Assembly: GCF_037113415.1 (NCBI RefSeq)
Contig: NZ_CP146608.1
Location: forward strand, 1,632,501 to 1,696,500
DNA length: 64,000 bases
Origin: Devosia sp. XK-2
Lineage (GTDB): Bacteria; Pseudomonadota; Alphaproteobacteria; Rhizobiales; Devosiaceae
Direction: 5' to 3'
Below are positions 1 to 64,000 of the stretch, one piece after another. The first letter of the stretch is position 1, and the number at the start of each line of letters is the position of its first letter. The translations under genes and the position numbers were made by a program. Below the pieces are notes generated by a model, which ran no database searches, had not been told where the DNA came from, and saw only the letters and a list, made by a program, of their open reading frames with translations.

Positions 1-1182
1 CGCGAGCTGGATTTCGCCGAAGGCGACCCGTTCAACCGTTCCATGGTTATTCGTGGCCGCGATAGGATCGATGCACTTGGATATTTCTCCAAGATCGATA
101 TTTCGACTGCACCTGGTTCCTCGCCGGACAAGGTCGTGCTCAACATCAATGTGGTGGAAAGCTCGACGGGTGAATATGGTGCCACGGCGGGCTATTCGAC
201 CTCCGACGGCATCCTGGGCGAACTGTCGCTGACCGAACGTAACTTCCTTGGTCGCGGCCAATATCTGCGCGCCGCCATCGGGGCCTCGACATCGGGCCGC
301 ACGTTCGATTTCTCGTTCACCGAGCCGCGCTTCATGGGCCTCAAGGTGTCCGCGGGTGTCGATGCATATCATCGCATCAACGACGAAACCTCGACCAGCT
401 TCTACGGCAGCCAGGTTACGGGCGGGCAGCTTCGCGTCGGCGTGCCGCTGACCAGCGCCCTCAATGCTCAGTTCTTTGGCGGCCTTGAACACAAGGTTAT
501 CAAGGATGATAATCCGGATGACTCTGCGCTTGTGGCGAATGGTCAGGAGTTCAACAAGGCTTTTGTTGGCTACACCCTGACCTGGAACGGTGTCGACGAC
601 GTCAAGAACCCGACCGAAGGTCTCTATGCCACCTTCACCCAGCAATATATCGGCTGGGATCACAATCTGCTGCGCAGCGAGGCGCGCGCTCGCTACTTCG
701 TGCCCCTCATTCCCGATAGTGGCGTCGTCGCCAGCGTTCGTGGCCAGGCGGGCATTGTGAACAGCGTCAATGGCGGTTCGGTCCATTCGGTGGAAGCATT
801 CACACCGGGCTCGCAGTTGATCCGTGGTTTCGCGAGCAGGGGCTTTGGTCCGCGGCTGGCCAGCGGCGAATATGTCGGCACGACGATGTTTGCCGGCATT
901 TCGGGCGAGATCGAGTTCCCAATTCCTGGCCTGCCGGAGAATTATGGTCTGAGCGGCGCGGTCTGGGCCGATGCGGCGTGGATCGGCGACAGCAGCAACA
1001 TCCTTGGCGGTGGCGGTGCTGTGGCAACCAGCAATGATCAGCCCTGGCGGACCTCGGTTGGCGCTTCGCTGATTTGGGACTCGCCATTCGGCCCGCTGCG
1101 TGGCGACTTCGCTCACGTGTTGAACAAGTCGACCGACGATCGCACGCAGCTGTTCCAGTTCACTATTTCGACCCTGCTTTAG
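1..1182 (+). CDS. bamA: Outer membrane protein assembly factor BamA, C-terminal part (5' end outside window)
   Basis: The reading frame is open from base 1 and ends with TAG, so this is the 3' part of a longer gene. It encodes the end of a POTRA domain followed by the Omp85 beta-barrel, including the RGF segment (LIRGFASRGFGPR) typical of BamA barrels and the GAVWADAAW strand. BamA inserts beta-barrel proteins into the outer membrane. It is followed by lpxD, the usual alphaproteobacterial order. The protein ends in Leu-Leu rather than the C-terminal aromatic residue usual for outer membrane barrels. Family assignment is firm; the missing N-terminus cannot be judged. Confidence 0.95.
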   Translation, partial: RELDFAEGDPFNRSMVIRGRDRIDALGYFSKIDISTAPGSSPDKVVLNINVVESSTGEYGATAGYSTSDGILGELSLTERNFLGRGQYLRAAIGASTSGRTFDFSFTEPRFMGLKVSAGVDAYHRINDETSTSFYGSQVTGGQLRVGVPLTSALNAQFFGGLEHKVIKDDNPDDSALVANGQEFNKAFVGYTLTWNGVDDVKNPTEGLYATFTQQYIGWDHNLLRSEARARYFVPLIPDSGVVASVRGQAGIVNSVNGGSVHSVEAFTPGSQLIRGFASRGFGPRLASGEYVGTTMFAGISGEIEFPIPGLPENYGLSGAVWADAAWIGDSSNILGGGGAVATSNDQPWRTSVGASLIWDSPFGPLRGDFAHVLNKSTDDRTQLFQFTISTLL

Positions 1183-1209
1183 ACCGGTCGTTTTCGAAAT
1201 CGAGTTTGG

Positions 1210-1235
1210 AGCCGCGGGGCGGTAGCGCCGCGGCT
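1210..1235 (+). terminator. GC-rich hairpin between bamA and lpxD
   Basis: AGCCGCGG and CCGCGGCT form an 8-bp stem with a 10-nt loop, followed by a broken T-rich stretch. It could be a weak terminator or an mRNA-stabilising hairpin between bamA and lpxD. The missing T-run makes strong termination unlikely. Confidence 0.35.
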
Positions 1236-1255
1236 TCATTTGTTTAAGTGGCATC

Positions 1256-2284
1256 ATGGTCGACACCCGTTTTCATCGCTTTGCCGGTCCGCTGACTTTG
1301 GGTGCTTTGCTGGCCCAGATCGGTCAGTCCGGCCTGGCGGAGAGCCTCGCCAATTCGGCGCTTGTCATTTCCGGTGTTGCCGAGCTGGAATTGGCCGGGC
1401 CGGGCGACCTGGCTCTTGCAGCGCAGGCCGGCTACGCCGAGCAGTTGCGGGGCACCTCGGCCGGCGCGGTTCTCGTTTCTCCGGCATTGCGGGATGAGGT
1501 TCCCGATGGGTGCGTCGCTCTGGTAGTAGACAAGCCACACAATGTCTTTGCCGACATTCTTGATGCGCTTTATCCATCCAGCACACGATCGATAATCGCT
1601 GCGGGGCGTGAGGATTTGGGTGCCCCTGTCTTTGAGCGCGACGTGACGCTGGGCACCAATGTGGTCGTCGGCGCCGGTGTCGAGATCGGCCGCGGCACGG
1701 TGATCGGTGCCAACACGGTTATTGGAGCGGGCGTCACCATTGGCCGGAATTGCGTGATAGCCGCCAATTGCACCATTGATTGTGCGCATCTTGGCAACGA
1801 GGTTGTCCTGCATTCGGGCGTGCGCATCGGCACCGAGGGTTTCGGTTGGCTCGATTTTGGACAGTCCAATCGCAAGATTCCGCAATTGGGGCGCGTCATT
1901 ATCCAGGATCATGTCGAAATCGGTGCCAATAGCACCGTCGATCGTGGCGCCCTTGGCGACACGGTTCTGGGCGAGGGCACCAAGATCGATAATCTGGTCC
2001 AAATCGGCCATAACTGCCGGATCGGGCGCAATTGCCTGATCGCCGCCATGAGCGGATTGTCCGGTTCGACCATCCTTGGCGATGGCGTGCTGATGGGTGG
2101 CGGCGTGGGCACGTCGGGGCACCTCAGCATTGGTGCCGGCTCTGTCATTCATGGTCGCGCAGCCGTGACCAAGGACTGGCCGGCCGGTTCCAAGCTTGCT
2201 GGCGCTCCGGCGCAGGATATAAGAGAATTTTGGCGTGAACTCGCCGTTGTGCGGAAACTGTCGAAGGGGGAGAAGCGGGGATGA
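1256..2284 (+). CDS. lpxD: UDP-3-O-(3-hydroxyacyl)glucosamine N-acyltransferase LpxD
   Basis: 342 aa, the usual length. It adds the N-linked hydroxyacyl chain in the third step of lipid A synthesis in the cytoplasm. An N-terminal uridine-binding domain (about 1-110) precedes a left-handed beta-helix of hexapeptide repeats (about 125-300, many I/V-G-x-x-x-x-I turns). The catalytic histidine is probably H252 in QIGHNC. The stop overlaps the fabZ start (ATGA), so the two are translationally coupled. The ribosome binding site before the ATG is weak, perhaps because of read-through from bamA. Confidence 0.96.
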   Translation: MVDTRFHRFAGPLTLGALLAQIGQSGLAESLANSALVISGVAELELAGPGDLALAAQAGYAEQLRGTSAGAVLVSPALRDEVPDGCVALVVDKPHNVFADILDALYPSSTRSIIAAGREDLGAPVFERDVTLGTNVVVGAGVEIGRGTVIGANTVIGAGVTIGRNCVIAANCTIDCAHLGNEVVLHSGVRIGTEGFGWLDFGQSNRKIPQLGRVIIQDHVEIGANSTVDRGALGDTVLGEGTKIDNLVQIGHNCRIGRNCLIAAMSGLSGSTILGDGVLMGGGVGTSGHLSIGAGSVIHGRAAVTKDWPAGSKLAGAPAQDIREFWRELAVVRKLSKGEKRG

Positions 2285-2754
2285 ATGAAACCGCCGCCGT
2301 CACCGAACTCAATGCCATGAACATTGCCGAGATACTCGAGGCATTGCCGCATCGGTATCCCTTCCTGATGATAGACAAAATCATCGATATCAACGGCGAC
2401 GAATCCGCAGTTGGCATCAAGAACGTTACGTTCAATGAGCCCATCTTTCTGGGCCACTTTCCGAACAATCCGATTTTCCCCGGTGTGCTGATCATCGAAG
2501 GCATGGCCCAGACGGCCGGCGCGATTGTGATCAAGCACGATTCCACCGGCGGCCGGAAAAACATCGTGCTGATGCTGGGCGTGGACAATGCCCGCTTCCG
2601 CAAGCCCGCGGGACCTGGCGATACCATCGAATTCCACATTTCCAAGATGCACCGCCGCCGCAATGTCGGGCGGTACGAGGCCAAGGCCAAGGTCAATGGC
2701 ACGATCATAGCCGAGGCCGAAATCACCGCGATGATCGTCGGGGCCGAAGCGTGA
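2281..2754 (+). CDS. fabZ: 3-hydroxyacyl-[ACP] dehydratase FabZ
   Basis: 157 aa hot-dog fold dehydratase that removes water from 3-hydroxyacyl-ACP in fatty acid elongation, drawing on the same acyl pool as LpxA and LpxD. Family motifs are clear: PHRYPFLMID near residue 24, and the active-site block LGHFPNNPIFPG with H59 and E73 as the expected catalytic pair. It overlaps lpxD upstream (ATGA) and lpxA downstream (GTGA), a compact lipid A/fatty acid operon. Confidence 0.97.
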   Translation: MNETAAVTELNAMNIAEILEALPHRYPFLMIDKIIDINGDESAVGIKNVTFNEPIFLGHFPNNPIFPGVLIIEGMAQTAGAIVIKHDSTGGRKNIVLMLGVDNARFRKPAGPGDTIEFHISKMHRRRNVGRYEAKAKVNGTIIAEAEITAMIVGAEA

Positions 2755-3557
2755 CAGCCCCGGTTGTTCACCCCACGGCAATTGTTGCTGATGGGGCGAA
2801 GCTGGGCGACGGGGTCAAAATCGGCCCTTACAGCATCGTTGGCAGCAATGTTGTGCTTGGCGACAATGTGGAGCTGGTCTCCCACGCTGTCGTTGAGGGC
2901 AACACGTCCATCGGGCCGGGAAGCCGCATATTTCCATTCGCCTCAATCGGTCATGAACCGCAGGATCTCAAGTTTCACGGCGAGAATTCGCGCCTCGAGA
3001 TCGGTGCGAATTGTACGATCCGGGAATCGGTCACGATCAACCCGGGCACCGAGGGCGGCGGCATGCTGACCAGGATCGGCGACAATTGCCTGATCATGGC
3101 CAGCGCCCATGTCGCGCACGATGTCGTCGTGGGCAATAATGTGGTGATCACCAATTATGTTGGTATTGCCGGGCACTGTCATATCGGCGACTTCGTCCGA
3201 TTTGGCGGCACTTGTGTTGTTCATCAGTTCACGCGTATTGGCGCGCATGCCTTCATTGGTGCTCAATCCATGGTAGATGGCGACGTCATTCCTTATGGCA
3301 TGGCCGTCGGCAACCGCGCGAGCTTGACCGGACTCAACCTGATTGGCCTGAAGCGCCGGGGCTTTGAGCGCGAAGCCATTCACCGCCTGCGCGCCGCCTA
3401 TCGACAGATTTTTGCAAGCGAAGGGACACTGCGCGAACGCGTTGAAGACGCAGCGGAAATCTTCCGCGATGACGCTCTGGTCCAGGACGTTGTTCGCTTC
3501 ATAGCCGATGCCCAGGACCGGCCTATCCTGCTGCCGCGCAACGGCCACGAGGTCTAG
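2751..3557 (+). CDS. lpxA: Acyl-ACP:UDP-N-acetylglucosamine O-acyltransferase LpxA
   Basis: 268 aa. It catalyses the first, reversible acylation of UDP-GlcNAc in lipid A synthesis. Hexapeptide beta-helix repeats fill residues 1-190; the catalytic base is H123 in HVAHD; the C-terminal helical domain (KRRGFEREAIHRLR) is typical of LpxA. The GTG start overlaps the fabZ stop as GTGA. In Rhizobium and Brucella the next gene is usually lpxI (DUF1009); here lpxB starts 36 nt downstream, so lpxI is not in the cluster. Confidence 0.97.
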   Translation: MTAPVVHPTAIVADGAKLGDGVKIGPYSIVGSNVVLGDNVELVSHAVVEGNTSIGPGSRIFPFASIGHEPQDLKFHGENSRLEIGANCTIRESVTINPGTEGGGMLTRIGDNCLIMASAHVAHDVVVGNNVVITNYVGIAGHCHIGDFVRFGGTCVVHQFTRIGAHAFIGAQSMVDGDVIPYGMAVGNRASLTGLNLIGLKRRGFEREAIHRLRAAYRQIFASEGTLRERVEDAAEIFRDDALVQDVVRFIADAQDRPILLPRNGHEV

Positions 3558-3593
3558 AACAGGGCAAGCAGCCGCCCGATTTTTGGAACAGCC

Positions 3594-4727
3594 ATGAGCG
3601 AGACGCTCCGCCTTTTCGTGCTTGCTGGAGAACCGTCCGGGGATCGCATAGCGGCCGATCTGGTGGCGCGCCTGCGCGGTAAGGTGGCGCTGGATCTGTC
3701 CGGCGTGGGTGGCGATGAACTGGCGGGGCAGGGGCTCAATTCGCTCTTTCCCATGTCCGATCTGGCGGTCATGGGCGTCACAGACGTTTTGCTGAACCTG
3801 CCGCGGCTGCTTTTAAGGCTTGAGCAGACGGCGCGCGCCATTCTGGCGGCCAATCCCCATATTGTCGTACTGGTCGACGCCCAGGATTTTTCGCGCTTGC
3901 TGGCCGCCCGCCTGCGCAAACGGGGTTATGCCGGCCGGCTGATCCTTTATGTGGCGCCCTCCGTCTGGGCCCGCAATCCAGAACGCGCCGGCCGTTTAAA
4001 GCCGCTATTCGATGCGGTTCTGGCCGTGCTGCCGTTCGAACCTGCCGTTATGGAGCGATTGGGCGGACCGCCGACCTATTATGTCGGTCATCCGGCCCTC
4101 AGCGAAGCGCTGACCGCCCGCACCGCGCCTGATCGGGGAGCCGTCTTGTTGCTGCCGGGGAGCAGGAACGGGGAATTGCGCCGTCATCTGCCGGTCCTGG
4201 CGTCCATTGCCAAAGCGCTAGCGGCCCGCAGCGAGGTGACTGAACTGGTTATTCCCACGCTGCCCAGGCTGTGTGATCGGCTGGTGCAGGAAACCGCCGA
4301 TTGGCCAGTGCCCGTGCGCATCGAAGAGAACAGACCCGCCCGGAAAGCGCTTTATGCCGATGCCATGGCCGCGATCTGCGTATCCGGCACGGTGACCCTG
4401 GAATTGGCGCTTGCCCGGGTGCCAATGTTGGTTGTCTATGCGTTGGACGGCCATCAGGCGCGTATATTCGCCAAGCTCGGCCGGCCTCCAGTGTCCCTAC
4501 CGAATATCGTTCTGGATCGGCCGGTGGTGCCCGAAATGGTCGAGGCGCCACTGGATGCGGGCCGAGCCAGCGCTGCAGCTCTCAATCTCGTCGCCAACAA
4601 AAAAGCCCGTCAGGACCAGATGGCGGCCTTTGACGAGCTTTACAGCACTATGGAAGCGGGCCTGGCCCCTCATCCTCGTCAGGACCCGGCTGATCGGGTC
4701 CTGCATATTTGGAAGTCCGGCGCTTGA
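3594..4727 (+). CDS. lpxB: Lipid-A-disaccharide synthase LpxB
   Basis: 377 aa GT19-family glycosyltransferase that joins UDP-2,3-diacyl-GlcN and lipid X into the lipid A disaccharide. The N-terminal Rossmann motif VLAGEPSGDRIAADL and the YVAPSVWARNP signature are characteristic. It is the last gene of the lpxD-fabZ-lpxA-lpxB run and is convergent with gltA, 13 nt from its end. Its substrate needs a UDP-2,3-diacylglucosamine hydrolase, for which no gene (lpxI, lpxH or lpxG) is visible in this window. Confidence 0.96.
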   Translation: MSETLRLFVLAGEPSGDRIAADLVARLRGKVALDLSGVGGDELAGQGLNSLFPMSDLAVMGVTDVLLNLPRLLLRLEQTARAILAANPHIVVLVDAQDFSRLLAARLRKRGYAGRLILYVAPSVWARNPERAGRLKPLFDAVLAVLPFEPAVMERLGGPPTYYVGHPALSEALTARTAPDRGAVLLLPGSRNGELRRHLPVLASIAKALAARSEVTELVIPTLPRLCDRLVQETADWPVPVRIEENRPARKALYADAMAAICVSGTVTLELALARVPMLVVYALDGHQARIFAKLGRPPVSLPNIVLDRPVVPEMVEAPLDAGRASAAALNLVANKKARQDQMAAFDELYSTMEAGLAPHPRQDPADRVLHIWKSGA

Positions 4728-4740
4728 CCGGAAAACTGCC

Positions 4741-6030
4741 TCAACGCTCGCTGATCGGCGAATAGTCGCGGGCGACGGCGCCATTGTAGAGCTGACGCGG
4801 ACGGCCAATCTTCTTCTGCGGGTCGCCGATCATTTCTTTCCACTGGCTGATCCAGCCCACGGTACGGGCCACCGCAAACAACACGGTGAACATCGAGGTC
4901 GGGAAGCCGATCGCATCCAGGATTACGCCCGAATAGAAGTCCACATTTGGGTAGAGCTTGCGATCGATGAAGTACTGGTCTTCCAGCGCAATGCGCTCAA
5001 GTTCCTGAGCAACCTGCAGCGTTGGGTTATTATGGACGCCTAGGATCTCCAGCACTTCCTTGGCCGTCTGCTGCATGACCTTGGCGCGCGGGTCGAAGTT
5101 CTTGTAGACGCGGTGACCAAAGCCCATCAGGCGGAACGGGTCGTTCTTATCCTTGGCACGCGCGATGAATTCGGGGATGCGATCGACGGTGCCGATCTCG
5201 CGCAGCATGTTGAGGCATGCCTCATTGGCGCCACCATGCGCCGGTCCCCATAGGCAGGCCACACCAGCGGCGATACAGGCAAAGGGGTTGGCGTCGGACG
5301 ATCCCGATAGGCGCACCGTCGAGGTCGACGCGTTCTGCTCGTGGTCTGCATGAAGCGTGAAGATCAGATCCATGGCGCGGGCGATCTTGGGATTGACCTT
5401 GTATTCCTCGGCCGGGACCGAGAAGCACATATGCAGGAAGTTCGCCGCGTAATCGAGGTCGTTGCGCGGATAGACGAAAGGCTGCCCCACCGAGTATTTA
5501 TATGCCATGGCCGCGATGGTCGGCATTTTGGCGATCATGCGTATCGAGGCGATCTCGCGCTGCTGCGGGTCGTTGATATCGGTCGAGTCATGGTAGAAGG
5601 CGGCCATGGCGCCGACCACGCCGGTCATGACGGCCATAGGATGCGCGTCGCGACGGAACCCGCGGAAGAAATAGTGCATCTGCTCATGCACCATGGTGTG
5701 CCGCGTCACCAGTTGCTCGAATTCCTTGAACTGGGTCTGCGTCGGCAATTCGCCATAGAGCAGCAGGTAGCAGACTTCCAGATAGCTCGACTTTTCCGCC
5801 AGTTGTTCAATCGGATAGCCGCGGTAGAGCAATTCACCTTTGTCGCCGTCAATATAGGTGATGGCGCTGTCGCAGGCAGCCGTTGAGGTAAAGCCCGGAT
5901 CGTAGGTGAACAGGCCCGTCTTGGCATAGAGCGAACGGATATCCATCACATCCGGTCCCACCGAACCACTCAATATGGGGAATTCGTGGGTCTGGTCTCC
6001 GATGACGAGTTTGGCGACTTTTTCGGTCAT
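4741..6030 (-). CDS. gltA: Citrate synthase (type II, hexameric-type)
   Basis: 429 aa from the chosen ATG (MTEKVAKLV), preceded by AGGAGAG at good spacing; a longer in-frame ORF up to 6081 lacks this support. Condenses oxaloacetate and acetyl-CoA at entry to the TCA cycle. The active-site block [13 protein letters not shown] and the histidine-bearing AHGGANE region are present. The lpxB-gltA-gltX neighbourhood is conserved in many Hyphomicrobiales. Confidence 0.97.
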
Positions 6031-6213
6031 TGAGCTCTCCTCGCTTCGCCCCTTCCACCCGCAGGAAAGGATAGGAAACACGGGTCCGGGGCCGACGCCT
6101 TGGAAGCGCCGATTTTCCCGACGAGAGGTATCAGGTCTTGCCTACAGCAAGCAACTGATAGGTGAGCATGGCTTATCCATCTGACAGTCTTGCGAACGAG
6201 CCAAGCGAGGCCT

Positions 6214-7629
6214 TCAACGTCCGACCTGATCACCAATCCTGGCAAGGCTCTCTTCTCTTCCGATTAGCACCATTACCTCGAAAATCCCCGGAGAAACGGT
6301 GCGTCCGGTGAGTGCTGCACGCAAAGGTTGTGCCAATTTGCCTAGTTTAAGACCCTTCTCCTCGGCCAGCGCGCGCATGGCCGCATCGATGGCCGGCACT
6401 GACCAATCGGCAAGACCCCCTAACGTATCGGCAACACCCCTGAGCGCCAGACGCGCGTCCTCCGTCAACAAAGCGGCCGCCTTGTCATCCGGCTGAATCG
6501 GGCGCAGCGCATAGATGAACTGTGCCAGGTCGATCAGCTCAAGCACGGTCTTTGCCCGCGGCTGCAATTCGGGCAGGGCGGCCAGGACGATATTGTGGTT
6601 GGCCAAAAGGCCCTTGGCGTCGTCTTCCCGGCCCACTTCCTGCGCGGTTTCGACCATCACGTCATAGAGGTAGGAGGGATCAGCCTCGCGGATATAGTGG
6701 CCGTTGATATTCTCGAGCTTGACGAAGTCGAAGCGCGCGGCACCTTTGTTGAGAGCCTCCAGGCTGAACCATTCGACCATCTGTTCGGTGGAGAAGATTT
6801 CGTCGTCGCCGTGGCTCCAGCCCAAGCGTGCCAGATAATTGCGCAAGGCCGCAGGCAGGTAACCCATCTGCCGGTAGGCCTCGACGCCCAGCGCACCATG
6901 ACGCTTGGAGAGCTTCGCGCCGTCCGGCCCATGAATAAGCGGAATATGCGCCATCTCCGGCACATCCCAGCCCATGGCATTGTAGATGATGATCTGCCGC
7001 GCCGCATTGGTCAGGTGGTCGTCGCCGCGAATGATGTGGGTCACGCCCATATCGTGGTCGTCCACCACCACTGCATGCATATAGGTCGGTGTTCCATCGG
7101 AGCGCAGGATAATGAAATCGTCCAGATTCTCGGTCTTGAACACGACCTCGCCCTGGACGTGGTCGCGCACCACGATCTCACCCGTCAGCGGCGCTTTGAT
7201 CCGGATAACCGGCTTGATGTCGGCTGGCGCCTCGGAGGGGTCGCGGTCACGCCAATACCCGTTATAGCGGGGCGGCTTGCCGGCAGCGCGCGCTTCCTCC
7301 CGCATTTGTTCCAACTCCTGCGGCGAGCAATAGCAATAATAGGCGTGCCCCATTTTCACCAGTTCGTGGGCAACCTCGGCGTGGCGAGCCGCACGCGCAA
7401 ACTGGCTGATCGGTTCACCCTCCCAGTCGAGACCAAGCCATTTTAGCCCGTCGATCAGCGCGGTGACCGCTGCCTCGGTAGACCGCTCGCGGTCGGTATC
7501 TTCGATGCGCAGCAGCATTTTGCCGCCCTTGTTCTGCGCATAGGCCCAGCTGAACAGGGCCGTGCGCGCACCGCCAATGTGCAGATAGCCGGTGGGAGAG
7601 GGGGCAAAACGGGTGACGACCTGGGACAT
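6214..7629 (-). CDS. gltX: Glutamyl-tRNA synthetase
   Basis: 471 aa class I synthetase charging tRNA-Glu. HIGH-like motif [11 protein letters not shown] lies near residue 12 and the KMSKS-like KLSKRHG in the middle. The start [14 protein letters not shown] is chosen because family proteins begin exactly here; the upstream in-frame extension runs into the divergent comEC gene and has low-complexity composition. Alphaproteobacteria often carry two GltX paralogues; whether this one is discriminating cannot be told. Confidence 0.95.
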
Positions 7630-7702
7630 TGTAACCGGAAGGATTTGAGGAATTGCGGGCCGTGTGTAGCATAGGCGGGCTTGAGCGCAAGGGCGGGGGC
7701 GC

Positions 7703-9847
7703 ATGGGGGCAGGGCAAAGACCGTTTGGGGACGCGTCCGGACTGGCCGGATGGCGGCGCATGCCCCGGCGCGATGGGCAATGGGCGGTCGACCGACCAGC
7801 GGTGATTGCTGGACTTGTCGACGCGATGCATCGTGCCATCGAGTATCGTCGGCTCTTTGTCCTTCTGCCGTTTTCAATGATCTTTGGGCTGATCTCCTAC
7901 GCCGCCCTCCCCAGCGAGCCGCATCCCTATCTGCTGGTTATGGGGACTGCGGCCTGTGTTGCCGTGCTGGGCCTGGCTCTCGCCAGGCGGGCCTTGCCCG
8001 TCTTCAGGTCTGCTACTCAATTGCTGGCGTTCTGGCTGGGATTTTGCCTACTGCCTCTGCACGGTCTGGTCTTGGGCACACCCATGCTGCTCTATCCGGC
8101 CTATGGCATCTATGAGGCGCAGGTTGACGAAATCCTGTCCTCCAATCCAGGCGTTACTCGGGTCATCGCGTCAAAGCTGGTCCCCGTGGAGGACGCAAAG
8201 CCGGTCCCCATCCGTCGTGCCCGCATTGTGGTGGCCGCGGACCTTCGCCTTATGCCTGGCGACCGCTTGCGCGCGCCCCTGCGCCTGGCTCCGGTGCCGG
8301 GACCAATTCTGCCTGGCGCGCATGATAGCCAATTTCACTCCTACTTCGCCGGTGTGGGCGCCTTTGGCGCGACCACCGGCCGCGTTGAGATCATCGCCGC
8401 AGATGAGACGCTCAGCCTTGATCGGCTCGTGCAGGGGCTGCGTGATCACATCGGCGACCGCGTAGATGCCACGCTGAATGGCCAAACCGCCGCCATCGGC
8501 AAGGCCATGGTAGTGGGCGATCAGGCCGATATCGCTAATGGGACCCGCGAGATCATGGCCGCCTCGGGTCTGGCGCATATCTATTCGATCTCTGGCCTGC
8601 ACCTCTCGATTGTTGCCGGCGGCATATTCTGGCTCTTGCGGCTTGCCCTGGCCTCGGTCCCGGCTTTGGTGGCCTGGCCAGTTAAGCAGATTGCAGCACT
8701 GGTCGGCATCGTCGCGGCATTTCTATACCTCCTCCTGGCCGGCGGTCTCGACAATGTCCCAGCATTCCGGTCGACGCTCATGCTGGTGCTGATATTCGGC
8801 GCCGTCTTGGCCGGACGACAGGCGCTGACCATGCGCAATGTCGCGATCGCAGCGATCGTGATCATCCTGATCGACCCGGCCAGCGTCTTCCGGCCCAGTT
8901 TCCAGCTCTCTTTCGCCGCCGTCGTCGGACTGATTGGCATCTACGAAATGCCGCGCCCGCATCCGCCTGCTCGATCAGGCCGGCTGGCCCGCATTGGTGG
9001 CGTCATACTCGCTACAGCCTGGACCAGCCTGATCGCCGGCCTGGCCACTCTTTTGTTCTCGGCCTATCATTTTCAGCAGACCGCGCCGCTGGGTGTTCTG
9101 GGCAATGTGCTCGCCTTGCCCTTTGTCAGCCTGGTCATCATGCCATTCGGGGTGCTGTCCGTGCTGGCCATGCCCTTGGGCCTGGAAGCGCCATGCCTGC
9201 AAGCCATGGGTTGGGGCATAGACCGTATGGTTGATATCGCCGAACTGGTCGCGGGCTGGAGTTTGGGCTGGACCGGTAACCCCTTGCTTGCGCAATGGAC
9301 GCTTATTGCTGGTCTCGTGGCCTTGGCCTGGTTCGCGTTTCTCGACGGCCGGTGGCGCTTGCTTGGTCCTGTTTTGGCGCTTCCCGTCGTTCTGTCGCTC
9401 GGCCTGGAGCAGCGGCCGGATATCCTCATCGCCGACAGCACCCAGGCCATCGCCATGCGCGATGGGGATGGTATGGCCTTGGTGGCCGGGCGGCTCGGCA
9501 GCTTCGCGGTCGACGTCTGGAGCGACCATTTTCAAACCGCGATAGCCGCCCAGCACCCTTTGGCCCGATGCGACAGCCTGGGCTGTGTCGTTGCCGAAGA
9601 ACGCTTTAGCGTCGCCATTGTGCGCAATGCTTCGGCCTTTGCAGAGGATTGCGGCCGGCATGATCTGCTGATTGCCCGCATATACCCGCCGCAATATTGC
9701 TTCGCGGCTGGCGCTGTCATCGGCCCGCGGCAGCTTGCAGACGGTGGCGTACACTGGCTGACCTGGGACGAGGGGGCAGGGCAGTTCGACATTCGCCCGG
9801 CCATTTCCTCACTGGCGCGGCCATGGCGTCTGGCGCGGCGGCCATAG
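7703..9847 (+). CDS. comEC: ComEC/Rec2-family DNA-uptake channel protein
   Basis: 714 aa polytopic inner-membrane protein. It contains the N-terminal DUF4131-like region (about 45-240), then the Competence domain with the typical [20 protein letters not shown] block (about 280-300) and many hydrophobic helices up to about 560. The C-terminal part keeps only a degenerate, histidine-poor remnant of the metallo-beta-lactamase domain. ComEC conducts single-stranded DNA across the membrane in transformation. The start is uncertain: an in-frame ATG at 7826 (MHRAIEYRR) is an alternative. Divergent from gltX, convergent with the SMP-30 gene. Confidence 0.88.
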
Positions 9848-9857
9848 ACCCCCGCCG

Positions 9858-10733
9858 CTACAGCACAATTGGATATTCTGGTTGCCCCGCCACATCCACA
9901 TCGATGTAGAAGACGCCTCCGGCAACTTTTTCGGCCGCGAGCTGTTCGGCAGACATCGTCTTGTTTGCGGTGGTCAGGAAGAGGCGCTTGAGGTCCTTGC
10001 CGCCGAAAGCAGGGCAGGTGACCTGGCTCACCGGCACCTCGACGATACGGTCAATGGATCCGTCTGGCGCGTAGCGGATCACGCAGGAGCCTCCCCAACG
10101 CGCATTCCAAAGATAGCCCTGGCTATCGACCACAGCGCCGTCGGGATAGCCGCGATGGCCTGAAACATCGGCAAACAGCTCCCATTCACCAATGGGCATG
10201 CCGGTATCAGGATCGGTCGTGCATTTGAGGATTTTCTTGTCCGGCGTATCGGTCCAATAGGCTGTCCGTCCGTCAGGCGAAAAACAGGTCGCGTTGGGTA
10301 TCGCCACATCGGCGAGAATGCGCGTCAGCTTTCCCGCGCGATAATGATAGACCGCGCCTTGCTTGGGACCTTCGTCCTTGACCATCGTCCCGATCCAGAA
10401 GGCGCCCGAAGGATGAACACGGCTGTCATTGGTGCGGTTGGCCGGAATGTCATGCTCGATATCCACCAGGTGGACGATCTCGCCACTCTCGAGATCGAAA
10501 CGCTTCAAGCCGGTTTCACTGGCCAGAACCAATGTGGTCTCATCGACGATGGCCGCCGCTGCGACGATCTCGTCGAAATGCCACTGATTCTCAACCACGC
10601 CATCGGCGCTGGCGGCGAACAGAACGCGATTGTTGATGTCGAACCAGAACAATTGCTGGCGCGCCGCGTGCCAGAAGGGGCCTTCACCTAAGGCGCATTG
10701 GCTATCGATCAATAGCTTTGCCGTATCGGTCAT
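9858..10733 (-). CDS. SMP-30/gluconolactonase/LRE-family sugar lactonase
   Basis: 291 aa six-bladed beta-propeller lactonase. The first-blade motif CALGEGPFWH gives the metal ligand E17; NDSRVHPSGAFWIGTM and GYPDGAVVDSQGYLWNA match the metal-binding Asn/Asp segments of SMP-30 proteins. It hydrolyses aldonolactones, here probably galactonolactone, arabinonolactone or a similar substrate, because it is last in an operon with KDPGal aldolase and KDGal kinase. Its ATG overlaps the aldolase stop (ATGA). Substrate is inferred from context only. Confidence 0.88.
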   Translation of the reverse strand: MTDTAKLLIDSQCALGEGPFWHAARQQLFWFDINNRVLFAASADGVVENQWHFDEIVAAAAIVDETTLVLASETGLKRFDLESGEIVHLVDIEHDIPANRTNDSRVHPSGAFWIGTMVKDEGPKQGAVYHYRAGKLTRILADVAIPNATCFSPDGRTAYWTDTPDKKILKCTTDPDTGMPIGEWELFADVSGHRGYPDGAVVDSQGYLWNARWGGSCVIRYAPDGSIDRIVEVPVSQVTCPAFGGKDLKRLFLTTANKTMSAEQLAAEKVAGGVFYIDVDVAGQPEYPIVL

Positions 10734-11341
10734 TGTGCCATCCCCTTGTCATAGGCCGCGACAGCCACCCGCGCACGTTCGCTGACGGCGTCAACACCCA
10801 TCCCGGGTTTGAAGATATAGGTGCCCAGGCCAAAGCCCGCACAGCCCACGGCAAAGAAGTCCGAGAAATTGTCCGGATTTGCCCCGCCCACGGCGTAGAG
10901 CGGTAAATCGGGCGGCAAGACAGCTTTCATCGCCTTGATGCCCTTGGCGCCAAGAACCTCTGCGGGGAAGAATTTCAAACCGGTCGCGCCGGCGCGGATG
11001 GCGGCAAAAGCGTCGGTCGGGGAAAACACGCCGGGATAGGACTTAAGCCCCAGTCCCACGGTCTCGGCAATCACCGCCACATTGGTGTCGGGCGAAACAA
11101 TAAATGTGCCACCAGCCCCCGCAACGGCCCGCACATCCTCTGGCGTCAGTACGGTACCGGCGCCGATCTCGGCGCGATCGTCCAACGCCTTGGCGGCCCG
11201 GCTGATGCTATCGACGGCGTTCGGCGAATTGAGCGGCACCTCAATCAGGGTGATACCCGCCTCCACCAGCGCGGTGCAGACAGGTACGGCCTCGTCCGGC
11301 GTGATACCGCGCAGAATGGCAATGATATGACGATGAGACAC
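10730..11341 (-). CDS. dgoA: 2-dehydro-3-deoxy-6-phosphogalactonate aldolase
   Basis: 203 aa class I KDPG/KDPGal aldolase, TIM barrel. It splits KDPGal into pyruvate and glyceraldehyde-3-phosphate. The family pattern IAILRGITPDEA opens the protein, GAGTVLTPEDV follows, and the Schiff-base lysine lies in GLKFFPAE. A GTG start (VSHRHIIAIL) is chosen because the first in-frame ATG lies inside dgoK and adds 18 non-family residues. Residues favour DgoA over Eda because the neighbour is a DgoK-type kinase. Confidence 0.9.
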   Translation of the reverse strand: MSHRHIIAILRGITPDEAVPVCTALVEAGITLIEVPLNSPNAVDSISRAAKALDDRAEIGAGTVLTPEDVRAVAGAGGTFIVSPDTNVAVIAETVGLGLKSYPGVFSPTDAFAAIRAGATGLKFFPAEVLGAKGIKAMKAVLPPDLPLYAVGGANPDNFSDFFAVGCAGFGLGTYIFKPGMGVDAVSERARVAVAAYDKGMAQ

Positions 11342-11351
11342 GAACAAATCC

Positions 11352-12263
11352 TCAGGAAATCGAAGCGCGGGCGGCCTTGAGGCCTGCCAGCACAACTTCA
11401 GTGGAATCGACGAGACGGCCGGAAGCGCCGGCCATGTTCAACACGCGCATATAGAGCGCACAAAGGGCACCCGAGCCGATGAGCGGTACCGGATCGGCGC
11501 CGATCTGGTTACGGTTCGCGGCAATTTCGGTACCGATAAGCAGGCCGGAAAGGTAGCCCGCGCACCAGTCGGGCGTCTTTCCCGAAAGCAGCGATGCCGC
11601 GCGAATCTTGAACAACTGACCCAAAAGGCCTGCGGGATTGTCTAGACCATCTCGCGCGCCTTCGACAAAGCCCTCATCCTGGGCGGGGCCATCCAGCGGT
11701 CCATTCATTGAATGCCGCAGCACCGAATGGCTCTTGAGCAGTTCGAACATTTCGCCGGTCATCGCGGTAGAAAAACTCACGATGCGCGTGCCCTCAAGCC
11801 GGGCCCACTTGGAATGGGTGCCTGGCATGCAGACCAATCCCGAATAGGCGGAAGACAGGCTCGCCAGTCCAAGCAATTGGGTTTCTTCCCCGCGCATGAC
11901 GTTCTCGCCGCCTTGCGTCTGGCAAACGCCCGGCAGTATCGAAACGCGAATATTTCCATCGGGCATGGCGGGGTGCACCGCACCTGCTCCAAGAGCGCCG
12001 AGATCGGTCGGCGTTTCAAGATAGGGCGCCTCCAGCCAACCTTGCCGGGCACCCGCCATGCCGCAAATGACAACCTCAAGGGGTGCATCAGGCAGCGGCA
12101 ACTGCCCAAGCACTTCTGTCAGAGCCCAGGGAAACTGTTCGCGCGTCAGCTTCCCCATACCCTTCTCGGAGCTGGCCGAGGCCTCGACAGTGCCATTCGG
12201 TCCGAGGCCCCAGGCACGCAGATTGGATGTGCCCCAATCCACCCCAACCCATGCTATTGCCAT
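11352..12263 (-). CDS. dgoK: 2-dehydro-3-deoxygalactonokinase
   Basis: 303 aa ASKHA-fold sugar-acid kinase of the DgoK family. It phosphorylates 2-keto-3-deoxygalactonate at C6. The phosphate-1 motif VGVDWGTSNLRAW is at the N-terminus; VCMPGTHSKWARLE and GLLIGTE are DgoK signatures. The start at MAIAWVGVD is preceded by GGAG; ATG codons at 12290 and 12272 are alternatives. First gene of the leftward dgoK-dgoA-lactonase operon and divergent from the dehydratase across 289 bp. Confidence 0.92.
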   Translation of the reverse strand: MAIAWVGVDWGTSNLRAWGLGPNGTVEASASSEKGMGKLTREQFPWALTEVLGQLPLPDAPLEVVICGMAGARQGWLEAPYLETPTDLGALGAGAVHPAMPDGNIRVSILPGVCQTQGGENVMRGEETQLLGLASLSSAYSGLVCMPGTHSKWARLEGTRIVSFSTAMTGEMFELLKSHSVLRHSMNGPLDGPAQDEGFVEGARDGLDNPAGLLGQLFKIRAASLLSGKTPDWCAGYLSGLLIGTEIAANRNQIGADPVPLIGSGALCALYMRVLNMAGASGRLVDSTEVVLAGLKAARASIS

Positions 12264-12552
12264 ACTCTCCATCCCCCTGGCCCCGAACAACGCGGCGCGA
12301 CCCTAAAGCGACCGGCCGGTTCTGGCCAGTTTGTTTCTACCCGGCGCAGCTCAATAGCGAACCATATGCACCATTGTCACGCGCTTGGCATCAGCACGTC
12401 TGGCGGCCGGATTTCGACCTTCTAGGACAAGTCCTGGCCGATTTGTATGATTTTTTGCGTCGACCCCATTCACAGCGCGCATTCGCGTGATAGAACGATC
12501 TCACCAAGGCCCTCACATCCGCGTCCCGGCGGACTAGCAAGGAACAGGCAAG
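12264..12552. promoter_or_regulatory. Divergent intergenic region between dgoK and the dehydratase
   Basis: 289 bp that must carry promoters for both the sugar-acid kinase operon and the dehydratase. The clearest dyad is AGGACAAGTCCT at 12424-12435 (5-bp arms, 2-nt spacer), followed by an AT-rich stretch at 12441-12458. No regulator gene is adjacent. An operator role is a guess from position. Confidence 0.35.
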
Positions 12553-14361
12553 ATGACTGCAGACAATGGCGCCACCGGCGGCCGCAAGCTCCGTTCGCGC
12601 GCGTGGTTTGACAATCCCGACAATCCCGACATGACCGCGCTCTATCTTGAGCGCTATATGAATTATGGTGTGTCGCGCGAGGAACTGCAGTCTGGTAAGC
12701 CGATCATTGGCATCGCTCAGACCGGTTCCGATCTCAGCCCTTGCAATCGCCACCATATGGTGCTGGCCGAGCGGGTGCGCGAAGGCATTCGCGAGGCCGG
12801 CGGCATCGCCATTGAATTTCCGGTGCATCCGATCCAGGAAACGGGCAAGCGGCCCACTGCCGGTCTTGATCGCAACTTGGCCTATCTCGGACTTGTCGAG
12901 GTGCTTTATGGCTATCCGCTCGACGGCGTGGTGCTGACCATTGGCTGCGACAAGACTACCCCCGCCATGCTGATGGGTGCCGCCACGGTCAATATTCCGG
13001 CTATCGCGCTTTCCGTTGGTCCCATGCTTAACGGCTGGCACAAGGGCGAGCGCACCGGTTCGGGCACCATTGTCTGGAAGGCTAGGCAGATGCTGGCGGC
13101 CGGGGAAATCGACTATCCCAAATTCATTGAGCTCGTTGCGTCCTCGGCACCGTCCACGGGCTATTGCAACACCATGGGCACAGCTTCGACGATGAATTCG
13201 CTGGCCGAGGCCCTGGGCATGCAATTGCCGGGCTCAGCGGCCATTCCCGCGCCCTACCGCGACCGCCAGGAAATGGCCTATCGTACCGGCAAGCGCGCCG
13301 TGGAAATGGTGCATGAGGATCTCAAGCCCTCGGACATCCTGACCAAGGAGAATTTCCTCAACGCCATCGTCGTCAATTCGGCAATTGGCGGCTCGACCAA
13401 TGCGCCGATCCATATCAACGCCATCGCCAAGCACATTGGTGTCGATCTCAAGATCGACGAATGGCAGCAACATGGCCATAAGGTCCCGTTGCTGGTCAAT
13501 TTGCAGCCGGCCGGCGAATATCTAGGCGAAGACTACTACCACGCCGGTGGTGTGCCGGCCGTCGTCAACGAGCTGATGACGCAGGGCCTGATCCACGAGA
13601 ACGCGCCGACGGTAAACGGCAAGACCATTGGCGAAAACTGCCGAACCACCGTCATCGAGGACGACAAGGTCATCCGGCACTTCAACGACCCGCTCAAAGC
13701 CGAGGCCGGGTTCCTGGTGCTGCGCGGCAACCTGTTCGACAATGCGATCATGAAGACCAGCGTTATCAGCCCCGAATTCAAGGAACGATATCTGTCCGAT
13801 CCGGCGCATCCCAATATGTTCGAGGGTAAGGCGGTGGTCTTTGACGGCCCCGAGGACTACCACCATCGCATTGATGACCCGGCGCTCGACATCGACGAGC
13901 ACACGCTGCTGTTCATGCGTGGCGCTGGGCCTGTAGGCTATCCGGGCGCAGCGGAAGTGGTGAACATGCGTCCGCCTGCTTATCTCATCAAGAAGGGTGT
14001 TTCCTCGCTCGCTTGCATTGGCGACGGTCGTCAGTCCGGCACATCGGGCTCGCCCTCGATTCTCAACGCGTCCCCCGAAGCCGCCGCCGGAGGCAATCTC
14101 GCTATTCTCAAGACGGGCGACCGGGTGCGCATCGATCTCAACAAGGGCGAAGCGAATATCCTGATCTCCAATGAGGAAATCGCGAGCCGCCGCGCTGCGC
14201 TCGAGGCCGATGGCGGCTACAAATTCCCCAGGCACCAGACGCCCTGGCAGGAAATCCAGCGCGGGCTCGTGGGCCAGTTGGGCGATGGCGCCATCCTCAA
14301 ACCGGCCGAGAAATACCAGCGTATTGCCCAGACTGAGGGCGTGCCGCGCGACAATCACTAG
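12553..14361 (+). CDS. IlvD/Edd-family sugar-acid (aldonate) dehydratase
   Basis: 602 aa Fe-S dehydratase. Three cysteines expected to bind the [2Fe-2S] cluster are visible: C64 (SPCNRHH), C132 (GCDKTTPAM) and C205 ([10 protein letters not shown]), and the catalytic serine block is [10 protein letters not shown] near 493-500. This pattern and length fit pentonate/hexonate dehydratases such as L-arabinonate dehydratase rather than branched-chain IlvD. It would convert galactonate or a related aldonate to the 2-keto-3-deoxy acid used by the divergent dgoK product. A good AAGGAAC ribosome site precedes the ATG. Exact substrate unknown. Confidence 0.9.
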
Positions 14362-14470
14362 GTTAATTCACCGCGAGCGAACTATCGGGCCCGTCGCCTT
14401 GAGGGGAGGGGCGATAGCGGGGCGTCAATCTGAATGTAAAATGCTATAGGTGCCCCGCACGAAACTACCA

Positions 14471-14498
14471 AAGGTCCGCCGCCTTGGCGGACCTTTTC
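14471..14498. terminator. Bidirectional rho-independent terminator
   Basis: AAGGTCCGCC and GGCGGACCTT form a perfect 10-bp stem around a 5-nt loop, followed on the plus strand by TTCTC after the stem's own TT. It sits between the convergent dehydratase and Nudix genes and ends exactly at the Nudix stop codon, so it can serve both. Confidence 0.85.
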
Positions 14499-14906
14499 TC
14501 ATGGCTGGCGGGCACGGATCTCATTGAGCGCGCGCCTATAGATCTCGTGCCAATCCGGACCAGGACCATCCCTCAGCGGCCACCAGCGAAAAGCGAAGCG
14601 ATGTCCGCCGTCGTCGGCGCAGAAAAACGCGAAGTGATCGGGCTGGGGCGGCACATCGACCGGCACGAAATGCCAGAGCTGCCCATCCGCAATATTCAGG
14701 CTCGACCAACTCACGCCGCTTCCAACGGTGCCAACCAAACCGGCCTCTTCAGCCAGTTCCCGAAGCGCGCCGTCTACTACGCGCTCGCCTGGCTCAAGCG
14801 TCCCCTTGACGAGCTGACAGCCAGCCAGCGGGTGTTTGAAAGCCAATATCTCGAGACTGTCCCTCGGCCCTCTCAGCACATAGGGGCAAACCTTTTCAAC
14901 CAGCAT
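14499..14906 (-). CDS. Nudix hydrolase
   Basis: 135 aa. A complete Nudix box, G-x5-E-x7-R-E-L-x-E-E-x-G-L, is present around residues 34-57 (starting GTLEPGE and ending AEEAGL), with the catalytic glutamates. Members cleave nucleoside diphosphates linked to another moiety, including damaged nucleotides. It overlaps the SnoaL-like gene by 11 nt, which itself follows lexA by 1 nt, so it is probably transcribed from the SOS-controlled lexA promoter. Substrate cannot be predicted. Confidence 0.88.
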   Translation of the reverse strand: MLVEKVCPYVLRGPRDSLEILAFKHPLAGCQLVKGTLEPGERVVDGALRELAEEAGLVGTVGSGVSWSSLNIADGQLWHFVPVDVPPQPDHFAFFCADDGGHRFAFRWWPLRDGPGPDWHEIYRRALNEIRARQP

Positions 14907-15282
14907 CGACGGGCTCGGCGCTCAGATGCTCATGCACGACCTTCCAGCCATCAGGCTCCAGCCGCAAAACGCTCGTGCCTCGTCCGCCGCCCTGCGTCAG
15001 CTTCCCGTCAACAAGGCCGCGCCAGCCGAACCGATATAGACAGGCCGCCGAGCCATCGCCCTGGCAGAGCCAGCTAAGGTCTTCAATCCAGTAGAATTCA
15101 TCGGCAATGCGCCGCCAGGTCTTCTCAAAGGCCCGACGCGCCGCATCAACACCGCAATGCGACCCTGAACTGAACCAGAACACGACGTCCTTCGACAGCA
15201 TCGGCAGCAGGGCATCGAAGCGATGCTCGTTGATCACCTCGCCATAGAAGGCCATTGCGGCCTGTGGCGAGGTGAAACCCAT
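14896..15282 (-). CDS. SnoaL-like/NTF2-fold protein
   Basis: 128 aa with the layout of a SnoaL_3/NTF2-like cone: N-terminal helices with FYGEVINEHRFDALLPMLSKDVVFWFS, and the C-terminal strand GWKVVHEHLSAEP, where the paired histidines resemble the usual W-K-I/V-V-H-x-H ending. Function is unknown; members include steroid isomerase-like enzymes and binding proteins. The start lies 1 nt after the lexA stop (TGAGATG), implying coupled translation. Confidence 0.75.
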   Translation of the reverse strand: MGFTSPQAAMAFYGEVINEHRFDALLPMLSKDVVFWFSSGSHCGVDAARRAFEKTWRRIADEFYWIEDLSWLCQGDGSAACLYRFGWRGLVDGKLTQGGGRGTSVLRLEPDGWKVVHEHLSAEPVDAG

Positions 15283-15283
15283 C

Positions 15284-16000
15284 TCAATACTTCCGCATCA
15301 GGCCCACAAGCCGGCCCTGCACCTTGACCCGGTCCGGCGGGAAAATGCGGGTTTCATAGGCCGGATTGGCGGCTTCCAGCGCCACCGTATCGCCCTTGCG
15401 GCGTAGGCGCTTTAGGGTCGCTTCTTCGTCATCGACCAATGCGACAATGATCTCGCCGGTTGACGCATGTTCCTGCTTCTTGATGAGCACGGTATCGCCA
15501 TCGAAAATGCCGGCCTCGATCATGGAATCACCACGCACTTCAAGGGCATAGTGCTCGCCGGCGCCCAGCATCTCGGGTGGCACAGCGATCGTATGGGAGT
15601 GGGTCTGAATGGCCTCGATGGGTGTACCGGCCGCGATGCGGCCCATGACCGGAATGGATACTGGACGGGCGTAATCGTCTGATCCACCAGGGTTATTTCG
15701 GGGCGGCGAGGCGACCTTGCCCAGATTGCCCTCTATAACGGAGGGCTCGAAGCGTGCCTTGCGCCCACCCAGCGACGGGTTCATGGAATCTGGGAGCTTG
15801 ACCACTTCCAGCGCCCGGGCCCGGTTGGGCAGGCGGCGGATGAAGCCGCGCTCTTCAAGCGCCGTGATCAGCCGGTGGATGCCAGATTTCGATGCGAGAT
15901 CAAGGGCATCCTTCATCTCGTCAAAGCTCGGGGGAATGCCGCTCTCCTTCATCCTTTCGTGGATGAACATCAGCAGCTCGTGTTGTTTGCGTGTCAGCAT
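15284..16000 (-). CDS. lexA: SOS repressor LexA
   Basis: 238 aa. The N-terminal winged helix-turn-helix (about 1-65, [17 protein letters not shown]) binds SOS boxes; the C-terminal S24 peptidase domain carries the cleavage site A124-G125 (RIAAGTP), catalytic S159 (GDSMIEAG) and K197 (EATLKRL). The start at MLTRKQ is used because the upstream extension has no homologous character. Two SOS boxes lie in its own promoter, indicating autoregulation. It heads an operon with a SnoaL-like protein and a Nudix hydrolase. Confidence 0.97.
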
Positions 16001-16022
16001 TGGCCCCACAACCCCAGAATCG

Positions 16023-16067
16023 GAACATAGACGGAACGACCATACATGTTCCATTTATGTTCTGCAA
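16023..16067 (-). promoter_or_regulatory. lexA promoter with two SOS boxes
   Basis: Reading leftward: -35 TTGCAG (16067-16062), 17-nt spacer, -10 TATGGT (16044-16039). One box, GTTC-N7-GTTC on the plus strand at 16048-16062, fills the spacer. A second, GAAC-N7-GAAC on the plus strand at 16023-16037, lies just downstream of the -10. GTTC-N7-GTTC is the established alphaproteobacterial LexA target, so autorepression by steric block is expected. Confidence 0.9.
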
Positions 16068-16127
16068 TAGCTCCGGCCGGAGGCCAGGACCCCGTTAATG
16101 AAGGGGTTCTGAACAAACTGACAGGAA

Positions 16128-17330
16128 TCAGAAGGCGTCGATGGGGAGGGCCTCGACCAGGGCGCCGGCCGGTCGCCCGGGATCCAGCTCGGGCTGCACG
16201 ATCAGGAGGTCCGCGGCCGCAAGAGACGATGTGTGTCCACTATCGGTCTGGCTGATGGGTTCCGCCATGGGACCGTACTCTCTCTGCAGCAGCCGGGCGC
16301 GCATGAAGTGGCGGCGGGCCGTATTCGGGGGTGTGGCGGCGGCCAACGGCAAATGCCAGGTCAGGGGGGCCGGTGCGCCAAGCCAGGCGCGCAGGGCAGG
16401 CTTTATGAAGACAAGGGCGGTCACCATGGCCGAAACCGGATTGCCGGGCAGGCCGAAGACCAGAGTTTTGCCGCTCGTACCGAACATCAGCGGCTTGCCC
16501 GGCCGCATATTGATGCGCCAGAAGTCGAGGGTAACGCCCAGCTCCTTGAGCACATCCTGGACGAGATCATGCTCGCCCACCGAAGCGCCACCCGTCGTAA
16601 TCAGGACATCGGGCTCTTCCGCAAAGGCTTTCGACAGCCGTTCGCGCAAAGACGCTGCGTCGTCCGGAATGATGCCATGATCGCGGATGGTGCTGGCATA
16701 GGGCGCCAGCATGGCGGTGAGGCCAAAACTGTTGGAGGCCACGATCTGGTCCGGGCCGAGCGGGTTGCCGGGCAAGACCAGTTCGTCGCCAGTCGCCATC
16801 AGCGCGATGCGCGGCCGCCTGGCCGCCACGAGTTCAGCTTTGTTGGCCGCCGCAGCGACAGCGATCTGCATCGGCGTCAGGCATGTTCCTGGGCCAATCA
16901 GCACCTGACCCGTCGCAAAATCGTTACCCTTCGGACGAATGCTGTGACCAAGCCGGGCAGGGGCCGTGAACCGGACCTTTTCGCCTTCCCGGACGGCTTC
17001 TTCCTGCATGATGACCGTATCCGCGCCCGGCGGAACCGGCGCACCGGTGAAAATGCGGACAGCCTGTCTGTGGCCGACCGATCCCGGAAAACCGGCGCCG
17101 GCCTGTGACGTACCGATGACGTCGAGCCAAATATCCTCCGCAACGTCCGCTGCCCTCATGGCATAGCCGTCCATGGCGCTGGCGTCGAAAGGGGGCTGGT
17201 CGTGATCGGCAATGACGGGGGCGTAAAGGACCCGCCCAGCGGCCGCGCTCAATGTGACGATTTCACCGGCGGGGGCAGGCACTCGCGCCAGAATGGCCTT
17301 CAAGGCCTCGTCGACCGGCAAGAGGCTCAT
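16128..17330 (-). CDS. moeA: Molybdopterin molybdenumtransferase MoeA
   Basis: 400 aa. It inserts molybdate into adenylated molybdopterin in the last step of Moco synthesis. Motifs include [13 protein letters not shown] near residue 50, [12 protein letters not shown] in the MoCF-like domain III, and [13 protein letters not shown]. The ATG overlaps the moaC stop (ATGA). It is the 3' end of the long ppiD-trp-moa chain and is separated from lexA by about 130 bp containing the lexA promoter. Confidence 0.96.
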
Positions 17331-17806
17331 GGCGTCCGCACAAAGTCGCCGGACTTGCCGCCGGATTTTTCGACAAGGCAGAGATCGGAGATGACCATGG
17401 CCCGGTCGATGGCCTTGGCCATGTCATAGAGCGTTAGGGCGGCAGTCGAAGCGGCGGTCAACGCCTCCATCTCTACCCCGGTCTGGCCGGTCGTCTCGGC
17501 GGCCGCCCGAATGCGGATGCTGGTCTCGCTGTCGGCCTCGATATCGACGCTGACCTTGGTCAGCGGGATCGGATGGCAAAGCGGGATCAATTCGGCAGTT
17601 TTCTTGGCGGCCATGATGCCGGCAATGCGGGCCACGGCCAGCGCGTCGCCTTTTTTGAGGCCACCACCAAGAATGGCGGCAATGGTCCCGGCCTCGCCGC
17701 TCAATATGGCCTGCGCCACGGCGCGGCGTCGCGTAACCGCCTTGTCACCAATATCAACAATATGGGCCTCGCCCTTTTCGTTGAGATGGGTGAGCCCCTT
17801 GCTCAT
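17327..17806 (-). CDS. moaC: Cyclic pyranopterin monophosphate synthase MoaC
   Basis: 159 aa, typical length, acting in the first part of molybdenum cofactor synthesis. Signature blocks: [25 protein letters not shown] and [11 protein letters not shown] with the family's conserved residues. The start [12 protein letters not shown] overlaps the trpC stop (ATGA); a longer ORF upstream lies inside trpC and is not used. The partner moaA is not in the window. Confidence 0.96.
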
Positions 17807-18618
17807 CAGCGCACCGTTTCCGGCGCGCCCATGAGGAGCGCTCGGGTGGCCGCGACGACATCGTCCTGGCGCATCAAGCTCTCGCCCACAAGGAATGTGC
17901 CGACATTGCAACGCTCATCGAGCATTTTGACATGCTCATGGGTAACAATGCCGCTTTCGCTGACCAGCAGCACATCAGACGGCACGCCGGCGGCCAGATT
18001 GACCGTGGTTTCCAGCGTGGTTTCGAAGGTGCGCAGGTTGCGATTGTTGACACCGATGAATTTCGCTCCCAGCGCCAATGCACGGTCGAGTTCAAGCTGG
18101 TCATGCACTTCCACCAGCGCGTCCATGCCCCACTCCTCGGCGGCATCGAGCAGGTAGCGCGCCACGTCATCGCCCACGGCAGCCAGGATGACCAGAATGC
18201 AGTCGGCGCCCCAGGAGCGAGCCTCGGCCACCTGATAGGTTTCGAACAGGAAGTCCTTGCGCAGGACCGGCAGGCGTGTCGCGGCTCTCGCCTCGATCAG
18301 ATAGCTCGGTGAGCCCTGAAAACTCGGACGATCGGTGAGCACCGAGAGACAGGCCGCGCCCGCCAGCTCATAGGCGCGGGCAATTTCGGCCGGATTGAAG
18401 TCGGCCCGGATCAGTCCCTTTGAGGGGCTGGCCTTCTTCACCTCCGCGATCAGGGCGTAGTCGCCCTGGGCACGCTTGGCCTTGATGGCCTTGAGGAAAC
18501 CCCGCGGCGCGGGCTGGTCATGCGCTTCGGCAACCACCTCCGCCCAGGGGCGCATGCTCTTGGCGGCCGCGATTTCCTCGCGCTTATAGGCTTCTATCTG
18601 CTTGAGAATGTCGCTCAT
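17806..18618 (-). CDS. trpC: Indole-3-glycerol-phosphate synthase TrpC
   Basis: 270 aa TIM barrel. It closes the indole ring from CdRP in tryptophan synthesis. Blocks [16 protein letters not shown] (catalytic lysine region), [25 protein letters not shown] and VSESGI match the family. It overlaps trpD upstream and moaC downstream by 4 nt, tying tryptophan and molybdopterin genes together. Confidence 0.97.
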
Positions 18619-19634
18619 TGGGCTTGTCCGTTCGATACCGCGACAAGGCGCGCCAGGGTTTCCCTGGCCTTGCCGCTATCAATGGTTTGCCGGGCCAGGG
18701 CAATACCATCCTCAATGGTTTCCACCTTGTCGGCAACCAGCAGCGCGGCACCGGCGTTGAGCAGGACCGTATCGCGATAAGCGCCCGGAGCGCCATCGAA
18801 GAGGGCCATCATCGCCGCCGCATTTTCGCTTGGCTCACCCCCCAGCAGGTCCTTCGGATCGGTCTGCTTCAACCCGACCTGTTCGGGATGCAGTTCAAAG
18901 CTGCGCAGGTCCCCGCCCGCAATCTGCGCCACGAAATTGGGCCCCGATGTGGAAAGCTCGTCCAAACCTTCGCTGGAGTGAACCACCCAGGCCTTGATGG
19001 CGCGATTGGCGAGGAGTGCGGAGGCGACAGGTTCGACCCATTCCTGCGCATAGACGCCCAGCAGGTAGCGCCGCACACCGGCAGGATTGGACTGCGGACC
19101 CAAAAGGTTAAACAGCGTGCGCACACCCATTTCGGCGCGGGCCGGGCCGACATGGCGCATGGCCGGATGGTGATTGGGCGCGAACATGAAACCGATTCCG
19201 GCTTCGGCAATCGTCTTGCTGATCTGCTCGGGGGTCAGGTCGAGCTTGACGCCGAGCGCCTCCAAGACCTGCGATGCGCCGGAGCGCGACGAGAGTGCCT
19301 TGTTGCCGTGCTTGGCCACTGGCACGCCCGCGGCCGCCACCACCAATGCCGTGCTCGTCGAAATATTGAGGCTGCCGCCGCCATCGCCGCCGGTGCCGAC
19401 AATGTCGATGGCATCGTCCGGCGCGACGACAGGCACCATGGTTTCGCGCAAGATCGACACGGCCGCAGCTATCTCGCCGACCGTCTCGCCCTTGATGCGC
19501 ATGCCCATCAGGAAGGCGCCGATCTGGGCCGGCGTGGCTTCGCCCCCCATGATGATGCGCATGACACTACGCATCTCTTCGCCGGTCAGGTCCTTGCGCT
19601 CCGCAATCTTGTTGAGAGCTTGCTTGATATCCAT
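18615..19634 (-). CDS. trpD: Anthranilate phosphoribosyltransferase TrpD
   Basis: 339 aa from the ATG that overlaps the trpG stop (TGATG); a GTG one codon upstream is an alternative. It transfers phosphoribose from PRPP to anthranilate. The PRPP-binding segment [17 protein letters not shown] and the [21 protein letters not shown] block are diagnostic. Followed by trpC with ATGA overlap. Confidence 0.97.
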
Positions 19635-20233
19635 CACGCAGCCTTCTTTCCGTTGAAGTCGCGGGCAATGTTGAGAAAGTTCTGCAATAGGGCGTGGCCG
19701 TTTTCCGACGCAATGCTTTCGGGGTGAAACTGGACGCCATGCAGCGGCAGGGTCCGGTGCTGCATGCCCATGATCAGGCCATCGTCAGTGGTGGCGGTCA
19801 CTTCCAGCTCATCGGGCAAAGTGTCGGCCTTGACGAGTAGCGAGTGATAGCGCGTCGCCTCGAACCCCGAATTGAGGCCGCGGAACAGGCCCTTGCCGGT
19901 ATGATTGATCTTGCTGGTCTTGCCGTGGACCAGGTTCGGCGCCCGCACGACCTCGCCCCCGAGGGCCTGGCCCATGGCCTGGTGGCCGAGGCACACACCC
20001 AGCATGGGAATTGAGGCTTTGAAGCGGTCGACAACCGCCAGGCAGATACCGGCTTCGCTGGGCGTGCAGGGGCCGGGCGACAACACAATAGCCTCCGGCG
20101 CCATGGCGGCGATCTCCTCAAGCGTAATCTTGTCGTTACGCCTGACGGTGATATCTGCGCCCAGTTCGCCGAGGAAATGGACGAGGTTGTAGGTAAAGCT
20201 GTCGTAATTATCGATGACGAGGGTCTTGGTCAT
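19634..20233 (-). CDS. trpG: Anthranilate synthase component II (glutamine amidotransferase) TrpG
   Basis: 199 aa class I amidotransferase that supplies ammonia to TrpE. The nucleophile is C81 in [15 protein letters not shown] and the His-Glu pair lies in FHPESIAS near the C-terminus. TrpE and TrpG are separate here, whereas Rhizobium and Brucella relatives carry a fused TrpE(G). A 109-bp inverted repeat separates it from trpE. Confidence 0.97.
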
Positions 20234-20365
20234 GTCTTTGTCCTCAATGGGCTGTTTCTAACCGACCAGGTCATTCCCGCGAAAGCGGTAATCCCTGTTT
20301 CAGAACCAGCCTCGCCATCGGGCCGCAGCCACATCTGAACCTGTTGGAGCACTATGAGCGCCGGA

Positions 20366-20474
20366 CCTCGTGGTTCGAGGCTCACTGCGTTCGCACCTCA
20401 CCATGAGGTCCTCCCACGAATCCTTATAGACCTCATGGTGAGGTGCTTTGGCAGCAAAGCCTCGAACCACGAGG
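20366..20474. repeat. Nested inverted repeat inside the trp operon
   Basis: Outer arms CCTCGTGGTTCGAGGC (20366-20381) and GCCTCGAACCACGAGG (20459-20474) are perfect 16-bp complements; inner arms at 20394-20410 and 20429-20445 are perfect 17-bp complements. The element can fold into one long hairpin of about 109 nt. It has the look of a palindromic intergenic repeat (REP/RIME-like), not of coding DNA. It lies between trpE and trpG, where it could reduce read-through or stabilise the upstream mRNA. Confidence 0.85.
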
Positions 20475-20486
20475 GCGCGGCCGCGT

Positions 20487-21995
20487 TCACTGTCCCACTC
20501 CCGCTTCACCGGCATAGCGTAGCGCTTCCTCGGCAGCGCTGAAAAGGGCGCGGGCCTTGTTCTCGCATTCGAGCTGCTCGAGTTCGGGCTGGCTGTCAGC
20601 CACGATGCCGGCGCCTGACTGCACATAAAGCTTGCCGTCCTTGACGATGCCGGTGCGCAGGACGATGCAGGTATCCATCGTGCCGTCGGCGCCGAAATAG
20701 CCGACGCAGCCGCCATAGATGCCGCGGCGCGACTTTTCGAGCTCATCGATGATTTCCATGGCCCGCACTTTGGGTGCGCCCGACACCGTGCCGGCGGGGA
20801 AGCCGGCCGAAAGCGCATCGACAAAGTCATATTGCGGGTCGAGCTCGCCAACGACGTTGGAGACGATGTGCATGACGTGGGAATAATATTCGAGGAAGAA
20901 CTTGTCGGTCACCTTGACGGTACCGATCCTGGCGACCCGGCCCACATCATTGCGCCCGAGATCGAGCAGCATCAGATGCTCGGCCAATTCCTTGGGGTCA
21001 GAGAGCAGTTCGTCCGCCAGCTCCTTGTCGCGGGCCGGAGTGGCGCCACGCTTGCGGGTGCCGGCAATGGGACGAATTGTGACTTCGCCATTTTGCACCC
21101 GTACCAGGATTTCCGGGCTCGATCCGGCAAAGGCAAAGCTGCCGAAATCAAAGAAATACATATAGGGGCTGGGATTGGTGCGTCTGAGCGCCCGGTAGAG
21201 CGCCGTCGGCGGCAGAGTAAAATCGGCCGAAAAGCGCTGGCTGAGGACGACCTGGAAGATATCGCCGGCAGTGATGTAGTCCTTGGCCCGCGCGACCATC
21301 TGCCCATATTCCTCTTTCGAGGTATTGCTGGTAACCGCGATGGACTCGAGATCGGGCAGGGCGTCCGTGGCGGGCGTCGCCCGTGTGAGACGGGCAATGG
21401 CGTCGTTGATCCGGTCTTCCGCCGCCGCCAGGGCTTGCGCGGCCGTAACCCCCTCACGCACATAGATCGGCGCGGTGAGGTAGAGCTCGTCCTTGACGGT
21501 GTCAAAAATGGCCAGCAGGGATGGGCGCATCAACACCGCTTCGGGCGTCTTGAGATCGTCCGGATTGGCGTTGGGCAGCACTTCCATATAGCGGACCATC
21601 TCATAGCCGAGATAGCCGTAAATGCCGGCCGACTGCGGCGGCAAGCCGGCCGGCATGTCGATCTGGCTTTCCGCCACGAGCTTGCGCAAGGCGTCGAGCG
21701 GCATGTCGTCCATGGGCTCGAAGGCATCGGGCGCAGTTTGGGCCAAACGGTTGATGGACGCCTTGCCGTCCTCGACCTTGAGGATGAGGTCGGGCAGGAG
21801 GCCGATCATGGAATAGCGGCCCCGCGTGGTGCCATCCTGCACGCTTTCGAGCAGGAAGGAATGAGTGCGGCCGGCCGCCAGCTTGAGATAGGTCCCGACC
21901 GGTGTTTCCAGATCCGCCACGATGCGACGCCAGACGAGCCCAGACTTTCCGGCATCGTATTGCGCGGCAAAGGTCTTGGAATAGTCGTCGCCCAT
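20487..21995 (-). CDS. trpE: Anthranilate synthase component I TrpE
   Basis: 502 aa chorismate-utilising enzyme that makes anthranilate with TrpG. The N-terminal domain has LLESVQDGTTRGRYSMIG, the feedback-inhibition region. The C-terminal chorismate-binding domain shows RPIAGTRKRG, LMLLDLGRNDVGRVA, and FPAGTVSGAPKVRAMEII. Starts 30 bp after ppiD, so it is probably co-transcribed with it. No leader peptide with Trp codons is visible in that short gap. Confidence 0.97.
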   Translation of the reverse strand: MGDDYSKTFAAQYDAGKSGLVWRRIVADLETPVGTYLKLAAGRTHSFLLESVQDGTTRGRYSMIGLLPDLILKVEDGKASINRLAQTAPDAFEPMDDMPLDALRKLVAESQIDMPAGLPPQSAGIYGYLGYEMVRYMEVLPNANPDDLKTPEAVLMRPSLLAIFDTVKDELYLTAPIYVREGVTAAQALAAAEDRINDAIARLTRATPATDALPDLESIAVTSNTSKEEYGQMVARAKDYITAGDIFQVVLSQRFSADFTLPPTALYRALRRTNPSPYMYFFDFGSFAFAGSSPEILVRVQNGEVTIRPIAGTRKRGATPARDKELADELLSDPKELAEHLMLLDLGRNDVGRVARIGTVKVTDKFFLEYYSHVMHIVSNVVGELDPQYDFVDALSAGFPAGTVSGAPKVRAMEIIDELEKSRRGIYGGCVGYFGADGTMDTCIVLRTGIVKDGKLYVQSGAGIVADSQPELEQLECENKARALFSAAEEALRYAGEAGVGQ

Positions 21996-22025
21996 TTGGT
22001 CTGGTTCCGTTGCGGGGTTGTGCCG

Positions 22026-23900
22026 TTACTGGCCGTAATTTTGTACGAGAAGCTGGTTGAGGGCCTGCTGGTTGATCCTGAGGCCGGCATCGTCGCGGAC
22101 GGCCGCAACAAATTCCGAGGTCAGGCCCGCACGGCTTTCCGCATTAAGGCTTTCCAGGGCCACCGACTCGAGCGGGGTGCTCGGCGCGGCATCGTCGACA
22201 ACCTGAAACACCACCTGTTCGCCGCTTTCATTGACGACGGCACCGGCATGATCCTGTCCGCCGGCAAAGGCGGCGGCGGCGACAGTGCTGTCGATCAATC
22301 CGTCCTCCGAGCCGAAGCGGGTAAAGGGCGCACTGAGCTGCGGGAAGGCGTTGAGCTCAAAACCGATATCGGCCAGGGCCTCGCCGGCTTCAAGCCGCGC
22401 AACGATCTCTTCGCCCTTGGCAATCAGCGCATCGTTCACCCGCTCCTGGGTAATGGCTGTCTCGACCTCGGCGCGGACTTCGTCCAGCGTCTGGTCACGC
22501 GCCGGCACGACCTCCTCGAGATCGAACCAGAGATGAGCATTGCCCGAAAGCGGAATGGCGGGGATGAGCCGGTCCTGTTCCGCTGCAAAAATCGCCTGCG
22601 CCACGCGGGAATAATCTTCCGCCGCCAAATTCGGCAGGACCGAAAGCTGCGCTCCGCCAGCGGTGACGTCTGCTTCATAGACCGGCAGGCCAAAGCGCTC
22701 GGCAATCTGCTCGATGGGCTGGAACGCCGCTCGCAGCTCTTCGATCTGGTCCAGCACATCGTTGATTTCGGTGCGCGCCTCGGCCTGGGCGAGGCGCTGG
22801 ACAATGTCATCGCGCGCTTCTTCCAGCGTCGGTTCGCGCGCCGCCTCGATCTCCACCACATGCACGGCGCGCTGGCCGCCAATGCCCTCGATAATGGCAT
22901 AGCCGTCCTCGGGCAGGGCGAAGGCTGCCTCGGCCAGCCGGGCATCGGTGATCTCGGCCTGGGTGAGTGTACCCAGGCTCGACGGCGTCAGCCCGGCATC
23001 GGCGATCAGGGTACCGAAATCGGTGCCGGCGGCAAGGCCGGCCTCGAACTGGGCCTGCAATTCAGACGTGTTCAGCGAGACCTGTTCGACTGTCCGACGC
23101 TCCGGCGTCGTCAGCGAGGCCCTGGTGGCCTCATATTCGGCCACAATGGCGTCCTCGGCGATCTCCTTGGTCGCGGCGAGCGAGGGCAGCGAGAGATCGA
23201 GCAGCTTGACCTTGCGCGTCTCGACGGTCCGGAACTCGGACTGATGCTCAGAAAGATAGGCCGCAAGCTCCTCCGCGGTGGGCGCGGCTGGCGTTTCGAC
23301 GCTGGTATCACTCAGAACGATATAGTCGATGGTTCGGGTGGCCGTGGCATAGTCGCTGATCAGCTTGCGGGCCACTTCGGGCATGTCGGTATCGGCGAAC
23401 AGCGCCGTTGTGAGCTGGTCGCGGCGGGCTTCATCGCTGCGGGCCTCGAAATATTCGGCCTCGGTCCAGCCCGCGCTCTGCAGCACCTGCGAGAACAGTG
23501 CCGGCTCAAAAGTGCCCAAAGTGCCATGGAAGGAAGGATCTTCGCGCAGCAACTCGGCCAATTTGGCCTCGGACACGCCAAGACCAAATTGTTCCGAAAG
23601 CGTGTCCAGCGCCGCCCCTTCGGACAGGCCAAGGAGGACGGCCGTGGGAATGCCCATGGCTTCGGCCTGGCTGGCAGTCGGCATCGAACCCATCTGCTGG
23701 GCGATGCGGCCGGCCTGGGCCTGATAGGCGCGCAGGAATTCGCGGGAATTGATTTCCTCATTACCGACACGGGCCACGGTATTGCTGCCCAGATCGACAA
23801 TTACATTATTGATGCCGAAGCCGGCGACACCGACAAGCAGGAACGCCCCGAGAATTTTTCCCGGCCAGGATTTTGCAAAATCACGCAAACCATCGAGCAT
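22026..23900 (-). CDS. ppiD: PpiD/SurA-type peptidyl-prolyl isomerase, membrane anchored
   Basis: 624 aa. One N-terminal membrane anchor (about residues 14-36, ILGAFLLVGVAGFGI), then a SurA_N-like chaperone region (about 40-170) and a parvulin-like rotamase region (about 245-370), then a long alphaproteobacterial C-terminal part. It would help fold proteins leaving the Sec channel on the periplasmic side. Parvulin active-site conservation is weak, as in many PpiD proteins. First gene of the trp-moa chain and divergent from tpiA. Confidence 0.88.
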   Translation of the reverse strand: MLDGLRDFAKSWPGKILGAFLLVGVAGFGINNVIVDLGSNTVARVGNEEINSREFLRAYQAQAGRIAQQMGSMPTASQAEAMGIPTAVLLGLSEGAALDTLSEQFGLGVSEAKLAELLREDPSFHGTLGTFEPALFSQVLQSAGWTEAEYFEARSDEARRDQLTTALFADTDMPEVARKLISDYATATRTIDYIVLSDTSVETPAAPTAEELAAYLSEHQSEFRTVETRKVKLLDLSLPSLAATKEIAEDAIVAEYEATRASLTTPERRTVEQVSLNTSELQAQFEAGLAAGTDFGTLIADAGLTPSSLGTLTQAEITDARLAEAAFALPEDGYAIIEGIGGQRAVHVVEIEAAREPTLEEARDDIVQRLAQAEARTEINDVLDQIEELRAAFQPIEQIAERFGLPVYEADVTAGGAQLSVLPNLAAEDYSRVAQAIFAAEQDRLIPAIPLSGNAHLWFDLEEVVPARDQTLDEVRAEVETAITQERVNDALIAKGEEIVARLEAGEALADIGFELNAFPQLSAPFTRFGSEDGLIDSTVAAAAFAGGQDHAGAVVNESGEQVVFQVVDDAAPSTPLESVALESLNAESRAGLTSEFVAAVRDDAGLRINQQALNQLLVQNYGQ

Positions 23901-24023
23901 TTGAAGCGTTCCAGTTTCGGGTCCAACCCTTTACCCTAAGGCCGGGGTGGGACTAGTAAGACAAATACGACAGCCGGGGTTAGGGCAAAGCCCTCTCCGG
24001 CGCAAGAGGCAGGAGTAGCAAGA

Positions 24024-24779
24024 TTGTCGACCATTTCACCGCTGATCGCCGGAAACTGGAAGATGAATGGGCTCACCCATTCTCTGGATGAGCTGAGCGA
24101 GCTTGCCCGTCTCCTGACCACCGGAGAGGCGCCGCGCGCCCTTGTGGTGGTATGCCCACCCGCAACGCTGCTGGCTGCAGTGGCCGCCCAAGGGGCGTCC
24201 AGCGGCATCATTGCCGGTGGGCAGGATTGCCACCAGGAATCCCACGGCGCCCATACCGGCGATATTTCCGCCAGCATGCTGGCCGATGCCGGCGCGCAAT
24301 ATGTGATTGTCGGTCATTCCGAGCGCCGGTCAAATCATGGCGAAACCAATGAGGTGGTACGGGCCAAGGCCGAGGCGGCCATCGGCTCGGGGCTCAAACC
24401 CATTATTTGTGTCGGGGAGACCGAGGCGCAGCGCGACGCGGCCGAAGCAGAATCAGTGGTTTCCGCCCAATTGGCTGCCTCCATCCCCGACGCGGCCGAA
24501 CAGCACGAAGTCGTGGTGGCCTATGAGCCGGTCTGGGCCATCGGCACCGGGCGGACGCCGACCCTGGATGAGATAGAAGAAATGCATAATGCCATCCGCG
24601 CCCGGCTGGTGGATCGCTTCGGCCTCAGCAAGGGCGAAAGCATCCGTATTCTTTATGGCGGTTCGCTCAAGCCGCAGAACGCCCGCGAAATTCTGGGCGT
24701 CGGCAATGTCAATGGCGGGCTCGTCGGTGGCGCAAGCCTCTTGGCAAAGGACTTCTATACGATTATCTCCGCCGTATAG
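24024..24779 (+). CDS. tpiA: Triosephosphate isomerase
   Basis: 251 aa. Catalytic residues N11, K13 (AGNWKMNG), H98 (VIVGHSERR) and E168 (VAYEPVWAIGTG) are all in place. The start is TTG, supported by AGGAG 8 nt upstream and by the family N-terminus; no ATG would retain the NWKMN motif. Followed by secG, the common alphaproteobacterial order tpiA-secG-pyrG. Confidence 0.97.
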   Translation: MSTISPLIAGNWKMNGLTHSLDELSELARLLTTGEAPRALVVVCPPATLLAAVAAQGASSGIIAGGQDCHQESHGAHTGDISASMLADAGAQYVIVGHSERRSNHGETNEVVRAKAEAAIGSGLKPIICVGETEAQRDAAEAESVVSAQLAASIPDAAEQHEVVVAYEPVWAIGTGRTPTLDEIEEMHNAIRARLVDRFGLSKGESIRILYGGSLKPQNAREILGVGNVNGGLVGGASLLAKDFYTIISAV

Positions 24780-24923
24780 AGCAACCGGGCGGCAATCCGC
24801 TTGCGGCGAAAAAGCGCTGCAAGCGGCTGGCATTTGGCGTTCGGGGGGTGTATGACCCCGCATCCTTTCCAACCCGGGCGGGCCATATTGGCACGTCCGG
24901 ACTGACGTAAAGACAAGAGATTC

Positions 24924-25415
24924 ATGGCCAACGTACTGCTCGTCGCCTATTTGCTGATCGTGCTGGCGCTGATTGTCGTCATCCTGATCCAGCGCTCCGA
25001 AGGGGGCGCGCTTGGCATCGGTGGGGGCGGTGGCGGCGGCATGATGACGGCGCGGGGCTCGGCCAATCTGCTGACGCGAACCACGGCAATCCTGGCAGCG
25101 CTGTTTTTTGCCTCGGCAATCGGCCTGACCATTCTCAACGAGCTTGATCGTGGCACGTCCAGCATTCTGGACAATGCGGCATCGGGCGTTGATGGCGAGC
25201 AGCCCAGTACGGTTCTGGACGCGCTGAATGCCCTGCAGGGCGACGACACGTCCGACTTGCCATTGCCGGCGGATACGACTGACGCCCCGGCCACCTCGAC
25301 CGACACTTCGGCGCCGTCCGACGCGTCCCAGAGTGACCTCCCGGTTCCCCAGACGACGGAAACCGAACCGGCCACGCCGCAGAACGAAACGCCCGCAGTG
25401 CCTGCGGGCAACTGA
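24924..25415 (+). CDS. secG: Protein translocase subunit SecG
   Basis: 163 aa. The first 80 residues hold the SecG core: a first membrane helix, the QRSEGGALGIGGGG loop, and a second helix after NLLTRTTAILAA. The remaining about 80 residues are an acidic, Pro/Thr/Asp-rich tail with no obvious fold, typical of long alphaproteobacterial SecG. It is an inner-membrane part of the SecYEG channel. Followed by a strong terminator. Confidence 0.93.
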   Translation: MANVLLVAYLLIVLALIVVILIQRSEGGALGIGGGGGGGMMTARGSANLLTRTTAILAALFFASAIGLTILNELDRGTSSILDNAASGVDGEQPSTVLDALNALQGDDTSDLPLPADTTDAPATSTDTSAPSDASQSDLPVPQTTETEPATPQNETPAVPAGN

Positions 25416-25440
25416 TCCGCCGCAAGGCGTCCGTGAAAAA

Positions 25441-25472
25441 AGGGGATGGCGACATCCCCTTCTTTCTTTTTG
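25441..25472 (+). terminator. Rho-independent terminator after secG
   Basis: AGGGGATG and CATCCCCT pair as an 8-bp stem around GCGA, followed by TCTTTCTTTTTG. Preceded by an A-run, so it may also act in reverse. It separates tpiA-secG from pyrG. Confidence 0.9.
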
Positions 25473-25522
25473 TGTAGAGCGGAATTCCGCTCTGCGAATC
25501 AAGTTTGATGTGCTTATGGTGA

Positions 25523-27157
<1,635 letters not shown>

Positions 27158-27184
27158 TGCGATGAGGGTCAGAGCGAGCATTCG

Positions 27185-27679
27185 ATGACTGGTCCGCTGA
27201 TCCTCTCCACCAACAGGCCGGGCCTGCTGCTGAGGCGCCTGACCCCTGACGATGCTTTTGCCGTCTACGAACTGGTACAGAAGAATCGCTCGCATCTGAC
27301 GGCCCACGGTGACTTTGCCGAACTGGTCGTTGCGCAAACAGATGCTTTGTCGGAAGAGTTTGCGCTGTCGCCAGAGCGGCATTGGCGCTTTGGGGTGCTC
27401 CTTGAAGACGTCCTCATCGGTCGCGCCGATCTGGTTGGCGTCCAACCAGCTAAATATAGCATCGGCTATTGGCTGTCCGAAGCTGTGATCGGGCGAGGTC
27501 TGGCGACGTTCGCGGTCGGACGGTTGCTACGGTTCGCCTTTGATGAGATGCGCGCCACAGACGTTTTTGCAGGCGTAAGCCATGGCAATGAGCGGAGCGC
27601 GGCGCTACTGTTGCGCCTCGGCTTTAAAAGCGTCGAAAGGTTCGAAACCTACACACGGTTTCATCGCCAAGCTGGTTAG
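27185..27679 (+). CDS. GNAT-family N-acetyltransferase (RimJ/RimL type)
   Basis: 164 aa. The order LLLRRLTPDDAFAVYELV ... YSIGYWLSEAVIGRGLATFAV ... GVSHGNERSAALLLRLGFKSV matches GNAT motifs, with the acetyl-CoA pyrophosphate loop around GRGLATFA and the Asn-rich motif B end. RimJ/RimL-type members acetylate protein N-termini or small amines. Target unknown. It lies 27 bp after pyrG. Confidence 0.85.
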   Translation: MTGPLILSTNRPGLLLRRLTPDDAFAVYELVQKNRSHLTAHGDFAELVVAQTDALSEEFALSPERHWRFGVLLEDVLIGRADLVGVQPAKYSIGYWLSEAVIGRGLATFAVGRLLRFAFDEMRATDVFAGVSHGNERSAALLLRLGFKSVERFETYTRFHRQAG

Positions 27680-27722
27680 GCCGATCGGGAACACAGCAAG
27701 CCAAGCACAGGCACTGACGATA

Positions 27723-27899
27723 ATGGCCGAAATTCTCTCCCTCTCCAAAGCACGCAAGGCCAAGGCCCGCACCGAAAAGGAAGCGGCAGCCGAGGCCAAC
27801 CGCATCAAGTTCGGGCGTACCAAGGCTGAAAAGCTCAAGGATGCAGGCGAAAAGGCCCGTGCCGAAAAGCATATCGAGGGGCATAGGCGGGACGAGTAG
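27723..27899 (+). CDS. DUF4169 small basic protein
   Basis: 58 aa, highly charged and predicted helical. The sequence MAEILSLSKARKAKARTEKE followed by FGRTKAEK and a GHRRDE ending is the DUF4169 pattern, a conserved alphaproteobacterial family of unknown function often found next to a ribbon-helix-helix protein or fumarase. The start ATG is taken from the family; a longer frame upstream lies over the GNAT gene. Confidence 0.85.
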   Translation: MAEILSLSKARKAKARTEKEAAAEANRIKFGRTKAEKLKDAGEKARAEKHIEGHRRDE

Positions 27900-27946
27900 G
27901 TGACACCTTCTCTCTTTGCTCGCGATATCAGGAACATCACCGGGCC

Positions 27947-28019
27947 GCCCTCGGGCATGACCCGAGGGCCTTCGTCGGCTATCTGTTTGTTGCGGCAGGC
28001 CCTCGGATCAAGTCCGAGG
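27947..28019. repeat. Pair of short intergenic palindromes
   Basis: Two hairpins: GCCCTCGGG/CCCGAGGGC (27947-27955 and 27961-27969) and CCTCGGA/TCCGAGG (28001-28007 and 28013-28019), each with a 5-nt loop. The 'tcggatcaagtccga' core resembles a REP-like repeat common in alphaproteobacterial intergenic DNA. It lies between convergent genes, so it may double as a terminator. Confidence 0.7.
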
Positions 28020-28047
28020 ACGCCATGTATCTGTGGCGATGGCTAGC

Positions 28048-28479
28048 CTACCAATTCACCTGGCAGACCTTGCCATCCGGCCCGAACTGCATGCTGTTAT
28101 CGGTATATTGGAAAATCTCGAGCTTCACCCCGCTGGGGTCCGCCATCCAGGCCTGCCAGGTGCCGTCGACACCCAGCTTCTTGTCGGTGATGTCTACACC
28201 CTGATCACGCACATGGGTGATAAGACCATCAAGGTCCTCGGTCTCGAGGCAGATGTGATTGATCTGGTCGGTCTCGGCAAAACGGGACTCGCCCTTTTTG
28301 AACACTTCAATGAAGGTCCGGCCGCCGAAATCGAGATAGAAGCCGATCTTGTCGTCTCCGCGCATGAAGATGAATTTGGGCGGCACGCCCAGCACCTCGC
28401 GGTAGAAAGTTTCCACAGCGTCGAGATCGCGGGCAAAAATGCAGGTATGCGCCACCTGCCTGACGAGGGGTTGGGACAC
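28048..28479 (-). CDS. VOC-superfamily (glyoxalase/dioxygenase-like) protein
   Basis: 143 aa from a GTG start preceded by GGAGAGAATA. It shows the two beta-alpha-beta-beta-beta modules of the vicinal-oxygen-chelate fold: VAHTCIFARDLDAVETFYREVLG, then NHICLETEDLDGLITHVRDQG and AWMADPSGVKLEIFQY. Metal ligands expected are the histidines of the first and second module and the glutamate of KLEIFQ. Substrate unknown. Divergent from an NAD-dependent epimerase with a strong palindrome between them, suggesting shared control. Confidence 0.83.
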   Translation of the reverse strand: MSQPLVRQVAHTCIFARDLDAVETFYREVLGVPPKFIFMRGDDKIGFYLDFGGRTFIEVFKKGESRFAETDQINHICLETEDLDGLITHVRDQGVDITDKKLGVDGTWQAWMADPSGVKLEIFQYTDNSMQFGPDGKVCQVNW

Positions 28480-28498
28480 TATTCTCTCCTCCGGAATA

Positions 28499-28518
28499 TG
28501 CGAACTGGACAGTTCGCA
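28499..28518. promoter_or_regulatory. Perfect 20-bp palindrome in the divergent VOC/epimerase promoter
   Basis: TGCGAACTG-GA-CAGTTCGCA: two perfect 9-bp arms with a 2-nt spacer, centred between the two divergent starts (20 bp from the VOC start, 51 bp from the epimerase start). It has no T-run and is too regular for chance, so an operator for a dimeric repressor is the best reading. The regulator is not encoded nearby. Confidence 0.7.
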
Positions 28519-28569
28519 CTGACATGTTAGGACAAGTGCGACGTTCAGGCCAGACCGGGAGGGTCAAAT

Positions 28570-30904
<2,335 letters not shown>

Positions 30905-30929
30905 TCAGCAACGACAGTTCCACGAGACC

Positions 30930-30955
30930 GGCCGGGCCAAGTGCCCGGCCTTTTT
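30930..30955 (+). terminator. Rho-independent terminator after eno
   Basis: GGCCGGGC and GCCCGGCC pair around CAAGT and are followed by TTTTT. A textbook intrinsic terminator 25 nt after the eno stop. Confidence 0.93.
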
Positions 30956-31022
30956 CTATTTCTGCGCCCAAATATTAGGCATAGGCTGATCGTGCCGAAT
31001 CAACATTTGGGGGACTTTGGGC

Positions 31023-31709
31023 ATGATGAAGCGTCTATCTGCCGAAGCTTTTGGTACTTTCTGGCTGGTCTTTGGCGGCTGCGGCTCAGCCGTGCTGGCG
31101 GCTGGTATTCCCGATCTGGGCATTGGCTATCTGGGCGTCGCCCTGGCCTTCGGCCTGACGGTGCTGACCATGGCCTATGCCGTGGGGCATATCTCGGGCG
31201 GGCATTTCAACCCGGCCGTTACACTGGGTTTGGCCATTGCGGGTCGTGTTGAATACAAGGACCTGCTGCCCTATTGGGTCGCCCAGCTCATTGGCGGTGC
31301 GCTTGGCGCGGCGGTTCTGTTCGTCATCGCCTCGGGCATGCCGGGCTTTGAGGCGGGTGGCTTCGCATCCAACGGCTATGATACGCTCTCGCCGCACGGC
31401 TACAGCCTCGTTTCGGTGCTGCTTGCCGAGGTGGTGCTGACCGGCTTTTTCCTGATGATCATTCTGGGCTCCACCCATGGCAATGCACCGGTCGGCTTCG
31501 CGCCAATCGCCATCGGCTTGGGCCTGACGCTGATCCACCTGATCTCGATCCCGGTCAGCAATACCTCGGTCAATCCAGCGCGCTCGATTGCGGCCGCCAT
31601 TTTTGCCCAGAACGGGGCCTTGGGCCAGGTGTGGCTCTTCATTGTCGCGCCATTGGCCGGCGCGGCTCTGGGGGCGCTCATCTGGAAGGCTCTGCTCGAG
31701 CGGGACTGA
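31023..31709 (+). CDS. aqpZ: Aquaporin Z
   Basis: 228 aa, six predicted membrane helices and two half-helices with the NPA boxes HFNPAVT and VNPARS. The selectivity-filter residues of water-selective AqpZ are visible: Phe in helix 2 (AFGLTVL), His in helix 5 (LIHLISIPV), Thr before the second NPA (SNTSVNPAR) and Arg after it. It would pass water across the inner membrane. GGGGG lies about 9 nt upstream of the chosen ATG; ATG at 31026 is equally possible. Confidence 0.95.
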
Positions 31710-31721
31710 TCGGTTCGCTTC

Positions 31722-31746
31722 GGATTCCGGCTCAATGCCGGGATCC
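31722..31746. repeat. Short palindromic repeat between aqpZ and amn
   Basis: GGATTCCGGC and GCCGGGATCC pair with one mismatch around TCAAT. Located between convergent genes. A similar GGATTCCGGC string (reverse strand) occurs near 40172-40181, upstream of metH, so this may be a dispersed repeat as well as a terminator. Confidence 0.55.
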
Positions 31747-31751
31747 GGCCT

Positions 31752-33227
31752 CTACTGGAACGCCGTCTCGGCAAAGCTCCTGAGCTTGCGCGAATGCAGC
31801 CGTTCCGCCGGCTGATCCCGCAGGATTTCCATCGCCCGAAGCCCGATCTGCAGGTGCCGATTGACCTGGGTGCGATAGAAGTCCGACGCCATGCCCGGCA
31901 GCTTCAGCTCACCATGCAGGGGTTTGTCTGAGACGCATAGCAACGTCCCATAGGGCACGCGGAAGCGGAAACCATTGGCAGCAATGGTCGCGCTCTCCAT
32001 ATCCAGTGCGACAGCACGCGACTGGCTGAGGCGCCGCGTGATCTCCACTTGGTCACGAAGCTCCCAATTGCGGTTGTCGAAGGTGGCGACCGTGCCGGTG
32101 CGCATGATCTTCTTGGTTTCCAGTCCCTCGGTCTGGGTGATCTCTTCCACCGCCTGCTCAAGCGCCACTTGCACCTCGGCGAGCGCCGGAATGGGCACGG
32201 AGAGCGGCAGGTCGGCATCGAGCACATGGTCCTCGCGCACATAGGCATGGGCGAGCACGTAGTCGCCCAGTTCCTGGCTGTTCCTGAGGCCCGCACAATG
32301 GCCCAGCATGATCCAGGCATGCGGCCTAAGCACCGCGATATGATCGGTAATCGTCTTGGCGTTGGAAGGTCCCACGCCGATATTGATCATGGTAATGCCA
32401 CGGCCCCGGTCGCCCACCAGGTGATAGGCCGGCATTTGCGGCGTGCGCGGCGGCGGATTGCCGGTGACCCCGCCGCCGGTCAGCATATTGTCGGTCGCGA
32501 CATTGCCCGGCTCGATAAAGCGCTGATAATGCGGATGCTTTTCGGCCATCCAGCCCTTCGCCAGCCGGCAGAACTCATCGATATAGAACTGATAGTTCGT
32601 GAAGATCACGAAGTTCTGGAAATGCTCGGCATCGGTGCCGGTGTAATGGGCCAGCCGGAACAGCGAATAATCGACGCGCGGCGCGGTAAAAGCCGAAAGC
32701 GGATAGGGCCCGCCACGCGGCGGCACATAGGTGCCATTGGCAATCTCGTCGTCGGTATTGCCCAGGTCCGGCGCGTCGAACAGGTCGCGCAGCGGCACAT
32801 CCATGGCATTGATCGCCTTGCCATCGAGATGGTCATGTGGTCCCAGCGCGAAATGCAGCGGAATGGGCGTATCGGACTCGCCCACCTCGATCACGCCGCC
32901 ATGATTTTTGAGAATGACCGCGAACTGCTCCTGCAGATAACCCTTGAACAGGTCCGGCGCGGTCACCGTGGTGCGGTAAATACCAGGCGTATGCAGATAG
33001 CCATAGGGCAGGGTGCTCTCGTGCTTGGAATAGCTGGTGGAGCGCACCTCGACCTGCGGATAGCAGGCACGGACGCGACCGGAGGGCACAGTGCCCTGGG
33101 TCAGCGCGTCCAGATGTCCCCGGATGAAATCGCAATTGCGATGATAGATATGCGCGATATGCGCCCAGGCCGCTTCCGGATCGGTGAACGATTGCGTTGC
33201 AAGGCGCGGCGGGCTGAGTGTCGTCAT
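31752..33227 (-). CDS. amn: AMP nucleosidase
   Basis: 491 aa. It cleaves AMP to adenine and ribose-5-phosphate. The N-terminal AMP-nucleosidase-specific domain (about 1-180) is followed by a purine nucleoside phosphorylase-like domain containing MINIGVGPSNAKTITDH, MLGHCAGLRNSQ and VALDMESATIAANGFRF. The ATG (MTTLSPPRLA) is preceded by AAGGGACAG; an upstream in-frame extension to 33395 lacks family character. Convergent with aqpZ. Confidence 0.95.
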   Translation of the reverse strand: MTTLSPPRLATQSFTDPEAAWAHIAHIYHRNCDFIRGHLDALTQGTVPSGRVRACYPQVEVRSTSYSKHESTLPYGYLHTPGIYRTTVTAPDLFKGYLQEQFAVILKNHGGVIEVGESDTPIPLHFALGPHDHLDGKAINAMDVPLRDLFDAPDLGNTDDEIANGTYVPPRGGPYPLSAFTAPRVDYSLFRLAHYTGTDAEHFQNFVIFTNYQFYIDEFCRLAKGWMAEKHPHYQRFIEPGNVATDNMLTGGGVTGNPPPRTPQMPAYHLVGDRGRGITMINIGVGPSNAKTITDHIAVLRPHAWIMLGHCAGLRNSQELGDYVLAHAYVREDHVLDADLPLSVPIPALAEVQVALEQAVEEITQTEGLETKKIMRTGTVATFDNRNWELRDQVEITRRLSQSRAVALDMESATIAANGFRFRVPYGTLLCVSDKPLHGELKLPGMASDFYRTQVNRHLQIGLRAMEILRDQPAERLHSRKLRSFAETAFQ

Positions 33228-33621
33228 GTTCTGTCCCTTGGTGCCGTCCGCGGATCGGACAGCAGATGCTGGAATCGTCGCTTCAATGTTCGCCAATATA
33301 GGCCGCGCATGACGGCTTCTCAACGAAGGCGCTGCGCCGGTCACATCTTTCACACTTCGGTGACCGGCTCTTTTCTCGCCGCAATTTCCCACCATCTTAA
33401 GGTCAGTTCATCGGCACAGCAAACGACCCATGCAACCGATGAGCGGGAAGTGGTTTGCCGCTTGTCCCCCAAGCCCTCAACAGCGCGGCGGACCGCATCC
33501 CCAGAGGCCGCCCGGCAGAAATGCCGCGGCGGCCTTCACTTTGCCGGCCGGACGTCGCGCGGCTTTCTTGCTGAGTTTCGGCCAGTTTGTGCAACATGCA
33601 GGGAGCGGAGCCACACTCGCT
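33228..33621. other. 394-bp intergenic region with one inverted repeat
   Basis: No credible gene is seen. A 9-bp inverted repeat GCCGGTCAC/GTGACCGGC at 33336-33368 with a 15-nt loop is followed on the plus strand by TCTTTTCT, terminator-like but with no plus-strand gene upstream. A 64-codon minus-strand frame at 33403-33597 is rich in Arg/Gly/Ser and has no recognisable features. Confidence 0.5.
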
Positions 33622-34227
33622 CTATTCGACTGGATACTCGACCAGCATCTCGGGATTCATCTCGCCGTCATAGCTGGCATCGACAGCAAACTGCTTCAGG
33701 ACGAAGCCGCCGTCGCGAAATATCCAGGTGCCGGATGAGCTGGCGTCGCCGATGCCGCGCCACTTGGAGAAGGAGTCGATGCTCAACGTATCCGGATCGA
33801 AATAGGAATTCACCAGCAGCATGCGAGACGTCATGCCTTCTATCGAGATGGATTCCACCTTGCCTTCGAAATCGTCGTTCTCGTAGCGCACATCGAAAAA
33901 CGGCTCGGCAAATCCGATGGGCCGCAAACCCTCATATTCCCGCTTGAGATAATAGGCATGCGACTCGTTATAGGCCCCGGCGAAGCAGAACAGGCGCACC
34001 AACGTTACCTCTTCCCGGTCGCTTTCGTCTCCGGTGCTCCAGCTTGGCGTATAGCTGAACGTCCAGCTCTGATAGGCCTCTTCCGGCACAAAGCCGCTGC
34101 CGTCACAGGCCTCGCCGCCAGCCAATTGGTGCAGCTTTCTTGCCTGCTTCTCGAGCGATAGGTCCTCCGCCATGGCCGGAACGACCAGGACGGGCAGAAG
34201 CACGAGCCAAAGCAATGGACGGATCAT
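33622..34227 (-). CDS. Exported protein, DUF1176-like C-terminal region
   Basis: 201 aa. A Sec signal peptide is clear ([20 protein letters not shown], cleavage after AMA near residue 20). The second half ([20 protein letters not shown] ... [28 protein letters not shown]) resembles the end of DUF1176 proteins, but the protein is much shorter than that family's usual length (over 300 aa). Two cysteines (in EACDGS and LFCFAG) could form a disulfide. Function unknown. Divergent from folD. Confidence 0.65.
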
Positions 34228-34301
34228 TCCTCATCCCTTATGTCGAACCCACCACGCGGGCCCACCGCCCGCCGCGCTCACTAAAGCAGATCGAGGCCGA
34301 T

Positions 34302-35204
34302 ATGACCGCAAAAATTATCGATGGAAAACGCTTTGCCGAAGATCTGCGGGGCCGCATTGCCGGCCATGTCGCGCGCCTCAAGGCGGAGCACGGCATTACG
34401 CCGGGCCTCGCGGTGGTCATCGTCGGCGAGGATCCGGCCAGCCAGGTCTATGTCTCCTCCAAGGCCAAGCAGACCGCCGAAGTGGGGATGAACTCATTCA
34501 AGCACGAACTGCCTGCCGATACGCCCGAGGCGGATCTACTCGCGCTCGTGCATCGGCTCAATACCGATCCGGCCGTTCACGGCATTCTCGTGCAGATGCC
34601 CGTTCCCAAACATATCGATCCCAATAAGGTCATCGAAGCCATCGACCCGGCCAAGGATGTCGATTGTTTCACCCCCGCCAATGTCGGCAAGGTGCAGATC
34701 GGTCTGCCAGGGCCCGTCTCCTGCACACCGCTCGGTTGCCTGCTGCTGTTGCGCGACGAGTTGGGTTCGCTTGAAGGCAAGCATGCCGTGATCATTGGCC
34801 GCTCCAACCTGGTCGGCAAACCCATGATGCAATTGCTTTTGCGTGACAATTGCACCGTCACCGTCGCCCATTCCCGCACCAAGGACCTGGCCGGCATCGT
34901 GCGTCAGGCCGATATCGTGGTGGCGGCGGTCGGTCGTCCGCAAATGATCAAGGGCGACTGGATCAAGCCCGGCGCAACCGTCATTGATGTGGGCATAAAT
35001 CGTGTGCCGGCGCCGGAGAAGGGTGAAGGCAAGACCCGTCTTGTGGGCGATGTCGACACGGTTGCGGCATCCGAAGTTGCCGCGGCTATAACCCCGGTAC
35101 CGGGCGGTGTTGGTCCCATGACCATTGCCTGCCTTCTGGCCAATACCATCACCACGGCCTCGTTGATGAACGGGCTGACCCCGCCGAGCGATCTCACGGC
35201 ATGA
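34302..35204 (+). CDS. folD: Bifunctional methylenetetrahydrofolate dehydrogenase/cyclohydrolase FolD
   Basis: 300 aa. It makes formyl-THF precursor from methylene-THF using NADP. The catalytic lysine is in [13 protein letters not shown] and the signatures [28 protein letters not shown] and [18 protein letters not shown] are present. GAGG precedes the ATG. Its TGA overlaps the next gene by 4 nt. Confidence 0.97.
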
Positions 35205-35749
35205 ACGAGCTGGCACACGATCCGGGCGGCAAGGTCCGCCTGCGTCTGGGCGAAGGCGTGCGCGGCGATGTGGTGATGAGCACCGACAGCCGCTACAGGC
35301 AACGCATGCGGCGCTGGCTGGGCGACACGTTCCCGGATCGCTATATCGTTTTTATCGGCATGAACCCGTCCACCGCCGACGCGACCGTGGATGATCCCAC
35401 CTGCGCCCGCGAATGGAATTTCGCCCGTCGCGAAGGCTTTTCCGGCATGGTCAAATGCAATGTCGGCGACTATCGGGCCACCGATCCCAAAATGCTGGTC
35501 CAGCCCGGCGTCGAGGCCGTGTCGCCGGCCAATCTGCCGGTCATCCGCGAAGCCGCGCGCGGCGCCGCGCGCGTGGTGATCTGCCATGGCAAGCTTAATA
35601 AGGCCCTGGCGCCGGCCGGCCGCGAAATCGTGCATGCACTGATCGGCGACGGCGTCGAACTCTGGTGCTTCGGCACCAATGCCGATGGCTCACCCAAGCA
35701 TCCGCTCTATCTCAGGGCCGACACGCCGCTTGTGCGGTTTCCTGCCTAG
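35201..35749 (+). CDS. DUF1643 domain protein
   Basis: 182 aa. The family pattern is clear: [21 protein letters not shown] near residues 47-67, a cysteine/arginine region [20 protein letters not shown], and the ending [21 protein letters not shown]1643 proteins are found widely in bacteria and phages; no activity is established. The ATGA overlap with folD suggests co-translation and perhaps a link to one-carbon metabolism, which is only inference. Confidence 0.85.
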
Positions 35750-35830
35750 GCGGTGGTTCAGCCCAGCTCACCGCTCCGCCCTCGGGCTAGACGCGAGGAC
35801 GGCGCCGATTTTGTTGCTCGGGGACGTGCG

Positions 35831-36175
35831 CTACCCAGCCAGATAAAACATTCGCGCCACCGTATGATCCCGCAGCGCCTGTGCTGGGAGTCTTCCGCTC
35901 AACGCCGCCACGACCTGACCCTTGTCTGCCACCGCACTGGCATCCACGACAACCCGCGAAAACGCCGGCCGCATATTGCGTCTGTGCTCTTCAAGCAGAT
36001 TGTAGAGCAGGGCTCGCACATCGGTTTGACCAGAACAGGCCACACAAACGTCGCCGTCTGCGTGCCCATGTCCTGAATTGGCCGGCAGGCGAACCAGGGC
36101 GGTATCCGCATCAAGCGACGCGAACTGGCCCGGCTCGGTCATCAGGGTCACTGGGATGGGATCAAGACGGATCAT
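35831..36175 (-). CDS. Small COG0523/CobW-like protein lacking the P-loop
   Basis: 114 aa. The start IPVTLMTEPGQF recalls the CobW opening IPVTxLTGFLGxGKTT, but the Walker A lysine/threonine loop is absent. The middle, VCVACSGQTDVRALLYNLLEE, parallels the CxCC-containing GCLCCxxRxDLxxAL segment, and FSRVVVDASAVADKGQVVAAL parallels the FDRVVIETTGLADP Walker B region. So it looks like a shortened, GTPase-dead relative of COG0523 metallochaperones. A good AGAGGTGA ribosome site precedes the ATG, and it lies directly downstream of metH on the same strand. The homology is my reading of motifs, not a search. Confidence 0.5.
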   Translation of the reverse strand: MIRLDPIPVTLMTEPGQFASLDADTALVRLPANSGHGHADGDVCVACSGQTDVRALLYNLLEEHRRNMRPAFSRVVVDASAVADKGQVVAALSGRLPAQALRDHTVARMFYLAG

Positions 36176-36189
36176 TGTTCACCTCTATT

Positions 36190-36320
36190 CTTCTCCCCAT
36201 CGGGGAGAAGGTGGCGCGCAGCGCCGGATGAGGGGGAGGCCTAAACATCCAACGGCGCTGCGCTGGTCCTCCCCTCACCGACCCGGCTTCGCCGAGCCAC
36301 CTCTCCCCAATGGGGAGAGG
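36190..36320. repeat. Inverted-repeat element between metH and the CobW-like gene
   Basis: Left arm (36190-36214) TTCTCCCCATCGGGGAGAA plus GGTGG and right arm (36296-36320) CCACCTCTCCCCAATGGGGA plus GAGG are near-complementary, and each arm is itself a hairpin. The inner part has GGCGCTGCGC/GCGCAGCGCC and AGGGGGAGG/CCTCCCCT matches. This 'CTCCCCAxxGGGGAG ... GGATGAGGGG' pattern is a common intergenic repeat type in Hyphomicrobiales. It fills the metH 3' gap and may end the transcript. Confidence 0.8.
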
Positions 36321-36325
36321 AAAAC

Positions 36326-39300
36326 TTATTCTGCCGCCACCCTGCCTGGCATATAGTTCAAAATCGGCGCCAACCAACGCTCGACTTCTTCGACATCCAT
36401 GCCCTTGCGCTGCGCATAGTCGATCACCTGGTCGCGCTCGACTTTGGCCACCCCGAAATAATAGGCGTCCGGATGGCTGAAATAGAGACCGGACACTGAG
36501 GAGCCGGGCCACATGGCGTAGCTCTCGGTGAGCGTGACGCCGGCTGCATTTTCTGCATCGAGCAGCTTGAACAGCGTGGTTTTTTCAGTGTGGTCCGGTT
36601 GGGCAGGATAGCCCGGTGCCGGGCGGATACCCTGATAGGGCTCGCCAACCAGTTCGTCGGGCGCGAGCATTTCGTCGGGCGCATAGCCCCAAAACTGCTT
36701 GCGCACCTTTTCGTGCATATATTCGGCCATGGCCTCGGCAAACCGGTCGGCCAGCGCCTTGACCAGAATGGACGAATAATCGTCATTGGCCCGCTCGAAG
36801 CGCTCGGCAATGGCGACCTCTTCGATGCCTGCCGTCACCACGAAACCACCGAGATAGTCGGGCTTGCCGCTTTCGGCCGGCGCCACGAAATCGCTCAGCG
36901 CCATATTCGGTTTGCCATCGCGCTTGGAAAGCTGCTGGCGCAGGGTGAAGAAGGTCGCGAGGTCTTTCTGACGGGTCTCGTCGGTGTAAAGCCGAACGTC
37001 GTCACCAACCGCATTGGCCGGCCAGAAACCGAGCACGGCCTTGGGCCTGAACCACTTTTCCTCAATGATCTGCTTGAGCATTTTCTGGGCGTCAGCCCAA
37101 AGCGCCCGCGCGGCCTCACCCTGCTTCTCATCTTCGAGAATAGCCGGATAGCGGCCCTTGAGCTCCCAGGTCTGGAAGAATGGCGTCCAGTCGATATAGC
37201 GGGCCAGTTCCGCCAGGTCGAAATCTTCGAAAGTCCTGGTGCCAAGGAAAGTCGGCGCAGGCGGCGTGTAACCTGCCCAGTTCGGCTTGAAGGCGTTCTG
37301 GCGCGCGCTTTCGAGCGGCAAGCGGCGCTTTTCGGCCTCGGCCCGCTCATGGGCGGCAGCCGCCTTGGCATATTCTGCCCGGACCTGCTCGATGAAAGTG
37401 ACCTTGGTCTCATCAGAGAGCAGGTTCGACACCACGCCCACGGCGCGGCTGGCATCATTGACATGCACGGCCTGGCCGCGTGCATAGCGGGGATGGATTT
37501 TCACCGCCGTATGGACGCGGCTGGTGGTGGCCCCGCCAATGAGCAGCGGGATATCAAAGCCTTCCCGCTCCATTTCGGCGGCCACATGCACCATTTCGTC
37601 GAGCGAGGGCGTGATGAGGCCCGAAAGACCGATAATATCAACATTCTCGGCGCGCGCCGTTTCCAGAATCTTCTGGGTCGGCACCATGACGCCGAGATCG
37701 ATGATCTCGTAATTATTGCAGGCCAGGACGACGCCGACGATATTCTTGCCGATATCGTGCACATCGCCCTTCACGGTCGCCATGAGCACCTTGCCCGCGC
37801 TTTTGCGCTCCGTAGTGCCATTGGCTTCCTTTTCCGCCTCCATGAAGGGCAGGAGATAGGCCACGGCCTGCTTCATCACGCGGGCGGACTTGACCACCTG
37901 CGGCAGGAACATCTTGCCCGACCCAAACAGGTCGCCCACCACATTCATCCCTGCCATTAGCGGGCCTTCGATCACATGCAGCGGCCGGTCATATGTCTGT
38001 CGGGCTTCCTCCGTATCGGCCTCGATGAATTCGGTGACGCCATTGACCAAAGCATGGGTAATGCGCTCGCCCACCGGCAATTCGCGCCAGCTCATGTCCT
38101 TGGCCTTGCCGGCCCCGCCGCCTTGACCCTTGAACCGCTCGGCCAGTTCCAGCATGCGGTCGGTCGAGTCCGATCGCCGGTTGAGGATCACGTCCTCGCA
38201 GGCATCGCGCAATTCCTTGTCGATGGTCTCATAGACCGCCAATTGCCCGGCATTGACGATGCCCATGTCCATGCCGTTCTGGATGGCATAGTAGAGGAAC
38301 ACGGCGTGCATGGCCTCGCGCACCGGCTCATTGCCGCGGAACGAGAAGCTGAGATTCGAGATGCCGCCCGAAATATGCACATGCGGCAGGCTGTCAGTGA
38401 TTTCCTTGGTCGCCTCGATGAAGTCGACGCCGTAATTATTGTGCTCTTCGATGCCGGTGGCGACGGCGAACACATTGGGATCGAAAATGATGTCTTCGGG
38501 CGGCAGACCTACCACTTCGGTCAGGATTTTATAGGCGCGCGCGCAGATTTCCACTTTGCGGGCCTTGGTATCGGCCTGCCCGGTTTCATCGAAAGCCATC
38601 ACCACAACTGCGGCACCATAGGCTTTCACCAGCTTTGCCTGGCGAATGAAGGCCTCTTCGCCCTCCTTGAGCGAGATCGAATTGACCAGCGCCTTGCCCT
38701 GCACACATTTCAGACCCGCCTCGATCACCTCCCATTTCGAGGAGTCGATCATCAGCGGTACTTTGGCAATGTCGGGTTCGGCGGCCAGCAGGTTGAGGAA
38801 GTCGACCATCACCTGCTTGGAGTCGATCAGGCCCTCATCCATATTGATGTCGATGACCTGCGCACCATTGCCGACCTGATCACGCGCCACATCCAGAGCT
38901 GCTGTATAGTCGCCCGCCGTGATGAGCTTCCGGAAGCGGGCTGAGCCGGTGACATTGGTCCGCTCGCCGATATTGACGAAGGGAATGTCCTTGGTCAGCG
39001 TAAACGGTTCCAGACCTGCAAGACGCAACAGCCGATTGGCTTCGGGCACTTTGCGCGGCTGATATTGCGCCGCCATCTCGGCCACGGCCTGAATATGGTC
39101 CGGCGTCGAACCGCAGCAACCGCCCACGATATTGAGCAGCCCATCGCTGGCAAAGGCCTGCAATTGTCCGGCCATTTGCTCCGGCGTCTGGTCATAGGCC
39201 CCCATTTCATTGGGCAGACCGGCATTGGGATAGGCACAGATGAAGGTGTCTGCGACCGCCGAGAGTTCGGAAATGTGGTCGCGCATCAGGTCTGCCCCAA

Positions 39301-40090
39301 GCGCGCAATTGAGCCCGATGGTGACTGGATGGGCGTGGCGCACGGAATACCAGAAAGCTGTCGGCGTCTGACCCGACAAGGTGCGGCCGCTGAGATCGGT
39401 AATGGTGCCTGAAATCATGATCGGCACATCGATACCGCGCTCTTCGAACAGGCGCTGGGCGGCAAAAATGCCGGCCTTTGTGTTGAGCGTGTCGGTGATC
39501 GTCTCGAACAGCAGCAGGTCCGCGCCGGCATCGACGAGCCCGCGAATGGCCTCGCCGTAAGCCTCGACCAGTTGGTCGAAGGTGATGGCGCGATGCCCGG
39601 GACTGTTGACGTCGGTCGACATGGACGAGGTCTTGTTGGTCGGCCCCAGCGCGCCGGCTACGAAACGGCGCCGGCCATCGGTCTGCTCGGCGCGGATGGC
39701 TGCGCGGCGCGCGCAAACGACGCCCTGATAGTTTATGTCGTAAACCGCCTCTTCGCAGGCATAGTCCGCCTGCGCCACTGAGGTGGCCGAAAAGGTGTTG
39801 GTCTCGACGATATCGGCACCGGCCATATAATAGGCGTAGTGGATATCCTCGATCATCTTGGGCTCGGTGATGACCAGGAGGTCATTGTTTCCCTTGAGCG
39901 GATGGCTCCAGCCCTTGAACCGCTCGCCCTGGAAGTTCTCCTCGGTCAGCCCAAGGCGCTGAATCATGGTGCCCATGGCGCCGTCCAGGATCAGGATACG
40001 CTCAGCCATCGCGTCGGCCAGCGCCGAGCGCACCTCGTTCCAATCGGGAATTGCGAGACTATCGACGGTAGGGGCGGGGGAGGGGCTCAT
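36326..40090 (-). CDS. metH: Cobalamin-dependent methionine synthase
   Basis: 1254 aa, full length with all four modules: homocysteine-binding barrel ([11 protein letters not shown] near the N-terminus, zinc ligands in [13 protein letters not shown]), pterin-binding barrel ([16 protein letters not shown]), cobalamin-binding domain ([12 protein letters not shown], with the B12-ligating His) and the C-terminal SAM-binding activation domain ([17 protein letters not shown]). It methylates homocysteine from methyl-THF. The start at 40090 has GAGAGG at proper spacing; ATG at 40096 is an alternative. metF is not adjacent. Confidence 0.97.
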
Positions 40091-40140
40091 GGCCATCCTC
40101 TCTTTCTTGCACGTTGCGGCATGATCGGGCGCTGCGTCAT

Positions 40141-40162
40141 GACATAAAGATATCTTTATATC
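40141..40162 (-). promoter_or_regulatory. SahR/SamR-like palindrome upstream of metH
   Basis: ATAAAGATATCTTTAT (40144-40159) is a perfect 16-bp palindrome, extended by GA/TC on the outside to 22 bp with one mismatched pair. It is 54 bp upstream of the metH start, in an AT-rich spot of otherwise GC-rich DNA. As I recall, ArsR-family SAH/SAM-responsive regulators of alphaproteobacterial methionine genes bind palindromes of this ATAAAGAT-ATCTTTAT kind. The regulator is not in the window. Confidence 0.65.
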
Positions 40163-40349
40163 AGTCAAGCGCTGATGCCGGAATCCATTGCCGGGCATAC
40201 CATCTTGCGCGGGCCCGGCGAACCCGTCTTTGCCCCCGTTGGCGTGGGAACGCGCTTAACGATCCCTAAACCGTAAAATTGTTCCTTTCTGTGAGAAAGT
40301 CGTTCGGGGCGCTATCATTCGATCCGAAAAGTGCTGATTTGATAGAGTA

Positions 40350-41405
40350 TTGCGTATCGTGACGACCACCTGGCGTAACGCTGTTCGAGCCATGGCCCTG
40401 GCCGCCCTGATCGCCCCGTCGCTGGCCGCCTGCGCCACCGGTGGTTTTGGCCCGAGCGTCAAGCGCGCTGCCTTCACTTCCGGCGAATACGGCGTTGCCG
40501 TTTCGCCGCGCGTCTCCAACGATCCCAATCCGCCGCGCGGTGGTGGCCGCTATCAGGTCGGCAAGCCCTATACTGTACGTGGCAAGACCTATGTGCCGCA
40601 GCACGATCCGAGCTATGCCGCGTCCGGCTCCGCCTCCTGGTATGGCGCCGACTTCCATGGCCGCCGCACGGCCAATGGCGAAATCTTTTCAGCCAATGCC
40701 ATCACCGCGGCCCATCCGACATTGCCACTGCCGTCCTATGTGCGTGTGACCAACACCGAGAATGGCCGCTCGCTCATCGTCCGGGTCAACGATCGCGGGC
40801 CATACGTTTCCGGCCGTATCATCGATCTCAGCTACCGCGCCGCTGCCATGCTGGGCTATGTCAACAAGGGCTCGACCAGCGTCCATGTCGAATATGTGGG
40901 GCAGGCGCCGCTCAATGGCGACGATACCCGCATGCTTGTAGCCAGCTATAACGGCCCCGCCGATTACGATAGCGGCCCCATCCGCGTTGCCAGCTCCGGC
41001 GGACAAAGCAGCCGCAGCCTTGTCGGCATGACCACCAATTTCATCAACGGCCTGTTTTCCTACGCCGACACGTCGCCGCAGCAGATGGATGCCGCTATTG
41101 GTTCCGCCCATGAAGCCGCCAATGCTATGGCCAGCGGCAATGCCGCGCTTGCCGACTGGGCCAACGCGGTCGACGCCGATCACCGCGATATCCGCCTGGC
41201 TCTCGGCATCTTCGCCGATCCGCAGAACGCTGCGGCGCTGGCCCAGGAATTTGCCGTTCTCGGCGCCGTCACCGAAGAACCGGTATCGGTCGGCGGTCGG
41301 GCGGCCACCAGGCTGACAATGACACGATTGAAGCCCGGCGCCACCGCCCAGGATGCCCTTAATCTTGCACAAGAGCTTGGCCTGACTGACGCAATTCTCT
41401 ATTAA
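40350..41405 (+). CDS. rlpA: RlpA-like septal/endolytic transglycosylase lipoprotein with SPOR-like end
   Basis: 351 aa from a TTG start; GTG at 40359 is an alternative, neither having a strong ribosome site. A lipoprotein signal ends at LAAC (Cys about 28). The double-psi beta-barrel domain carries SGSASWYGADFHGRRTANGE and VRVNDRGPYVSGRIIDLS with the expected catalytic residues. The last about 70 residues (LALGIFADPQNAAALAQEF...) read as a SPOR peptidoglycan-binding domain. RlpA cleaves denuded glycan strands. Followed within 62 bp by a D-Ala-D-Ala carboxypeptidase. Confidence 0.88.
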   Translation: MRIVTTTWRNAVRAMALAALIAPSLAACATGGFGPSVKRAAFTSGEYGVAVSPRVSNDPNPPRGGGRYQVGKPYTVRGKTYVPQHDPSYAASGSASWYGADFHGRRTANGEIFSANAITAAHPTLPLPSYVRVTNTENGRSLIVRVNDRGPYVSGRIIDLSYRAAAMLGYVNKGSTSVHVEYVGQAPLNGDDTRMLVASYNGPADYDSGPIRVASSGGQSSRSLVGMTTNFINGLFSYADTSPQQMDAAIGSAHEAANAMASGNAALADWANAVDADHRDIRLALGIFADPQNAAALAQEFAVLGAVTEEPVSVGGRAATRLTMTRLKPGATAQDALNLAQELGLTDAILY

Positions 41406-41467
41406 TTGCGTCTATATTGCGCCGGGAGCAGTTCGGCGCGGAAGTCGCAAAGACAAGGGAGTGCGTT

Positions 41468-42610
41468 GTGAGAGTGCTGATCGCCATTGTCGCCTTTCTG
41501 GCCCTGGCCGGGTCAGTTCTGGCGCAGGCTGAGTTCGACACTAAGGCACAATATTCCGTGCTTATGGATTATGAATCCGGCACGGTGATCTTCCAGAAGC
41601 AGGCCGATGCCGCTCTCGAGCCGGCCTCCATGGCCAAACTGATGACGCTGGCCGTGGTCTTCCACGAAATACGGGCTGGGCGCGTCAGTCTCGATGACGA
41701 ATTTTTCGTCTCCGAACATGCCTGGCGCACCGGCGGTGCGGCCTCTGGCGGTTCGACCATGTTTGCCGAGCTCAATTCCAAAATTCGCGTCGAAGACCTG
41801 GTTCGCTCGGTCATCATCCAGTCGGGCAATGACGCCGCCATCATTCTGGCCGAGGGCCTTGCCGGGTCCGAAGGGACCTTTGCCCTGATGATGAACGAGC
41901 TGGCCGCCGAAATTGGCCTCACCGGCTCGCACTTTACCAATCCCACCGGCCTGCCCGATCCGGACATGTATTCAACCGCCCGCGACCTGGCCGAATTGGC
42001 GCGCTATCTCATCCGCGAATTCCCCGAATATTATCACTATTTCTCCGAACCCTCGATGGAGTGGAACGGCATCAACCAGGCCAATCGCAATTCGCTGGTG
42101 GAAATGGGCATCGGTGTCGACGGCCTCAAAACGGGGCATACGGAAGCGGCCGGTTACGGGTCGGTGACCTCGACCGCGCAGGGTGAGCGTCGTCTCATTG
42201 CCGTTGTACACGGCCTTTCTTCCATGCGCGAAAGGACCGAAGAGGCGCGCAAGCTGCTGACCTGGGGCGCGCGCGCCTTTGAGCGCTTCACGCCCTATGC
42301 GGACGGCCAGATCGTCGCCTATGCCGACGTTTATGGCGGCGCCAGCCCCAATGTCGGCCTGGTGGGGCAGGGCGAGATTGCCCTCTACCTGCCGCGCGGT
42401 TCCCGCCAATGCCTCAGCGCCACGGTCAACTACGATGCCCCGATCCTACCCCCGGTGCAGGCGGGCGAGAAAATCGCCGAACTGCGGGTCTATTGTAACG
42501 ACCAACTGGTACAGGCTGCTCCCCTCTATGCCGCCGAAACCGTAGGCCAGGGCGACCTGCTGCGCCGCGCCACCGACGCTCTGAAACAACTGGCCCTCGG
42601 TTGGCTTTGA
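41468..42610 (+). CDS. dacC: D-alanyl-D-alanine carboxypeptidase (PBP5/6-like)
   Basis: 380 aa from a GTG start with AAGGGAG 6 nt upstream. A cleavable signal (RVLIAIVAFLALAGSVLAQA) is followed by the S11 peptidase domain with S54-x-x-K57 (SMAKL), S119-G-N and KTG (GLKTGHT), then the PBP5 C-terminal beta domain. It trims the stem pentapeptide in the periplasm. Pairs functionally with the upstream RlpA in wall remodelling. Family is firm; the dacA/dacC choice is not. Confidence 0.93.
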   Translation: MRVLIAIVAFLALAGSVLAQAEFDTKAQYSVLMDYESGTVIFQKQADAALEPASMAKLMTLAVVFHEIRAGRVSLDDEFFVSEHAWRTGGAASGGSTMFAELNSKIRVEDLVRSVIIQSGNDAAIILAEGLAGSEGTFALMMNELAAEIGLTGSHFTNPTGLPDPDMYSTARDLAELARYLIREFPEYYHYFSEPSMEWNGINQANRNSLVEMGIGVDGLKTGHTEAAGYGSVTSTAQGERRLIAVVHGLSSMRERTEEARKLLTWGARAFERFTPYADGQIVAYADVYGGASPNVGLVGQGEIALYLPRGSRQCLSATVNYDAPILPPVQAGEKIAELRVYCNDQLVQAAPLYAAETVGQGDLLRRATDALKQLALGWL

Positions 42611-42781
42611 CCCGCGCCGCGTAGCGGCAGAAGCGGTCCGGTGGACCAGTTTTAGGGTCGTCGCCGGATCTGCGCGCCCGAAAGGTGATGCGCGCGCCTG
42701 ATCGACCTTGTGACCGCCGCCACCTTTTCCCATCGGCTCAGGTGCCTTAAAAGGAACCAGACCCAAGGAATCAGCCTGCCC

Positions 42782-43468
42782 ATGCTCGAAGCGCCTAATC
42801 GACGGCCAGCCCGCTTCATCACCTTTGAAGGCGGGGAAGGTGTCGGCAAATCGACCCAGGTGCGACGTCTCCTCAACAATCTCGCCGAGCATGCCATCGA
42901 GGCCGTGCGCACCCGGGAGCCCGGCGGCACACCCAAGGCCGAGGCTATACGGTCCTTTATTCTGCAGGGACGGTCCGAAGCTTGGGGGGCCGGTTCCGAG
43001 GCAGTGCTATTCGCCGCCGCGCGACTCGATCACGTCAACCAGCTCATAGCGCCCAATCTCGAAAAGGGGATCTGGGTCATCTCCGACCGGTTTTGCGATT
43101 CCACCCGCGCCTATCAGGGGCTGACGGGCGGGGTGGATGATAAACTGATCGACGCCCTGGAAAATCTGGCACTAGACGGCCACACGCCGGACCTGACCAT
43201 TGTTCTCGACATGGACCCTGCCGCGGCTTTCCGGCGGGTGGAGCAGCGGGCCGTGGAAGACGGCCTGCAACTGACGGGCGACCGTTTCGAAAAGGAAGAG
43301 CTGGAGTGGCACCAGCGGCTGCGGCAGAATTTTCTCGATATCGCCGCCAGGAACACGGATCGCTGCGTGGTTATTTCGGCCGAGCAGGACGAGGAAAAGC
43401 TCGAAGAGGCCATCTGGGCGGTCGTTAGCGCCCGCTTCCCTGAACTGCAGGGCAGGCCGGTCGCGTGA
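42782..43468 (+). CDS. tmk: Thymidylate kinase
   Basis: 228 aa. P-loop ITFEGGEGVGKSTQ, the DR(Y/F) motif as SDRFCDSTRAYQG and the REPGG substrate loop are all present. It phosphorylates dTMP to dTDP. ATG start (MLEAPNRRPARFITFEG) taken as the first in-frame ATG near the family start; an earlier GTG at 42710 would add 24 residues. Next to holB, the usual arrangement in alphaproteobacteria. Confidence 0.96.
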   Translation: MLEAPNRRPARFITFEGGEGVGKSTQVRRLLNNLAEHAIEAVRTREPGGTPKAEAIRSFILQGRSEAWGAGSEAVLFAAARLDHVNQLIAPNLEKGIWVISDRFCDSTRAYQGLTGGVDDKLIDALENLALDGHTPDLTIVLDMDPAAAFRRVEQRAVEDGLQLTGDRFEKEELEWHQRLRQNFLDIAARNTDRCVVISAEQDEEKLEEAIWAVVSARFPELQGRPVA

Positions 43469-43487
43469 TACCCAAAGGACAGATCGT

Positions 43488-44513
43488 GTGACTGATCCCG
43501 CCGCCCTGCCAGACCTACCGCTCCCTGAACAGCGGCAGGCCGCTATCGGCCATGACGCCGCCCGCGCCGCCGTGCTGACGCAATTGGCCGAGCACCGCTT
43601 ACCCGGCGCCATTATGCTGCAGGGCCCGCAGGGGATTGGGAAGGCCACCCTGGCCTTCGAACTGGCCGCCGCCATTCTGACGGCGACCGGGGACGAAGAG
43701 GCCCATCGGGTTCGGGAACAGGTCGCCGCCCTTTCCCATCCCAATCTTGCCGTGCTGCGCCGGCGCCTCAAGGATTCCAAGGGCTATTATTCGGTCATTC
43801 GCGTCGAGGACATCCGCGAATTGCGCGAAACTCTGCAGCACACGCGGGGCAGGACGGGGCATCGCATCGCCATTCTCGACAGCATTGACGAATGCAATCC
43901 CTCCGCGGCCAATGCGCTGCTCAAAACGCTCGAGGAGCCGCCGGCGGACACCACCTTCCTGCTGGTCTCACATCGGCCCGGCCAATTGCTGCCCACCATT
44001 CGTTCGCGCTGCCACAATCTGGCTCTGCGTGGCCTGGCGGACAATCTGGTGCGCGATGTGATCGTTGCCAGTCACCCCGAGCTTGAGGCCGAGGTGCTGG
44101 ACCGTGCCATCCAGCTCGCTGGCGGCCGGCCGCGCCGGGCTTTTGAAACCCTGGCCCTGGCCGAAAATTCACCCGTGGGTGCGCTGCTGACCTGGCTGCG
44201 GGCGCCCCAGCGTGCACCCGTTGCTGCCCAGATCATGCTGGCCGATGCGCTCGGGGCCGACCCACAAGGGCCGGACATGTCCTTCGCGCGGGAAATTCTC
44301 AACGATTGGCTGGCCAATGAAATGCGGGAAGCGGCCATGCAGCCTGGCGGGCGTTCGCGTCTTGCCTCCGCCACCGAGCTATGGGAGAAGGCAGGCGCAC
44401 TTCTGGGCGAAGCCGATAGCGTCAACCTCGATATGAAGCAGACGCTGACGGTCATTTTCGACGCCATCCGGAAGCATTGCGTCCTCATCGCCAATCCCGC
44501 CGAGCCAGCATGA
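43488..44513 (+). CDS. holB: DNA polymerase III delta prime subunit
   Basis: 341 aa AAA+ clamp-loader subunit. Walker A-like [13 protein letters not shown] near residue 48, then the [12 protein letters not shown] segment, the [22 protein letters not shown] block and sensor region [11 protein letters not shown] with the SRC motif. GTG start has AAAGGACAG upstream. It overlaps metG (ATGA). The tmk-holB-metG-tatD-MBL run is a conserved alphaproteobacterial operon. Confidence 0.95.
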
Positions 44514-46060
44514 CCGCCAAGCCTTTCTACGTCACCACCGCGATTTCCTACCCCAATGGCGCGCCCCATATCGGCCACGCCTATGAAATGATCGCGACCG
44601 ACGCCATCGCCCGCTGGAAACGGCTGGAGGGCCGGGACGTCTATTTCCTCACCGGAACGGACGAGCACGGCATCAAAATGGTGCAGACGGCGGCCAAGGA
44701 AGGCATTCCCGTTCGCGAGCTGGCCGACCGCAATGCCGGTGAGTTCAAGCGTCTGGCCGGCGCGCTGAACCTTTCCAACGACGATTTCATCCGCACCACT
44801 GAACCGCGTCACTACGAGGCCTCGCAGGCCATCTGGAAGAAGATGGAAGCCAGCCACAATGGCGATATTTTCCAGTCCACCTATAAGGGCTGGTATTCGG
44901 TGCGCGACGAAGCCTATTTCGACGCGGACGAGCTGACCGAAAAGGACGGCAAGCGCTTCGCGCCGTCCGGTGCGGAAGTCGAATGGGTCGAGGAGCCGAC
45001 CTATTTCTTCCGTCTCTCGGCCTATCAGCAGAAATTGCTCGACCTCTACGAGGCCAATCCCGATTTCATCGCGCCCAAGGAGCGGCGCAACGAGATCATC
45101 TCCTTCGTCAAAAGCGGCCTGCAGGATCTGTCCATTTCCCGCACCACTTTTGATTGGGGCATTCCGGTGCCCAACGCGCCGGGCCATGTCATGTATGTCT
45201 GGGTGGACGCGCTCACCAATTACATTACCGGTCTCGGCTATCCCGACGAGCAGAGCGAACTGTTCAAGAAATTCTGGCCTGCCGATCTGCATGTGATCGG
45301 CAAGGACATCATCCGCTTCCATACCGTCTATTGGCCGGCTTTCTTGATGAGCGCCGGCCTGCCGGTGCAGCACCGCGTCTTTGCACATGGTTTCCTGACC
45401 GTCGATGGACAGAAGATGAGCAAGTCGCTGGGCAATGTCATCGACCCCTTTGCGCTCGTTGAAACCTTCGGCGCCGATGCGGTGCGCTATTTCTTCCTGC
45501 GCGAAGTGTCCTTCGGCAGCGACGGCGACTATAGCCACGAAAAGCTGGTCAATCGCGTCAATGCCGATCTGGCCAACAATCTGGGCAATCTGGCGCAGCG
45601 CTCGCTCTCGATGATCAACAAGAACTGCGAGGGCAAGGTGCCCGAGCTGGGCACATTGACCGAGGCAGACGAGACCCTTATCGCCGAGGTTGCCGAAGCC
45701 CTGGCCGACGCGCAGCAGGCCATGGACCAGCAGCTTGTGCACGAGGCGACCGGCGCTATCATCGCGGCCCTGAGCGCGGCCAATAACTATTTCGCCGGGC
45801 AAGAACCCTGGGCGCTAAAAAAGACCGATCCGGTCCGCATGGCGACAGTGCTCTATGTCACCGCCGACACGGTGCGTCGTCTGGCCATTCCCATGCAGGC
45901 CTTTGTGCCGGCCTCTGCGGCACGATTGCTTGATCAACTGGTTGTACCTGCCGATCAGCGGACGCTCGCCGCGGCATCGATACCCAATGCGCTCGTCGCC
46001 GGCTCCGACCTTCCTGCGCCACAGGGCGTCTTTGCGCGTCTCGAAAAACCGGCCGAGTGA
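44510..46060 (+). CDS. metG: Methionyl-tRNA synthetase
   Basis: 516 aa class I synthetase. HIGH motif as [12 protein letters not shown] and KMSKS as [11 protein letters not shown]. It is the short alphaproteobacterial type that ends after the anticodon-binding helical domain with no C-terminal EMAP-like tRNA-binding module. ATG start overlaps holB stop. The stop region overlaps the GTG candidate of tatD. Confidence 0.97.
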
Positions 46061-46062
46061 CC

Positions 46063-46842
46063 ATGCTGATCGACAGCCATTGCCATCTCGATTTCGAAGC
46101 CTTGTCCGCCGATCTGGACGGTGTGATGGCGCGCGCGGCGGCGGCCGGCGTCACTGGCATGGTGACGATTTCCACAAGGGTGGAAAACTTTTCCACCTAT
46201 GCTGGGCTGGCGGAACGTTTTGCGAACGTCTGGTGCTCTGTCGGCACCCATCCGCACAATGCGCATGAAGAACTGCATGTTCAAACAGATGACCTTGTCC
46301 GGCTAAGTGCCCATCCGCGCTGCGTTGCCATCGGCGAGGCGGGCCTGGACTACTTCTACGACAATGCGCCACGCGACGCGCAGGCCACCGGGCTTCGCCG
46401 CCACATCGCGGCCGCGCGCATCACCGGTCTTCCACTGGTTATCCACAGCCGCAAGGCCGATGAGGACATGGCCGCTATCCTAGAAGAAGAAGCCGGGCAG
46501 GGGACCTTCCCCTTCGTCCTGCATTGCTTCACCGCTGGCATGGATCTGGCGCAAAGAGCGCTGGCTCTGGATGGATATGTCTCCTTTTCCGGGATCATCA
46601 CCTTCAAGAATGCCGAGGAAATCCGCGACGTCGCCAAGATCGTTCCGGCCGACCGTTATCTGGTTGAAACCGACGCGCCCTATCTGGCGCCGATCCCGCA
46701 TCGTGGTCAGTCCAACGAACCCAGCTTCGTTCGGCATACGGCAGAAAAACTGGCCGAGGTCCGCGGCATTTCGCTCGAACAAGTCGGAGCGGAATCGACT
46801 GCCAATTTCGGGCGCCTGTTCTCCAAAACTGGCGTGAGATAG
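46063..46842 (+). CDS. tatD: TatD-family metal-dependent hydrolase/DNase
   Basis: 259 aa amidohydrolase-fold protein. Metal ligands H-x-H in DSHCHLDF at the N-terminus, E in AIGEAGLDYFYD, His in VIHSRKADED and HCFTAG, and Asp in VETDAPYLAP. TatD proteins act as 3'-5' exonucleases or AP-type nucleases; YcfH-type members sit beside metG/holB as here. ATG at 46063 is preferred; GTG at 46057 would overlap the metG stop. Confidence 0.93.
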   Translation: MLIDSHCHLDFEALSADLDGVMARAAAAGVTGMVTISTRVENFSTYAGLAERFANVWCSVGTHPHNAHEELHVQTDDLVRLSAHPRCVAIGEAGLDYFYDNAPRDAQATGLRRHIAAARITGLPLVIHSRKADEDMAAILEEEAGQGTFPFVLHCFTAGMDLAQRALALDGYVSFSGIITFKNAEEIRDVAKIVPADRYLVETDAPYLAPIPHRGQSNEPSFVRHTAEKLAEVRGISLEQVGAESTANFGRLFSKTGVR

Positions 46843-46845
46843 TTC

Positions 46846-47682
46846 ATGGCGACGCCTGACCGGATCATTGCGACCATTTTGGGCTGCGGATCCTCGGGCG
46901 GCGTCCCACGCATCGGCAATGTCTGGGGCGATTGCGATCCGCATGAACCACGCAACCGGCGCCGTCGCTGTTCCCTGTTGATCGAGGGCTGGACCGACGG
47001 CGTATCGGAGCCCACCAGGGTTCTGATCGATACCGGCGCGGACTTGCGCGAGCAATTGCTTGGCGCCGGCGTCGATCGCCTGGATGCGGTGTTCTATACG
47101 CACGAGCATGCCGACCACAGCCACGGCATTGACGATCTGCGGGTCCTGGCGCTCCACAATCGCCGTCGGGTCGATGTGTATTTTTCCAGCGCGTGCGGGG
47201 CGCGGCTGCGCGAGGCCTTTGGCTATTGCTTTGCGACACCGCCCGGTAGCGCCTATCCGCCAATCCTCAACGCGCACGAAATTGCCGATGGCGACACGGT
47301 CGAGGTCGACGGGCCCGGCGGCACGCTTAAGATCACAGCGTTCACGCTGACCCATGGCGATATTGATGCATTCGGCTATCGCGTCTGCGATCTGGCTTAT
47401 TGCTGCGATCTCTCGGCCGTGCCGCGCGGCGCATCCGCGGCCTTGTCCAACCTGGACATATGGATCGTGGATGCCTTGCGTCCTACACCGCATCCGAGCC
47501 ATTTGAGCCTGCCCGAGACGCTGGAGCTGATCGAGCATTTCGCGCCGCGCCAGGCCGTGCTCACCAATATGCATATCGATCTCGACTATCGGACCACCGA
47601 GGCCGAGACGCCTGACAATGTGACGCCGGCCTTCGATGGCATGCAGATCGATGCTGTCACCGGACGCATTCTCAACCGCTGA
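46846..47682 (+). CDS. Metallo-beta-lactamase-fold hydrolase (PhnP/YcbX-type)
   Basis: 278 aa. The family opening TILGCGSSGGVPRIGN, the zinc motif YTHEHADHSHGIDD (HxHxDH), and later histidines in TLTHGDIDAFGYR and TNMHIDLDY fit the PhnP-like phosphodiesterase branch of MBL-fold proteins. It follows tatD by 3 nt as the last gene of the tmk operon. Substrate is probably a small cyclic or phosphodiester compound; not proven. Confidence 0.88.
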   Translation: MATPDRIIATILGCGSSGGVPRIGNVWGDCDPHEPRNRRRRCSLLIEGWTDGVSEPTRVLIDTGADLREQLLGAGVDRLDAVFYTHEHADHSHGIDDLRVLALHNRRRVDVYFSSACGARLREAFGYCFATPPGSAYPPILNAHEIADGDTVEVDGPGGTLKITAFTLTHGDIDAFGYRVCDLAYCCDLSAVPRGASAALSNLDIWIVDALRPTPHPSHLSLPETLELIEHFAPRQAVLTNMHIDLDYRTTEAETPDNVTPAFDGMQIDAVTGRILNR

Positions 47683-47734
47683 CGTTTTTTGCGCCACATT
47701 GCGGTCGCGTTGGCGATGCGCGACGACACACCGG

Positions 47735-48070
47735 TTAGTGACTGATCATCCAGGGTCGAGCAGACGGGAAGCTTTTGGACCCGTCCGGTCGCACGAGCGT
47801 GGAGCGGCCTTTCTTGCCGCCTCCACTGCAGCATGAGCAGCCGGGGCCATGGGCCGAGCCGCCGCGTCTTGGTTCGTGACGTGCCTTTTCGTTGGTGGCA
47901 AAGGCAGAGCGGCGAGCGGCATCCATGCCGGCGATGAAGGGGACCGACAGGAAAGCCCGCGCAGCGGGCTCTCCACAAGCAGGGCAGGCGCAGGGCTCTG
48001 CCGATTGCGACATCGGCCGGACCTGGGAAAACGGTCCGCAACTGGTGCATTGATAATCGTAGATCGCCAC
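47735..48070 (-). CDS. fmdB: FmdB-family zinc-ribbon protein
   Basis: 111 aa. It starts MAIYDYQCTSCGPFSQV with a second C-x2-C (ACPACGEPA), the FmdB CXXC zinc ribbon. The tail has a GCSCCSGGG cysteine/glycine cluster. FmdB is a proposed regulator or accessory factor of formamidase in Methylophilus; its true role is unclear. It follows fmdA by 9 nt, as expected for an fmdAB pair. Confidence 0.9.
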   Translation of the reverse strand: MAIYDYQCTSCGPFSQVRPMSQSAEPCACPACGEPAARAFLSVPFIAGMDAARRSAFATNEKARHEPRRGGSAHGPGCSCCSGGGKKGRSTLVRPDGSKSFPSARPWMISH

Positions 48071-48079
48071 GGCCGTCTC

Positions 48080-49309
48080 CTAGAGGTCGAGCGCGATGGG
48101 CATATCGATGGATCCATCGAGGTGCTTTTTGGGTCCGTCCGAGCCGGGCATGATGTCGAACTCGAAAATGTCGGTGGGCAGCCAGAGCGTGGCGCAGGCA
48201 TTGGGGATGTCGACAACGCCTGAGACATGGCCCTGCACCGGCGCGGTGCCGAGAATGGAATAGGCCTGAGCGCCGGAATAGCCGAATTTCTTCAGATATT
48301 CGATGGCGTTGAGACAGGCCTGCCGATAGGCGGTGGTGACGTCCAGATAGTGCTGCGTGCCGCTCTCGTCGACTGAGATGCCCTCGAAGATCAGGTAGTC
48401 GTCATATTTCGGCGCAATCGGCGAGGGCCGGAAGATCGGGTTCTTGATCCCGTATTTGGCCATGCCACCCTTGATCAGGCTGACTTTGATATGGAGCCAG
48501 CCGGCCATTTCGATGGCGCCGCAAAAGGTGATTTCGCCGTCGCCCTGGCTGAAGTGCAGGTCGCCCATGGAAAGGCCGGCGCCGTCGACATAGACGGGGA
48601 AATAGACCTTTGAGCCGCGCGAAAGATCCTTGATGTCGCAATTGCCGCCATGTTCGCGCGGCGGCACCGTGCGGGCACCAGTGGCGGCGGCCTTTTCGAA
48701 ATCATCGCCCTTGAGCGCACCCATATGGGCCGCATTTGTGTCCGGCAGGGTGGCGAGCGCCGGCACGCGTTCGGGCTCGGTGTCGAACAGTTTCTTTTCG
48801 CGCGTGTTCCACATGTCGAGCATCTTGTGGTCGGGCAGGCACCCGATCAGTCCGGGATGGATGAGCCCGGCATATTTGACACCCGGCACGTGGCGGGACT
48901 GGGTGAACATACCCTTGAAATCCCAGATGGATTTCTGCGCGGAAGGGAAATGTTTATCGAGGAACCCGCCGCCATTATTGACCGAGAAAAAACCGTTGAA
49001 GCCCCAGAGCGAGTTTTCGAAAGCCCCGATATCGAGAATATCGACGACCAGGAGGTCGCCCGGCTCAGCGCCCTTGACGCCAATCGGACCGGACAGGAAA
49101 TGCACCTGCTTGAGATCGACATCGCGGACATCGGCAGCGTCGTCGTCATTTTTGATCTGGCCGCCGGTCCAGTCATAGGTCTCGATCTTGAAATCGTCTC
49201 CTGGCTCGACCCAACAGGCCATGGGGATATCGGGGTGCCAGCGATTGTGAATCTTTTCGTTGGTATAGGGGCTTTCGTTGAGATCGACCTTGATGAGGGT
49301 TTCGGTCAT
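48080..49309 (-). CDS. fmdA: Formamidase (acetamidase/formamidase family)
   Basis: 409 aa. It hydrolyses formamide or other short amides to ammonia and the acid. Family blocks RWHPDIPMACWVEPGDDF, HFLSGPIGVKGAEPGDLLVVDI, and PPREHGGNCDIKDL are present; the length is typical. ATG at MTETLIKV has GAGGA upstream; the longer ORF is not used. Placed 87 nt downstream of the ABC importer urtA-E and followed by fmdB, which suggests uptake and hydrolysis of amides as one unit. Confidence 0.94.
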   Translation of the reverse strand: MTETLIKVDLNESPYTNEKIHNRWHPDIPMACWVEPGDDFKIETYDWTGGQIKNDDDAADVRDVDLKQVHFLSGPIGVKGAEPGDLLVVDILDIGAFENSLWGFNGFFSVNNGGGFLDKHFPSAQKSIWDFKGMFTQSRHVPGVKYAGLIHPGLIGCLPDHKMLDMWNTREKKLFDTEPERVPALATLPDTNAAHMGALKGDDFEKAAATGARTVPPREHGGNCDIKDLSRGSKVYFPVYVDGAGLSMGDLHFSQGDGEITFCGAIEMAGWLHIKVSLIKGGMAKYGIKNPIFRPSPIAPKYDDYLIFEGISVDESGTQHYLDVTTAYRQACLNAIEYLKKFGYSGAQAYSILGTAPVQGHVSGVVDIPNACATLWLPTDIFEFDIMPGSDGPKKHLDGSIDMPIALDL

Positions 49310-49396
49310 TTGCGTATCCTCGTTGGCGTTGGAAACAGGGCGCTTCCAGCAAAAGTGGTCCCGGTTTGCGGTTCGGAAGCGTGACAAAAAGAAGAG

Positions 49397-50086
49397 CTAG
49401 ACGGAGAGAAAGGACGAGACCTTCACCTCGTCGATGCCGGCGCGAGGGCTTTCGTGGACGAACTCGCCGTTCTCGATAACCAGCACGCGATCAGCAATAT
49501 CGAGGGCGAAGCTCAGCACCTGTTCGGAGACGACGATGGACAGGCCCTTCTCGTCGCGAATGCGCCGCAACGTCCGGGCCATGTCCTTGATGATCGAGGG
49601 CTGGATGCCCTCCGTGGGCTCATCGAGCAGCAGCACTTTGGGCCGCGAGGCCAGCGCCCGGGCGATGGCGAGCTGCTGCTGCTGGCCGCCGGAGAGATTG
49701 CCCCCGCGACGGCCCTTCATTTCCAGCAGCACCGGAAAGAGTTCGTAGAGATCGCCCGGCACCTGGCTCTCGCCGGTAATGGTCAGGCCGGTCTCGATAT
49801 TCTCCTTCACCGTCATGGTGGAAAAGATCATGCGCCCCTGCGGCACATAGGACAGGCCGGACTCGACACGCCTGTAACTCTCGGCATGCTCCACCGCCTT
49901 GCCATCCACAAAGATAGTGCCGCTTCTCGATGGTACGATACCCATGAGCGATTTCATCAGCGTGGTCTTGCCCATGCCGTTGCGGCCCATAATGGCGACG
50001 ATTTCGCCGGGTGCCACATCCAGCGACACGCCATGGATGACTTCGCTCTGGCCGTAGGAGACGCGTAGATTGTCGATTGCGAGCAT
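49397..50086 (-). CDS. urtE: UrtE-type ABC transporter ATPase
   Basis: 229 aa. Walker A GRNGMGKTT, signature LSGGQQQQLAIARAL, Walker B VLLLDEPTEGIQPSI, the LivF/UrtE class. It powers import of urea or short amides with UrtD. Fifth gene of the urtABCDE set, 9 nt after urtD. The substrate may be amides (FmdDEF-like) because fmdA-fmdB follow. Confidence 0.92.
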   Translation of the reverse strand: MLAIDNLRVSYGQSEVIHGVSLDVAPGEIVAIMGRNGMGKTTLMKSLMGIVPSRSGTIFVDGKAVEHAESYRRVESGLSYVPQGRMIFSTMTVKENIETGLTITGESQVPGDLYELFPVLLEMKGRRGGNLSGGQQQQLAIARALASRPKVLLLDEPTEGIQPSIIKDMARTLRRIRDEKGLSIVVSEQVLSFALDIADRVLVIENGEFVHESPRAGIDEVKVSSFLSV

Positions 50087-50095
50087 GGTTGCCTC

Positions 50096-50857
50096 CTAGT
50101 GCCCGAGATAGACTTCGACGACCTTCGGGTCGTGCTGGACATGGTCCATCGTGCCCTCTGACAGCACCTTGCCCTGGTGCAGCACGGTGACCCGGTGGGC
50201 GATGTCTTCGACGAACTTCATGTCGTGCTCGATGACGATCACCGAGTGCTGCTTGATGATGGTGTTGAGCAGTTCGGCGGTCTTGACGCGCTCGCCCACG
50301 CTCATGCCGGCAACCGGCTCGTCCAGCATCAACAGGTCCGGCTTCTGGATCAGCAGCATGCCGATTTCGAGCCATTGCTTCTGGCCGTGGCTGAGAATGG
50401 CGGCCTCGGTCTCGAGATGATCCTTGAGGAAAATCATCTCGGCGATCTCCTCGATGCGCTCGATCACCGCGCGGTCGCGCCGGAACGCCAGAGCCCCCCA
50501 GACATTCTTGCCGCGTGGATAGGACAGTTCGAGATTTTCAAAGACCGTGAGGTCCTCGTAGATGGACGGGTTCTGGAACTTCCGGCCCACCCCGGCATGA
50601 ACAATCTGGTGTTCCTTCATCGTGGTCAGGTCCTTGCCGCGGAAGCGGATCGAGCCTGACGTGGCCTTGGTGCGGCCGCAAATGAGATCGAGCACCGTGG
50701 TCTTGCCGGCACCATTGGGGCCGATGATCACGCGAATTTCGTTCTCGTCGACATAGAAGGAGAGGTCGTTGACCGCCTTGAACCCATCGAAGGAGACGGT
50801 GAGCCCTTCCACGGCAAGCAGGAATTCCTTGGGTTCCGTTCTGGTATCGAAAGTCAT
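50096..50857 (-). CDS. urtD: UrtD-type ABC transporter ATPase
   Basis: 253 aa LivG/UrtD-class ATPase. Walker A IGPNGAGKTT, signature LSHGQKQWLEIGMLL (the LSHGQ variant with QWLEI is typical for UrtD), Walker B LLMLDEPVAGMS. It lies 10 nt after urtC and 9 nt before urtE. Confidence 0.93.
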   Translation of the reverse strand: MTFDTRTEPKEFLLAVEGLTVSFDGFKAVNDLSFYVDENEIRVIIGPNGAGKTTVLDLICGRTKATSGSIRFRGKDLTTMKEHQIVHAGVGRKFQNPSIYEDLTVFENLELSYPRGKNVWGALAFRRDRAVIERIEEIAEMIFLKDHLETEAAILSHGQKQWLEIGMLLIQKPDLLMLDEPVAGMSVGERVKTAELLNTIIKQHSVIVIEHDMKFVEDIAHRVTVLHQGKVLSEGTMDHVQHDPKVVEVYLGH

Positions 50858-50867
50858 CTCGGTTTTC

Positions 50868-52010
50868 CTATTCGGCAGCAGCTTCGGTGGGTGCCGGCGT
50901 AGGGGCAGGGCGCAGGCGCTTTGTCAGGCGCGGCAGCAGCGGCTCGATATGGCTCTTCCAGATCCCGGCAAGACCATTGGGGAAGGCCATGACCACGAGG
51001 ATGAACAGTCCGCCCATGGCGAAGAGCCAAAGTTCCGGGAAGCTCTCGGAGAAGCTGGTCTTGGCGTAGTTGACCAGCAGCGCGCCATAGACTGCGCCGA
51101 AGATCGAGAGCCGTCCGCCCACAGCGCAGAAGATGACCATTTCGATCGAGGGCACGATGCCCACGAACGAGGGCGACATGAACCCCACCTGCAACGCGAA
51201 CATGGCGCCGCCGATGGCCGAGAAAGCCGCGGCCAGGCAGAAGACGAAGATCTTGAAATTGGCGACGTCATAGCCGGAGAAGCGGACGCGATCTTCCTTG
51301 TCGCGCATGGCGATCAGCAGGCGACCAAATTTGGAGCGCTTGACGAAGAGGGCGAGGAGGATGACCCCGAGAAGCAGGACGGCATTGACGAAATAAAGGA
51401 TCAGCTTGGCGCTGTCGGTGCGGATGTCCCAGCCGAGCAGGGTCCGCAGATCGGTCATGCCGTTGATGCCGCCTGTATAACCCTGCTGCCCAACGATTAG
51501 GATGGTGAGGATGGCGGCAACCGCCTGAGTGATGATGGCGAAATACACCCCGCCCACCCGGCGTTTGAACATGGCCGCGCCGATAATGTAGGCGAAGACC
51601 GTGGGCACAACGAGGATTAGGAGCATGGCCAGCGGGAAGGACTTGAACGGCATCCACCACCAAGGCAACTCAGTTACCTGGTTCCAGTCCATGAAGTCGG
51701 GAATGCCGGGCGTGGACTGGATAGCCGTGTTTTCCGGCGATGAGGCCTCGAGCTTCAGGAACATTGCCATGCAGTAGCCGCCCAGGCCAAAGAAGATGCC
51801 CTGGCCCAGGCTCAGAATGCCGCCAAAGCCCCAGCAGAGCACGAGCCCCACGGCAACAAAGGCATAGGTGAGATATTTGCCGGCCAGGTTGAGGCGGAAG
51901 ATGTCGAGCGCCAGCGGAAAGATGGCCAGGATGAGTATCGCCAGAATGATGAAGGCGACGGCGTCCTTGTCGAGCAATGTCCGTGATGTGGCAGGGGTCG
52001 CTGCAGACAT
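50868..52010 (-). CDS. urtC: UrtC-type ABC transporter permease
   Basis: 380 aa LivM-class membrane protein with about 10 predicted helices; GFGGILSLGQGIFFGLGGYCMAMF is the LivM/UrtC signature. The C-terminus is Pro/Ala/Glu-rich. The start MSAATPATSR has AGGAG 8 nt upstream; the frame is open much further upstream through urtB, but that part is a shadow of urtB. 14 nt after urtB. Confidence 0.92.
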   Translation of the reverse strand: MSAATPATSRTLLDKDAVAFIILAILILAIFPLALDIFRLNLAGKYLTYAFVAVGLVLCWGFGGILSLGQGIFFGLGGYCMAMFLKLEASSPENTAIQSTPGIPDFMDWNQVTELPWWWMPFKSFPLAMLLILVVPTVFAYIIGAAMFKRRVGGVYFAIITQAVAAILTILIVGQQGYTGGINGMTDLRTLLGWDIRTDSAKLILYFVNAVLLLGVILLALFVKRSKFGRLLIAMRDKEDRVRFSGYDVANFKIFVFCLAAAFSAIGGAMFALQVGFMSPSFVGIVPSIEMVIFCAVGGRLSIFGAVYGALLVNYAKTSFSESFPELWLFAMGGLFILVVMAFPNGLAGIWKSHIEPLLPRLTKRLRPAPTPAPTEAAAE

Positions 52011-52024
52011 GAAACCGGCTCCTT

Positions 52025-52951
52025 TCAGCGGCGGATCTTGAGGGTGAACAGACCCTGCGGGCGCAGCATCAGGATGCCGACGACGGTGAGCAGGGTGAGA
52101 ACCTTGGCCATCGAACCGGACATGAAGAATTCCATGGTCGATTGCGCCTGGCTGATGGTGAAGGCCGATGCGATGGTACCGATGAGGCTGCCCGCGCCGC
52201 CAAAGACAACGACCAGGAAGGTATCGACGATATAGAGCTGACCGGCCGTGGGACCGGTCGAGCCGATCATGGTGAAGGCGGACCCGGCGACGCCGGCAAT
52301 GCCGCAGCCCAGGCCGAAGGTCATGCGGTCGACCATCTTGGTATTGATGCCCACCGCGCCGGCCATGACACGGTTCTGCGTCACGGCGCGCACCTGCTTG
52401 CCCCAGCGCGACCTGTACATGAGCGCCGCCACGGCGATGGCAATGAGCGTGGTCAGAGCCATAACGAAGAGACCATTGATCGGCACTTCGATGATATCGG
52501 TCAGCGGCAGCGAGCCCATCATCCAGTCGGGCAGGGTGACACCCACTTCGCGGGCGCCGAACACCGAGCGATAGGTTTGCTGCAGAATGAGGCTGAGGCC
52601 CCAGGTGGCCAGGAGCGTGTCGAGCGGCCGCCGGTAAAGGTGCCGGATCATTGCCCATTCAACGATCACCCCCAGCGTGAAACTGGCGCAAAAGGCCAAA
52701 GCCATGGCGATGAAGAAATAAATGGGAAAGAGCGCCGGGGCGAAATTGGTGACGAACAGACTGACGCCCCAGGTGACATAGGCCCCCAGGATCATGAATT
52801 CGCCATGGGCCATGTTGATGACGCCCATCTGGCCGAAAATGATGGCCAGGCCGAGGGCCATGAGCACAAAGACGGAAAACAGGATCAGCCCGGCGAAGCC
52901 CTGCATCGCCAGGATCGAAAAGAACTGATCATATGTATAGTCGCCGATCAT
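52025..52951 (-). CDS. urtB: UrtB-type ABC transporter permease
   Basis: 308 aa LivH-class permease with about 8 helices; MGVINMAHGEFMILGAY is the LivH/UrtB signature and FGGAGSLIGTIASAF the EAA-like loop. Pairs with UrtC in the inner membrane. Separated from urtA by a 79-bp gap with a hairpin. Confidence 0.93.
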   Translation of the reverse strand: MIGDYTYDQFFSILAMQGFAGLILFSVFVLMALGLAIIFGQMGVINMAHGEFMILGAYVTWGVSLFVTNFAPALFPIYFFIAMALAFCASFTLGVIVEWAMIRHLYRRPLDTLLATWGLSLILQQTYRSVFGAREVGVTLPDWMMGSLPLTDIIEVPINGLFVMALTTLIAIAVAALMYRSRWGKQVRAVTQNRVMAGAVGINTKMVDRMTFGLGCGIAGVAGSAFTMIGSTGPTAGQLYIVDTFLVVVFGGAGSLIGTIASAFTISQAQSTMEFFMSGSMAKVLTLLTVVGILMLRPQGLFTLKIRR

Positions 52952-52981
52952 AGGAGCCTCGCATCGAGGGATGGGAAAGGC

Positions 52982-53005
52982 GGCGGCTCCGCAGCGGGAG
53001 CCGCC
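52982..53005 (-). terminator. Hairpin between urtA and urtB
   Basis: GGCGGCTCC and GGAGCCGCC form a 9-bp stem around a 6-nt loop; on the minus strand it is followed by GCCTTTCC. It probably acts as a partial terminator or 3' protector that keeps the binding-protein mRNA more abundant than the permease mRNA, a common feature of ABC operons. Confidence 0.6.
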
Positions 53006-53030
53006 AGTTCTGCGTCAGGAGAGGCGAGGC

Positions 53031-54296
53031 TTATTGGTAACCTTCCGGGAACGGATCTGGCTCCATCAGGTCGGCGGTCTCATAGACCACGTCATATTGA
53101 CCATCGGCGCGGGCGTGGCCGATACGCAGCTTGCTCCACAGATGATGGTTCTCGTGGATTTTGACATAGCCTTCGGGCGCAGTGCCGAGCTCGATACCGG
53201 GCGAAGCCTCGCGCACCTTGTTGATGTCGAAACTGCCGGCCTTTTCGACGGCGGCCTTCCACAGCCACGGCCCGAGATAGGCAGCCTGGGTCACGTCGCC
53301 GATAACGATGCCATCGCCCCAGCGCGCCTTGAACGCCTCGACAAAGGCCTTGTTGTTGTCGTTCTCGATCGACTGGAAATATTTCATGGCCGCATAGGCG
53401 CCCACGATATTCTCGCCGCCGATGCCCAGGATTTCGTCCTCCGTCACCGAGATGGTGAGCAGGAGCGGGGATTCCTCGGTGAGGTCGATGCCGGCGGCCT
53501 TGAGCTGCTTGTAAAAGGCCACATTGGAGCCGCCCACCACGATGGCGTAGATCACGTCGGGCTTGGTCAGCTTGATCTTGTTGATGACCGAATTGAACTG
53601 GGTATGTTCGAGCGGGTAATATTCCTCGCCGACGACCTTGAGCCCCTTCATCTCGATATGCTTGCGGGCGATCTTGTTTGACGTCCGGGGCCAGATGTAG
53701 TCCGAACCGAGCAGGTAGAAGCTCTTGGCACCCTTGGTGTCGACCACCCAATCGATACCGGCGAGAATCTGCTGGGTTGCTTCCTGGCCGGTATAGATGA
53801 CGTTGGGGCTCTCCTCGAGGCCTTCATAGAAAGTCGGGTAGTAGAGCATGCCATTATACTGCTCGAAGACCGGCAGGACGGCTTTGCGCGAAGCCGAGGT
53901 CCAGCAGCCCATCACAGAGGCGACCTTGTCCTGCACCAGCAGCTTCTTGGCCTTTTCCGCGAAGGTCGGCCAATCGGAAGCGCCATCTTCCTGGATATAT
54001 TTGATCTGGCGACCGAGCACGCCGCCGGCGGCGTTGATCTGCTCGATGGCCAGGATTTCGGCCTGCACCGAGCCGGTCTCGGAAATAGCCATGGTGCCGG
54101 TGACCGAATGGAGGATACCGACGGTGACTTCGGTATCGGTGACGGCAAGACCCGTCGTATTGACGGCAGCGGTGGAGGTGTCCTGAGCGAAGACGCGGCC
54201 GCCGCCGAGCATGCCCAGTGCCGGAATGGTTGCCATGGCCGCGAGCAGCTTGCGGCGGTTGATTTTGAAGGGGCCGTCGCCCGAAAAGTCAGTCAT
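53031..54296 (-). CDS. urtA: Urea/short-chain amide ABC transporter substrate-binding protein
   Basis: 421 aa. The N-terminus NRRKLLAAMATIPALGMLGG carries a twin-arginine (Tat) signal pattern rather than a plain Sec signal. The mature part is a LivK-type periplasmic binding protein of the UrtA/FmdD branch (TVGILHSVTGTMAISETG, YLLGSDYIWPRTSNKIAR, GEEYYPLEHTQF, ILTISVTEDEI-like). It delivers urea, formamide or acetamide to UrtBC. First gene of urtABCDE-fmdAB, divergent from the transporter-kinase gene. Confidence 0.93.
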   Translation of the reverse strand: MTDFSGDGPFKINRRKLLAAMATIPALGMLGGGRVFAQDTSTAAVNTTGLAVTDTEVTVGILHSVTGTMAISETGSVQAEILAIEQINAAGGVLGRQIKYIQEDGASDWPTFAEKAKKLLVQDKVASVMGCWTSASRKAVLPVFEQYNGMLYYPTFYEGLEESPNVIYTGQEATQQILAGIDWVVDTKGAKSFYLLGSDYIWPRTSNKIARKHIEMKGLKVVGEEYYPLEHTQFNSVINKIKLTKPDVIYAIVVGGSNVAFYKQLKAAGIDLTEESPLLLTISVTEDEILGIGGENIVGAYAAMKYFQSIENDNNKAFVEAFKARWGDGIVIGDVTQAAYLGPWLWKAAVEKAGSFDINKVREASPGIELGTAPEGYVKIHENHHLWSKLRIGHARADGQYDVVYETADLMEPDPFPEGYQ

Positions 54297-54535
54297 TGTT
54301 TTGCCCTGTCCTTGATTGCCTGGCTGAGGCGGGAGGAACGCGCCTGCAACTGATCAAGGATTGGGCATTTTTGCGTCGTGCCTCTCAACGGGGCATTTGA
54401 CGTATTCATATCGGGATTTTTCCCACATATTGTCCGTCATATGGCGGGGACGATCAGTCCCATGCCGTGTCCGACTGCGCCGCAAAGCGGCTGGCAATAG
54501 GGCATGGGAGCGTATAGGGCGAACCGGGACGGGTG
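54297..54535. promoter_or_regulatory. Divergent control region between urtA and the NCS1 sensor kinase
   Basis: 239 bp that must hold both promoters. Visible: a GGGA-TTTT-TCCC hairpin at 54413-54424 and a repeated GGGCATTT string at 54363 and 54393. No -24/-12 sigma-54 promoter could be recognised. This is the likely binding region of the LuxR-type regulator encoded at 57694. Confidence 0.4.
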
Positions 54536-57500
54536 ATGAGGGCAGAGGCGAAGGTTACGCGTGTCAGGCGCACCTATAACAAATGGGTGGCTAACCAGAC
54601 ACTTGAGGATTTCGCGCTTCGCTTCACCGCGCATAAGGTTCGGCGCTGGTCTCCGGCGCGTATCGCCAATACCGCGATTGGTGCCGCCTCCTTCCTGGCG
54701 CTGGAGGCCATCGGTGGCGCGCTAACCCTGAGCTACGGCTTTTCGGCCACGGCCTGGGCCGTGCTCTCGACCTGCATCATCATCTTCCTGATGGGCGTTC
54801 CCATCGTCTACAACGCGGCCAAATATGGCGTGGATATCGACCTGCTGACCCGCGGGGCCGGCTTTGGCTATATCGGTTCGACCATCACATCGCTCGTCTA
54901 TGCCAGCTTCACCTTCATCTTCTTTGCCATCGAAGCGGCGATCATGGCGACTGCGCTGGAGCTATGCTTCGGACTGCCCCTGCCCATCGGATATCTGGTC
55001 AGTGCCCTCATGGTCATTCCCCTGGTGACCTATGGCATCACCCTGATCAACCGCTTCCAGACCTGGACGCAACCCTTCTGGCTGGTCTTGCAGATCATTC
55101 CATTCGTCTTCATCGGGGCCCAGAGCATGCCGGCCGTGCGGGAATGGACCGGCTATACCGGCGTCATGGGCGCCGTGGACGGCGGTTTCAGCCTGGGCCT
55201 GTTCGGCGCGGCCTCGGCCGTCATGTTCTCGCTGGTCGCCCAGATCGGTGAGCAGGTGGACTATCTGCGCTTTCTGCCCCGCACCGGCCACAAGAGCCGT
55301 TTTGCCTGGTGGCTGGCTCTGATCGGCGCGGGCCCGGGCTGGATCGTCATTGGCGGTCTCAAGGTCATGGCCGGCTCGTTCCTCGCCTATTACGCCTTCC
55401 GCCACGGCGTCGACTTCTCCAGCGCTTCCGAGCCAACGCAGATGTATCTGGTCGTCTTCGGACAAATGCTGCAAAGCCCCGAACTCGCCCTGGCCGCCAC
55501 AGGCATTTTCGTGGTCGTCTGTCAGCTCAAGATCAATGTAACCAATACCTATGCCGGCTCGATTGCCTGGTCGAACTTCTTTTCCCGTCTGACCCACAGC
55601 CATCCCGGACGGGTTGTCTGGGTGGTGTTCAACGTGCTGATCGGCCTCATCCTGATGGAGTTCGGCATCTATAAGGCGCTCGAGCAAATCCTGGGACTCT
55701 ATGCCATCCTGGCCATTGCCTGGCTGGCGGCTATCGTCTCCGACCTCATCATCTGCAAACCGCTCGGCCTGTCGCCGCGCCATATCGAGTTCAAGCGAGC
55801 CCATCTATACGACATCAACCCGGTCGGCTTTGGCGCCATGCTCATCGCAGTGGCCCTTTCGCTATTGTCCTATCTCGGGATTTTCGGGGAGATCGCGGAG
55901 GCGCTTTATTCCTATGTGGCACTGGTGACGGCACTGGTCTGCGTGCCGCTCATCGCCATTGCGACGCGCGGCCGCTACTATATCGCCCGCAGCTCCGAAC
56001 TTCCCCATAGCCATGGCGAGGCCATTCGCTGTCGTGTTTGCGAGCACAGTTTCGAGCCCGAGGACATGGCCGGCTGTCCGGTCTATGGCGGGCCGATCTG
56101 TTCGCTCTGCTGCTCGCTCGATGCGAGATGTGGCGATCGCTGCAAGACCGATGCCCGCCTCGGCGACCAGCTCTCCGGCGTCGTCACCAAAATGCTGCCG
56201 GAGTCGATTGCCACGGCGCTCAACACGCGGCTGGGGCATTATCTCGGGCTCATGCTGATCGTCGGCGGTTTGATGGCGGCTATTTTGATGGTCTTCAACT
56301 ATCAGGCGACGCTGGATGGGCATTCGGCGCGCGCGGCTATCGATGCCACGCTGGGCAAGATCTTCGTTGTCTTTTTCATCATCGCGGGCATTATCGTTTG
56401 GCTCTTCGTGCTCAACCACGAAAGCCGCGAATTTGCCGAGGAGGAGGCGCGGCGGCATACCGCACTGCTGATCGAGGAAATCGAGGCGCACCAGGAAACC
56501 GACCGCAAGCTGCAGGCGGCCAAGGAGGCGGCGGAATCCGCCAATCTGGCCAAGTCCCGCTACGTGACCGGCCTCAGCCACGAATTGCGCTCGCCGCTCA
56601 ATTCCATTCTGGGCTATGCGCAATTGCTCGAGCGCCAGCGCGCCGAACACCCGATGGTCGGCCGGGCGGCACGCACAATCCTGCGCTCAGGCGAGCATCT
56701 GTCCGGTCTCATCGAGGGCTTGCTCGACATTTCCAAGATCGAAGCGGGCAAGCTCCACCTCTATCGCGACAAGACGGCGCTGGCGGCCAATATCAATCAA
56801 CTGGTCGAAATGTTCTCGCTGCAGGCGCGGGAGAAAGGGATCGACTTCGTCTTCGACCAGGCAACGCCGCTGCCGGAATATGTCTTCACCGACGAAAAGC
56901 GCCTGCGCCAGATCCTGATCAATCTCATCTCCAATGCCATCAAATTCACCGATTCCGGCACCGTTACGCTGCGCCTGAGCTATCGCAACCAGATCGCCTC
57001 ATTCGAGGTGATCGATACCGGTTCGGGCATTCCGCCCGACGAGCTGGACCGCATCTTCCTGCCGTTCCAGCGCGGCACCAGGCCTGCCGGCGCAGAGCCG
57101 CAACCTGGCACGGGACTGGGGCTGACCATCACCAAGCTTCTGGTCGAGATCATGGGCGGCGAGTTGACCGTGGCCAGCACGCCCGGGCAGGGGACCCAAT
57201 TCACCGTGCGCATCCTGCTCTCTTCGACCTGGATGCCCGACGAACCCAAGCACTCCACGGTGCGGATCACCGGTTATTACGGCCCCCGCCAGTCTATCCT
57301 GGTCGCCGATGACGACCCGGCGCAGCGTGAATTGCTCTCCGATCTCCTGGGCGGGCTCGGTTTCGACGTGGCGACGGTCAAGGACGGGGTCGAATGCCTG
57401 CAGTCGATCCGCCGCCAGCGGCCAAGCCTGCTTATCCTCGATGTCGCTATGCCACGGCGCAATGGTTGGCAGGTGGCCCAGAAGGTGAGAGGCGACAGGC

Positions 57501-57697
57501 TGCCCATCATCATGATCTCGGCCGATGCCGGAAGCGAACGGCTCCGACCCGATTATGGGGCGCTCTACGATGGCTACCTAATCAAGCCGTTCAAGGTAGA
57601 CGACCTCGTCCAACAGATCGGCTCCGCGCTCGGCCTGCTCTGGATCGAGGATGACGCGCCCATGGATTCGTCAGCCCAGGAGACCGCACTGTCATGA
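54536..57697 (+). CDS. NCS1 permease-histidine kinase-receiver fusion (transporter-type sensor)
   Basis: 1053 aa. Residues about 30-480 form a 12-helix NCS1 (cytosine/purine/allantoin permease) domain. A cysteine-rich segment follows (C499, C502, C514, C522, C525, C526, C532, C536; core [12 protein letters not shown]). Two further membrane helices (about 560-630) lead into a coiled coil and kinase: H-box [14 protein letters not shown] with H682, N-box [18 protein letters not shown] and GTGLGL. A C-terminal receiver has D969 ([14 protein letters not shown]). The layout parallels CbrA-type solute-transporter sensors but with NCS1 instead of SLC5. ATG at 54536 is preferred over GTG at 54533. Divergent from the amide importer, so it probably senses a nitrogen compound. 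Confidence 0.92.
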
Positions 57698-58596
57698 TGT
57701 CGAGCGAACCGGCCAAAGTTCTCATCGTCGATGACCAGCCCGACACGCTGACCATGCTGACGGATGCGCTGGACCTCGAAGGCATGGCGACCAGCCATGC
57801 CTCCAGCGGCCAGACAGCCCTGTCGATGATCGCGCAGACGCCGCCGGACATTGTCCTGCTCGATGCCATGATGCCGGGCATGGACGGGTTCGAGACCTGC
57901 CAGGTGCTCAAGAGCGAGATGGGGCTGACCGATCTGCCGGTCATCTTCATGACGGGCCGCAATGACAGTGACCATGTCGTGCGGGCGCTGGCATGCGGCG
58001 GGGTGGATTTCGTCTCCAAGCCGATCGTGCTCACCGAGCTCTTTGCGCGCATGCGGGTGCATCTGAGCAATTCGCGCAAGACCCGATCGGCGCGGGATGC
58101 GCTCGATTCCATCGGCCGCCGGATTGTCGCCGTGCATCCGCAGGCGGGCATCGTCTGGGCCACGCCGCAGGCGCAGGACCTTTTGTCCCGTATCGGGCTC
58201 AGGCCGGAGGAGGGCTCCACATTGCCCTGGGAGCTCAAGCAGTGGGTGGCCGATGATACTGGCGCCGACGGCAATGTCCGGCTCTACCGCCGGTTTGACC
58301 GCGAGGTCGAGTTCCGCATCATGGAGCGCCGCGCCGACGGGACGATCCTTCTCCGCATCATCGACTGCGCCGCTGGCACCGGCGAGCAGCGCCTTGCGGC
58401 GGCGTTCGGCATCAGCCTGCGCGAGGCGGAGGTGCTGCTGTGGCTTACGCATGGCAAGTCCAACAAGGAAATTGCCGCGATCCTTCAGCTCTCTCCCCGC
58501 ACCATCAATAAGCATCTCGAACAGATATTTGAGAAGCTAGGCATCGAAAACCGCACAGCCGCGGCCACGATGTCGGTGCGGGTGTTGTGGGACTGA
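57694..58596 (+). CDS. Response regulator, receiver + LuxR-type helix-turn-helix
   Basis: 300 aa. Receiver domain about 8-120 with the acidic pair DDQ and phospho-acceptor Asp in VLLDAMMPGMDGF; a middle linker of about 110 residues with a degenerate PAS-like look; a C-terminal GerE/LuxR HTH (LREAEVLLWLTHGKSNKEIA, LSPRTINKHLEQIFEKLG). Its ATG overlaps the kinase stop (ATGA), so it is the cognate output partner. Most likely targets: the urt-fmd operon and its own promoter. Confidence 0.93.
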   Translation: MMSSEPAKVLIVDDQPDTLTMLTDALDLEGMATSHASSGQTALSMIAQTPPDIVLLDAMMPGMDGFETCQVLKSEMGLTDLPVIFMTGRNDSDHVVRALACGGVDFVSKPIVLTELFARMRVHLSNSRKTRSARDALDSIGRRIVAVHPQAGIVWATPQAQDLLSRIGLRPEEGSTLPWELKQWVADDTGADGNVRLYRRFDREVEFRIMERRADGTILLRIIDCAAGTGEQRLAAAFGISLREAEVLLWLTHGKSNKEIAAILQLSPRTINKHLEQIFEKLGIENRTAAATMSVRVLWD

Positions 58597-58657
58597 TGGC
58601 TCGCTAACGTCAGCAAACGGCCCCACCAATGGTGGAGCCACCAGCGGACGGTTCTCT

Positions 58658-59653
58658 TTATGGCTCAACGCCTAACAGGCGGTTGGTAAAGTAACCCGAG
58701 AAGTCGGGCTTTTCCGCCACGACCACGCCATTTCCGTCCTTGAGCAGCCCGGCGCCGAAAAGAAAATTGCCCATCGCGTCCATCTTTTCCGGGTCGATGA
58801 CGCCGATCGTGCCGTCCTCGGCGCGAAGATAGTGACCATCGATCAGCGCCTGGAGTGAGGCCCGCACAAAGTCGCGGTCGAGCAGGGTATCCGCATTGGC
58901 CGCGACCAGAATGTCAGTGGCTTCGTCCGGATGTTCGACGGCATAGGCATAGCCGCGCCGGCTGGCCGAAATGAAGGCGCCGGCCGTGTCGGCGTGCTCG
59001 GCAAGATAGGCATCGGTGGTACCAAGAAAGTTGGTGTGCTGGTCGGGAACGCCATAATCGGCGTAGCGGAAGGCGCGCTGCGCCGGACCATCGCGCTCTG
59101 CCTTTATACCTTCCCAGGTATAGACTTCGAGGGTGAAATCGACGGCGCCATTGGCCAGTGCCTCATAGGCCGATGTGCCAAGGGTCACGGTTTCGAACGT
59201 GCCGTCCCCGCCATCCTGCCTGATAATGGTGCCGATCAGCGCCGTCTCCCAGCCGCTGCCGAAGCCGGCATAGATTTTTCCGTCCAGATCTCGGGGTGTC
59301 TGAATGTCGTCTCGATCGGCCTTGAACACCAGCCGCCCGGTCTCGGTTTGCACCAGCGCATAGGTCGCGACCAGATCAGCGCCGGCTGTGCGTTGGGTGA
59401 ACAGGCCGATAGAGCCCAGAATGCCGAAATCGGCCACGTGGTTGGCAACCAGCGTGGCTGCGGAGGTGTCCGTATAGGGCAGGATTTCGAGCTCGATGCC
59501 GGCCTCCTGGTAAAACCCTTTCGCCTGAGCGACGAATAGGCCGATGTGATTGGTGTTGGGCGTCCAGTCGAGCGCCACGCTTACCGGCTCGGCCAGGACC
59601 GGGCTGGCGCTCAAGGCGGCCATAAATATCAGGGAAGCGCGAAAATGCGACAT
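58658..59653 (-). CDS. thiY: NMT1/THI5-like (ThiY-type) substrate-binding protein
   Basis: 331 aa with a Sec signal ending ASPVLA. The mature start VSVALDWTPNTNHIGLFVAQAKGFYQEAGIELEI is the ThiY/THI5 signature for binding of thiamine pyrimidine precursors (FAMP/HMP). ATG at 59653 has AGAGGA at proper spacing; ATG at 59659 overlaps the upstream stop. Last gene of ykoF-permease-ATPase-SBP behind a TPP riboswitch. Confidence 0.88.
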   Translation of the reverse strand: MSHFRASLIFMAALSASPVLAEPVSVALDWTPNTNHIGLFVAQAKGFYQEAGIELEILPYTDTSAATLVANHVADFGILGSIGLFTQRTAGADLVATYALVQTETGRLVFKADRDDIQTPRDLDGKIYAGFGSGWETALIGTIIRQDGGDGTFETVTLGTSAYEALANGAVDFTLEVYTWEGIKAERDGPAQRAFRYADYGVPDQHTNFLGTTDAYLAEHADTAGAFISASRRGYAYAVEHPDEATDILVAANADTLLDRDFVRASLQALIDGHYLRAEDGTIGVIDPEKMDAMGNFLFGAGLLKDGNGVVVAEKPDFSGYFTNRLLGVEP

Positions 59654-59655
59654 GA

Positions 59656-60405
59656 TCATTCCTCTAGTGTGAGCAGGGTTTGCAGGATTTCGGCCTCTAT
59701 CGCGGAGAGAGCCTTGTCGCCCGCGGCGGGACGTGGATGAGGCAGCGGGATATCGTAATGGCGCGATATTCTGGCCGGGCGTGGCGAGAGCACATAGACC
59801 CGGTCGGACAGGAAAACCGCCTCGCGCACATCGTGGGTGATCAGCAGCACGGTCCAGTCGTGATGCACGCGCATGCTTGCAAGCCAGCGTTGCATCCTGG
59901 TCCTCGTTAGCGCGTCCAGGGCGCCGAATGGTTCATCGAGCAGCAACATGGACCTTTGCTGGGCCACCGTGCGCAGCAAAGCCACACGCTGGCGCATCCC
60001 GCCCGAGAGCTGGGACGGATAATGCCGCTCGAAGCCCGACAGGCCGAACTCAGCAAACAGGGGCAGGGCCCTTTCGCGGGCCGCCGCCCGGCTCATGCCC
60101 TGCACTTCAAGACCGAGCGTGGCGTTGTCGATGATGCGACGCCAGGGCATCAGCGCATCACGTTGCGGCATGAAGGCAAAGCGATGGCTATTCGCTTCGA
60201 GCGGGGCGCCGGCACATAGAATATCGCCGCCATCATGTCGAAGCGCGCCGGTCAATAGCTGCAATATGGTGGATTTGCCGGCCCCTGACGGCCCCAGGAT
60301 GGACACGAATTCGCCTGGGTGAACCGAAAGGCTGATGTCGGCCAGCACGGCGAGTTGATCGAAGCTCTTCGAGACGGATCTGAGTTCCAGTCGCGGCACG
60401 CTCAT
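59656..60405 (-). CDS. thiZ: ABC transporter ATPase, ThiZ-type
   Basis: 249 aa of the nitrate/taurine/ThiZ branch. Walker A LGPSGAGKSTILQL, Q-loop FMPQRDALMPWRR, signature LSGGMRQRVALLRT, Walker B MLLLDEPFGALD. The start MSVPRLELRSV overlaps the permease stop (ATGA); a longer upstream frame is not used. Powers uptake of the ThiY ligand. Confidence 0.9.
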   Translation of the reverse strand: MSVPRLELRSVSKSFDQLAVLADISLSVHPGEFVSILGPSGAGKSTILQLLTGALRHDGGDILCAGAPLEANSHRFAFMPQRDALMPWRRIIDNATLGLEVQGMSRAAARERALPLFAEFGLSGFERHYPSQLSGGMRQRVALLRTVAQQRSMLLLDEPFGALDALTRTRMQRWLASMRVHHDWTVLLITHDVREAVFLSDRVYVLSPRPARISRHYDIPLPHPRPAAGDKALSAIEAEILQTLLTLEE

Positions 60406-61196
60406 CGCTCGCGCGCCCCCAATCGCGCCCAGGGCATGGCCAGTCGTTGCAGCAGGACTGTTGTACCGAAAAGGCAAAGGGTGAGCGCTGCGCTGACAAA
60501 GACCGCGGCCAGGACCAGGTCCGGCCGGAAATTGTTCTTGGCGTTGAGGATATAGATGCCCAGGCCCCGGACGGCGCCTGCATATTCGGCGAAGATCGCC
60601 CCGACCACGGCATAGGTGATCGATATCCTGAGCCCGGCGAAGAAATAGGGCAGGGCGGACGGCAAACGAGCAGCCATGAAGATGCGCCAGCGCGACGCGC
60701 CCATGGAAGCAAGAAGCGACTCTATATCGCGATCGGTCGAGTCATAGCCCTGCACCAGGGCGACCAGCATGGGAAAAAACGTCACCAGCGCGACCAGCAC
60801 GATCTTGGGCATCAGACCGAAGCCGAACCAGAGCACCACAAGGGGCGCGATCGCCACCAGCGGCAGGGTCTGGGTGATGACCAGGACTGGGAACACGGCC
60901 CGCTGCAGTGGACGAAAGAAGTCCAGCAGCAGCGAGAACAGGAAGGCGGCGCCGAGCGAACAGGAAAAGCCGAACAGGGTGGCTTGCAGCGTCGCCAGCG
61001 TGTGGAGGGCCAGTGCCTCGCGCTGCTGGTAACCCTGAACGAGCACGCGCGACGGCGCCGACAGGGCCGTAGGAGAGATGCCCGACTGCCGGACATATAA
61101 TTCCCAGGCGAGAAAGAGGGCCGAGACGGACAGAACCGCCGGCCAGGCATGGGCAAACAGGCGGGCAACGCCCGACCAGGCTGAACGTATCGACAT
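60402..61196 (-). CDS. thiX: ABC transporter permease, ThiX-type
   Basis: 264 aa with about six helices and the cytoplasmic EAA-type loop (SLLASMGASRWRIFMAARLPSALP split around residues 165-190). It belongs to the SsuC/TauC/ThiX permease branch. Lies 14 nt after ykoF and overlaps the ATPase. Confidence 0.9.
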   Translation of the reverse strand: MSIRSAWSGVARLFAHAWPAVLSVSALFLAWELYVRQSGISPTALSAPSRVLVQGYQQREALALHTLATLQATLFGFSCSLGAAFLFSLLLDFFRPLQRAVFPVLVITQTLPLVAIAPLVVLWFGFGLMPKIVLVALVTFFPMLVALVQGYDSTDRDIESLLASMGASRWRIFMAARLPSALPYFFAGLRISITYAVVGAIFAEYAGAVRGLGIYILNAKNNFRPDLVLAAVFVSAALTLCLFGTTVLLQRLAMPWARLGARER

Positions 61197-61210
61197 GACG
61201 ACGCTCCGGC

Positions 61211-61819
61211 CTAGCGCGCGCTTGGGCTATTGGCCGATACGGTCAGATCGATGGTAACATGCCCTTCAGGCGGCCCGAAGCGGCAGAATGCCTGCTCCAG
61301 AGTGGCAAAAAGGGCGCCGGTATCGCCGCTGAGCTTGGTTGCGAAATGCTTTGACGCCTCGAATGTGCCCGAGGCCTTGAGAAAGTCGATGCAGCCGTAA
61401 ATCTCGTCCATGTGCCGGTCTTGGCCCATGACATAGAGCGAGAACTGCGCCACCGAGAAGACATCTGTCTCCGGCGCGCTGGAGACCGCAGCCAGGGCGC
61501 TTTCCTGCCGCTCGGCCAGTGGCAACATCGGCCCCGCCAAGTGCTGCGACTGGCAAATGGCATCGTCGGGCTCGCCCGGGCACCCGCGCGAGATGGCAGC
61601 CGAGAGAACGCTGTGCACACCGGTCCGGGCGGCGGCTGTAAAAACGTCGCGCAGCGCCGGAAACAGCAGTTCGGGCGGACCGACCAGCAATGTGGATATA
61701 TCGTCAGTCTCGATGCGCAGACGATCCCGATAGGGATCGAGCGCCTTCAATGCGCTCATGATGACAGCGACGAAATCGCCGGTCATGGGATAAAGGGAAA
61801 TTTGCGCGCCAGAAAACAT
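61211..61819 (-). CDS. ykoF: YkoF-family thiamine/HMP-binding protein
   Basis: 202 aa with two tandem repeats: AQISLYPMTGDFVAVIMSAL near the start and AQFSLYVMGQDRHMDEIYGC in the middle, the YkoF signature. Bacillus YkoF binds the pyrimidine moiety of thiamine. First gene downstream of a TPP riboswitch and followed by a ThiXZY-type importer, so it probably handles the imported precursor in the cytoplasm. Confidence 0.9.
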   Translation of the reverse strand: MFSGAQISLYPMTGDFVAVIMSALKALDPYRDRLRIETDDISTLLVGPPELLFPALRDVFTAAARTGVHSVLSAAISRGCPGEPDDAICQSQHLAGPMLPLAERQESALAAVSSAPETDVFSVAQFSLYVMGQDRHMDEIYGCIDFLKASGTFEASKHFATKLSGDTGALFATLEQAFCRFGPPEGHVTIDLTVSANSPSAR

Positions 61820-61824
61820 GAACC

Positions 61825-61916
61825 GCCTCGCTCCGCTGGTATTACCCAGATCAGCTTTAGGGTCCGAAGGCTTGCCGCCCCCATCTCAGCCCCGACCGTA
61901 CGGAGCACCCCTGTGG
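61825..61916 (-). ncRNA. TPP (THI-box) riboswitch
   Basis: Read on the minus strand, the leader shows ACAGGGGTGC, then GGGGCTGAGAT, then ACCC-TAAAG-CTGATCTGGGTAA followed by TACCAGCGGAG. These are the conserved THI-box pieces: the CUGAGA bulge and the CUGAUCUGG-UAAU-CCAGCG thiamine-sensing stretch. The aptamer ends about 6 nt before the ykoF ATG and carries the GGAGCGAGG ribosome site at its 3' edge, so TPP probably blocks translation initiation. Confidence 0.95.
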
Positions 61917-62057
61917 ATGGCGCGGACCATAGACGACATCGATGAGCTTTCGCAACCCTCCTCGGCTCTCGGAAAAATCCCAATAGCTGCCAGCGGGGCC
62001 GTTCCGCCAATATGGGCGCACGAAGACCGTTCATCGCAACATGCAGGCAGGCACCGA

Positions 62058-62405
62058 ATGACCAAGCTGACCGGATTAGCCACCGCACTTCTCGTCGCAC
62101 TCGCGGCCGCCACTTTTCCAGTTTCGGCCAATGCTGCGCAGACCATCGAATATACGGGTCAGGATCTGAAAGTGGACACCGCCATAGCGATCTACTTCGC
62201 AGACGGCGACCGGCAATCGGAGCCTTACTATTTCTCGCTGAGCGGCCAGCTAACGCAAATGGTGATGTGCAAGGCCACCTTCGATTCGCAGAAAAGCCGA
62301 ATTCTGACCGCTTTGCGCAGCCACCCCGATTTCAAGCGGCGCACGCCTGTGGCCGCCGCATGCGCCCGAACCAATAAGACGCCGCTGAACCCGTTCGCGC
62401 GCTAG
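62058..62405 (+). CDS. Small exported protein of unknown function
   Basis: 115 aa. Signal peptide MTKLTGLATALLVALAAATF with a probable cleavage after SANA. The mature about 87 residues start AQTIEYTGQDLKVDTAIAIYF and contain two cysteines (MCKATFD and AACARTN) that could form a disulfide. I do not recognise the family. Divergent from ykoF; the start is the ATG that keeps a normal signal peptide. Confidence 0.6.
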   Translation: MTKLTGLATALLVALAAATFPVSANAAQTIEYTGQDLKVDTAIAIYFADGDRQSEPYYFSLSGQLTQMVMCKATFDSQKSRILTALRSHPDFKRRTPVAAACARTNKTPLNPFAR

Positions 62406-62476
62406 TCTCGCCGGGTTCGACGCTATCGCCCGATATGTCGTCATGCGCTCGTTCGGTCGCAATCGCGTGTAGGGTC

Positions 62477-62510
62477 TTGACCCTACCATGTGGCAAGGTC
62501 GCATGGATAA
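62477..62510 (+). promoter_or_regulatory. MerR/CueR-type copper promoter
   Basis: TTGACC (-35, 62477-62482) begins a dyad GACCCTACC-ATGT-GGCAAGGTC (62479-62500) with 7 of 9 paired positions. This is the layout of CueR/HmrR operators, which lie in an over-long 19-bp spacer. The expected -10 position reads CATGGA, a poor match. It precedes the small Cys/His-rich gene and the multicopper oxidase, consistent with copper induction. Confidence 0.7.
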
Positions 62511-62534
62511 GGCGTATCTGGCTGCTGAGTGGGC

Positions 62535-62876
62535 ATGAACGCGATGGTGCGAATAGTGCTGACCGTATTGATGGCGCTAACGCTGAACGCCTCGATGGTC
62601 TTTGCCGCGACGACGCAATCGCCCGGGCACCATACCGAGGCCGTCACCGTCCGGCACTGTGACCATCATGGTCACCGCATGCAGATGTCAGACCATGCGC
62701 ATGCAGCCAATCTCGATGATTGTCAGCGGCAGGTTTGTCCCTCCTGCACAGGCCTGCCGCCGCTTTTGCCGGTCCTGTTGCATCAGGCTGAAACCAACGC
62801 AGTTGAGCCGTTTGCGCTGCGCTATTGGTCGCCGTCCTGGCGGCCGCCTCTGTTCCGGCCACCTATCCAAATCTGA
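62535..62876 (+). CDS. CutF-like (DUF2946-type) exported copper-responsive regulator of the oxidase
   Basis: 113 aa. Sec signal MNAMVRIVLTVLMALTLNAS with cleavage after VFA near residue 24. The mature part has a His/Cys cluster (C42 in RHCDHHGHRMQ), C63, C68 and C71 in DCQRQVCPSC, and a proline-rich end with two PP pairs (SWRPPLFRPPIQI). In Rhodobacter capsulatus CutF, and in a DUF2946-type uORF of Bordetella, such an exported nascent chain controls translation of the next copper gene. A hairpin covers its stop codon and the next ribosome site. GTG at 62529 is an alternative start. Confidence 0.75.
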   Translation: MNAMVRIVLTVLMALTLNASMVFAATTQSPGHHTEAVTVRHCDHHGHRMQMSDHAHAANLDDCQRQVCPSCTGLPPLLPVLLHQAETNAVEPFALRYWSPSWRPPLFRPPIQI

Positions 62877-62920
62877 ACCTTTTGACGGCCCTTGGGCCGG
62901 GTCCCGATTTTCAGATTTGG
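62867..62920 (+). promoter_or_regulatory. Hairpin joining the CutF-like stop codon to the oxidase ribosome binding site
   Basis: CCAAATCTGAA (62867-62877) and TTCAGATTTGG (62910-62920) are perfect 11-bp complements; the loop holds an inner GGCCC-TT-GGGCC hairpin (62887-62898). The left arm contains the stop codon (62874-62876). The right arm ends inside the GGAG ribosome site (62919-62922) of the oxidase, whose ATG is at 62930. A ribosome at the end of the small gene would open it. Confidence 0.8.
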
Positions 62921-62929
62921 AGTATTTCC

Positions 62930-64000
62930 ATGAGCACGCAGCTCTCTCGTCGCGCCTTTCTCGGCGCCTCTCTCGCCTTGGCCGGCAGCATCGCCCTGCC
63001 GCGCTTTGCCCTGGCACAACAGCCACCAGCCCGCACTTTGATTGCCGAGCGTCGTGTCATCGACGTGCTGGGCAGGCCAGCCAATGTTTTCGGCATCCGC
63101 GCCGGCAACGGGGGGCAGGGCCTGTTCCTGCCGGCCGGCGAACGCTTTCTGGTCGATCTGGAAAACCGGATCGGCGCCCAAACCATTATCCACTGGCATG
63201 GGCAGGTCCCTGATCCGGCCCAGGATGGTGTCTCCGACACCGGCTATGTCTCGCCGTTAGCCGACGGCGAAATCCGGGGCTTCGACTTTCCCGCGCGAAC
63301 CGGGACGCATTGGATGCACTCGCATCACGGGCTTCAGGAACAATCGATGCTCGCCGCCCCGCTGGTCGTCTATACCGCGGAGGACGAGGCGGCCGATATG
63401 CAGGATGAAACGGTCCTCCTGCACGATTTCTCGTTCCGCCGCCCCGATGACATCCTTGCAGAACTGACCGGCGGGCAGGTCGGTGGCCACGACATGGCCA
63501 ACATGTCCGGCGGCGAAATGTCCATGGGCGGTGGCATGATGATGGGCAGCATGGATCACGGGATGATGTCCATGGACCTCAACGACGTCGTCTATGATGC
63601 CTTCCTGGCCAATGATCGCACGCTGGACGATCCGCAGATCATCCGGACCGAGACTAATGGCAGGGTTCGGCTGCGGCTGATCAATGGGGCGACCTCGAGC
63701 GCCTTCTGGATCAATCTGGGCGATGCCGAAGCCACCGTCCTAGCCGTTGACGGCAATGACGCGGAACCGATCAGCGGCAATCGTTTTCCGATGACGCCCG
63801 CCCAGCGGCTCGACCTCCTGATCGACATGAAGGGCCGGTCCGTGGTACCCGTCCTGGCCCAGGTCGAGGGCCTGGCCGACCGCACCGGCATTATCATCGC
63901 GGTCAATGGCGCCGAGATCCCCAAAATCTCACGGATCGCGGAGCAGACCGAGGTTCCGATCGATCTGTCCCTGGAAGAAAAGCTGGTCGCTCGTCATCCC
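62930..64000 (+). CDS. Multicopper oxidase, CutO/CopA-like (3' end outside window)
   Basis: The first 357 codons are present. A Tat signal is clear (S-R-R-A-F-L-G-A at residues 6-13, hydrophobic stretch, cleavage near ALA-Q). Copper ligands are seen in IIHWHG (88-91) and THWMHSHHG (127-134). A Met/His-rich insertion (about 187-220, repeated MSM, MMM and HGMM) is typical of periplasmic Cu(I) oxidases. It would oxidise toxic Cu(I) in the periplasm. Translation probably depends on the CutF-like gene and hairpin just upstream. The type 1 and trinuclear C-terminal ligands lie outside the window. Confidence 0.92.
   Translation, partial: MSTQLSRRAFLGASLALAGSIALPRFALAQQPPARTLIAERRVIDVLGRPANVFGIRAGNGGQGLFLPAGERFLVDLENRIGAQTIIHWHGQVPDPAQDGVSDTGYVSPLADGEIRGFDFPARTGTHWMHSHHGLQEQSMLAAPLVVYTAEDEAADMQDETVLLHDFSFRRPDDILAELTGGQVGGHDMANMSGGEMSMGGGMMMGSMDHGMMSMDLNDVVYDAFLANDRTLDDPQIIRTETNGRVRLRLINGATSSAFWINLGDAEATVLAVDGNDAEPISGNRFPMTPAQRLDLLIDMKGRSVVPVLAQVEGLADRTGIIIAVNGAEIPKISRIAEQTEVPIDLSLEEKLVARHP

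Follow-up and report, generated by a model that had tools for sequence, protein, structure and literature searches.

The characterized transporter-fused kinases that we found are based on SLC5 or Amt domains, and such kinases are called rare in the accessible portion of a preprint on CbrA (PMC13022988). In the SLC5/STAC kinases CbrA, CrbS, and RpuS, the histidine kinase carries a transporter-fold domain of at least 12 helices. The partner of CrbS is a regulator of the LuxR type, which depends on an inverted repeat, the ACTU motif, upstream of its targets, as described in excerpts of PMC5715377. The ammonium sensor kinase of Kuenenia likewise combines a nitrogen-compound transporter domain, Amt, with a histidine kinase (PMC5764959, in part). 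For amide utilization, the fmdCABDEF genes of Methylophilus methylotrophus encode a formamidase and an amide/urea ABC importer and are induced by formamide and urea; FmdB is termed a putative positive regulator in that work, the available part of which mentions no transporter-kinase (PMC10781810). A urt-amiF cluster called 'UTS' on a plasmid of Klebsiella pneumoniae CG307 has been discussed as a urinary-tract fitness factor with a regulator absent from the account; in the available text there are 0 occurrences of 'histidine kinase' or 'two-component', and the sensor is unmentioned (PMC13060141). The available portion of PMC13296017 mentions, with no function given, a two-component pair next to urtABCDE genes.

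The sensor described here, encoded in Devosia sp. XK-2, resembles the SLC5/STAC kinases in carrying a transporter-fold domain of at least 12 helices on a histidine kinase, but it has an NCS1-like membrane domain, an eight-cysteine linker, apparently in place of the STAC domain described for them, and urt, fmd, or urease genes as putative targets. It differs from the Kuenenia Amt kinase in its unrelated membrane fold and in its ligand, which is ammonium in the latter (PMC5764959, in part). In a literature search that covered a minority of subscription journals, no paper was found on an NCS1-fused kinase or on a kinase or regulator of urt-fmd genes. Transporter-fused kinases as such are already known (SLC5/STAC, Amt); an NCS1-based one is new within the literature covered and, if confirmed, would be a third transporter fold turned into a receptor.

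Organization of the Sensor Locus

The analyzed window is a stretch of 64,000 nucleotides that spans bases 1632501-1696500 of a 3.80-Mb genome assembled as a single contig. It contains the following features.

47735..48070, minus strand: fmdB-like gene for a zinc-ribbon protein (Pfam search)
48080..49387, minus strand: fmdA, formamidase (Pfam and NCBIfam above cut-off)
49397..50086, minus strand: urtE, ATPase (NCBIfam above cut-off)
50096..50857, minus strand: urtD, ATPase (NCBIfam above cut-off)
50868..52010, minus strand: urtC, permease (NCBIfam above cut-off; ATG at 52010, the mechanical ORF extends to 52658)
52025..52951, minus strand: urtB, permease (Pfam and NCBIfam above cut-off)
53031..54296, minus strand: urtA, binding protein of the amide/urea importer (Pfam and NCBIfam above cut-off)
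54536..57697, plus strand: fusion of an NCS1-type permease and a hybrid histidine kinase, 1053 residues (ORF, Pfam, relatives)
54608..55990, plus strand: predicted NCS1-fold membrane domain, residues 25-485 (structure model and profile comparison)
56030..56143, plus strand: eight-cysteine linker, Cys 499, 502, 514, 522, 525, 526, 532, and 536 (alignment)
56228..56542, plus strand: two extra helices, residues ~565-594 and 596-669 (model of moderate confidence, pTM 0.41)
56549..57220, plus strand: histidine kinase, HisKA 672-738 with phospho-acceptor His682 and HATPase_c 785-895 (Pfam)
57296..57619, plus strand: receiver domain, residues 921-1028 with Asp969 (Pfam)
57694..58596, plus strand: partner response regulator with receiver and LuxR-type HTH, 300 residues (Pfam)

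The sensor gene is a single unbroken frame of 1053 residues on the plus strand, with an alternative GTG start at 54533. Its kinase half carries the HisKA histidine, the HATPase boxes, and the receiver aspartate of a hybrid histidine kinase (Pfam and alignment). The start of the regulator gene (57694) overlaps the kinase stop (57697) by 4 nt, and its product combines a receiver with a LuxR HTH domain (Pfam), as in NarL/LuxR-type response regulators. Both genes are divergent from urtABCDE-fmdAB. A sequence-only reading of the window had proposed this domain order, from NCS1 domain through Cys-rich linker and two helices to kinase and receiver, as well as the placement opposite urtABCDE-fmdAB with a coupled LuxR-type regulator, and both are borne out by the ORF, Pfam, NCBIfam, profile, and model evidence.

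The same reading had left room for an error of assembly or frame. Such an artefact, or a chance fusion, was ruled out, since the host genome encodes a paralogue of 53% identity with the same architecture and a fused frame of at least 1026 residues is present in 131 of the 135 fetched loci. The 1901-residue frame in one relative (L230) was dismissed as a longer protein, its upstream frame being merely open. The paralogue (host genome ~2316544-2319921; locus L009, 10544-13921) has its own regulator and is divergent from another urtABCDE cluster, with ureC ~4 kb further on. Shorter sensors that have no receiver were found beside fmdA, with no linked amide-type urtA, at L153 7662-10346 and L154 8498-11155; the next gene there encodes a receiver and a second kinase in place of the LuxR-type regulator. 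On the other side of the window sensor, genes for an NMT1/THI5-like ABC transporter and a YKOF-family protein adjoin at 58658-61922 on the minus strand, and a TPP riboswitch ahead of them (61810-61922, 57 bits) marks them as an operon for thiamine-precursor uptake.

Predicted Remote NCS1 Fold of the Membrane Domain

Direct searches gave no NCS1 assignment. Residues 1-655 have no match to the NCS1 family PF02133 even at E<=10, none of 40 aligned relatives matches it at E<=1, and PF02133 matches are absent altogether from the host genome and from 20 relatives. A PDB sequence search returned no match for the window protein or for the sensor profile. Profile and structure comparisons were therefore used. 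In hhalign, the 40-row sensor alignment matched a profile of 23 PF02133 proteins at 98.6% (E 5.6e-16) over 384 columns; this profile was made from 23 of 30 loci, the other 7 having been left out because the frame picked in them was non-hydrophobic. The AlphaFold2 model of the membrane domain (pLDDT 75.8, pTM 0.81) had Mhp1 as its top PDB match in Foldseek (E 2e-8), and re-alignment of the model gave Z scores of 27.0 for CodB and 24.9 for Mhp1, followed by 21.4 for the next fold family.

The window protein also has no Pfam match to SLC5 (solute:sodium symporters) at E<=10, and NCS1 chains rank above SLC5 chains in the structural comparison of the predicted model. The contrast with the SLC5 module of CbrA-type sensors drawn in the sequence-only reading is thus upheld. 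Based on these comparisons, we concluded that the membrane domain is a remote branch of NCS1 with the predicted NCS1 version of the LeuT fold. It is like Mhp1 and CodB in fold and in profile-level sequence similarity, and unlike them in having no Pfam match, a Lys/Ile pair in place of the sodium-site Ser312/Thr313, and a fused kinase. The nearest free-standing relative found is a 497-residue NCS1 permease (L120, 1948-5167; PF02133 E 3.6e-9) that belongs to the same branch, also matches the sensor profile, has Arg at the position of sensor Lys332, and adjoins a carbon-nitrogen hydrolase gene.

Linkage to Formamidase and Urease Genes

The survey of NCS1-kinase fusions suggested with the initial reading was carried out on 135 loci, collected from a GTDB genome scan (80), from 299 evenly sampled Pseudomonadota genomes (34), and from the genome, genus, and order of the host (21). 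Loci were called amide-linked when they held fmdA or an amide-type urtA, and urea-linked when they held a urea-type urtA or ureC. By this measure, 105 of the 135 sensor loci are amide-linked, 27 are urea-linked, and 3 are neither, two of these being on short contigs (L030, L155) and one not (L057). No urt or fmd gene lies within reach of the sensor in L057, L242, and L246. Matches to the sensor profile at E<=0.001 were obtained in 40 of the 299 genomes, including one with a free-standing permease (G214), which was removed before the Fisher test, and one with a fragment (G256). FmdA occurs in 31 of the 299, and 30 of these 31 also carry the sensor, the exception being G134; the Fisher p value for this co-occurrence, 4e-32, is uncorrected for the kinship of the genomes.

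On a sensor-domain tree of 69 rows, chosen by hand from 136 plus an outgroup, at least 4 changes between amide and urea linkage were counted, suggesting that the same receptor has been re-paired repeatedly with formamidase or urease. Urea-linked and amide-linked members have different residues at three positions of the sensor, 323, 270, and 231, with Ala323 in 17 of 19 urea-linked but 2 of 48 amide-linked tree rows. As determinants of ligand specificity these residues are a lead only, no sign test reaching 0.05 with 3 independent pairs.

Taken with the palindrome described below, linkage and co-occurrence strongly support a role of the sensor and its LuxR-type partner in the control of amide use, as had been proposed at the outset. 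That the sensor is found again and again beside genes for formamidase, urease, and urea/amide importers indicates a signal among short amides or urea, rather than a nucleobase, allantoin, or hydantoin. The gene neighborhood in itself fits ligand sensing and nitrogen-status sensing alike.

Predicted Ligand Pocket and Sodium Site

Pocket residues were mapped through a chain of alignments from the sensor to an NCS1 protein and from there to Mhp1. The Mhp1 residues Ser312/Thr313, which we take to be part of the sodium site, pair with Lys332/Ile333 of the sensor, and Mhp1 Gln121, Trp117, Gln42, and Asn318, presumably substrate-binding residues, pair with Glu133, Phe129, Phe53, and Asn337, respectively. 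For the helix of Lys332, the alignment with CodB is also gap-free and agrees with the Mhp1 pairing. Lys332, Ile333, Glu133, Phe53, and Asn337 are invariant in 132 of 132 labelled loci, as are the charged residues E57, E133, E239, and K332 of the NCS1 domain, while the position aligned to Trp117 is Phe or Leu across the sensor relatives. With Lys332/Ile333 in all 132 labelled loci, an Mhp1-like sodium site is, by this alignment chain, not retained. Among other LeuT-fold carriers, ApcT and CaiT have a positive charge where the sodium would be. The invariant lysine at the Mhp1 sodium-site serine, together with this precedent, suggests that the sensor domain is probably sodium-independent, and the domain may be either a receptor that does not transport or a carrier that works independently of sodium.

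The part of the sequence-only reading that named transport as a possible signal in itself calls for correction in view of the invariant Lys332. A sensor that also transports, importing amide or urea by a proton-coupled or facilitated route with turnover setting the kinase, seems a less likely though conceivable alternative. Lys332 and Ile333 at the positions of Mhp1 Ser312/Thr313 argue against it, and so does the dedicated ABC importer already encoded next to the sensor. In its favor, the predicted permease fold is full-length and the free-standing relative L120, a PF02133 member, lies beside a carbon-nitrogen hydrolase gene. The model would follow the one proposed for CbrA and histidine, this SLC5-kinase being reported to transport histidine in the available portions of PMC7096432 and PMC13022988.

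The NCS1 assignment of the sequence-only reading stands, but the gene pairings described above speak against a ligand from the cytosine/allantoin/hydantoin class to which it referred the module. A classical NCS1 ligand such as cytosine, uracil, allantoin, or hydantoin could in principle act as a precursor signal whose breakdown gives urea or formamide. Such a role would agree with the NCS1 fold itself and with the hydantoinase-like or ureohydrolase-like genes near the sensor in some loci (L245, L247). We consider it very improbable, as the sensor is constantly accompanied by urtABCDE and a formamidase or urease rather than by nucleobase pathways, and the positions of Mhp1 Trp117, Gln121, and Gln42 are occupied by Phe/Leu, Glu, and Phe.

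Domain Conservation and Predicted Coupling to the Kinase

Mean identity to the window protein was 64.6% for the NCS1 domain, 72.7% for the Cys core, 58.9% for the kinase, and 40.2% for the receiver. By this measure no other large domain of the sensor is as well conserved as the membrane domain, and its margin over the kinase suggests stronger constraint on the membrane domain. Each of the eight linker cysteines is present in 134 of the 135 loci, with one gap, and so is the phospho-acceptor histidine of the kinase. The cytoplasmic eight-Cys linker probably binds a metal. The linker, comprising the Cys8 cluster and the two helices, gave no Foldseek match at E<=0.001 (best E 0.84), and its model, of moderate confidence, has only a weak beta-beta-helix look.

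The invariant cysteines (134 of 135 loci) could also be read as the actual sensory element, with the kinase responding to metal or redox state at the linker, or to nitrogen status, and with the NCS1 domain reduced to a degenerate anchor. A mere anchor should drift, which is at odds with an NCS1 domain that is better conserved than the kinase and retains invariant E57, E133, E239, and K332; moreover, the linkage tracks amide and urea genes, not metal or redox genes. We therefore regard this possibility as improbable and favor a sensory role of the NCS1 domain. In a separate model of moderate confidence, the second extra helix leads into the kinase, and the last membrane helix runs unbroken to residue 669, just ahead of HisKA, which suggests a mechanical coupling of membrane domain and kinase. 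In most relatives, such as L009, the receiver is followed by an extension of ~70 residues; the window protein and those closest to it (for example L010 and L012) are without it. The Devosia sp. Root685 protein (L010) is 90% identical to the window protein in the sensor part.

Operator-like Palindrome

In 124 of the 135 loci, urtA is divergent from the sensor within 900 bp, and 54 representative urtA-sensor regions were picked by hand from this intergenic set by tree position. The palindrome TACGTC-N4-GACGTA, with at most 1 mismatch, occurs in 27 of the 54 regions versus ~0.04 expected from shuffles. Sites of a wider form, TACGY-N6-RCGTA, are present in 37 of the 54 versus 0.04 expected, a count that is no independent test because this relaxed spacing was worded after the 54 regions had been viewed. 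Closer to independent are the sites upstream of fmdA, the plasmid loci, and the genome-wide count, the last with the reservation that the paralogue's site was among the 54. The remaining 1.09 Mb of these loci contain 5 sites of the wider form, all 5 of them 24-101 bp from the FmdA match start and in loci with a separate region upstream of fmdA. In the 3.8-Mb host genome the wider form occurs once, as TACGTC-N4-GACGTA between the paralogue and its urtABCDE, compared to 22 occurrences of the reversed-pattern control. Of 12 plasmid loci outside the derivation of the palindrome, 10 have a match: between urtA and the sensor in six (L232, L234, L241, L244, L245, L249), before a distant urtA in L233, before the sensor in L242, before fmdA in L243, and at an unassigned place in L247. 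No match was found in L246 and L248.

Even the relaxed palindrome is absent from 11 of the 54 representative regions, among them the clade of the window, whose own urtA-sensor intergenic region has no TACGY-N6-RCGTA site. All 19 aligned regions of this clade share an element of 20-22 bp that ends in ACGTAT and holds a single half-site, represented in the window by the following feature.

54386..54407, plus strand: clade-specific conserved element CAACGGGGCATTTGACGTATTC between urtA and the kinase gene, a candidate degenerate regulator site with one half-site kept

A scan for sigma-70 promoters in the urtA-kinase intergenic region found none. Since the palindrome is common in relatives and the window clade keeps one half-site, an operator role is strongly supported in the family as a whole and less so at the sensor gene of the window.

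Proposed Mechanism of Amide and Urea Sensing

Considering the observed architecture, linkage, co-occurrence, and conserved palindrome together with the predicted NCS1 fold, we regard it as quite probable that the sensor is an NCS1-derived receptor kinase for short amides or urea that activates urt-fmd. The NCS1-fold (LeuT-fold) half would serve as a receptor ('transceptor') for short amides, namely formamide and perhaps acetamide, and for urea in paralogues. A ligand that binds in the NCS1 pocket, or is turned over through it, would change the conformation of the domain. This change would be relayed by the eight-Cys linker, which probably carries a metal, and by the helix that leads from the last membrane helix to the kinase, and would switch the kinase. 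Phosphate might then move to the C-terminal receiver, to the LuxR-type regulator encoded by the overlapping gene, or to both. The regulator would bind the inverted repeat in the divergent promoter region (TACGY-N6-RCGTA in most relatives) and activate urtABCDE-fmdAB and probably its own operon too. By analogy, the co-induction in M. methylotrophus and the CrbS regulator with its inverted repeat fit this mechanism.

A broader version, to which we give somewhat less credence but still find fairly probable, is that NCS1-fold kinases that have lost the sodium site form a hitherto undescribed class of dedicated urea/short-amide receptors, spread through Alpha-, Beta-, and Gammaproteobacteria and onto Klebsiella plasmids. 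The class would have a regulator and a palindromic operator of its own, by which urt-fmd and urt-urease regulons are defined, and the choice between amide and urea ligands would have shifted several times. If so, the two paralogues in one genome, with formamidase and urease partners, would allow ligand choice and signal passage to be compared.

A likely regulator of formamide and urea use would also be named, including for the Klebsiella plasmid cluster. On K. pneumoniae plasmid MG764551.1 (L232), a sensor and regulator of the window type are divergent from urtABCDE-amiF, a gene order that sets a sensor beside a cluster like the 'UTS' genes of CG307. The partner formamidase there is annotated as AmiF, not FmdA, and the two are unrelated enzyme families according to the available part of PMC10781810. 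Klebsiella accounts for 338 of the 506 plasmid records that match the sensor, which public annotation mostly lists as 'ATP-binding protein'.

Follow-up and report, generated by a model that had tools for sequence, protein, structure and literature searches.

How a nascent chain can sense copper in the periplasm is known mainly from work on one organism. For Rhodobacter capsulatus, PMC9973294 gives a model in which translation of the small protein CutF is coupled to its export, copper at the Cys site slows the Pro-rich tail, and a stem then opens so that the oxidase is translated; the published genetics of CutF-CutO are found in PMC9973294 and PMC8456105. According to PMC9973294, the Pro tail when fused alone causes no arrest, and another group holds that a demonstration of arrest by CutF, or by the related CruR, is still awaited (PMC10987492). 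CutF-like proteins are published as having low similarity to one another, and a published list of their genes counts 5,334, with some ahead of genes for something other than an oxidase. The survey of CutF-like genes in PMC9973294, in the portion available, reports and compares spacer lengths without a test of the stem in genes other than that of R. capsulatus. PMC9973294 also describes CopL as a cis-acting leader of a copper oxidase.

In this study we discuss a locus at the end of a stretch of 64,000 nucleotides from Devosia sp. XK-2, which as a whole is called the window below. We found no publication on this Devosia locus. The kind of regulator is already known, and what is added here is a test of pairing between the tail of the small gene and the ribosome-binding site (RBS) of the oxidase, carried across divergent CutF-like/oxidase pairs.

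The CutF-like gene, its oxidase and their surroundings

The features of the locus are collected in Table 1. The initial annotation had described, from the letters alone, a small gene for an exported protein with Cys/His clusters and a Pro-Pro-rich end, followed by a Tat-exported multicopper oxidase, and both descriptions proved right. The small protein has a DHHGH cluster besides the three cysteines and ends in WRPPLFRPPIQI (W-R-P-P-L-F-R-P-P-I-Q-I, then the stop), and the oxidase carries a twin-arginine signal together with Cu-oxidase domains. The likeness to cutFO, which had also been proposed, is borne out in that the main features fit the R. capsulatus model of PMC9973294.

Table 1. Coordinates of the features of the locus, in window positions
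Feature	Position	Strand	Details and basis
Promoter-like TTGACC (62477-62482) and CueR/MerR-like dyad ACCCTAC-CATGTG-GCAAGGT (62480-62499)	62477..62499	+	Read from sequence; tentative
CutF-like small exported protein, 113 aa	62535..62876	+	Stop TGA 62874-62876 included; sequence, orthologue alignment, profile matches below cut-off
Sec-type signal peptide, about residues 1-25, MNAMVRIVLTVLMALTLNASMVFAA	62535..62609	+	Read by eye
Putative metal site C63-X4-C68-X2-C71	62721..62747	+	Cys invariant in 10/10 orthologues
Pause-like Arg-Pro-Pro motif R108-P109-P110	62856..62864	+	Invariant in protein; third bases of Pro codons vary
Left arm of the 12-bp stem, UCCAAAUCUGAA	62866..62877	+	Encodes I111-Q112-I113 and the stop TGA 62874-62876
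Right arm of the 12-bp stem, UUCAGAUUUGGA	62910..62921	+	Overlaps the Shine-Dalgarno GGAG 62919-62922
Tat-exported multicopper oxidase, 481 aa	62930..64000 in window; complete gene 62930-64375	+	Start ATG 62930; twin-arginine signal MSTQLSRRAFLG; end 64375 beyond window; Pfam domains, copper-ligand motifs

The small protein is CutF-like by the published working definition (short, with signal peptide, terminal Pro-Pro, Cys motif and same-strand neighbour), and the likeness to CutF is one of architecture. It has fewer than 150 residues, an N-terminal Sec signal as read by eye, a Pro-Pro within the last 15 residues, and a central Cys motif that is a variant and not an exact CXXXC; its gene stands directly 5' of a Tat multicopper oxidase, with a stem that shields the Shine-Dalgarno site. 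A protein search at E 0.001 found no CutF paralogue elsewhere in the 3.80-Mb single-contig genome. Just 5' of the gene lies an uncharacterised exported ORF of 115 codons (62058-62402), without a Pfam or NCBIfam match. An ABC transporter cluster on the minus strand (58658-61196), with an NMT1/ThiY-like binding protein, an ATPase and a permease as read from the translations, likely imports a thiamine precursor or similar.

The oxidase matches Pfam Cu-oxidase_3 and Cu-oxidase and, as truncated by the window, gives a partial match below cut-off to copper_res_A. All four copper-ligand motifs of the form HXH are present, as is a Met-rich insert, and its relatives include solved laccases and multicopper oxidases. 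On its 3' side lies a convergent gene for a copA-type P-type ATPase, along with genes for a cation transporter and for a regulator like CueR.

The dyad ahead of the CutF-like gene, which TTGACC overlaps, has 20 bp, whereas two copA genes of this genome are preceded by CueR-like sites of 21 bp. Being one base short, it fails the exact 21-bp CueR-like pattern, so that a CueR site at this place is only suggestive, and transcriptional copper control is possible and unestablished. As for Devosia oxidases without CutF, those at loci L067, L068 and L070 are preceded by a cytochrome c-like gene, and CueR-like promoter elements stand directly 5' of the oxidase at L070, L069 and L073, in the latter two after a copA-type ATPase gene.

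The stem and its conservation

The initial annotation had noticed a perfect 11-bp hairpin with the stop codon in its left arm and its right arm running into the ribosome site. The placement is as described and the stem is indeed perfect, whereas its length is 12 bp: all 12 pairs are perfect, the TGA is within the left arm, and the right arm takes in the G-G-A of the oxidase GGAG. The spacer from the CutF-like stop to the oxidase start is 53 nt. The fold of 121 nt has z = -2.07, and a 12-bp stem joining the ORF tail to the region of the RBS appeared in none of 20,000 dinucleotide shuffles, the largest being 11 bp, once. On the whole, only two perfect inverted repeats of at least 12 bp with a short loop, this stem included, are present in the 64 kb. 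The window also has a nested long inverted repeat at 20376-20473, whose inner stem of 18 bp, GCACCTCACCATGAGGTC, is perfect and whose outer repeat lies around GTGGTTCGAGGC / GCCTCGAACCAC; it could be a terminator, a REP-like element or the end of a mobile element.

Orthologues were obtained with an alignment query, a single-protein query against the genome contigs having given no match. The orthologous pair is present in 9 of 75 Devosia genomes, one of them with two copies, and no orthologue was found in the order (Hyphomicrobiales) outside Devosia. The orthologues have 34-60% identity to the protein of the window, and residues C63, C68, C71, W102, L106-I111 and I113 are invariant in all 10 of them. 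H45 is invariant as well, the hydrophobic core of the signal peptide is invariant or near-invariant, and C42 and most of DHHGH are kept in 9 of 10. The tail FRPPI[QH]I persists in all Devosia orthologues. Two Pro-Pro pairs had been singled out at first, of which the second (P109-P110) is invariant while the first (P104-P105) is missing in 3 of the 10. The arms and the Pro-Pro ending, whose presence in close relatives had been set in advance as a check, are conserved across the Devosia orthologues: the stem is found in every copy, with one mismatch or bulge in several, and is imperfect in the second copy in D. subaequoris.

The left arm is at the same time coding sequence. At residue 112 some copies have Gln (CAA) and others His (CAT), a difference that the non-coding right arm follows in 9 of 10 copies. 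The two kinds of copy are intermingled on the oxidase tree, so that the Gln/His switch probably occurred more than once. The Ile codons of the arm and the stop never vary, and the adjoining Arg and Pro codons vary synonymously. Formal covariation is weak, with one pair changed on both sides and scores often reached by shuffles, the count of pairs being limited because most stem pairs never vary. That the Pro-Pro is kept merely as anti-Shine-Dalgarno sequence is rejected for the Devosia group, since its codons are not part of the stem and vary in their third positions. D. subaequoris has two diverged cutF-oxidase pairs, on contigs 22 and 21 (L003 and L011), both near contig ends; the stem of the second copy is mismatched, with CAT facing TTTTGG, and this copy is possibly a decaying one or a recombinant.

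On a wider scale, oxidase homologues were gathered at the level of the order (397 genomes), the genus (75 genomes) and the class (387 genomes). Among the loci examined from the order and genus sets, 35 have a Pro-Pro-ended Cys ORF just 5' of the oxidase, and the CutF-like loci of these sets were sorted by eye into 13 groups. In 12 of the 13, the ORF tail pairs on average better with the RBS of its own oxidase than with swapped RBSs, an advantage that is often modest inside single groups, and no partner swap among 20,000 reached the observed pairing sum with one locus per group. For 15 class-level loci the count is likewise 0 of 20,000 when all loci are taken, and 1 of 20,000 when each group contributes a single locus. 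Such pairing, kept across many divergent CutF-like groups, supports the stem as a general part of the mechanism, and the recurrence of an RBS stem in other CutF-like/oxidase pairs upholds the coupling that the initial annotation had thought likely. In one group of six loci (L042, L044, L045, L050, L055 and L057), the left arm takes in the Asp-Pro codons of the tail (CGATCC/GGATCG), so that the Pro-Pro codons are partly within the stem, unlike in the Devosia group.

Where an oxidase lacks a CutF-like ORF, the genes upstream of it are unrelated ones (CsoR-like, cytochrome c, copA-type), and at those examined we saw no RBS stem comparable to the CutF type. RBS accessibility differs only marginally between oxidases with and without CutF (p = 0.055). 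In plasmid records of Paracoccus yeei and Agrobacterium tumefaciens, where the gene table is incomplete, no CutF-like gene is listed directly 5' of the related oxidases.

A candidate copper switch and its rivals

The Devosia locus is probably a cis-acting leader gene of the CutF type, in which copper is sampled by the nascent chain and a pause at R108-P109-P110 exposes the GGAG of the oxidase. The small protein would be made and exported, and its Cys/His site would sample periplasmic copper; a pause of its export or elongation at R108-P109-P110 would then leave a ribosome covering the left arm, so that the stem could not form, the GGAG would be free and the copper oxidase would be translated. 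With quick passage of the ribosome the stem would re-form and the oxidase stay low, so that copper would raise rather than lower oxidase output.

The position of the ribosome was modelled with a footprint assumed to reach 15 nt beyond the P-site codon. Opening the oxidase start is predicted to cost about 14 kcal/mol with no ribosome present, 13.1 kcal/mol with P105 in the P site, 8.3 with R108 and 5.5-5.6 with P109. By this profile the second Pro-Pro is the first position with full effect and the first pair is not, and likely only the second pair matters. The median predicted cost in the order-level set falls from 10.3 to 5.9 kcal/mol at the Pro-Pro, while this effect of register is not repeated in the class-level set (8.3 to 8.3 kcal/mol). 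More tentatively, and as something that may well turn out otherwise, the sensor ORF could itself carry the anti-Shine-Dalgarno arm in its final codons, a layout that would have outlasted the divergence of arms and tails from one CutF-like group to another. In Hyphomicrobiales the Pro-Pro would then sit at the first point from which a ribosome, when paused, clears the arm. If true, FRPPI[QH]I would be a copper-gated arrest tail in its own right, different from both PPPRL and RAPP. With its short, defined stem and invariant tail, the Devosia locus provides a clean test of the ribosome pause site that is required.

The main rival is plain translational coupling, where any ribosome that translates the small ORF and terminates there unfolds the stem for the oxidase to start, the nascent chain senses no copper, and copper acts on transcription only. 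As the stop codon is inside the stem, ordinary termination would open it too, and by the model would do so equally well, the predicted cost at the stop being no different from that at the Pro-Pro (5.8 against 5.6 kcal/mol); a CueR-like promoter element upstream, of a kind seen also before related Devosia oxidases without CutF, agrees with such a scheme. Coupling alone, however, leaves unexplained why C63, C68, C71 and FRPPI are invariant in a fast-changing protein, and in R. capsulatus the Cys motif, the Pro tail and the Sec signal are each required with the stem intact, so we hold this reading unlikely. Much less probable is a control of opposite sign, in which copper relieves an arrest and shuts the downstream gene via Rho. 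It is brought to mind by CruR, a related small Cys-X2-Cys leader with a Pro-Pro end, but CruR heads a TonB-dependent transporter gene across a spacer of 162 nt, while in Devosia the spacer is far shorter, there is an RBS stem, and the gene that follows encodes a copper-detoxifying oxidase.

Equally improbable in our view is that the small protein serves as a periplasmic copper chaperone of the oxidase, the hairpin being incidental or a matter of mRNA stability only. Such a chaperone role was proposed early for R. capsulatus CutF (PMC8456105), whose stem is reported to influence mRNA stability; yet that CutF acts in cis only and becomes dispensable after mutation of the stem, and the tail/RBS pairing maintained across divergent sequences speaks against an incidental hairpin. 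A strong hairpin between two genes may also recall an intrinsic terminator or attenuator, which of all these is the least credible: an intrinsic terminator was rejected, there being no T-run and no terminator match at the hairpin, a riboswitch or other known RNA was rejected as no Rfam family matched, and the right arm is the ribosome site itself.

Relation to described leader peptides

Among known systems, the locus resembles CutF-CutO of the R. capsulatus cutFOG operon in having a small exported Cys protein, Pro-rich at its end and encoded immediately ahead of a Tat multicopper oxidase, a short spacer, and a stem over the oxidase Shine-Dalgarno site. It differs in its tail (LFRPPI[QH]I, against PEPEGPPPRL in R. 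capsulatus), in its Cys/His motifs (C-X4-C-X2-C and DHHGH, against C-X3-C), in a spacer longer than the one of about 40 nt there, and in having the stop codon inside the stem. In addition, cutG is absent after the oxidase, where the convergent copA-type P-type ATPase gene stands instead.

The best profile match is to CopL (NF033807), known from Xanthomonas and Stenotrophomonas before copA oxidase genes; the profile also matches 8 of 10 orthologues, while the Devosia protein scores 26.8 bits (E 6.7e-6), under the curated family cut-off of 40 bits. CruR of Bordetella pertussis (DUF2946, PF11162; PMC9426467) is likewise a small Cys protein with a terminal Pro-Pro that heads a copper operon. The Devosia protein matches DUF2946 with 16.6 bits (E 0.013), below the gathering cut-off of 23.7 bits, scores elsewhere in the genome being at chance level only, and CruR has a RAPP motif, a long spacer, Rho dependence and the opposite response to copper (PMC9426467). 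Finally, the arrest peptides of the SecM/ApdA type with RAPP motifs (PMC10951233, PMC10987492) share with the Devosia protein a C-terminal Arg-x-Pro-like motif that ends a leader ORF controlling the next gene, whereas the putative motif in Devosia is F-R-P-P and not R-A-P-P/G (or R/Q/H-A/G-P/G-P), and its target is a copper oxidase.
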